In this document: positions 1-35,959 of the stretch, in pieces
How positions within the stretch are numbered: position 1 is the first letter of the stretch
How the letters are laid out: each line of letters begins with the position of its first letter
Origin: Candidatus Amesbacteria bacterium RBG_19FT_COMBO_48_16
Lineage (GTDB): Bacteria; Patescibacteriota; Microgenomatia; CAZETR01; Amesbacteraceae
DNA length: 35,959 bases
Reading direction: 5' to 3'
Assembly: GCA_001775555.1 (NCBI GenBank)
Contig: MEXE01000037.1
Span: forward strand, 1 to 35,959
Notes under the pieces: model-generated
Seen by the model: only the letters and a program-made list of their open reading frames with translations
Databases searched by the model: none
What the model was told of the DNA's origin: nothing
Translations under genes and position numbers: made by a program

Positions 1-44
1 TTTCGGGAACTAATTGGGGTAGTGGTATTTTTTTAATAGTTTAT

Positions 45-875
45 TTATTTGACTGTTTGGCTAAGTCCAGCAATAACATGTCTTTTTAATATTTGAGGAT
101 CAATTTTGATATCTAATATGGTCTCTAGTACAACCAGTCCCTGGTAAGTAAACATATCCCATCCAGTCGCATTCTTCTTCTTTAGCTTTCTGGCTATCGT
201 TATTAAGTTTGTGTCTTCTGTTTCGAATGTAACGTCCGATACAGCGTTAAAGTTTCTGACCACTTTTTCAGTGAATATATTATCCACTACGCTACCTCCC
301 AAGTGAGTAGCATTAATCAGAACGTCACCTCTTATACTGCTAATATCTTTGATCTCTCCAACTTCTTTTACAAAATTATACTTATTAAATTCTTCAAGTT
401 TGGAAATTGTTCGATTTAAAACAATAACACTTTTAGGTAAATTCGCAAGCTTCGATATTTCTGATAATAAAGATTTCACAACGTTACCAGCCCCAACAAT
501 TACAAGTTCTTTACCTGCTACAGAAGTAACTGATTGAACCGAGAGCAATTGGCCCTTACCACCCTGATAATAGCCCTTAAGCTTCCCGTTTTCATTTTTT
601 ATAAACCCTACCCGATTGACTATCCTAGATGATTCATCATGCTCATCAACCAGTTTTGCAAAATCAGCATCAGTTTCAAATCCAACTGTAACAGCACCAG
701 AGAAATTAAGATTTTTTATTCCGTCTACAAGAGGTTTGGGGTCAGAATTATAAAAAAGCAGGAACACTGCATTAATACCAGCTTCTTCGAAAAATGGGTT
801 ATAAATATTTAATGCACGAGGACTGAGCTGTTTGTGCAACCGGGCAATTACTTTAGTATTACCATCATTTATCAT
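45..875 (-). CDS. Shikimate dehydrogenase (AroE)-like protein, divergent
   Basis: 276-aa ORF; Rossmann-type VIVGAGNVVKSLLSEI followed by VLNRT and INATHLGG, as in AroE-family proteins; N-terminal half lacks a clear canonical NTDG motif. Confidence 0.65.
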   Translation of the reverse strand: MINDGNTKVIARLHKQLSPRALNIYNPFFEEAGINAVFLLFYNSDPKPLVDGIKNLNFSGAVTVGFETDADFAKLVDEHDESSRIVNRVGFIKNENGKLKGYYQGGKGQLLSVQSVTSVAGKELVIVGAGNVVKSLLSEISKLANLPKSVIVLNRTISKLEEFNKYNFVKEVGEIKDISSIRGDVLINATHLGGSVVDNIFTEKVVRNFNAVSDVTFETEDTNLITIARKLKKKNATGWDMFTYQGLVVLETILDIKIDPQILKRHVIAGLSQTVK

Positions 876-1088
876 TTAAGTAAGTTAAATTATATACCAT
901 GTGGTTACGGGTGATTATTGGGAACTGGACCAGCATGACTGGATGTTGAAGTGCGAAGTGGTGAATTAAAAAAGGGCTGAATAAAGCTTTTGGGTCTGGG
1001 ATGATAATTGCGATTGAAATGATTTAACATGCAGGCTGGTTGTTTCGTCCCGCAGAGCGGGATTACTACCGAACCTATTTAAAAACAC

Positions 1089-1382
1089 TCAGGGAGCGTG
1101 TTTCACCTGCAGGTTGAATTCCTCCTTCACTTTTTCATCAAGATATATCTTCACCAAGGACTGATACGGAACATCCTTTTTGTTGGCGATCATTTTAAGC
1201 GATGAGAGCATGCTATCCGGGACTCGGATAGTTATCACTTTTGTCGATGGCTTTAAATTTGGGAGGGATGGGCTTACTATGGCCCGATTTATATCGAAAT
1301 AGTCTGTGGTATCGTACGTTGCCCAAAAATCGGCCTCCTCATCCTCATTTTTAAATTTAGGAATCGTCTTTAGCTTTTTCAT
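1089..1382 (-). CDS. brnA: CopG/BrnA-type antitoxin
   Basis: 97 aa; FWATYDTTDYFD plus C-terminal ribbon-helix-helix-like ITIRVPDSMLSSLKMIANKKDVPYQSLVKIYL; directly follows and abuts a BrnT-like ORF. Confidence 0.75.
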   Translation of the reverse strand: MKKLKTIPKFKNEDEEADFWATYDTTDYFDINRAIVSPSLPNLKPSTKVITIRVPDSMLSSLKMIANKKDVPYQSLVKIYLDEKVKEEFNLQVKHAP

Positions 1383-1687
1383 TAATTATCACCTCCCGCT
1401 AAATGGAATTCTTTTTCTTCCTTCCGTTTTAGGTCTCTAGCAGAAATAACCCGAATATTGTTGTTCCTAATAGTAAATATGAGACACAAAACTCTCCTTT
1501 TGTTTGTCTGGCCGTAAACACGAAACCTCTTTTCTGCTTGGGAATGTGTTTCGTCAGGATTAAGAATCAAAGGTTTGTTGAAAAATACAGCTTCGCATTC
1601 CCTGTGGTTAACTTTGTGTTTTTTAATGTGCTCGAGATTTCCACTGTCCCATTTGAACCCAGATAATTTAGACAGATCAAAAGCCAT
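1382..1687 (-). CDS. brnT: BrnT-family toxin
   Basis: 101 aa; FKWDSGNLEHIKKHKVNHRECEAVFFNKP...RFRVYGQTNKRRVLCLIFTIRNNNIRVISARDLKRKEEKEF is typical of BrnT. Confidence 0.85.
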   Translation of the reverse strand: MAFDLSKLSGFKWDSGNLEHIKKHKVNHRECEAVFFNKPLILNPDETHSQAEKRFRVYGQTNKRRVLCLIFTIRNNNIRVISARDLKRKEEKEFHLAGGDN

Positions 1688-1690
1688 TTA

Positions 1691-1732
1691 TGTATTTAAT
1701 GATACAATACAGGATATTTGCTGTCAATATCC
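1691..1732 (-). promoter_or_regulatory. brnTA promoter with two inverted-repeat operator candidates
   Basis: Minus strand TTGACA (1727-1722), 17-nt spacer, TATCAT (1704-1699); inverted repeats GGATATT-N7-AATATCC (1712-1732) and TGTATT-N9-AATACA (1691-1711) cover the -35 and -10. Confidence 0.6.
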
Positions 1733-1850
1733 TCAACTTGCCTCGGTTTGCATAGCTAGCCGCGTGGGGCATATACTCAAAAACCCTCGTAAGCAGCCTG
1801 CAAATTCAAGCGAAGCTTTCGCTTTGCGAGCGACTTTGTTGGTTATAGCC

Positions 1851-1874
1851 CTAATTCGGATAGTGGCATTTCTT
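1851..1874. repeat. 24-bp direct repeat copy A (duplicate of the secA 3' end)
   Basis: CTAATTCGGATAGTGGCATTTCTT is identical to 2788-2811. Confidence 0.95.
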
Positions 1875-1907
1875 GAAATGCTAGTTGAATAAGGTACCTC
1901 ACAGGAA

Positions 1908-2537
1908 TTAACTTTTTGTGGTTATTTTGACTAGTGATTCGCTTAACGCTCTTCCTATTAGATTTTCTAATTTCTCGTAGTTGCTATCGTCGGCTGAATA
2001 CATGGCTTCTAGGTATTTCTTTCTATCTAGGCCTGTATCAGCTTTTATTTCAACCGGGGGTAAATTTAATTTTAGTAAAATTAAGATGGTAAGCATGCGA
2101 GCTACACGACCATTGTAGTCTTGGAATGGATGAATCCAAACGAAACGGTGTTGGAACCAAGCCAAGAGTTCTACTACTTTGTTGATAAAATTTTCATCTT
2201 GAGTAATAAGGTGCTTGAGTCTTTCTTGTAAATCTGCACATAAATTTGCTATTAACTCGGGAATTTGGTGAGGTAAGACCGCTTCTTTTCCTGAAAATTC
2301 AACCCTTATTTTACGATACTTTCCTGCCCAGCTGGGAAATATCCAGCCGAAAGCTTCTTTATGGATAACTAGAATTAAATCGGGAGTAATTTCCTTTTTG
2401 AATATTTTGGCAACTAGCTCAAGTCCCTTCTTGGTTCCTTCAAGCTCTATGTGCAGAAGTTTAGATCTGGGGATGATTCCAAACGCTGTTTCTCTATAAG
2501 TGGTGGCTCCTTTTGGCTTAGTTGATATCTTTTTCAT
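1908..2537 (-). CDS. fic: Fic family protein (putative AMP-transferase toxin)
   Basis: 209 aa; Fic motif HPFQDYNGRVAR and upstream IHKEAFGWIFPSWAGKYRKIRVEF. Confidence 0.88.
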   Translation of the reverse strand: MKKISTKPKGATTYRETAFGIIPRSKLLHIELEGTKKGLELVAKIFKKEITPDLILVIHKEAFGWIFPSWAGKYRKIRVEFSGKEAVLPHQIPELIANLCADLQERLKHLITQDENFINKVVELLAWFQHRFVWIHPFQDYNGRVARMLTILILLKLNLPPVEIKADTGLDRKKYLEAMYSADDSNYEKLENLIGRALSESLVKITTKS

Positions 2538-2701
2538 CCAAAAATTGATTTTACTATTTTTCTGGTTACCGGTTCACCTTCTAATTTAGTTGTCCGAAAA
2601 ATAATTTCGGGCATAAATGAACGCAAAAAATCCAAGACCCTTTTTTGTTCTTTAGACCTTTTTTGATATTTTAGATAGTTTCTTTTGAGGTTTTTCTTCA
2701 T
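2534..2701 (-). CDS. Candidate Fic antitoxin (FicA/VbhA-like), 55 aa, absent from the supplied ORF track
   Basis: Translated by hand: MKKNLKRNYLKYQKRSKEQKRVLDFLRSFMPEIIFRTTKLEGEPVTRKIVKSIFG*; TGA stop overlaps the fic ATG (ATGA); contains TTKLEG = [S/T]xxxE[G/N]. Confidence 0.7.
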   Translation of the reverse strand: MKKNLKRNYLKYQKRSKEQKRVLDFLRSFMPEIIFRTTKLEGEPVTRKIVKSIFG

Positions 2702-2787
2702 AACGAAATTATATCATCAGAGGTGTAATATATGGACAAATTGGAAAAGAGAGCTGTTAAAAACGAGCTGGCTGAGTCACATAGTCT

Positions 2788-2811
2788 CTAATTCGGATAG
2801 TGGCATTTCTT
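2788..2811. repeat. 24-bp direct repeat copy B (last 8 codons of secA including stop)
   Basis: Encodes KKCHYPN* on the minus strand; identical to 1851-1874. Confidence 0.95.
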
Positions 2812-5550
2812 ATACTTTTTTCCTGAGCCGCACCAGCAGGGGTCGTTGCGGCCGAGATTCTTGCGGGGATTGTCGACACCGCCTTTTTGGAGAGCGGAGA
2901 AAGCGGACATGAAGTCGCCCGGAGGGGGCTGGTTATTAGTTATTGCCTCAGGGTTCACCGCTTCCGCCTGTGCCAGGGCAACGGCGGATGCATCGGGTTT
3001 AATTTCGACCATCTGCGGCGGGGGCTGGACGGGGGGAGGAGCGCCGACCTGGATACGGAAGAGGCGTTTGCTAAATTCGGATTCGATCTGGGTCACCAGC
3101 CTTTCGAACATGGAAAAAGCCTCGCCTTTGTATTCCACCAAGGGATCGCGCTGGCCGTAACCGCGCAGACCAATGCCGGAGCGGAGATCGTCCACGGCGT
3201 CCAGATGATCCATCCAGAGATTGTCTATGGAAGAAAGATAAGCGTATTTGATAATCTCACCCCAGACCGGGTCGCCGACCTGGGCTTTTCTTTGAGTCGC
3301 GGCGTCGGTAATAATTTGACGGGTGAGCTTGATAATTTCTTCGGCTGTTCCCAGTTTTTTGATCTGGTCAGTCAGGGACTTTTGGGAAACATCATCAAAG
3401 GGGACTATTTCCACCAGGGCGGTGGTTATGGGCAGGACTTCGGATTCGATGATGCCTTTGGGGGCATACATATTTACCACATTGGTGACCTGGTCAGACA
3501 ATTTGTTAATTATTTCCTCATCGGGAATTTCCCCGGCTAATACCCTGTGGCGCAAACCGTAAATAATCTCGCGCTGTTTGTTCATAACGTCGTCGTACTC
3601 GACCACGTGTTTTCTGGCGTCGAAATTGAAGCCTTCCACCTTGACCTGGGCTTGTTCGATAGCTTTGCTGACCATCCCGTGCTCGATGGGTTCGGACTCG
3701 GGAATTTTGAGAAAGCCCATGATTTTGGCCACCTGGTCGCCGCCGAAAATGCGCATGATGTCATCATCCAGGGCAAGATAAAAACGGGTAGAGCCGGGAT
3801 CACCCTGGCGGCCGGAGCGGCCGCGCAGCTGGTTGTCGATGCGGCGGGATTCATGACGCTCAGTACCGATAACATGCAAACCCCCCGAAGAAACAACCTC
3901 GTCATGAGCGGCTTGCCACTGGGCCAACTGTTTGGCATATTGCTTGTCGGTAAGTTTGTCTTCCCCTAAAACAAATTTGGGATTGGGCGGAGGAGTGCCG
4001 CCCAAAACAATGTCCACGCCGCGGCCGGCAATATTGGTAGCGATGGTGACAGCGCCCTTGCGGCCCGCTTCGGAAATGATGGTAGCTTCCTGTTCGTGGT
4101 TTTTGGCGTTTAACAGCGCGTGGGGAACCCCCTTGTGTTTGAGAAGACCGGACAGGACTTCGTTTTTTTCAATAGAGGTAGTGCCTACGAGAATCGGCTG
4201 GCCGCGCTGGTGACAGCCGGCAATTTCTTCGGCCAGAGCGGTATATTTGGCGGGGGTATTTTTGTAAACAATGTCCGCGTTATCGATTCTGACCATCGGT
4301 TTGTGAGTGGGGACGATGACCACGTCCAGTTTGTAAATTTTTTGGAACTCTTCGGCTTCGGTGGCGGCCGTGCCGGTCATGCCGGCCAGCTTGGTGTACA
4401 TGCGGAAATAATTTTGGAAAGAAATGGTAGCCAAAGTCCTGGACTCCTGCTGAATGGTGACGTTTTCCTTGGCTTCGACTGCCTGGTGGATGCCTTCCGA
4501 CCAGCGCCGGCCGGGCATAAGACGGCCGGTGAATTCATCGACGATGATTACTTGGTTGTCCCTGATAATGTAGTCTTTGTCGCGGATAAACAAAGTCCGT
4601 GACTTGAGGGCATTTTCCAGATGATGAATGGTGTCGAAATCTTTTTCGTAGAGATTGTCCACGCCCAGCAGTTTTTCCACCTTTTTGATACCGTGCTCGG
4701 TGAGGTTGGCGGTCCGATGCTTTTCGTCAATCACATAGTCGGTATCGCCGGAGAGGCGGTCGACTAATTTGGCAAACTCGTAATATTTTTGGGTGGGCTC
4801 GGTATCGGGGGCGGAAATGATCAACGGAGTCCGGGCTTCGTCGATCAAAATCGAATCCACCTCGTCGACAATGGCGAAGTGATGGCCTCTCTGGGACATG
4901 TCTTTTAGGTTCCCGACCATGTTGTCCCGCAAGTAATCGAAGCCAAACTCGTTGTTGGTACCGTAAGTAATATCAGCCGCATAAGCTTCCTGACGGGTAA
5001 CAGGGCGCAGGTGGGCCAGCCGGTCGTCGCCGTGGGCAGGGTCAAAAAACTCAGGATCGTAGAGAAGAGATTTCTCATGCATAATGACTCCGACCGACAG
5101 GCCCAAAAGATGAAAGGTGGGACCGTTCCAACCGGCGTCGCGGCGGGCCAGGTAATCGTTGACCGTTACCAGATGGGCTCCCTTGCCGGACAGGGAATTG
5201 AGATACAGGGCGGGAACGGCGGATAAAGTCTTGCCTTCACCCGTTTTTTGTTCGGCGACCTTACCTTCGTGAAAGGCGGTCGCGGCCATGAGCTGAACGT
5301 CAAAGGGGCGAAGACCGATGGCCCTTTCACTAGCTTCCCGGACCAAAGCGAAGGCTGGGGGTAAAAGATCGTCCAAATTTTCCCCTTCGGCCAGGCGGTG
5401 TTTGAGATCGGCGGTATACGCGGCAAAGTCCTCGGCATTTTTGAGACGGGAAAACTTGTCGGTCAGGGTATTGATTTCGTTTACCCGCAGCTGCAAACGG
5501 TTGATTTCCTTTTGGTTGAGATCTAAGAATTTGTTGAGAAATTTGAACAT
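2788..5550 (-). CDS. secA: Preprotein translocase subunit SecA
   Basis: 920 aa; GEGKTL Walker A, DEVDSILIDEARTPLIIS, GRGVDIVLGG, RGRSGRQGDPGS and C-terminal SEC-C zinc motif CWCGSGKKYKKCH. Confidence 0.98.
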   Translation of the reverse strand: MFKFLNKFLDLNQKEINRLQLRVNEINTLTDKFSRLKNAEDFAAYTADLKHRLAEGENLDDLLPPAFALVREASERAIGLRPFDVQLMAATAFHEGKVAEQKTGEGKTLSAVPALYLNSLSGKGAHLVTVNDYLARRDAGWNGPTFHLLGLSVGVIMHEKSLLYDPEFFDPAHGDDRLAHLRPVTRQEAYAADITYGTNNEFGFDYLRDNMVGNLKDMSQRGHHFAIVDEVDSILIDEARTPLIISAPDTEPTQKYYEFAKLVDRLSGDTDYVIDEKHRTANLTEHGIKKVEKLLGVDNLYEKDFDTIHHLENALKSRTLFIRDKDYIIRDNQVIIVDEFTGRLMPGRRWSEGIHQAVEAKENVTIQQESRTLATISFQNYFRMYTKLAGMTGTAATEAEEFQKIYKLDVVIVPTHKPMVRIDNADIVYKNTPAKYTALAEEIAGCHQRGQPILVGTTSIEKNEVLSGLLKHKGVPHALLNAKNHEQEATIISEAGRKGAVTIATNIAGRGVDIVLGGTPPPNPKFVLGEDKLTDKQYAKQLAQWQAAHDEVVSSGGLHVIGTERHESRRIDNQLRGRSGRQGDPGSTRFYLALDDDIMRIFGGDQVAKIMGFLKIPESEPIEHGMVSKAIEQAQVKVEGFNFDARKHVVEYDDVMNKQREIIYGLRHRVLAGEIPDEEIINKLSDQVTNVVNMYAPKGIIESEVLPITTALVEIVPFDDVSQKSLTDQIKKLGTAEEIIKLTRQIITDAATQRKAQVGDPVWGEIIKYAYLSSIDNLWMDHLDAVDDLRSGIGLRGYGQRDPLVEYKGEAFSMFERLVTQIESEFSKRLFRIQVGAPPPVQPPPQMVEIKPDASAVALAQAEAVNPEAITNNQPPPGDFMSAFSALQKGGVDNPRKNLGRNDPCWCGSGKKYKKCHYPN

Positions 5551-5564
5551 AGTGAAAATTAACT

Positions 5565-5610
5565 CCCCCTGTCATCCCCCTCTTAATCTAAGAGGGGGAA
5601 CTAAAGGGGG
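5565..5610. repeat. Nested inverted repeat in the secA 5' region
   Basis: CCCCCTCTTA-ATC-TAAGAGGGGG (5576-5598) perfect hairpin nested inside CCCCCT...AGGGGG (5565-5570/5605-5610), 15 nt upstream of the secA ATG. Confidence 0.8.
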
Positions 5611-5637
5611 TGATATCGAACTCTTATTATACCTGTT

Positions 5638-6357
5638 TTAGCTACAAATAATCAGCAGGTTGGTGAGGACGCGGTGAAGCCGGACAGAGGGAAATATCTT
5701 GCCCAGCTTGGCTACCAACTGACTGGCCGCTTGGCGTTTGGGGGGGTCGTAAAAGAGATGATTGAGAATAACTAATTGACCCTCCCCATCTTGCCATTCG
5801 CCTTTAGGATCTATTCGATCACGGCTCATGGAGCGATGTTGGGAGGGCAGGCCTAATTGACGCAATTTTTTTAAGAACTTCTCTGAATATACAAAACCCG
5901 GGAGACGATCGCCGAGATAGAGATCCACCAGGATAACATCATATTGGTCTCTGGTCGTTAGCAGATAGTCTTTAGCGTCATTGATGATTATTTTTAAATT
6001 CATAATTTTGTCCAAATCAAAATATCTTTTACCGATATAAATCATGACCGGGTCGATTTCGACACCGGTTATTTTTTTGGGCTGAAACCAGCCGGAGATC
6101 ATCTGCGCGGCCGTTCCGGCTCCCAAACCGAGAATAAGCCAGGATTTAGAGGTTAGGTTATAGGTTTTTGAGATCTTTTTAAACACCGATTCCCAGACAT
6201 TTTTGACCAGTCCCCCACTCTGGGTCAGGCCGCCGGTGGATACATAGACAGAATTACCTGTCCGGACGACCTGAATAGGCCCACAGAATTGTGACTGAAC
6301 TTCGTAAATAACCTGCGGGGAGAAAATTGAGCGGAGGTTAAGGGGCATTGAGATCAC
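5638..6357 (-). CDS. Spermidine synthase-like SAM-dependent methyltransferase-fold protein
   Basis: LILGLGAGTAAQMISGWFQPKKITGVEIDPVMIYIGKRYFDL...DAKDYL...YDVILVDLY. Confidence 0.75.
   Translation of the reverse strand: MISMPLNLRSIFSPQVIYEVQSQFCGPIQVVRTGNSVYVSTGGLTQSGGLVKNVWESVFKKISKTYNLTSKSWLILGLGAGTAAQMISGWFQPKKITGVEIDPVMIYIGKRYFDLDKIMNLKIIINDAKDYLLTTRDQYDVILVDLYLGDRLPGFVYSEKFLKKLRQLGLPSQHRSMSRDRIDPKGEWQDGEGQLVILNHLFYDPPKRQAASQLVAKLGKIFPSVRLHRVLTNLLIICS
5780..5847. repeat. In-frame palindromic element inside the spermidine-synthase-like ORF
   Basis: CCCTCCC...GGGAGGG outer arms with ATC/GAT, CCAT/ATGG, GCC/GGC and GATC/GATC inner pairings; encodes the extra segment SQHRSMSRDRIDPKGEWQDGEGQ. 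Confidence 0.7.
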
Positions 6358-6805
6358 GCTGGCCGGAATCCTTGTAGAAAAAATAGAAGAGAGCGGATTT
6401 GGTTTTTCTAAGTGCGTGAATTTTTTTTAAAACCTGGATATAGGCGTCATGGAGGTGCTGGTTTAACAGCATGGGCAATCTTCTTTCCAATTGGCGGACA
6501 CGGTAATCCAAGCTTTCGGTCCGGGCCATCAACTGGCCTTCGGGGGTACGAACCCGGAAAGCCTCAAGATCATCCAGATTGTCCCATTCGCCGGATTCGA
6601 TGCGGGAACGCAAGTCGTCCTCGGCGCTTTTGGAAGCGGCCGGGGAAGAAACAGGTGTTGGGGTGGGGCCGGGAAAGGACTCGTCCACCACCGTTCCTTC
6701 CAGCACCTCCTCCTCTTTGACTTGGGATTCGTTTTGGGTATTTAACTGGCGGGCCAGTTCATCCGTAATTTGCCCTGAAGTGACCACAACATTCGTATCC
6801 ATCAT
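6338..6805 (-). CDS. Conserved hypothetical protein
   Basis: 155 aa; RVRTPEGQLMARTESLDYRVRQLERRLPMLLNQHLHDAYIQVLKKIHALRK; co-oriented with and overlapping the next gene. Confidence 0.6.
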   Translation of the reverse strand: MMDTNVVVTSGQITDELARQLNTQNESQVKEEEVLEGTVVDESFPGPTPTPVSSPAASKSAEDDLRSRIESGEWDNLDDLEAFRVRTPEGQLMARTESLDYRVRQLERRLPMLLNQHLHDAYIQVLKKIHALRKTKSALFYFFYKDSGQRDLNAP

Positions 6806-6820
6806 AGGATTTTAGCATTT

Positions 6821-8647
6821 CTACCTGTAGCTTTTGGCCTGGAGGGAGAAAAGGCGGGCGTAGGTGCCATTTTTGGCCATCAGCTGCTGGTGGGTGCCGG
6901 ATTCGGAAACTTTGCCGTTTTCCAAGACTAAAATGCTGTCAGCCTTGCGGACAGTACTGAAACGATGGGAAATAAACATAATAATCTTATTCTTACCCAA
7001 TGAGAGAATCTGCTGGAAAATCTTTTCCTCCGCTTCGGGATCTACATTACTAGTAGGCTCATCCAGAATCAGGACTTCGGGGTCCCGATATAAAGTTCGG
7101 GAAATTATCAGCCTTTGCCATTGGCCGGTGGATGGAGTAACCCCTTTCTCGAAATCACGGTTGATGGGATTGTCATATCTTAAGGGTAATTTTTCGATCC
7201 AGTCATCAATACCGGAAGCCCTGGCCATGGCTTTGATTTTATCCAAATCTATTTTGCGATTCACATTACCGACACTGATTACTTCCTTGGCAGTGATTCC
7301 AAATTCCGAGCTTTCCTGGAACAGTGTACCCAATTTTTGCCAATAGTCGGGTTTATTGAGATCCGCTACTTCGATACCATCCACACTAATCCGGCCCTTG
7401 TCCGGCTGATAGAAACCGCAGAGCAATTTTACCAAAGTAGTCTTACCGGCCCCGTTTTTGCCGATAATAGCGATGTTTTGGCGGGGAAGTATTTCAAAGG
7501 AGACATCTTTGAGAACATAATCCGTGGTCCCCGGATATTTGAACCAAACATGATCAAAGCGGATACCCCGGGAAATCGGACCGGGAAGTTTTTTGCCCAA
7601 ATTGTTAAAATACGGATTTTCCAATTCCAGGAACCAGACTAAATCCGCCAAGTACAAATAATTTTCGTACATTTCCAGGATCGCGGCGGTGAGATCGGAA
7701 ACACTTTGTTTGAAAGTACCAATAGCCCGAATGTAAGCCTGGGTAGTCCCGATGGTAATCCGGCCTAATAAAGCCTGAAAAGCAAAGACGCCGTCGAAGG
7801 TGTAAGAAACCGCGTCGTCGCTGATACCAGCTATAAACCCGTAGAACCGACGGCGGGCATACAGGCTGCTGCGCCTGTCGATAATCTGATCCCAAAAGTG
7901 CATGATGTGAGAAGACAAATATTTGTGGATACTTAAGATCCGCTGTTCCAAATAAGACCGAGTCCGGCCCAGATACCAGTAATATAGTCCTCTCTTGCGG
8001 TGGAGTTGGGCAACGGCTGTATCCAGTTCGTAATCCCGACGGATAAACCAGCGCTCTACCAATACGGAGGGCACAAGGGAAATCAGGGAAACCAGAATGA
8101 CCCAGGGTTGGGTGAGAGCGAAAATTGATAGCGATGAAGCGATACCGACAATGTGTTGGGGAAGCCTAATGTAATTTTCACCGATCCGCTGGAGTTTGTT
8201 CAGGCCTTCCCGCTCTATTTTGCTGTATCTGTCCTTAAACTGGGGATCTTCCAAGGTGGGGACGGCAATGGTGGCATATTTTTCCCCGACCAGAATCTCG
8301 ATACGCTGGTAATTACGCCAAAAAAAGAGCCGGGTGTAATAACCGGAAAGAGCCCGGCCGGCCGTACGTACTAACTGTAAACCCAACCGGGCGATTACCA
8401 ACATTATTACCAACCTAATCACTTCGGAAGTTAAGGGGCGGCCAATATTGCCAACCAGGGTATCAATAAAAGCTTTGTCTATTAACAGATTGGGGATAAT
8501 TACCAAGCTATTAATGGAATTGAAGAAAATAGTAATCAGAAGGATAGAAGGGCTGGTGGCCCAAAAAAATTTACCGGCAAACTTAAGGATGAACCAAAAC
8601 TGGAACAGCGCGGAGCGGGTGGTAAGGGATTGATTTTTGGCAGACAC
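6821..8647 (-). CDS. ABC transporter, fused transmembrane and ATP-binding domains
   Basis: 608 aa; N-terminal transmembrane region; GKNGAGKTTLVKLL Walker A, STGQWQRLIISRTLYRDPEVLILDEPTSNVD. Confidence 0.95.
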   Translation of the reverse strand: MSAKNQSLTTRSALFQFWFILKFAGKFFWATSPSILLITIFFNSINSLVIIPNLLIDKAFIDTLVGNIGRPLTSEVIRLVIMLVIARLGLQLVRTAGRALSGYYTRLFFWRNYQRIEILVGEKYATIAVPTLEDPQFKDRYSKIEREGLNKLQRIGENYIRLPQHIVGIASSLSIFALTQPWVILVSLISLVPSVLVERWFIRRDYELDTAVAQLHRKRGLYYWYLGRTRSYLEQRILSIHKYLSSHIMHFWDQIIDRRSSLYARRRFYGFIAGISDDAVSYTFDGVFAFQALLGRITIGTTQAYIRAIGTFKQSVSDLTAAILEMYENYLYLADLVWFLELENPYFNNLGKKLPGPISRGIRFDHVWFKYPGTTDYVLKDVSFEILPRQNIAIIGKNGAGKTTLVKLLCGFYQPDKGRISVDGIEVADLNKPDYWQKLGTLFQESSEFGITAKEVISVGNVNRKIDLDKIKAMARASGIDDWIEKLPLRYDNPINRDFEKGVTPSTGQWQRLIISRTLYRDPEVLILDEPTSNVDPEAEEKIFQQILSLGKNKIIMFISHRFSTVRKADSILVLENGKVSESGTHQQLMAKNGTYARLFSLQAKSYR

Positions 8648-8657
8648 GTCTTAAATT

Positions 8658-9896
8658 CTACTTCCGGGGAGTGATTTTGTCGTGACCCATGTAGGGGCGG
8701 AGGACTTCGGGGATGGTGACCGAACCATCAGCGTTTTGGTAATTTTCCAGGATGGCCAAGGGGGTGCGGGAAGTGGCTATAGCGGTACCGTTTAACATAT
8801 GGATAAAATCGATGGCTCCGTTTTGGCGCTTGAACCTAATGTTTAAATTCCTGGCTTGGTAATCAGTACAATTGGAGGTGGAAGTGACTTCCCCGTAGTC
8901 ACCCCGGGTGGGCATCCAGGCCTCGATATCAAATTTTCTGGCGGCCATGCCGCCCAAGTCCCCGGTGCACATTTCCAAAACCCGATACGGCAAACCTAAG
9001 GCCTGATATATTTTTTCTTCCATATCCAAAATATGTAAATGATATTTGTCGGATTCTTCGGGGGTACAGTAGATAAACATTTCGGCTTTGGTGAATTGAT
9101 GGACACGATATAAACCCTTGGAGTATTTACCGTAGGCGCCTTGTTCCTGGCGGAAGCAGTGGGAATAACCGATATATTTAATGGGAAGGTTTTGAACGGG
9201 TATTATTTCATCGGCATGTTTACCGGCCAGAGTAACTTCGGCTGTGGCAATTAACCCGAGGTCTTCGCCTTCGATGGTATAGGTCTGGGCTTCATTGCCT
9301 TTGGGCATGTAGCCGGTACCTAAATAGTATCGGGCTTTGGCCAGGTCCGGGGTGATAACCGGCAGGAAACCTTCTTTCTGCAATAAATCAAAAGTAAACC
9401 GGACCAGAGCCAGTTCTAATAGTGCGCCGTCACCGTACCAGTAGTAAAACTGGGAGCCAACTACTTTGGCCCCGGTAACGAAATCCAAAATATTTAGATA
9501 TTTACCCAATTCCAGATGATCCTTGGGCTGAAAGTCAAATTTGCGGGGGACTCCCCACTTTCTGACTTCGACATTCTCTGTTTCGTTTTTACCAAGCGGA
9601 GCTTCGGGTCGGGGGAGGTTGGGAATTTGACTTAATATTTCTTCCAATTGAGATTTTGTCTTATCTGCTTCCGACTCAATTTGCTTGAGCTCGGTTTTAA
9701 GTTTCTTACCCTCGCCTATCTGATCTTTGGTAAGGGCATTGCGGGAAGCGCGCAGGGTTTCACTGGTATGCAGGTGCCGGCGATACTGAGTGTCCAGTTT
9801 TTGTGCCTGGTCAACCAGGTCGGGATCGTAACCTTTGGCAGACACACCTTTTTTTACCAGGTCGGATTGTTCGCGAATTAGCTTGATGTCTAACAT
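8658..9896 (-). CDS. serS: Seryl-tRNA synthetase
   Basis: MLDIKLIREQSDLVKKGVSAKG N-terminus; class II motifs YSHCFRQEQGAYGK and TSTSNCTDYQARNLNIRF. Confidence 0.98.
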   Translation of the reverse strand: MLDIKLIREQSDLVKKGVSAKGYDPDLVDQAQKLDTQYRRHLHTSETLRASRNALTKDQIGEGKKLKTELKQIESEADKTKSQLEEILSQIPNLPRPEAPLGKNETENVEVRKWGVPRKFDFQPKDHLELGKYLNILDFVTGAKVVGSQFYYWYGDGALLELALVRFTFDLLQKEGFLPVITPDLAKARYYLGTGYMPKGNEAQTYTIEGEDLGLIATAEVTLAGKHADEIIPVQNLPIKYIGYSHCFRQEQGAYGKYSKGLYRVHQFTKAEMFIYCTPEESDKYHLHILDMEEKIYQALGLPYRVLEMCTGDLGGMAARKFDIEAWMPTRGDYGEVTSTSNCTDYQARNLNIRFKRQNGAIDFIHMLNGTAIATSRTPLAILENYQNADGSVTIPEVLRPYMGHDKITPRK

Positions 9897-9916
9897 AATT
9901 TAATCTTAACAGTAAT

Positions 9917-9941
9917 AAAAAAACTCGCAAATGTTTGCGAG
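9917..9941 (-). terminator. Intrinsic terminator/attenuator just upstream of the serS start
   Basis: Minus strand CTCGCAAA-CA-TTTGCGAG followed by T7, ending about 20 nt before the serS ATG. Confidence 0.8.
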
Positions 9942-10011
9942 CTGCGGTTTCAGGTGCCACCTCAACTAATACTTAATTTGGAAGCTGTTACGGGCTGACC
10001 CGGGCTACTTC

Positions 10012-10032
10012 GCCCTTCGACAAGCTCAGGGC
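10012..10032. repeat. REP-like palindrome GCCCTTCGACAAGCTCAGGGC
   Basis: Imperfect palindrome; its core CCCTTCGACAAGCTCAGGG recurs at 17703-17723. Confidence 0.85.
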
Positions 10033-10091
10033 TATGAAGCCAGCATCGTCCGATGGAATTCGGACTCAAGCGCTTTTTTAACTTAGAGCGT

Positions 10092-10120
10092 ATTTTAATC
10101 CTTTTGCAAGGGTTGATCAA
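10092..10120 (-). promoter_or_regulatory. Candidate serS leader promoter
   Basis: Minus strand TTGATC (10120-10115), 17-nt spacer, TAAAAT (10097-10092). Confidence 0.45.
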
Positions 10121-10637
10121 GCGTCAAACTGGGTGCCGATTTTCTTTTTTCTCTTTTCCTAAATGCCTGGTCATTTTCCATGGCAATTATTCTTATTCTA
10201 TCTAAAATCTCTCCTGGTACAGCCGCCAGAGACGGAAAATTTAAGGTGTTTAAAGCTCCCGTAAAACCGTATTGAATACACCATTCCATGGCTTTTATTT
10301 CTTCTTGAGAAGGATAAAAATTAGCAGACATATGACCTGCGTTTGGATTTTTTGGCATAGAATCGGAAATGGCAATCGCAGCTTCGGTAAGTTTAAATAA
10401 ATAGGAAGCAGGGCCTAAAAGAGCATTCGGATCATCCCGAACTACAAACCTGGCTGTTCGGGCTTCATCGATAAGAACTTGAATTGCTCCAATTTGTAAT
10501 ACCGCAAGACGGACCGGCCCTAAAGCAGGATAAATTTCTGCCGTTAAATTATCGATATTTCCAGCGCCCACATCTTTTCTTGCGTTTTCAACCTGCTGAT
10601 TGTAAGTTAATTCTGAAGGTGGTTCCTGTTCGGCCAT
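10095..10637 (-). CDS. Hypothetical protein
   Basis: 180 aa ORF co-oriented with neighbours; no recognised motif. Confidence 0.6.
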   Translation of the reverse strand: MAEQEPPSELTYNQQVENARKDVGAGNIDNLTAEIYPALGPVRLAVLQIGAIQVLIDEARTARFVVRDDPNALLGPASYLFKLTEAAIAISDSMPKNPNAGHMSANFYPSQEEIKAMEWCIQYGFTGALNTLNFPSLAAVPGEILDRIRIIAMENDQAFRKREKRKSAPSLTLDQPLQKD

Positions 10638-10651
10638 GATGGCTGATTATA

Positions 10652-11218
10652 CTACAGGCCGATCTGTGAGGCAATTTGCTGCATGGCGGAGAGGGAGAGA
10701 GCGATAAAGTCATCGAGCTCTATACCCAGTTTTTCCTGACAGAGTGCGATTTGTTCGCGATGCGCTCCGGCGGCAAAAGATTTTTGGGGGAATTTTTTCA
10801 GAACCGCTTCTACAGTCACCGAAGAAAGTTTTTTGTCCGGCATGACTAAAGCTACAGCCACTATCAGGCCGGTGAGCTCGTCACTGCAGTAAAGGGACCA
10901 TTCGAGGTAGTTTGCGGGCTGGTTTTGGCCGGTATGGACGAAGTTGTGAGAAAGGATGGCGGAGAGAATCTCCTGATCAGTCTCCCCCATTTCAGTCAGC
11001 CACGCGTGCATTAGAAGAGTGTGTTTGGCCGGAGTATCTTTGGATAATTCATAATCGCCGTCGTGCAGAAGTCCCACTATCCCCCACTTCTGGGCTGAAG
11101 CTTCGAAGTGCTTCGCTAACGCTCGCATCACCGCCTCCACTGCCAGACAATGGCGGCGCAAGTTCCGGTTTTGCATCCGGGAAGTCAGTAGCTGCCAAGC
11201 TTGGTCCCTGGTGATCAT
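10652..11218 (-). CDS. HD-domain phosphohydrolase-like protein
   Basis: RRHCLAVEAVMRALAKHF...WGIVGLLHDGDYE pattern of HD-superfamily metal-dependent hydrolases. Confidence 0.8.
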   Translation of the reverse strand: MITRDQAWQLLTSRMQNRNLRRHCLAVEAVMRALAKHFEASAQKWGIVGLLHDGDYELSKDTPAKHTLLMHAWLTEMGETDQEILSAILSHNFVHTGQNQPANYLEWSLYCSDELTGLIVAVALVMPDKKLSSVTVEAVLKKFPQKSFAAGAHREQIALCQEKLGIELDDFIALSLSAMQQIASQIGL

Positions 11219-11233
11219 AAATATAGGTTTAAA

Positions 11234-12724
11234 CTAAGGTGAATGGGTCTTTGAGGATGAAAAAGGGCGGAGGGTAGGGAAAAGAATGACTTCTTTGATA
11301 ATGGGGGTGTTGGTAAACAGCATTACCATTCGATCGATACCGATTGCTATTCCACAAGTTGGCGGAAAACCATGTTCAATAGCTTCTAGGTAGTCATAAT
11401 CTGTTTGATGGGCTTCTTCGAATCCGGCTTTTTCTCTTTTCTTTTCTTCAATAAATCGCTGATATAAATCCAGTGGATCATTTAATTCTGTATAGTTATT
11501 ACCCAGTTCGGAACCGAAGGCAAACATTTCAAATCTCTGAGTAAATCTTGGATCGGGACATTTTTTAGCCAAGGGAGAAATTTCGATAGGATAGTTGTAT
11601 ATAATTGTTGGTTGGACAAGCTTTTCTTCTACGGCTTCCTCAAAAACAAACGCGATAATTTCGCCAATTTTATTCAATTTATTGAGCAATTTTAATTTTT
11701 CTTTGGGAATTTCCAGCTTTGAGATGGCGATTTTTGCTTCCTCAGTCGTTTGCCAATCTAAAGGATTTAGATGACAAAATTCTTTGATAGCTCCAACATA
11801 GCTGTATCTTTTCCAAGGCCGTTTTACATCCATTGCTAAACCCTGGTAATTAATTTGAGTGGTACCTAGTACTTTTTTGGCCGCATACTCAAATATTTCT
11901 TCGATCATGTCCATCCCATACTGATAATCTTGAAAAGCTATCATAGCTTCAAACATGGTAAATTCCGGATTATGGTCATGATCCACTCCTTCATTTCTAA
12001 AGACCTTAGTAATCTCGTACACTTTCTCAAATCCACCGACAATTAGTCTTTTTAAGTACATTTCATCCGAAATTCGCAGATAAAAATCGCTACCCAAGAC
12101 TTCGTGGTGAGTAATGAATGGTTTGGCAAAACCTCCGCCATATATGGGTTGAAGAGTGGGGGTTTCAACTTCTAAAAAACCTTTGGTGTCCAGGTATTTT
12201 CGAATAGATGATATAATTTTAGTTCTGAGTTCGAACTTAGTTTTTATCTCCGAATTTAATAGCAAATCCAAATATTTTTTGCGATATCGCTCTTCGACGT
12301 CTTTCAGACCATCCCATTCGTTGGGTATGGGGCGCAGAGTTTTGGCAAGAAGCTCGAAATAGGCTATATCGATCGTGATTTCACCCGCCTGGGTAGTAAT
12401 GATTTCGCCGGAAACACCCAGGAAATCTCCCACATCAAAATACTGCAGGAGGTCAAATTTGTCCGCCAGTTTATTTTTGGCAAACATGAGCTGAATTTCA
12501 CCCGTTGCGTCACGCAGATCGGCAAAAATTACCTGCCCGTGCTGACGCCAGCGCCAGAGACGGCCGACTGTGGAGACGCTCTTGCCGTGTTTCTGGCGAG
12601 CGCTAGAGACAGAGATAGAGACTTGCGAATACTTTGACGGGTAGGGATCGATACCGAGACTGCGGAGTTTGGCCAATTTTTGCAAACGGATATTACGTAT
12701 TTCCTCAAGACGGGAGTCGGCCAT
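11234..12724 (-). CDS. lysS: Lysyl-tRNA synthetase, class II
   Basis: 496 aa; FRNEGVDHDHNPEFTMFEAMIAFQDY, GFPPTCGIAIGIDRMVMLFTNTPIIKEVILFPTLRP. Confidence 0.97.
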   Translation of the reverse strand: MADSRLEEIRNIRLQKLAKLRSLGIDPYPSKYSQVSISVSSARQKHGKSVSTVGRLWRWRQHGQVIFADLRDATGEIQLMFAKNKLADKFDLLQYFDVGDFLGVSGEIITTQAGEITIDIAYFELLAKTLRPIPNEWDGLKDVEERYRKKYLDLLLNSEIKTKFELRTKIISSIRKYLDTKGFLEVETPTLQPIYGGGFAKPFITHHEVLGSDFYLRISDEMYLKRLIVGGFEKVYEITKVFRNEGVDHDHNPEFTMFEAMIAFQDYQYGMDMIEEIFEYAAKKVLGTTQINYQGLAMDVKRPWKRYSYVGAIKEFCHLNPLDWQTTEEAKIAISKLEIPKEKLKLLNKLNKIGEIIAFVFEEAVEEKLVQPTIIYNYPIEISPLAKKCPDPRFTQRFEMFAFGSELGNNYTELNDPLDLYQRFIEEKKREKAGFEEAHQTDYDYLEAIEHGFPPTCGIAIGIDRMVMLFTNTPIIKEVILFPTLRPFSSSKTHSP

Positions 12725-12733
12725 GAAGTGATT

Positions 12734-13192
12734 TTACTCGATGGTTACGATGGTGTACAGAATCTTACCCGCGGGAGCAGTGACTTCCACTTTGTCCCCG
12801 ACTTTCTTGCCAATCAAAGCCTGACCCAGTGGTGAAGACATAGAGATCTTCTTTTCGGCAGGATCGGCTTCCCACTCCCCCACTATTTTGTAAACCACGT
12901 GGGTTGAGTTCACCCGGACGGTGACGGTGTGGCCAAAGCTAATTTGGGAATTAGAAGACGGGGTTGTCACCTTGGCAATTCTGATAATATCCTCGAGCTC
13001 GGCAATACGGCCGTCTATAAAAGTCAGCTCTTCCTTGGCACTAATGTAATCGCTATTCTCGGACAAATCACCCATATCACGGGCGGCGGTTAAGCGGGCT
13101 ACCTGGGCAGGGCGGCGGTTATCGACCAGATCCGCTAACTCGGCCTTGAGAGTATCCAAGCCGGCTTGAGTGATGAGTATGTTTTGGTGCAT
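12734..13192 (-). CDS. greA: Transcription elongation factor GreA
   Basis: RLTAARDMGDLSENSDYISAKEELTFIDGRIAELEDII; SPLGQALIGKKVGDKVEVTAPAG. Confidence 0.96.
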   Translation of the reverse strand: MHQNILITQAGLDTLKAELADLVDNRRPAQVARLTAARDMGDLSENSDYISAKEELTFIDGRIAELEDIIRIAKVTTPSSNSQISFGHTVTVRVNSTHVVYKIVGEWEADPAEKKISMSSPLGQALIGKKVGDKVEVTAPAGKILYTIVTIE

Positions 13193-13374
13193 AGATTTCA
13201 GAAAGAATTTCTAAAAAAAATAAGCCGCGCCTGGTTGGCGGGGCCAATGTTACTTTACCTAGGGTATTTTACTCACCTGTCAAGTAGTTGTCAATCGAGG
13301 CTAATTACATCTAATTCAGCCTGTTTAATCAGGCTATTTATGAGAAAACAATCCTGGTAAAATACATTACGACC

Positions 13375-13447
13375 GGCCCCATCGTCTAGTGGCCTAGGAC
13401 ACCAGGTTCTCATCCTGGTAACCGGGGTTCAAATCCCCGTGGAGTCA
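13375..13447 (+). tRNA. tRNA-Glu (CUC), copy 1
   Basis: GGCCCCA...CCAGG-TTCTCAT-CCTGG anticodon arm, CGGGG-TTCAAAT-CCCCG T arm, TGGAGTC-A; acceptor stem has a C4xA69 mismatch; no encoded CCA. Confidence 0.9.
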
Positions 13448-13514
13448 CAAAATCCCCTGTTTCCAACCTTTAGAAAAAAGTATAGGTTGATAATTAACAG
13501 AATTTAAACAACTT

Positions 13515-14822
13515 ATGTTAGACCAGCTTGACCTACAGGAAAAAGACCAAACTTCTACGCATAAGGAAAACCCGCAGGGGATAGCGCCAATATTGAAAGG
13601 TCTTGCGCGTATAGCTATCACAAGAACAAGAACTTATAATCCAGAAGAAGTTGGGGGTTTGGCTCGTACTGAACGATTTCGCAGAAATATTGAGAAAGTA
13701 CAAATCATTGCACATAAGGCCGGGGGTGGTGAAATGCCCGAAGGAACACTTGTCGCAATGGAGAAAGCCTTAAAAAACGGCGCTGACTGGCTTGATGTTG
13801 ATTTGCGGATGTCAGAGGATAACATACTTGTAATATCTCACTCTCCTACGGCTGAAGATGTTGATGAAAGTAGCAAAGTGAAAGGTGATATTTCAGAACT
13901 AAATTTAGCAGAAATAAAAAAACTTGACGCCGGTCATAATTTTACAAATAATGAGCATGATTTTCCTTACAGGGGGCAAGGAATAACGGTTCCTACTCTA
14001 GATGAAGCATTGACGGCTTTTCCTCAAAGTCGTTTTACAATCCATTTATTAGGGCAGAAGGAAGACATTGAAGAAGAACTAGTAAAAGTAATCGAAAAAT
14101 ATAATGCATTCGACAGGGTATTTGTAGCTGGTTTTTCGGAAGGACCGCTTATTAAAGTCAAAGAATTATCCGGTGGTAGGATAAAACGAGGTGCGGGCGC
14201 AAAAGAAACAATTGGCTTTATGGACGCTGTTAAACGCGGGGAAATGCCTTCGTCGGTAGATTTTGATTTTTTCGTTCCCGGGGGTGAAGAAGCTCAATCT
14301 GCTGGGAAAATGTACGAGAAACTTGGAGCTAAACTTATGGATATAGCGAGACAGAAGAAACTGCCCGATATAGATTTTATTGTCACATGTAAAAGTCTGG
14401 GGATTCCCATTTATATTTGGACTGTAAACGACAAAGAAGAAATGATGCTTTGGATTGCGCTTGGAGTGGACGGTATATATACGGATTATCCGTCTCAACT
14501 TAACGAGATAAAAATGCAATATCCTGAAAAACCCTTTGATTTTATTGAAAACTTTGGGGAATACCTCGTTGATGGTCTTGCCGACTGGGTTATTACTTAT
14601 GCCGCAGCAAATAACTTAGGTTGGGAGAACCGCATGCCTACAGCGGATGAAATAGTAGCAGAGGTTAAAAATATGGAATTTAATTCTACAAAGAGAGCAG
14701 ATGGAGTAATCCGTATTGAAAGGCAACTGCAAGATATTGCTGATAAGGTTCTGCAAGAGAATGCTCCAGAATTGGATCCAAGGCTTGAAGAAGTGTTAAT
14801 ACTTGCTACAAACAAACTTTAA
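13515..14822 (+). CDS. Glycerophosphodiester phosphodiesterase family protein
   Basis: IIAHKAGGGEMPEGTLVAMEKALKNGADWLDVDLRMSEDNILVISHS and C-terminal GIPIYIWTVNDKEEMMLWIALGVDGIYTDYP. Confidence 0.85.
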   Translation: MLDQLDLQEKDQTSTHKENPQGIAPILKGLARIAITRTRTYNPEEVGGLARTERFRRNIEKVQIIAHKAGGGEMPEGTLVAMEKALKNGADWLDVDLRMSEDNILVISHSPTAEDVDESSKVKGDISELNLAEIKKLDAGHNFTNNEHDFPYRGQGITVPTLDEALTAFPQSRFTIHLLGQKEDIEEELVKVIEKYNAFDRVFVAGFSEGPLIKVKELSGGRIKRGAGAKETIGFMDAVKRGEMPSSVDFDFFVPGGEEAQSAGKMYEKLGAKLMDIARQKKLPDIDFIVTCKSLGIPIYIWTVNDKEEMMLWIALGVDGIYTDYPSQLNEIKMQYPEKPFDFIENFGEYLVDGLADWVITYAAANNLGWENRMPTADEIVAEVKNMEFNSTKRADGVIRIERQLQDIADKVLQENAPELDPRLEEVLILATNKL

Positions 14823-14979
14823 GCGAAAAAGTTTATTTAATCCTCTGCAGAAAAATTTAAATTAGACCTATTAGTAGATTACTCATGTAAATCTCTTAAA
14901 GTTATAAATTGACTATTCTGTGAGTTTGGAATAATAAAACGACGGGTCACAAATAAACTTCACTTTCCGGCAGGGCTTG

Positions 14980-15143
14980 ATATACCCATTAAACTGGAAT
15001 TTGCGAAATGGCTTGAAGCCGGAATACCCAGAGAACCCTTTCCAGACGCTGCTGCGTTGGTCTCTTTGGTATCCCTCGCTTTGCTCGTGATGGGTATATA
15101 TCCAGCGTACCGGTTTTGCAAACCTGAGTACGCTGACTATAGT
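14980..15143 (+). repeat. Structured intergenic repeat, copy 1 (full length)
   Basis: ATATACCCAT...ATGGGTATAT outer arms; inner hairpin ATACCCAGAGAACC...GGTCTCTTTGGTAT; tail hairpin AGCGTAC-C-GGTTT-TGC-AAACC-TGA-GTACGCT; ends TATAGT. Confidence 0.9.
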
Positions 15144-15176
15144 AAGATTAAAATATAGTAATTTGGGAAAAGCGTC

Positions 15177-15719
15177 ATGAATAAAACACTGGCAGTCGGG
15201 ATTGGGGGTGTGGTAATGTTGGCAGGTGCAGTCTGGTTTTTTGGCCGGGGGGTCTCAGGTAACGCTGGCTCCCTAGCCTTGGCGGTACCAACGATGGCTC
15301 TGCAGCCAACAGCCGGGGTTTCTACAAATTCCGGTACACTTGTTGAAGCGACAGCAGCGGTAAAACCTACAACTTCTATGCAGGATATAACGGAATTAAA
15401 AATCGAAGATATCAAGATCGGTGAAGGTGAAACAGCGGAATCGGGAGATACGGTAGTAATGCATTATACCGGTACATTTGTGGACGGAACTAAATTTGAC
15501 AGCTCGCTGGGTCGGGGCCAACCGTTTAGTACCAAGGTCGGGGTGGGGCAGGTAATTGAAGGCTGGGACAAGGGAGTCCCGGGAATGAAAGTGGGAGGCC
15601 GGCGGAAACTGTATATTCCATCTGAGATGGGGTATGGCGCAAGAGGGGCAGGGGGGGTAATCCCTCCGAATGCGGATTTAATTTTTGAAGTGGATTTGCT
15701 TGAGGTAAAGAAAAGTTGA
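15177..15719 (+). CDS. FKBP-type peptidyl-prolyl cis-trans isomerase, membrane-anchored
   Basis: N-terminal hydrophobic segment; GDTVVMHYTGTFVDGTKFDSSLGRGQPFSTKVGVGQVIEGWDKGVPGMKVGGRRKLYIPSEMGYGARGAGGVIPPNADLIFEVDLLEV. Confidence 0.96.
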   Translation: MNKTLAVGIGGVVMLAGAVWFFGRGVSGNAGSLALAVPTMALQPTAGVSTNSGTLVEATAAVKPTTSMQDITELKIEDIKIGEGETAESGDTVVMHYTGTFVDGTKFDSSLGRGQPFSTKVGVGQVIEGWDKGVPGMKVGGRRKLYIPSEMGYGARGAGGVIPPNADLIFEVDLLEVKKS

Positions 15720-16078
15720 TCAAAACAATAACTCTTATTGGCATTAGGTCACACTTTTTGGTAAATCATAATATCCATAATGCGGTGGTTCATGCGATTG
15801 CATATCAAAGTCGAGGGCCACAAGTTGGTGGAGTAAGTATCACACACCGGGTGTGAAATGTCGGCTTCTGGCCAAAGCCTCGCGTTTCACGAGCAAATCC
15901 GGGTGGGGTTACCTTTCGGCAAGTTTGTTCTAAATGTAGTCAAAAAGTTTAGTGTGTTTGAAAGACTTTGAAGAATAGTAATGCCCTGATCCACACTCCG
16001 GACTGGAATAAAAATCCGTAAATAGCATAATTGGAACATTGATGACATAGTATATAAATACAAGCTAGAACAAGGAAA

Positions 16079-17353
16079 ATGAAAATCTTATGCAGAATAT
16101 TAATAATAAATATTTTGATATTGGCTTTATTTATTCCTTACCTTGTGTTTGCCGGGAAATCTGCCGCAACGCAGGTAGCGACTCCTGGTGATGCAAATAA
16201 CGATGGACGGGTTGACGGAATAGATTATGTGATATGGTTTAATAATTATGGACAAATTTCTCAAGGAGGCAGTAGTGTCGGAGATTTTAATAACGATACA
16301 AAGATAGACGGAGTGGATTATGTGATATGGTTTAATAATTACGGTTTTGTTGTACCACCCTCGAGTCCAACACCTTCAAAAATTCCAACTTCGACACCGG
16401 CACCATCGTCTTTTCACTCATGTACGGGGCCGGTGGTAACTCTGAGCGGAATCGTTGATCAGTATTATAGAGTAGGTACCGTCGTTAACGGAACGACGTA
16501 TGATTTACGATCCTGGTATTCTAATGCTGTTGGTGTCACAAGCAGCATGGCGTTCAAAGTAGGTTTGGATAACGGGCCGCTTGATTTATGTGTGAAGGGT
16601 GGTGTCGTCAATGGACATATAGATCCGACGTGGGATTGGGCGACAACTCATAATTTTGGGGGTGGCGGGTTAGAAACCTGGTCGAGTCGATACGATTCAA
16701 TGGAATTGGTGCGGATTCATAATGTAGAAGACGGTTGGAAACCCCGGGAATTTCCGGAGTTTGGCAATACCGGTATTATGCAGATGAGATACGCATATAT
16801 GACCGGCATCCGTGATGATTCAATAGAGAATGACGATTTCATGCCCGGTTTTGTCGAAGATAGCCTTTTTGACGGCGTAGACACATTTCTCTCTGAGCAG
16901 AATCAAAGCGGAGGAATACCGACTACTTTGGGGCCGGGTGAGGACCTTAATATTCGTGTTACCCGAAGTTATATTAGACTGTATTCGACCAACAGCAGCG
17001 GGAAGAGTAATCCCGGACGGTGGTTTAAATGGCAACCCCGTGGTACCCAAAATCATAATTTGGTTATTACTGATTCTGTGTTTGCTACTCACGGACCATC
17101 TCCGCGGGATGGCTGGTCTGCTCTCAATTTTCCTGAGGGTACTATTTTTGTCGGGACAAACTATATCCTGTGGTTAGGTACTCCCGGGGGGTATAAAGCG
17201 GTGATTCCGTCCGGTGTCATATTTCTCGAAGGCCAACCCGCACAAGATAAATGGAGCCAGACACGAAACACCTGGTTGACTGCTCACGGTTATGATCCAC
17301 GACCTGTAGATGATTGGAATCCTATGGATGACCCTGTCGTAGCTCCCAGATGA
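16079..17353 (+). CDS. Secreted dockerin-containing protein with predicted beta-helix-like C-terminal domain
   Basis: Signal peptide; two dockerin-type repeats GDANNDGRVDGIDYVIWFNNYG / GDFNNDTKIDGVDYVIWFNNYG; PTP-rich linker; C-terminal region with IRDDSIENDDFMPGFVEDSLFDGVDTFLSEQN. Confidence 0.85.
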   Translation: MKILCRILIINILILALFIPYLVFAGKSAATQVATPGDANNDGRVDGIDYVIWFNNYGQISQGGSSVGDFNNDTKIDGVDYVIWFNNYGFVVPPSSPTPSKIPTSTPAPSSFHSCTGPVVTLSGIVDQYYRVGTVVNGTTYDLRSWYSNAVGVTSSMAFKVGLDNGPLDLCVKGGVVNGHIDPTWDWATTHNFGGGGLETWSSRYDSMELVRIHNVEDGWKPREFPEFGNTGIMQMRYAYMTGIRDDSIENDDFMPGFVEDSLFDGVDTFLSEQNQSGGIPTTLGPGEDLNIRVTRSYIRLYSTNSSGKSNPGRWFKWQPRGTQNHNLVITDSVFATHGPSPRDGWSALNFPEGTIFVGTNYILWLGTPGGYKAVIPSGVIFLEGQPAQDKWSQTRNTWLTAHGYDPRPVDDWNPMDDPVVAPR

Positions 17354-17394
17354 CCTTGCATACCCCCACTAAATTTCGAGCTTGAAATGCCCGG

Positions 17395-17560
17395 ATATAC
17401 CCATTTTAATAGAATTTGTGTTAATGGCTTGAGGCCGAAATACCCAGAGAACCCTTTCCAGACGCTGCCGCGTTGGTCTCTTTGGTATCCCTCGCTTTGC
17501 TCGTGATGGGTATATATCCAGCATATCGGTTTTTGCAAACCTGAGTACGCTGACTATAAT
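17395..17560 (+). repeat. Structured intergenic repeat, copy 2 (full length)
   Basis: Same architecture as 14980-15143 with scattered substitutions; ends TATAAT. Confidence 0.9.
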
Positions 17561-17630
17561 GGAAAGAAGGTTTCATGATCATAAGCAAAGTCGATTAGCA
17601 ATTGAAAAATTGATAAGATTCAGCATGTCC

Positions 17631-17703
17631 GGCGCTATCGTCTAGAGGCCTAGGACACCAGGTTCTCATCCTGGTAACCCCGGTTCGAATCCGGGTAGCG
17701 TCA
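17631..17703 (+). tRNA. tRNA-Glu (CUC), copy 2
   Basis: GGCGCTA...CCAGG-TTCTCAT-CCTGG, CCCGG-TTCGAAT-CCGGG, TAGCGTC-A; no encoded CCA. Confidence 0.93.
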
Positions 17704-17723
17704 CCCTTCGACAAGCTCAGGGT
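17703..17723. repeat. REP-like palindrome ACCCTTCGACAAGCTCAGGGT abutting the tRNA 3' end
   Basis: Same core as 10012-10032; starts at the discriminator base of tRNA-Glu copy 2. Confidence 0.85.
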
Positions 17724-17724
17724 T

Positions 17725-18795
17725 TCACAAGCTGCTGGAGTAAGGGGTGAGACGGGAGGTGATACTTTGGTCTGTTAAGGTTTGGGGATTAATCCGGGCG
17801 CAAAGCTGCCACAGAGCCTGAACGGTTAAACCAAGTGCGGAGAGCTCTTCTACTGAAGCCGCGGCATGTTCTTCTGCAGTACCTAAATATCTCATCGTCC
17901 AATTACCGCCGATGCACCAGCGGTGAATATCCGGGCCAAACGAAGCGGCGGCAAACTGATGCAACCGGGGATCGACTACCATTTCCGGCGAAGCCGGGTA
18001 AGGCGAATAGTACATTTGGGGCGGGACGCTGTCCAGAAGGGCGGCGCAGCCAGCACCAGTAAAGCCGATGTCGTGTCTGCGGCAAAAAGATGCGATAGTT
18101 GTTAACCCATAACGGCTGGCGATAGGAGCAACTATAACCACCTGGCCTATAGGATATTTGCGGGAGAGAAGATGCTCGAGTACTGCCACATGCTGCATCC
18201 CGGAAGCCACGGGATCGGAGAGAAAAAGAGTATAGAGGTATGGGTGAAACCCTTCCAGATCGACGGGGATAGGCAGGTAAGGCTCCCGGCTAAATAAATT
18301 ATCGGCGTCCCGATGTTTAACAGTGGCTATAGTGGTGGGAATGGTTTGGCGGGTAATTTGCCAAATAACCTTCTGTAAATTTGTAAGGTGACCTTCACGG
18401 GTGAATTTAATAATCGCTGAAGGACCAGAACGAACTGCCCACCAGATAAGATCTTTAAGGTGGGTAGAGTGGACCAATTGAAAGACAGCCAACTCCAGAT
18501 CGAGTTGAGCAGGAACTCCGGTGTGAAGACGGGGAAGAATATATCTACCATCGGCAGTTAAACCGCCGACACCGGCAGTAATTTCGGCTTCCGGGCTGGA
18601 AGATATAATGATTGTAGAACCATTGCTACCCAGTTCGTATTTTCGGTAATTGACTGCAGCGGAGGTGGTCTGACCGAGCAGTGGATAAGGCGGGACGTCT
18701 ATGGTCTGTAATTCTGTACTGGTGACAGGGGGGAGGCCGGAGGCGGCTAAATTACTGGCAATTTCAAAAAACTCGCTTTCTTGATTGTGGCTCAT
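17725..18795 (-). CDS. UPRT-like phosphoribosyltransferase-fold protein (divergent, function unknown)
   Basis: Likely start MSHNQESEFFE; VDLEGFHPYLYTLFLSDPVASGMQHVAVLEHLLSRKYPIGQVVIVAPIASRYGLTTIASFCRRHDI parallels the UPRT region DPMLATGGS...; VGGLTADGRYILPRLHTGVP. Confidence 0.55.
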   Translation of the reverse strand: MSHNQESEFFEIASNLAASGLPPVTSTELQTIDVPPYPLLGQTTSAAVNYRKYELGSNGSTIIISSSPEAEITAGVGGLTADGRYILPRLHTGVPAQLDLELAVFQLVHSTHLKDLIWWAVRSGPSAIIKFTREGHLTNLQKVIWQITRQTIPTTIATVKHRDADNLFSREPYLPIPVDLEGFHPYLYTLFLSDPVASGMQHVAVLEHLLSRKYPIGQVVIVAPIASRYGLTTIASFCRRHDIGFTGAGCAALLDSVPPQMYYSPYPASPEMVVDPRLHQFAAASFGPDIHRWCIGGNWTMRYLGTAEEHAAASVEELSALGLTVQALWQLCARINPQTLTDQSITSRLTPYSSSL

Positions 18796-18862
18796 GACGA
18801 GTCCTGCCTCCTGGTAATTAAGAAGCCCAAGGAACAACTTGTCAAGATGAAGTTTGCTACTC

Positions 18863-21328
18863 TTAAGCCAGGGCGGGGAGGGGGACGGGGCGGGGGTGAA
18901 GAGGGTGGAGGTGAGGGCGGGAAGGGGAAGGCGAAGGTTTGCCGTTGGCGGGAGGAGAGATCCGCAAGGCCAGTTTGAGGACGTCATCCAGATGGGAAAC
19001 AAAATGAAAAGTCAGGTCGCGTTTGACGCTGCCCGGGACATCTTCCAGATCCTTGCGGTTGTCTTTGGGCAATATTACCCGGCGGATACCAGCCCGGTGG
19101 GCGGCGATAACTTTTTCCTTGACTCCGCCGATTTCCAGGACCCGACCGCGGAGAGTAATCTCGCCGGTCATGGCCAGATCCCGGCGGGTGGGGGTTTTGG
19201 TCAGAGCTGAAATAATGGCTGTGGCTATAGCAATACCGGCAGACGGACCGTCTTTGGGCACGGCTCCTTCGGGAACGTGAATGTGGATATCAATTTTTTT
19301 GTAAAAATCTTTGTCGAGCCCCAAAGTCTGCCAGCGGGTTCGGACATAGGAATAGGCCGCTTTGGCCGACTCCTTCATGACGTCACCCAACTGGCCGGTC
19401 AGCTGGACATCCCCTTTGCCGGGCATGACAGCCACTTCGATGAACATGATGTCACCTCCAGCCTCGGTCCAAGCCAGGCCGGTACTCATGCCGATCTCGT
19501 CTTTTTTCTCCGCCAAAGTTTCCGGAAAACGCTGGGGGCCCAAGAATTTTCTGATATCGAGGACGGAAATATCGGAAGTAATCTTTTTCTTTTCGGCCAA
19601 ATTGCGGGCCAGCTTGCGGCAGATTTTGGCCAGATTCCGCTCCAGGTCACGAACTCCGGCTTCGCGGGTGTAACGCTTGATTATTTCCTTTAAGCCTGAG
19701 TCGGCCAGCCGGTAATTTCCGCCCAAACCGGTGGAGCGAAGCTGTTTGGGCCAGAGGAACCCCCGGGCAATATTCTGCTTTTCGTCCAAAGTGTAACCGG
19801 GGAAAGTAATCACTTCCAGCCGGTCGCGCAGAGCCGGGGGAATGGTATCCAAAAGATTTGCTGTCGTAATAAACATCACCTGGGACAGATCGAAGGGGAC
19901 TTCCAAATAATGATCGGAAAACTCCCGGTTTTGTTCGGGATCGAGAGCCTCAAGCAGAGCCGCGGACGGATCTCCGCGGTAGTCGCTGGCCAATTTGTCA
20001 ATTTCGTCCAGCATGAACACCGGGTTTTTGGTACCGGCATTTTTGATACCCTGGATAATCCGGCCCGGCATACTGCCGACGTAAGTCCGCCTGTGACCAC
20101 GGATTTCGGCTTCGTCCCTGACGCCTCCTAAGGAAACCCGGACAAATTTGCGGCCTAAAGCCCTGGCGATCGAACGGCCGATTGAGGTCTTGCCGACTCC
20201 GGGAGGGCCGACAAAACAAAGAATAGTAGGGCCGGAATCAGCGGAGGCAACCGGCTGTTTGGCCTTGAGTTTCATAACCGCCAGATATTCCAGAATCCGC
20301 TCTTTGGCTTTTTTTAAACCAAAATGGTCGGCGTCCAAAACACTAGCCGCGGCGGCCAGAGAAACGTGATTGGACGAGACCCTGGCCCAGGGCATATCTA
20401 CCAGCCAATCGACGTAGGTCCGAATATAGTTTGATTCCGGATTTTGGGGACTCATCTGCGCCAACCGGCTGAGCTCCTTTTCCGCTTTTTGCCGGACCGG
20501 GGCGGGCATTTTGGCCGCTTTTATCTTTTTTTTGAGCTGGGAAATGTCGTCGTCCCCGTCTTCGGTGTCGGCACCAAGTTTTTCCAACTCCTCCTGGATG
20601 GTTTTTTTGCGCTCGCGGAGGACCTGCTCGCGCATGCCTTTTTCAAACTTGGCGTGGGTTTTTGAAGAGATTGATTTTTCCAGCTCCAACACTTTTATTT
20701 CGTGTACCAGGTGGTTGAGAACTTTCTCCAGACGGGAGTCCACCGAAAAAGTTTCTAAAAGCTGCTGCTTGACCCCTGTCGCGACTTCGAGGGAATTGGC
20801 TACCTGATCGGCCAGCTCAGAAGCGGAAACCCCGGCCATCAAGCGCATAAAAACGGGGAATTCAACCGACTTACCCAGATTGAAAGCGTTTTTGAACTCG
20901 GTTACCACCTGGCGGGCAAGAGCCACCGACCGATCATTTTCCGCATCCGACTCGACGACCGGTTCAACCTGAGCCGTAAAATAAGGGTCGGAATTTATAA
21001 AGGGGCCGATTTTTACCCGGGTAACGCCGCGAACCAAAGCCAATATTTCCTGCCCGTAAGGAGCGACTTGTTCTACTACGCACAAAGTACCGAAGGAAAA
21101 TAAATCCTGAGGAGAGGGCGTGGCGGTAGGAGTTTTTTGGGCGACAAAGACGATTTGCTTATCGGAGGAGACTGCGGCTTCGATAGCGGCATTGCTTTTG
21201 GGTCTGCCGAAAGTAAGATGGGCCTCAGTGTTGGGAAAGACAACGCCTTCACGCAAGGCAACCACGGGGTATGAACGGACGACAGGCACGGGAGAAGCTG
21301 AAGAGGAACGGGACAGGGAAAAAGCCAT
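18863..21328 (-). CDS. lon: ATP-dependent protease Lon
   Basis: 821 aa; [53 protein letters not shown] and protease-domain [20 protein letters not shown]. Confidence 0.98.
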
Positions 21329-21362
21329 AACTTTAGCAGTCTAACACTCGGAGTGACAGCTG

Positions 21363-21800
21363 TCAATTACGAAAGTATTTATGCACCAGCAGACTGATCA
21401 GCAGGCCCAATAATAAACCGCCGCTGACATCAGCCCAGGTGTGAACCCCGATGCTCACCCGGGAGACGGCGACCAGGACAGCCAGGATAAACAAAAAGAG
21501 TCCCAGACGAAGCTGTCGAAAAATAACAAAAAAAGCCAGGGAAAAAGCCACCAGCGCATGGTTACTGGGAAAAGAGCCGTCCAGCAGGAAAGGGACAGGG
21601 GGAATTCGGCCTGTGGTGATAAAAGGCCGGGGAAGGTAATAGAAGTTTTTGATAACTAACCCAGTAACCCAGGCGAGGAATACGCTGACGAGGCTTCCCT
21701 GAGACAGTTTTTTTTGACCTGAAAACCAGAGAATTAGCGGACTGAGAAAAAGAATGAAGATAAGATACTGGGCTAGAAAAACTGTGATTGACACAGGCAC
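21363..21800 (-). CDS. PAP2 family phosphatase, membrane protein
   Basis: KNFYYLPRP (KX6RP), PSNHALVAF, SRVSIGVHTWADV. Confidence 0.88.
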   Translation of the reverse strand: MPVSITVFLAQYLIFILFLSPLILWFSGQKKLSQGSLVSVFLAWVTGLVIKNFYYLPRPFITTGRIPPVPFLLDGSFPSNHALVAFSLAFFVIFRQLRLGLFLFILAVLVAVSRVSIGVHTWADVSGGLLLGLLISLLVHKYFRN

Positions 21801-21814
21801 AGGATTCGCGAGAA

Positions 21815-22516
21815 TTAATTATGGATAACGACTCTGGTACCGGGGTTTTCAGCGGTGGCTGTAACCGTGGCTTTACCTTCAGGCAGGGGGGGATCCGTCC
21901 AATAAAATAATTTTTCTGCGATCGGAGTCGGGGCGTTGACACAACCGTGGCTCATGCGGTTGCCGAAGTTATTGTGCCAGTAAGTGCCGTGGATGCCGTA
22001 ACTGCCGAAGAAAAACATGGCGTAAGGGACGTTGGGAAGATAATAATAACTTTTGGTAAGGCGGTTGCCGCCCTCCATTTTGGTCGACCGGATTTTGTAC
22101 CAAATGCGGTATTCACCGACAGGAGTCCGGTTTCCCAATCCGCTGGAGATCAGGCTTTCGAGAAAAATCTGATCACCGTCGTGGGCAATCAGTTTTTGCC
22201 GACCTAAATCAACCTCGATCCAGCGGCTGTTATTGGCTCCCAAGACCTGATCCGCACCCGGTTCCGGGCGGTAAGCGACTGCTGAATCGTTGATTGCCTG
22301 AGGAGGAACCAGAGGATGGTTTTGCCAAATAGCCACAGTCTCGGAGGGGTCGACCAAACCGGAGGTAGTGACGGCGGAACAACCGACCGGAGTTTGAGAA
22401 ACGACAAAAGCAGACAGGCTGAACTTGAGAATAAAGATGGCGGCCAAACCTCCGACAGTTACAGCCAGAAGAGATGCAGGCAGGCGCATATTAATAGATA
22501 AGTATCCGATATCCAA
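21815..22516 (-). CDS. L,D-transpeptidase (YkuD family)
   Basis: IEVDLGRQKLIAHDGDQIFLESLISSGLGNRTPVGEYRI...YGIHGTYWHNNFGNRMSHGCVNAPT. Confidence 0.93.
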   Translation of the reverse strand: MDIGYLSINMRLPASLLAVTVGGLAAIFILKFSLSAFVVSQTPVGCSAVTTSGLVDPSETVAIWQNHPLVPPQAINDSAVAYRPEPGADQVLGANNSRWIEVDLGRQKLIAHDGDQIFLESLISSGLGNRTPVGEYRIWYKIRSTKMEGGNRLTKSYYYLPNVPYAMFFFGSYGIHGTYWHNNFGNRMSHGCVNAPTPIAEKLFYWTDPPLPEGKATVTATAENPGTRVVIHN

Positions 22517-22549
22517 TATTCAATATTCAATAGTCAATATTCAATTATT

Positions 22550-22572
22550 AAAAAAATCCCCAAAGGGGATTT
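22550..22572 (-). terminator. Intrinsic terminator downstream of the pilin gene
   Basis: Minus strand AAATCCCC-TTT-GGGGATTT continuing into a T run. Confidence 0.8.
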
Positions 22573-22599
22573 ATTAGTTGTTAGGTGTTAGGTGTTAGG

Positions 22600-23085
22600 T
22601 TAGCGGGTGACGGAAATGACTTCGGAAAGCTCGGCATCGGGGGCGTAGATGGTGATGCGGTTATTGGTGGCACTTTTGGAAACGGTATATCCGGTATCAT
22701 AAGCGGTGGTGCAATCAGTCACGGGAGCGCCGTCGTTGGTTAAAGGATCAACCGGGAGGGCGGCTACATAATCGGTAACAGTATCAGTACAGATGTCCGC
22801 TTCAGTAGCCGGATCCGGGACAGCACTTCTCCTGATAGGCATGGGGGTAGCGGCGACATTGGTCATACCGGCAGGCAGAACACCGCGATTGTCGGCGGCG
22901 TATTGGTGAATAGCGTTGAGAATGGTGTTGACGTCACTGCGCCTCTTGGTATTGTTGCTCTGGGAAAACTGACGGGCGGGATTGATAGCAATCAGAACGA
23001 TAGTGAGAAGAACAGCTAAAACTCCGATAACAACCAGAAGTTCGATAAGGGTAAAGCCGCGGCGAAGCTTGGGCATTAAATACAT
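22600..23085 (-). CDS. Type IV pilin / prepilin-type N-methylation protein
   Basis: RRGFTLIELLVVIGVLAVLLTIVLIAINPARQFSQSNNTKRRSDVNTILNAI. Confidence 0.92.
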   Translation of the reverse strand: MYLMPKLRRGFTLIELLVVIGVLAVLLTIVLIAINPARQFSQSNNTKRRSDVNTILNAIHQYAADNRGVLPAGMTNVAATPMPIRRSAVPDPATEADICTDTVTDYVAALPVDPLTNDGAPVTDCTTAYDTGYTVSKSATNNRITIYAPDAELSEVISVTR

Positions 23086-23109
23086 GTTAGAACCGGTCTG
23101 TTTGGTTTG

Positions 23110-24171
23110 TCAAGGGTTAACTTTTCCGGTAGTGAGAATGACGTCATATAAAGTATCCACGTTTTCGCGTACCGAAAGCGACGGAAAAACTTTTTGGACG
23201 ACTGAGGTTAACAAAGCCTTGACTGCGGGCGGAAGGTCGGGGCGAAGCACCATATAAGAAGGCCCGGAATTGATTAGGGGAGCATTACCCGTACGAACTG
23301 TAGTGAATCCGGCAAGTTTCAGCTGAGCCTCCACAGAAGCGGCCAGACCGGCAACGCCACTACCGTTGAGGACTTGGACGGTAATTTGTCCCAAAGCTTG
23401 AGCCGACGGCGAAGCCGTGGGAGTAGGGGTTGCAGGAACGGGAGAAGGAACAGAGAGAACGGATGCTGCGGGCAGGGCTTTTTTGCGGGGTATGGCCTGC
23501 GGCCGGAACAGGGTGATATAAGCCATTACAGCTGAGAAAATGATAAAAGCTGAGGATATAATCGCCAGGGAAATCTTGTATTTTTGGATAAAAACCTGCT
23601 CTTTGCGATGCAAATCACCGGCATTGGTAAACGGGGTGGTAAAACTGTTGTCGGAGAGAAAATCAAGCTTTTTGTAAATGATCCTGCAAGTCTGGGCGGA
23701 AAATTCCGCCGGAGCGTTGATTGCTCCAAGTACAAAACCGGGAACCACGGAATGAAGCTGGAATCCCAGCCGGTCGAAAACCTGCTCAAAGATTTCATAT
23801 ATATCCCGGTTTATAACTACCAGCCGGTAACCGTCGGGGGTATGGAAAAGCTTGGAACTGACATTGGAAAAGGGGACGGAGTCGATAAATTTTTGCGTTT
23901 CTTCTTCCGCGGGGGGGGCAACTTTGGGAAAATCCTTGTGAAAGTAGATATGTTCAGCCAGAATTATAACCAGAGGTGAAGGTTTGATCTGAGTTTTTTG
24001 CATAAACTCGCCCAGTTTTGCGTCTAACTCATTTTTGTCTTTGATTTCCAAATCGGAGATCATTGTCGGGGTAAAGGGAAAAACCACAGGATCGGTCAGG
24101 GTGTGAGTGCACAAAAACAGGCGATCCCGAGCGATGTTGATAATAACGGGAAGAGGAGAGATTTTTTTCAT
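23110..24171 (-). CDS. PilM-like protein with transmembrane helix and C-terminal LytR_C-like domain
   Basis: Likely start MKKISPLPVIINIARDR; ISLAIISSAFIIFSAVMAYITLF transmembrane helix; ITVQVLNGSGVAGLAASVEAQLKLAGFTTVRTGNA resembles LytR_C. Confidence 0.6.
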   Translation of the reverse strand: MKKISPLPVIINIARDRLFLCTHTLTDPVVFPFTPTMISDLEIKDKNELDAKLGEFMQKTQIKPSPLVIILAEHIYFHKDFPKVAPPAEEETQKFIDSVPFSNVSSKLFHTPDGYRLVVINRDIYEIFEQVFDRLGFQLHSVVPGFVLGAINAPAEFSAQTCRIIYKKLDFLSDNSFTTPFTNAGDLHRKEQVFIQKYKISLAIISSAFIIFSAVMAYITLFRPQAIPRKKALPAASVLSVPSPVPATPTPTASPSAQALGQITVQVLNGSGVAGLAASVEAQLKLAGFTTVRTGNAPLINSGPSYMVLRPDLPPAVKALLTSVVQKVFPSLSVRENVDTLYDVILTTGKVNP

Positions 24172-24178
24172 ATGGATT

Positions 24179-24550
24179 TCAGGGATACATCTCCTGCCAG
24201 GAGGAAACGGACAATATGCCTTCGGAATAACCGGCAATCACTCTGACCTGGCGGGAAAAACTGCCTTCCGTCCCGGTAACATTAATGGTAAAGGGGTCGG
24301 AACCGGTTACTTCAATTGTGGCCTGACCCTGCCCGACTGTCAATGTGCCGCCGGAATAAGCGGGGTTGCGCAATAAGTTGAGAAGGGCATTTTCCGCTCC
24401 GGATTCGGCAATTGTCAAAGTATGGGCGGCCATTTCCTGTCCCGTGGTAGTTTGGGAATTGGCAATGGCCAAAATCACGGCCGCGGTAGTGATTACCAGA
24501 GACATACTGACAAAAACCAAGAGAAAAACCAGGGTTTGTCCGCGCTTCAT
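24179..24550 (-). CDS. PilX-like pseudopilin-associated protein
   Basis: MKRGQTLVFLLVFVSMSLVITTAAVILAIANSQTTTGQEMAAHTLTIAESGAENAL. Confidence 0.65.
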   Translation of the reverse strand: MKRGQTLVFLLVFVSMSLVITTAAVILAIANSQTTTGQEMAAHTLTIAESGAENALLNLLRNPAYSGGTLTVGQGQATIEVTGSDPFTINVTGTEGSFSRQVRVIAGYSEGILSVSSWQEMYP

Positions 24551-24559
24551 ATGTTTTTT

Positions 24560-25042
24560 TTAACGTAAAGCATAAGTAGTTTGGAAATTGCGGATTTCGG
24601 GTTTTTGGGACAACGAAGAAGACCTACTGGTAAGGGTGAAACTGATACGCAGACTGGGTTTGCCGCCGACGTTGCCCAGCCGGGTGACGGAAAAGGCAGA
24701 GATAAGAGTATCCCAACCAGTAAGACCGGCGGTTCCTTCCGGAGCGGTCAGCTGCAGGACAGAGGTGGCTGCGGAATAAGTATAGTTGCCGTCCGGAAAG
24801 GAAAGAGTAAGTGCGGATGAGGATTCCCCGTCTGTCGCGGGAGCCACAACGGATACAGCCCGGTGAATATCGTACCCCAGGCGATTTAGAATAAACGACC
24901 CGTCCTGAACCACCGATGATACGGTCTGGGACTTGAGCTGGGCATCCAACATGGCAAAGAAAACCTGGCCTAAAACCAACAGAAATACAGCTAAAAGGCC
25001 CATATAGATAAGCATTTCAATAAGAGTGAAGGCCCGGGTCAT
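24560..25042 (-). CDS. Prepilin-type protein (PilW/GspJ-like)
   Basis: MTRAFTLIEMLIYMGLLAVFLLVLGQVFFAMLDAQLKSQTVSSVVQDGSFILNRLGYDI. Confidence 0.8.
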   Translation of the reverse strand: MTRAFTLIEMLIYMGLLAVFLLVLGQVFFAMLDAQLKSQTVSSVVQDGSFILNRLGYDIHRAVSVVAPATDGESSSALTLSFPDGNYTYSAATSVLQLTAPEGTAGLTGWDTLISAFSVTRLGNVGGKPSLRISFTLTSRSSSLSQKPEIRNFQTTYALR

Positions 25043-26943
25043 GGTGAGTAATTGACTGATAAATCGTATAAAACCGGAGTCGAGCCCGAATCCTGGGTGG
25101 AAAAGTAGCCTTTATAACGCAAACAACGGGCGGGATTTTCGAAACCGTTACCGTCGTCGCTTAACGGCAAAGCTGCGGCGGCCGTATAAAATGTGGCGCT
25201 GGTACCGTCCGGGCCGACGTAGACATAATCGGCCCCAAGACAGGTGCCGCCAACGGTATCCGCCGCGGCAATCTGGAAATTGAGATCGGTTTGATTAGGA
25301 AGGGCCGTGGTAAAAGTGACCCGGTTAAATGCGGTCTGGTAGCCGGGATCGAAAATGCTGCTTTCAAAAGTCCCGGAGGAGGCGTACCGGCCGCCGGGAC
25401 CGCCCTCGATGATTTTGAATTCCGAAGAAACGTCACCGGTAATAATATAAGAGTAGGCGTCCCCGTCGGTTTCCAGAACGGAAGCGATACCGTTGACACC
25501 CACATCCAGATTAAGGCCGCCGCAGCGGAGGGGGTGAGTTTCGTCAGTGATATCCAAGACCTGATACTCCTCTGCCCCGGTACCCACGATGATGGCTTTG
25601 TTGCCGGAAACAACGGAGAGATTCTTGGGATTCATACCGCCTGATTCGTAACTGCCAAGCGTGGGACGGGCTCCGGATTTGGATGAGATATCAAGAACAA
25701 AAAATTCCCGTTTGGAATCCGAAGCGCCGGTAACCAGGTAACCCCGGGTGCTCGAATCGTTGACAAAAATCCGTTTACCGTCCTGGCCGTTGACATCGGC
25801 ATAACCTGTCTGGAATATGCTCCAGGGATTGGTAATATCGATGATCTGCATTTCAATCGGTGAGTTGGATATGGAAACGTAAGCATAATTGCCTTTGACA
25901 ACCACGCTGGTCCCAAGTCCCAGTAAGAGATTGAATCCCAAAAGCGGGCGCGAGCCGGATTTGGAAGACAAATCAAATATATAAAGGAAATAGCCGGCAG
26001 TAACGTAACCGCGATTGCCGGAAACGAAAATGCTGGTGGCGTCGGCGGTGGCAAAAGGGGTATTGAAGAAACCTACCTCGGTGTAAGGGTTTGCGGAAAA
26101 ATCAATGATAATTACCTCCTTGGAATTGGTATCGGTGGCTATATAACCGTAGTTAGCTTCACCGAAAACATCGTTGGTTTTGTAATTGCTGAAGGTACCT
26201 AATATTGCAGGCTGGGGAGGGTTGGTATCGGAGACACTTATATTGACAAACGATTCTCCGGAAGCATTGTTGCCGGTGCCGGCAAAAGCCCGGCCTGCAA
26301 AGGCGGTGACGGCGTTGGCGATACCGCTTTTGGGCAGGTCCAAAGAGGGCAAAGTCAACTCGGGATTGCACCAATCTCCGTAACCTCCCGCACCCAAAAT
26401 AACTTCGCCTCCGGCAGTGTTTGTGACCGCGGTGCCGGTTAAGATGCCGGCCTCGAAATCTGCCTGGGTCGTCTGGGTATACAACAGGTTGTCCAAATAA
26501 CGGGTGAGATAAGACTCTTCGGTCAGGCTGGACGGCAAGGGAGTAGACCAGGAAACGGAATGATTGATTTTTTTGGTGGAGGGATCCAGGTTGCCGCCAG
26601 TGGTGACGATAAGGCCTTCGGCATCACGATAAACGTCGGCAATAGCCAGAGAACGGGTAAAATCACCTAAAGTTTCTGCTCCGGCGGCCAGGTACCAGGT
26701 ACCGGACTGGGGTACCAGGTGATATGTGCCGTTAACGGCAAAACCTGGCCAATTTCTTTCCCGGACTACCCGCAGGGCTTCGACATTTTCTCTTAACAGG
26801 CCGACAGCCGCCGCCCGCTGCTGGGTTTGCGGCTGGCCGGCCCGGGAGGCGACCAATCCGGTCAAAAGTGCGGGCAGGAGAATTGCCATCAGACCCATGA
26901 CAAGTATTATTTCCACCAAAGATGCGCCTTTAAGAAGTTTCAT
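25039..26943 (-). CDS. Prepilin-like protein fused to a predicted beta-propeller (LVIVD-like repeats)
   Basis: 634 aa; MKLLKGASLVEIILVMGLMAILLPALL prepilin-like N-terminus; repeated GYIATDTNSKEVIIIDFS, GYVTAGYFLYIFDLS, AYVSISNSPIEMQIIDIT, GYLVTGASDSKREFFVLDIS. Confidence 0.75.
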   Translation of the reverse strand: MKLLKGASLVEIILVMGLMAILLPALLTGLVASRAGQPQTQQRAAAVGLLRENVEALRVVRERNWPGFAVNGTYHLVPQSGTWYLAAGAETLGDFTRSLAIADVYRDAEGLIVTTGGNLDPSTKKINHSVSWSTPLPSSLTEESYLTRYLDNLLYTQTTQADFEAGILTGTAVTNTAGGEVILGAGGYGDWCNPELTLPSLDLPKSGIANAVTAFAGRAFAGTGNNASGESFVNISVSDTNPPQPAILGTFSNYKTNDVFGEANYGYIATDTNSKEVIIIDFSANPYTEVGFFNTPFATADATSIFVSGNRGYVTAGYFLYIFDLSSKSGSRPLLGFNLLLGLGTSVVVKGNYAYVSISNSPIEMQIIDITNPWSIFQTGYADVNGQDGKRIFVNDSSTRGYLVTGASDSKREFFVLDISSKSGARPTLGSYESGGMNPKNLSVVSGNKAIIVGTGAEEYQVLDITDETHPLRCGGLNLDVGVNGIASVLETDGDAYSYIITGDVSSEFKIIEGGPGGRYASSGTFESSIFDPGYQTAFNRVTFTTALPNQTDLNFQIAAADTVGGTCLGADYVYVGPDGTSATFYTAAAALPLSDDGNGFENPARCLRYKGYFSTQDSGSTPVLYDLSVNYSP

Positions 26944-26977
26944 GTATGGAGGTTTTAGATGATAATGAGGATGTAAT

Positions 26978-27442
26978 TTAATTAATTGAAGTGATGACTC
27001 CGTAACGGTTTAAGTTAAATGTTTTGGAGATACCTTCTAAAGAATCGGCGAGGGTGAAAATATAACCTCCGGGTATAAAACCGACGATTTCCCCGCTGCC
27101 ACTATTAAAAACCACCGTCAGGCCAGGTGAAGAAAATGTCTGGCTGGGTTCCAGACTGACCTCAAAATTGTCCGGGTCAGCCGGGGAATACACCGAACCC
27201 TTAAATAAAGTATAGCTTCCCGCAGAAAAGTAGATACCATAAGGGGACACAGCTCCTGAACCGGCGGTATCCCCGACCATGGCTTTGGCCTGCTGGCCCT
27301 TTAAGTCCGCCGTAATTTCGGCGGCTGCGGAATTGAGAGAGGTATGCTGACGGGAGGACAGGAGACTGACTCCGGTTAATGTCAGCAAAGCCGTTAACAC
27401 TCCTAAGGTGATCACAATTTCAACAAGAGTGAAGCCGCGCAT
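26978..27442 (-). CDS. Prepilin-type protein (GspH-like)
   Basis: MRGFTLVEIVITLGVLTALLTLTGVSLLSSRQHTSLNSAAAEITADLKGQQAKAM. Confidence 0.85.
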   Translation of the reverse strand: MRGFTLVEIVITLGVLTALLTLTGVSLLSSRQHTSLNSAAAEITADLKGQQAKAMVGDTAGSGAVSPYGIYFSAGSYTLFKGSVYSPADPDNFEVSLEPSQTFSSPGLTVVFNSGSGEIVGFIPGGYIFTLADSLEGISKTFNLNRYGVITSIN

Positions 27443-27445
27443 ATA

Positions 27446-28507
27446 TTACCGACCGCCGACCTGGCCGATGAGTCCGTAAATCGGGGCAATTATGGCCAAC
27501 ATCATTCCCCCAACGCAGATACCCACAATTACCAACATAACCGGCTCAAGAATGGCAGTAAAAGCCTTGAGAATATTGGAAACCTGATAATCCAGGTATT
27601 CGGATATGTCTTTCATAGCCTTATCCAGAGTACCGCTTTTTTCACCCGATTCGATTAATTTGACCAGGATGGAAGGAAAATATCCTCCGGCCAAACGAAA
27701 GCCTTCGGAGAGGCGCTTGCCGGACATAACCAACTCGCGGCTATGGGCAATGATCCGGGAAGTTTTGGACTTGAATACGACGTCGCGGGTCAATTCCAGG
27801 GCAGTGATAATGGGCAAACCGGAAGATAAAAGCAGATACATACTCCGGGAAAAACGGGTAAGATCGACCATTTTAATCAACCCTGAGACCAAGGGAAGGG
27901 AGAAAAAAACTTCCAGGACCAACTGTCTTTTGCGACGGAAAAAAATAATAAACAAGAGAATCCCCGCGACACTGCCGATGATCAAAGCCCAGGTCTGACG
28001 GATCAGAATGTCGGACATAAATACCATAATCCGGGTCGGGAGAGGCAACTCAACGCGGAGGCGGCTGAAGACCATGGAGATCTTGGGGACAACAAAAATG
28101 AGGATGACAAAAAGGACAAGCGCAAACACGATCATGATAATCACGGGGTATAAAAGGGCAAATTTGATTTTGTCGATAAACTCCATCTCTTCCCGGATAT
28201 GATTTCTTAAGTCCACTAAAGTGACTTCGAGAGTACCGGCCTCCTCTGATGCTTTGATCAAATTGACGGTGACTTTGTCAAAACTGCGGGGAAAATGCGC
28301 CAGCGAGGCGGACACCCGCTTGCCCTGCATCAGGTCATTTTTGATAGTTTCGAGGATTTTTTTAACGTTGCCTTTGGAATCCTCCATCATGGAGTTGACA
28401 GCGTCGAGAATGGGAATACCGGCCCCCAACATTGTAGACAAATTGCTGATCAGTTCGATTTTTTCATTACCTGACAAAGAAACGGGGGAGATGTGTTGTG
28501 TATCCAT
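27446..28507 (-). CDS. pilC: Type IV pilus inner-membrane protein PilC (GspF family)
   Basis: 353 aa; FSRSMYLLLSSGLPIITALELTRDVV; LVKLIESGEKSGTLDKAMKDISEYLDYQVSNILKAFTAILEPVMLVIVGICVGGMMLAIIAPIYGLI. Confidence 0.95.
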   Translation of the reverse strand: MDTQHISPVSLSGNEKIELISNLSTMLGAGIPILDAVNSMMEDSKGNVKKILETIKNDLMQGKRVSASLAHFPRSFDKVTVNLIKASEEAGTLEVTLVDLRNHIREEMEFIDKIKFALLYPVIIMIVFALVLFVILIFVVPKISMVFSRLRVELPLPTRIMVFMSDILIRQTWALIIGSVAGILLFIIFFRRKRQLVLEVFFSLPLVSGLIKMVDLTRFSRSMYLLLSSGLPIITALELTRDVVFKSKTSRIIAHSRELVMSGKRLSEGFRLAGGYFPSILVKLIESGEKSGTLDKAMKDISEYLDYQVSNILKAFTAILEPVMLVIVGICVGGMMLAIIAPIYGLIGQVGGR

Positions 28508-28513
28508 GTAGTA

Positions 28514-30208
28514 TCAGGATAGGAATTCAGCTTTGGTAACCCGAAGGACTTCCTCCACTGTAGTCACACCGTGTTTTATCTTGTCCAAACCATCTTCCAG
28601 CATGGTCTTCATACCCTGCTGACGGGCGGTCCCGGCGATGACATCAGAATCACTTTTTTGGGTAATCAGCTTTCTAATATTGTTATTCACTTCCAATACT
28701 TCAAATAAGCCCACCCGACCGGCATAGCCGGTAAAGCGGCAGGCTTTACAACCGCGGCCGGTGTATATAGTGAGAGTCTTGGCAGAACCAATAATTTGCC
28801 TGACTTCCGCTTCGGGAAAATTTTTGACCAGCTCGACCAGAGTTATGGAGTGACTTTGCTTACACTGATTACAGATCCGGCGGACCAGGCGCTGGGCAAT
28901 AATGACGGAAACGGTAGAAGCTACCAGAAAAGGCTCGACTTTCATATCCGAAAGCCGGGGAATAGCTGTGGCGGCATCGTTGGTGTGCAGGGTAGAAAGG
29001 ACCAAGTGACCAGTGAGAGCGGCGTTGACCGCGATACCGGCAGTGTCCGCATCCCTGATCTCACCTACAAAAATGATGTTTGGATCCTGGCGCAGAATAG
29101 AACGCAATCCGGTGGCAAAAGTGAGGTTGGCTTTGGGGTTGACCTGGATTTGGTTCGCACCCTTGATCTGATACTCGACCGGATCCTCCACAGTGGTAAT
29201 GTTTTTCTCGCGGGTGTTGAGAATTTTCAGGACGGAATAGATGGATGTGGTCTTGCCGGAACCGGTGGGGCCGGTGGAAAGAATCATGCCGTAGGATTTG
29301 GAATAGGCAGCAGCTACTTTTTTGAGATCCGCCTCGTTCATACCCAGGTCGGCGAAGGACAGTTCCCGCGTCCGGGTGGACAAGAGGCGTAAAACCGCTT
29401 TTTCCCCTGCGACGACGGGGATAATAGAAACCCGGATATCAATAGTCTCTTCCTCCAGGGCAACCCGCATTTTGCCGTCCTGGGGAGCCAGATGCTCGTC
29501 GGTGCGCAGATTGGAAAGAACTTTGATCCGGGTGACAATCCGGTCATGAAGGAATTTGGGAACATGCAAAGCGTCCTGCAGGAGACCGTCGATTCTGAAC
29601 CGGGCCAGGCTGTCATTTTCTCCCGGTTCGATATGGATATCCGAAGCTCTGGCCTGGTAAGCGGTGTCAATCAACAGGTCAACTATTTTGGCTACCGGAG
29701 GGTCTTCGAGCAGAGTTTTGGGACTCCAGACCTCTTCTTTGAGGAGGCTGTCGACTGTTTTTTGCAAATCTTTTTCATAAGCTCTAAGGACGGTGACGAC
29801 ATCCAGAGCCGTGGCGTAATGGGGAATTACCTTGGTCCGGGTCTTTTTGGCCAGAAACCCGAGAATTTCTTTTTGGGTAGGATCATAAGCGGCTATCTTG
29901 AGACCGGCAGAGTCGCGGGCAAAGGCAATTATTTTGAATTTTCTGGCCATCCGCTCGGGAATCAGGTAAAAAACCGATTCCGGGATGGTGAGTTTAGCTA
30001 GGTTTATAAAGGGGACCTGATAGTATTTTGCGATAAGTGTTCCAAGCTGTTCATCAGTTACCATGCCCTTTTCGACAAGTGTGTCTTCGAGTGGACGGGC
30101 GGTAGTAACAGCCTGGGAGACGGCTTCTTCCATGAGTTTGGAGGTAACCAGCCGACTTTTCAATACCAGATTTTTCAGCTTGTCATCGGGCAGGGACATC
30201 CACTCCAT
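28514..30208 (-). CDS. pilB: Type IV pilus assembly ATPase PilB (GspE family)
   Basis: GPTGSGKTTSIYSVLKILNTREKNITTVEDPVEYQIKGANQIQVN; LRQDPNIIFVGEIRDADTAGIAVNAALTGHLVLSTLHTNDA. Confidence 0.97.
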   Translation of the reverse strand: MEWMSLPDDKLKNLVLKSRLVTSKLMEEAVSQAVTTARPLEDTLVEKGMVTDEQLGTLIAKYYQVPFINLAKLTIPESVFYLIPERMARKFKIIAFARDSAGLKIAAYDPTQKEILGFLAKKTRTKVIPHYATALDVVTVLRAYEKDLQKTVDSLLKEEVWSPKTLLEDPPVAKIVDLLIDTAYQARASDIHIEPGENDSLARFRIDGLLQDALHVPKFLHDRIVTRIKVLSNLRTDEHLAPQDGKMRVALEEETIDIRVSIIPVVAGEKAVLRLLSTRTRELSFADLGMNEADLKKVAAAYSKSYGMILSTGPTGSGKTTSIYSVLKILNTREKNITTVEDPVEYQIKGANQIQVNPKANLTFATGLRSILRQDPNIIFVGEIRDADTAGIAVNAALTGHLVLSTLHTNDAATAIPRLSDMKVEPFLVASTVSVIIAQRLVRRICNQCKQSHSITLVELVKNFPEAEVRQIIGSAKTLTIYTGRGCKACRFTGYAGRVGLFEVLEVNNNIRKLITQKSDSDVIAGTARQQGMKTMLEDGLDKIKHGVTTVEEVLRVTKAEFLS

Positions 30209-30302
30209 TGTATACCAAAATGGAGTATTTGATCATTTGGTCATTACACCCATCTCTTAACTCGAGCCTTCGGCTCGCGTCTTACGCCGTAAGAGAGGGG
30301 AA

Positions 30303-30329
30303 TATCACACCTTTAAGGTGTGAAGGCTA
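30303..30329. repeat. 27-bp palindromic repeat copy
   Basis: TATCACACCTTTAAGGTGTGAAGGCTA, identical to 31010-31036. Confidence 0.95.
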
Positions 30330-30338
30330 TCCGGTAAG

Positions 30339-30536
30339 CTAGCGGAGAAGGAGAAGATAGGATAAGAGACAACAAGCAGAGATACCTACTAAACCCAGGC
30401 CTATTTCTAAAGCGTCGGGGCGGACTTTGGCCGGGTAGAGGTATTCGGCGGTATGAAAAATCTGTTTATCTCGAAGGCGTTGTCGCAAATATCCCCGAAT
30501 GCTGTAGACGATGGTTTCCGGACCGGTATACGGCAT
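30339..30536 (-). CDS. Hypothetical small protein with C-terminal hydrophobic segment
   Basis: 65 aa; ...ALEIGLGLVGISACCLLSYLLLLR. Confidence 0.45.
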   Translation of the reverse strand: MPYTGPETIVYSIRGYLRQRLRDKQIFHTAEYLYPAKVRPDALEIGLGLVGISACCLLSYLLLLR

Positions 30537-30546
30537 GGCCGGATTG

Positions 30547-30599
30547 TATCACAAACCATCACACACCCGGTGTGTGATGGTTTCCGGCGTGTGAAGGCT
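30547..30599. repeat. Variant palindromic repeat with nested palindrome
   Basis: TATCACA-[AACCATCACACACC-C-GGTGTGTGATGGTT]-...-TGTGAAGGCT: same outer ends as the 27-bp repeat. Confidence 0.85.
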
Positions 30600-30603
30600 G
30601 GTA

Positions 30604-30963
30604 TTAAAGTTTTAGGAGGACTTTGATGGCTGACAATAAATTTCTCCTCGTCCGAGCGCCGTGGGCGGCAGCCCAACCTCTCATTCTCTCTGAAGAAGCA
30701 CCATAGACCATTGGCTGCATCATAGCTAATAATCCGACTCCTGAGGATACTTTCCCTTCCATCTCCAACTTTGTCACATTCCTGGGTTCCATTAAACAGG
30801 CGTCGGGGTTTTGACTCCGGCAAGCTGTAATACCCTTAACACAAGCATGCGCCTGCTTACCAATACCGCCTTTCTGGCCTAATACTGCTGTCTCCAAATC
30901 GCCGCAAACTTCCGGCATGGGGCACTCCTGGGGAACCGGATAGGAGGATACTTCTCTTGCCAC
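30604..30963 (-). CDS. Hypothetical protein
   Basis: 119 aa ORF, Cys-containing (ECPMPEVCGD, ACVKGITACRS, PDACL); no recognised family. Confidence 0.4.
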   Translation of the reverse strand: MAREVSSYPVPQECPMPEVCGDLETAVLGQKGGIGKQAHACVKGITACRSQNPDACLMEPRNVTKLEMEGKVSSGVGLLAMMQPMVYGASSERMRGWAAAHGARTRRNLLSAIKVLLKL

Positions 30964-31009
30964 AACCTTATTTTACTATTTTTTTGGCAAGACTACAGGT
31001 TAATGAACG

Positions 31010-31036
31010 TATCACACCTTTAAGGTGTGAAGGCTA
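31010..31036. repeat. 27-bp palindromic repeat copy overlapping a stop codon
   Basis: TATCACACCTTTAAGGTGTGAAGGCTA, identical to 30303-30329. Confidence 0.95.
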
Positions 31037-31544
31037 GAAGGGTCTGGAGGTAGTTGCCGGCCAGGATACCGAAAGCAACCACAACTCCGCCTAATACCAG
31101 CATCCGCAGACTGTTTTTGAACAGTGAAGTGCCGGAAATATAAGCATTCAGATAACCCAGCAGGAATAAGGCTGCAAGTGAGAAACTGACAGAAAGAGAC
31201 AAAGCGATAGACCTGGGAAAGAAAATATAGGGGAAAAGCGGGATGAAGCCCGACCCCAGATAGGAAAAAAACATGATCACAGCGCCGGGGAGAGAATTTT
31301 TTGAGGCTATGTCGTGATGTAATTGATATTGGCCAACGGATTGGTCGGAGAGAAAACTACCGATACCCATAGACAGAGCCTCAATGAATATTAAAATCAG
31401 GCCGGTGGTAATAATGGCCGGAGTGCTCATTTGAGCCGAGGCAACACCGGTTAAAAGGCCGACCGACGAGGAGAGACTGTCCTCAACCCCGAATGTAAAA
31501 TTGCGGACCAAGGAGGCGGATCGGGAGTCTTTCAGACGGAACAT
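31020..31544 (-). CDS. VIT1/CCC1-family membrane transporter-like protein
   Basis: Likely ATG start MFRLKDSRSASLVRNFTFGVEDSLSSSVGLLTGVASA...EALSMGIGSFLS; multiple transmembrane segments. Confidence 0.8.
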   Translation of the reverse strand: MFRLKDSRSASLVRNFTFGVEDSLSSSVGLLTGVASAQMSTPAIITTGLILIFIEALSMGIGSFLSDQSVGQYQLHHDIASKNSLPGAVIMFFSYLGSGFIPLFPYIFFPRSIALSLSVSFSLAALFLLGYLNAYISGTSLFKNSLRMLVLGGVVVAFGILAGNYLQTLLAFTP

Positions 31545-31553
31545 GATACAAGT

Positions 31554-31652
31554 GTACACCCATTTTACTGGAATTTGCCTTAATGGCTTGATGCCGAAAT
31601 GGGTGTATATCCAGCGTACCGGTTTTGCAAACCTGAGTACGCTGACTATAGC
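31554..31652 (+). repeat. Structured intergenic repeat, copy 3 (internally deleted)
   Basis: GTACACCCAT...ATGGGTGTAT arms; lacks the ~66-nt middle hairpin; 46-nt tail identical to copy 1. Confidence 0.9.
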
Positions 31653-31708
31653 ATTTTGGGCGACAATTTCAGCTGGTTTTCAGGTGCGAGAGTATAATCT
31701 GGGGCGAT

Positions 31709-32380
31709 ATGAGAATACTGATCGTCGAGGATGAGCACCGGATAGCCAATTCGATTAAAAAAGGCCTGGAGCAGGAACATTTTGCCGTGGACGTGGCTTA
31801 TTCAGGAAGTGATGGCTGGGACCTGGCGGAGGGCGAAGAATATGACCTGATTATTCTGGATCTGATGCTGCCGGGAATGGATGGCCTGGAAATCTGCCGC
31901 AAGTTGCGCCGGGCAGGTATTAATACTCCGGTATTGATGCTGACAGCCAAAGGCCAGGTCCAGGACAGAGTAACAGGGCTGGACACCGGAGCGGATGACT
32001 ATGTGACCAAACCGTTTGCTTTTGAGGAACTTCTAGCCCGGGTGAGAGCATTGACGCGGCGGCCGAAAGTAACTCTGGACCCGGTATTAACAACTGACGA
32101 TTTATCGCTGGATACGAAATCTTATGAGGTCAAGAGGGGAATTCATTTAATTAAACTGACAGCCAAAGAGTTCTCCCTGCTGGAATATCTCCTGCGAAAT
32201 AGCGGCAATATCCTGACTAAAGAGCAGATTATCAGCCACGTGTGGAATTATGATGCAGATATCCTGCCGAATACGGTGGAAGTAAATATCCGAAATTTGA
32301 GAAATAAGATCGACCGGCCGTTTAAGGGTAAAAAAGCGTTAATTGCCACGGTCAGGGGTTTTGGCTACAAAGTGGGTTAA
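31709..32380 (+). CDS. OmpR-family response regulator
   Basis: MRILIVEDEHRIANSIKKGLEQEHFAVDVAYSG receiver domain; winged-helix NILTKEQIISHVWNYDADILPNTVEVNIRNLRNKID; upstream TATAAT at 31693-31698. Confidence 0.96.
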   Translation: MRILIVEDEHRIANSIKKGLEQEHFAVDVAYSGSDGWDLAEGEEYDLIILDLMLPGMDGLEICRKLRRAGINTPVLMLTAKGQVQDRVTGLDTGADDYVTKPFAFEELLARVRALTRRPKVTLDPVLTTDDLSLDTKSYEVKRGIHLIKLTAKEFSLLEYLLRNSGNILTKEQIISHVWNYDADILPNTVEVNIRNLRNKIDRPFKGKKALIATVRGFGYKVG

Positions 32381-32381
32381 T

Positions 32382-33380
32382 ATGTTCAGATCGGCCCGGA
32401 TCAAACTGACTGTCTGGTACCTGCTGATTATCATGCTGGTGAGCCTGATGTTCAGCGCAGTAATATATAGACTGCTATCTCTGGAAATTGCCAGGTTTGA
32501 GTACGCGCAGAGAATTCGCATCGAGAGACGATTTGGAGGAATGACGATGCATATTCCGGAAACAACTGAGCTGGTAGAGGAGACGCGGAGACGGATACTG
32601 ACCATGTTGGCAATCATCAACGGAGGAATTCTGGTGGTTGCAGGAGCTTTCGGTTATCTACTGGCGGGACAGACACTTCAACCAATTAAAGTAATGGTGG
32701 ACGAACAAAATCGGTTTGTGACTGATGCTTCCCACGAGTTGCGCACACCACTGACCGCTCTTAAAAGCGCCATGGAGGTACACTTACGGGACAGGCGGCT
32801 GACGCTAGTTCAGGCAAAAACCCTAATCGCCGGCAATATCAAGGACGTGAACAGGCTACAGGCACTGGCGGATGCTTTGCTGCAGCTAGCCCGGTATCAA
32901 AAAGCCAACGGACAAACGGTAAAAGAGAGACTTCAGGGTGAAGAAATAGTGAAAGAGGCTGTGAAAAAAATAGAACCGCTGGCGCACAAAAAACAAATAG
33001 GAATTAAAACCGAGACGACGGGCTTTTCGATCTGGGGCGATAAATACGGACTGACAGAGCTACTGATTATTTTATTGGATAATGCGGTCAAATATAGCCC
33101 GGCTAAAAGCACGGTGACAGTCCGGGGCAATAAAACCGACGGGTGGGTGACGATTTCGGTCACCGACTCCGGAACCGGTATTGATAAAGAAGACCAGCCA
33201 CATATTTGGGACCGGTTTTACCGGGCAGAAAGAGCCAGATCGGACAGTGAATCCGGAGGTTATGGTCTGGGCCTGGCAATTGCCAAAAAAATTGTGGAGG
33301 CAAACCGGGGAATGATTTCATTTACCAGCAGAGAAGGCCGGGGAACTACATTTACCGTCCGGCTGCCTGCTGCCCCTTAA
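32382..33380 (+). CDS. Sensor histidine kinase
   Basis: Likely start MFRSARIKLTVWYLLIIM; FVTDASHELRTPLTALKSAMEV, DNAVKYSPAKSTV, DSGTGIDKEDQPHIWDRFYRAERARSDSESGGYGLGLAIAKKIVEANRG. Confidence 0.96.
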   Translation: MFRSARIKLTVWYLLIIMLVSLMFSAVIYRLLSLEIARFEYAQRIRIERRFGGMTMHIPETTELVEETRRRILTMLAIINGGILVVAGAFGYLLAGQTLQPIKVMVDEQNRFVTDASHELRTPLTALKSAMEVHLRDRRLTLVQAKTLIAGNIKDVNRLQALADALLQLARYQKANGQTVKERLQGEEIVKEAVKKIEPLAHKKQIGIKTETTGFSIWGDKYGLTELLIILLDNAVKYSPAKSTVTVRGNKTDGWVTISVTDSGTGIDKEDQPHIWDRFYRAERARSDSESGGYGLGLAIAKKIVEANRGMISFTSREGRGTTFTVRLPAAP

Positions 33381-33400
33381 ATAATTAAGCCTTGCAACTT

Positions 33401-34618
33401 ATGCCACAAATAAAAAGGGTGTTTGAGGGTTTTTTTAAAAAATCGCTGCTTTTTAGGATTACAACCCTACTATTGGCTGCCGGGATGGTCTGGCTGGTTT
33501 ATACCAATACTATCGGTAAAAAGTCATCCATGCCCCAATTTCAGACTGCCAAGGTCGAAAAGGGTACCATAGTCTCGACTGTTTCCGCATCGGGTCAGGT
33601 GTTGACCACGAATATTTTATCCATAACTACAGAGGCGTCCGGGGTGGTCAAGAAAGTATATGTCAAGGACGCAGACAGGGTCTTTGCCGGGCAAAAGCTG
33701 GCCGAAGTAACTCTGGATACGGCGGGACTGGAAAAAAACGCACAGGCATTTGCCTCACTGGTCAGCGCCCAAAACGGAGTAAACTCGGCCAGGAATAGTT
33801 ACAGATCGGCTGTGGCAACTGCTGAGAAAGTATTGGACGAAGTCAAAGGGCATGACAAGGATGAGACATTTACCCAGAAGGAGTCCCGTACCAAAGCGGA
33901 AGTAGCCCGGGATAACGCTTACGACGGCATGAAATCCGCCGAAGCAAATTTGGCTGCCGCAAGTCTGAGTTACCGATCAACGACCCCGATAATTACCGCG
34001 CCTTTCTCGGGAGTAATCGGAAGTATCAATTTGGTCGAGGGGATGGTTCTGGAAAGCGCTGCTTCCACTACCAGCATTAATTCCCAAAGAGTGGCGGTCA
34101 TAAAAGGAGATTCGCTACCCGTTATTTCCGTGGGGTTAAGCGAGGTCGATGTGCCGAAGGTCAAAGTCGGACAAAAAGTGACTGTGACACTGGATTCCCT
34201 GGCCGACAAAACCTTTACCGGAGTTGTGGCAACCGTGGACAGAGTCGGGGCAACCATCAGCAATGTGACCAGCTACACCGCAAAAATAAAACTGGATCCC
34301 GCTTCCGGGGAAATCCTGCCAAATATGGCGGCGACGGCAAATGTGATTCTGGATACAAAAACGGAGGTGTTGATTGCTCCCGCGAGTGCAATTTCAACCC
34401 GCGACGGGATAAGTATTGCCAGAGTACTGAAGAATGGAAAAGAAGAGGAAATCCAAGTCGAGGCAGGACTTGTCAGTGATACAGGGGTCGAAATTATATC
34501 AGGTTTGGCTGAGGGGGAAACAGTAATTACCGGCACAATTTCCGCTGCAAGATCCTCCGGAACCCAAACCCGGTCCATATTCAGCGGAGGCTTTGGGATA
34601 GGAGGGGGATCCAGGTAA
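33401..34618 (+). CDS. RND/MacA-type efflux periplasmic adaptor-like protein
   Basis: Membrane anchor; VEKGTIVSTVSASGQVLTTNILSITTEASGVVKKVYVKDADRVFAGQKLAEV; ITAPFSGVIGSINLVEGMVL. Confidence 0.93.
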   Translation: MPQIKRVFEGFFKKSLLFRITTLLLAAGMVWLVYTNTIGKKSSMPQFQTAKVEKGTIVSTVSASGQVLTTNILSITTEASGVVKKVYVKDADRVFAGQKLAEVTLDTAGLEKNAQAFASLVSAQNGVNSARNSYRSAVATAEKVLDEVKGHDKDETFTQKESRTKAEVARDNAYDGMKSAEANLAAASLSYRSTTPIITAPFSGVIGSINLVEGMVLESAASTTSINSQRVAVIKGDSLPVISVGLSEVDVPKVKVGQKVTVTLDSLADKTFTGVVATVDRVGATISNVTSYTAKIKLDPASGEILPNMAATANVILDTKTEVLIAPASAISTRDGISIARVLKNGKEEEIQVEAGLVSDTGVEIISGLAEGETVITGTISAARSSGTQTRSIFSGGFGIGGGSR

Positions 34619-35280
34619 TGATTCAAATATCGGGGGTGAGTAAAATTTACAAAATAGGCGATGTTGAGACTGTAGCCCTGGATAATGTTTCTTTTGAAAT
34701 CAAAGCCGGGGAGTTTGTGGCTGTAATGGGGCCTTCGGGAAGCGGAAAATCAACCCTCATGCATATCCTGGGAGCGCTGGATAGACCGACGTCGGGGAAA
34801 TATATCCTGGACGGGGAGGAAGTCGAAAATCTGGGCGATGACGAGCTGGCAGAAATAAGAAACAAAAAAATAGGCTTTATTTTTCAAAGCTTTAATCTTC
34901 TTCCCCGGACTTCGGCAGTAAAGAATGTGACCATCCCCATGATGTATGCAGGGGTTGACAGAGATAAGAGATTTGGGACGGCGGTAAAGTATCTGAAAAT
35001 GGTGGGCTTGGAAGACAGGATGGAACACACCCCGGCACAACTTTCCGGAGGCCAGCAACAAAGAGTGGCTATTGCCCGAAGTCTGGTTATGGATCCGGCA
35101 ATAATACTGGCAGATGAACCGACCGGGAATATTGCCAGCGTTCAGGCAGAAGAGATAATGGCGATTTTCCGAAAATTAAACGACGAAGGGCGGACAATAA
35201 TCATGATTACCCATGAGGCAGATATCGCCGAACATGCAAAAAGAATAATCCATATCAGGGACGGGAGAATAAGAATATGA
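34618..35280 (+). CDS. ABC transporter ATP-binding protein (MacB/LolD-like)
   Basis: MGPSGSGKSTLMHILGALDRPTSG; QLSGGQQQRVAIARSLVMDPAIILADEPTGN. Confidence 0.97.
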   Translation: MIQISGVSKIYKIGDVETVALDNVSFEIKAGEFVAVMGPSGSGKSTLMHILGALDRPTSGKYILDGEEVENLGDDELAEIRNKKIGFIFQSFNLLPRTSAVKNVTIPMMYAGVDRDKRFGTAVKYLKMVGLEDRMEHTPAQLSGGQQQRVAIARSLVMDPAIILADEPTGNIASVQAEEIMAIFRKLNDEGRTIIMITHEADIAEHAKRIIHIRDGRIRI

Positions 35281-35959
35281 ATTTGGGGGAAATCATACTG
35301 GAGTCGCTGCAAACTCTGAAGGTAAATAAACTCAGGACCGGTTTGGCAGTTTTGGGCATCGTGATCGGCATAGGAAGTGTCATTACTCTGATTTCTCTGG
35401 GTACCGGTTCACAAAAAGCTGTGGAAAGCCAGATCCAGTCTCTGGGGAGTAATTTATTAACCGTCAGACCAGGATTTGTAACCAGCGGCAGAATAAGAGG
35501 GGCTGCGGGAGGCGGAACGACTTTGACTTTGGCCGACGCCGAGGCAATTGCCAGTTCCCCCAAAGTAACTAACGTTTCCCGGGTTTCCCCGGAGGTGGAA
35601 AGAAGAAGCCAAGTGACAACCGCGAAGGCAAATACGAATACCCAAGTCTACGGAGTAACTCCGACCTACTCCGAAGTCCACAAGGTCGAAATACAAGTAG
35701 GATCTTTTATCACCCAAAGGGATACGGATTCGATGACCAAGGCGGCTGTTTTGGGACCGCAGGTAGTCAGTGACCTGTTTGGAGAAGGAGCTGTACCCGT
35801 AGGTCAGACTATCCGGATAGAAGGACAAAGTTTCAGAATAATCGGGGTAACTGTAAGTCGGGGAGGTACGGGTTTTCAGAATCGGGACGATGTGGTCTAT
35901 ATTCCCCTAACCACAGCGCAAAAAATATTGTACGGGATAGATTACCTCTCCTCGATTGC
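35277..35959 (+). CDS. ABC transporter permease (MacB/FtsX-like), truncated by window end
   Basis: ATGA overlap with the ATPase gene; translates MNLGEIILESLQTLKVNKLRTGLAVLGIVIGIGSVITLISLGTGSQKAVESQIQSLGSNLLTVRPG...; open to the last base; not in the supplied ORF list. Confidence 0.9.
   Translation, partial: MNLGEIILESLQTLKVNKLRTGLAVLGIVIGIGSVITLISLGTGSQKAVESQIQSLGSNLLTVRPGFVTSGRIRGAAGGGTTLTLADAEAIASSPKVTNVSRVSPEVERRSQVTTAKANTNTQVYGVTPTYSEVHKVEIQVGSFITQRDTDSMTKAAVLGPQVVSDLFGEGAVPVGQTIRIEGQSFRIIGVTVSRGGTGFQNRDDVVYIPLTTAQKILYGIDYLSSI

What the first reader, a model, noticed from the sequence alone, without database searches (positions are those of the whole stretch)
14980..15143. Three-copy structured intergenic repeat family with a compensatory base-pair change
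Copies at 14980-15143, 17395-17560 and 31554-31652, all on the + strand. Outer arms ATATACCCAT/ATGGGTATAT in copies 1 and 2 become GTACACCCAT/ATGGGTGTAT in copy 3, so a T-A pair is replaced by C-G and pairing is kept. Full copies add a long inner hairpin (ATACCCAGAGAACC...ACGCTGCTGCGT...GGTCTCTTTGGTAT). All carry a tail hairpin AGCGTAC-C-GGTTT-TGC-AAACC-TGA-GTACGCT. Copy 3 lacks the middle hairpin precisely. This suggests selection on fold, as an ncRNA, a regulatory leader, or a hairpin-ended non-autonomous element (IS200/IS605-derived elements are one model).
Basis: partly seen in the sequence, partly recalled or inferred. Interest (0 to 1): 0.76.

Follow-up and report, generated by a model that had tools for sequence, protein, structure and literature searches.

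The report
Double-hairpin mobile DNA element (IS630 MITE)
The three repeats are copies of a roughly 97-base "hitch-hiking" DNA element that carries no gene, has ends matching those of IS630-type jumping genes found in other ultra-small Microgenomates bacteria, and has spread to at least 13 places in this genome; it is a new family of a known kind of genomic parasite, not a regulatory RNA.

Summary
The three copies belong to a dispersed family with at least 13 copies plus fragments in this 0.91-Mb genome (Ca. Amesbacteria relatives, Microgenomates), and structure-conserved relatives occur across the class. The architecture is TATA–hairpin I–TATA–hairpin II–TATA. Covariation is strong (13 of 22 pairs have double changes; 0 of 500 shuffles reach this). 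The same terminal repeat flanks IS630-family (DDE) transposase genes in other Microgenomates. A matrix built only from those IS630 ends ranks the six window ends 1, 1, 1, 4, 5 and 7 of 71,868 positions. Related genomes, including one of the same genus, lack the element at two orthologous sites, and one copy lies in frame inside a protein gene. The IS200/IS605 (HUH/Y1) model fails: four element-bearing genomes have no Y1 transposase and no Y1 gene checked is flanked by the element. Best reading: an IS630-derived MITE, comparable to pneumococcal RUP, moved in trans at TA sites. The long copies carry a 66-nt insert; the short form is the norm. No IS630 transposase was found in this genome, and a base-exact TA duplication was not shown.

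The parts
14980..15141 (+). Copy 1, long form: TATA-hairpin I-TATA-hairpin II-TATA, between a GDPD-family phosphodiesterase gene and an FKBP-type PPIase gene
14981..15006 (+). Left terminal repeat of copy 1 (TATACCCATTAAACTGGAATTTGCGA); rank 4 of 71,868 positions with an IS630-end matrix
15116..15141 (-). Right terminal repeat of copy 1 (TATAGTCAGCGTACTCAGGTTTGCAA); joint rank 1 of 71,868
15024..15089 (+). 66-nt insert of the long form (extra hairpin ATACCCAGAGAACC..GGTCTCTTTGGTAT plus CCCTCGCTTTGCTCGTG)
   Evidence: alignment; absent in most copies
17395..17558 (+). Copy 2, long form, upstream of tRNA-Glu (17631-17705)
17396..17421 (+). Left terminal repeat of copy 2; rank 5
17533..17558 (-). 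Right terminal repeat of copy 2; joint rank 1
17440..17505 (+). 66-nt insert of copy 2
31554..31650 (+). Copy 3, short (97-nt) form, between a VIT1-family gene (- strand) and a response-regulator gene (+ strand)
31555..31580 (+). Left terminal repeat of copy 3; rank 7
31625..31650 (-). Right terminal repeat of copy 3; joint rank 1

Best explanation
[quoted passage not shown] Shown: the element ends in a ~25-bp imperfect terminal inverted repeat (TATACYC-N5-ACTYGAGTTTGCA) that also bounds IS630-family transposase genes in other Microgenomates; copies are dispersed; related genomes lack them at orthologous sites; each terminal repeat is paired with an adjacent inner arm, giving two hairpins around a central TATA. 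Inferred: an IS630 transposase supplied in trans bound the repeats, excised the ~97-nt unit and put it into TA target sites, duplicating the TA. A 66-nt insert gave a long form that spread as well. The resident transposase is now missing or unassembled, so copies are ageing (at least one is truncated). The hairpins keep pairing while changing sequence; why is unproven (new subfamilies founded as palindromes, hairpin-templated correction during replication, or tolerance of the folded transcript).
For: Family size: 13 model hits in the own genome at E <= 4e-4, one more at C22, and relatives in 26 of 384 class genomes. Ends: the pattern TATACYCNNNNNACTYGAGTTTGCA (1 mismatch) occurs in 37 of 384 class genomes, and the reversed-pattern control shows none in any genome listed. 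IS630 link: the G354 ORF (342 aa, NF033545 IS630 219 bits, DDE_3 5.5e-33) is preceded by the repeat, and its contig stops inside the other one. G198 and G247 IS630 genes have the repeat on both sides, ~1.13 kb apart. The IS630-end matrix, built only from other genomes, ranks the window ends 1, 1, 1, 4, 5 and 7 of 71,868. Sites without the element: the same-genus genome G001 joins the same two genes without the C13 copy (TTGATGAAGC-TA-TGGAAA against TTGATGTGGGT-TA[..]TA-TGGAAC); the C15 copy is missing before the same tRNA in G001, G005 and G010. In-frame copy of 32 codons in C51, absent from the G004 homologue. Covariation.
Against: No IS630 transposase was found in the own genome, although the assembly is 90% complete in 56 contigs and one copy sits at a contig end. 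The TA duplication cannot be read base by base because the ends themselves begin with TATA and the comparison genomes have drifted. The window's left end matches the IS630 consensus less well than its right end. The IS630 ends were not folded or tested for a paired inner arm.
Confidence: 0.88

Rival explanations
1. An HUH/Y1 (IS200/IS605 or RAYT/REPIN-type) non-autonomous element: two inverted hairpins excised as single-stranded DNA.
For: Two hairpins in inverted arrangement resemble a REPIN; the own genome has three Y1 genes; no obvious duplication at the borders.
Against: G226 (single contig), G296, G116 and G354 bear the element without any Y1 gene. R1 found no element at Y1 loci in the family except one ~0.65 kb upstream of a Y1 gene and in front of another gene. 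Two Y1 genes of this genome are flanked by other palindromes. A 25-bp terminal inverted repeat shared with IS630 is not a Y1 feature.
Confidence: 0.06
2. A structured non-coding RNA or cis-regulatory leader whose fold is under selection.
For: Strong covariation across genera; in several own-genome copies one end lies just upstream of a gene or tRNA.
Against: Neighbours are unrelated (FKBP, tRNA-Glu, response regulator, KsgA-like gene, oxidoreductase, tRNA); related genomes lack it at the same sites; one copy is inside a reading frame; decayed copies exist; no Rfam match. Covariation can arise without RNA function.
Confidence: 0.05
3. A mobile promoter: insertion supplies an outward sigma-70-like promoter (TTGCAA-N16-TATAAT) in the terminal repeat.
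For: Promoter-like hexamers in copies 1 and 2. Outward promoters in Correia elements are known to me from memory only.
Against: The number of promoter-like sites in the region is no higher than in shuffles (6 against 5.2); copy 3 lacks the match. It would be a by-product of insertion, not an alternative to the MITE reading.
Confidence: 0.15

Closest known systems
RUP (repeat unit of pneumococcus), proposed to be moved by IS630-Spn1
   Same: ~107 bp, non-coding, terminal repeats like those of an IS630 element, TA target, folds strongly if transcribed (PMC2229807, PMC3049150)
   Different: Different sequence and host phylum; RUP has ~110 copies and its IS630 is resident; here ~14 copies, two hairpin modules around a central TATA, and no resident IS630 found
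Correia/NEMIS elements of Neisseria
   Same: Terminal repeats of ~25 bp, TA at the ends, two size classes differing by an internal ~50-bp segment (PMC2229807), as here by 66 nt
   Different: Unrelated sequence; an IS630 counterpart is shown here, whereas PMC2229807 (2007) named RUP as the only bacterial repeat with a known IS counterpart
Rickettsia palindromic elements (RPE)
   Same: Palindromic ~100-150 bp repeats that can lie in frame inside proteins
   Different: Only one in-frame case here; most copies are intergenic; IS630 ends
REPIN/BIME with RAYT (TnpA-REP)
   Same: Two hairpins in inverted arrangement, small, dispersed
   Different: No Y1 association; tags GTAG/CGTC are not the terminal motif; IS630 terminal repeats instead

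Membership tests
IS630-type MITE (RUP-like) | Terminal inverted repeats shared with an IS630-family element | tested here: met
IS630-type MITE (RUP-like) | Insertion at TA with TA duplication | tested here: inconclusive
   Sites without the element fit a single TA but are not base-exact
IS630-type MITE (RUP-like) | Small (<200 bp), no transposase gene, dispersed copies with unrelated flanks | tested here: met
IS630-type MITE (RUP-like) | Sites without the insertion in related genomes | tested here: met
IS630-type MITE (RUP-like) | Active or recent IS630 source in the same genome (usual, not strictly defining, since sources can be lost) | tested here: not met
   None in the 90%-complete own genome; intact source genes only in other genomes
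IS200/IS605 or RAYT/REPIN element | Y1 transposase gene bounded by the same hairpins | tested here: not met
IS200/IS605 or RAYT/REPIN element | No terminal inverted repeat; insertion next to a fixed tetra/pentanucleotide without duplication | tested here: not met
   Terminal inverted repeat present; the duplication part is unresolved
Known RNA family | Match to an Rfam model at the gathering score | tested here: not met
   Only two tRNAs in the window
IS630 family (for the putative source) | DDE_3 transposase over the curated cut-off | tested here: met

The most novel reading that the evidence does not exclude
The conserved double-hairpin fold is itself needed for movement or survival of the element (for example transposition through a folded single-strand or hairpin intermediate, or a functional folded transcript), so that an IS630-type parasite evolves under RNA-like covariation.
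Probability: 0.15. Interest if true: 0.65.

Novelty: new member of a known kind. Interest (0 to 1): 0.42.

Why it matters
MITEs with an identified source family are few in bacteria, and I found no paper in the held library on MITEs in the Candidate Phyla Radiation. A gene-less IS630 hitch-hiker that persists across Microgenomates with ~1-Mb genomes shows that these reduced genomes are still reshaped by non-autonomous transposition, including one in-frame addition of 32 codons to a protein. It also warns that covariation in an intergenic family is not by itself proof of a functional RNA.

Tried and rejected
IS200/IS605 or RAYT source: rejected. Regulatory RNA: no Rfam match, unrelated neighbours, related genomes without it. 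Segmental duplication: similarity stops at element edges. Plasmid collection and viral contigs: no match. Genome-wide exact pattern scan: 9 stretches, of which the four non-Microgenomates ones (Colwellia, Thiohalomonas, two Bacteroidales) lack the tail motif and look like chance. Promoter scan: no enrichment. Some R2 rows are the palindrome read on the other strand or misplaced (L097, L102); they were not counted as evidence. Whether window 30303-31036 hides a decayed Y1 gene: no protein-family match and no convincing coding similarity.

Full report
Observation. BLAST of each copy against the window shows that similarity begins and ends at the element, which rules out one segmental duplication. 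Copy 3 has the stated T-A to C-G replacement. The copy without the middle hairpin is the normal form: most copies found are short, and a 66-nt insert (15024-15089 and 17440-17505) marks copies 1 and 2, with a variant in the copy on contig C15.

Family. The window is contig C37 of a 0.91-Mb, 56-contig assembly, 90% complete. BLAST, then a covariance model, found 13 copies in the genome: C37 three times, C51 twice, and C15, C13, C55, C23, C39 (cut at a contig end), C4 (truncated) and C44 (whose two strands both match). A further copy is on C22 and a fragment on C6. A broader model found members in 26 of 384 class genomes. Relatives differ strongly in sequence but keep the plan TATA-hairpin I-TATA-hairpin II-TATA, for example L086 with stems ATATGCCCAATGT/ACATTGGGCATAT. 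On 21 aligned members 92% of cells pair, 13 of 22 pairs show changes on both sides, and none of 500 shuffles reach this; slid structures fall to 23-50% paired. The alignment was fitted to the model, so this leans towards the structure, and related sequences inflate the shuffle test; but the size of the gap is large.

Ends. Comparing members, the left end read inward and the right end read inward are the same sequence: TATACYC-N5-ACTYGAGTTTGCA. As a pattern with one mismatch allowed this occurs in 37 of 384 class genomes, while the reversed control shows none in any genome listed; outside the class it is rare (2 phylum genomes outside the class). A terminal inverted repeat points to a DDE transposase rather than an HUH one.

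Source. Y1 transposases were tested first: element-bearing genomes G226 (one contig), G296, G116 and G354 have none, and the element is not at Y1 borders. The DDE_3 family has few hits in these 21 genomes, but one, in G354, belongs to an ORF that starts 49 nt after a pattern hit. That ORF is a 342-aa IS630 transposase, and the contig ends inside the opposite repeat (TTGCAAACCTGAGTTAGTT). Its relatives in G198 (65% identical, open) and G247 (interrupted by stops) have the repeat on both sides about 1.13 kb apart, and G087 has it on the side held. In G176 the repeat lies at five contig ends, two of which were read and are followed by the start of a similar reading frame. A weight matrix made only from these IS630 ends, all from other genomes, was then run over both strands of the window: the six element ends rank 1, 1, 1, 4, 5 and 7 among 71,868 positions. 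This is the strongest single test.

Movement. Joined flanks of nine own-genome copies (some only in part) were searched in the family (5,088 bases sent). In G001, of the same genus, the two genes around the C13 copy are joined without it: TTGATGAAGC-TA-TGGAAA against TTGATGTGGGT-TA[element]TA-TGGAAC. The C15 copy is missing in front of the same tRNA in G001, G005 and G010. Both fit a single TA at the site without the element; neither is base-exact. The C51:3287 copy is read through in frame, adding 32 codons near the N-terminus of a protein whose G004 homologue lacks them.

Mechanism and limits. The best reading is a MITE moved in trans by an IS630 transposase at TA. Shown: ends, dispersal, related sites without the element, source-family link. 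Inferred: cut-and-paste movement, TA duplication, past presence of the source in this lineage. Not found: an IS630 gene in this genome. The hairpins' covariation is real but its cause is open; I do not take it as proof of an RNA function.

Known relatives. RUP of S. pneumoniae is the closest in kind (IS630-like ends, TA, ~107 bp); Correia elements share the two-size design (PMC2229807, PMC3049150). I found no description of this family in the held library, which is limited to open papers.

Noticed in passing
window 15839-15855 and 30558-30578: Palindrome ATCACACACC(C/G)GGTGTG(TGAT). The same palindrome flanks both sides of the Y1 (RAYT-like) gene on contig C6 (L025:1275-1295 and 1968-1988) and occurs at Y1 loci of other genomes (L084, L198): a REP family with its likely enzyme.
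   Followed up: partly
window 30303-30329 and 31010-31036: Two identical 27-nt copies of TATCACACCTTTAAGGTGTGAAGGCTA, 707 bp apart; near-identical palindromes flank the Y1 gene at the end of contig C42 (L024). No Y1 gene or family match lies between them in the window.
   Followed up: partly
window 15073-15089 and 17489-17505; L019, L020, L116: The long-form insert ends in CCCTCGCTTTGCTCGTGAT, which resembles another dispersed Amesbacteria repeat (GATCACGAGCGAAGCGAGGGATA) found near tRNA and other genes in relatives.
   Followed up: partly
window 13355-13448 and 17611-17704: Two tRNA-Glu(CTC) genes 4.3 kb apart, 82% identical over 94 nt.
   Followed up: no
L039:1442-2071 (G000:C51): A 209-aa protein with a proline/lysine-rich linker and a lysozyme-like C-terminus (judged by eye) carries a full MITE in frame near its N-terminus.
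   Followed up: partly
L167 (G296:C4:5500-10600): Two copies of the class-wide element lie in inverted orientation about 4.1 kb apart around other genes, as in a composite transposon.
   Followed up: no
window 16187-16344: Tandem 65-nt repeats inside a dockerin-like domain of the ORF at 16079-17353.
   Followed up: no
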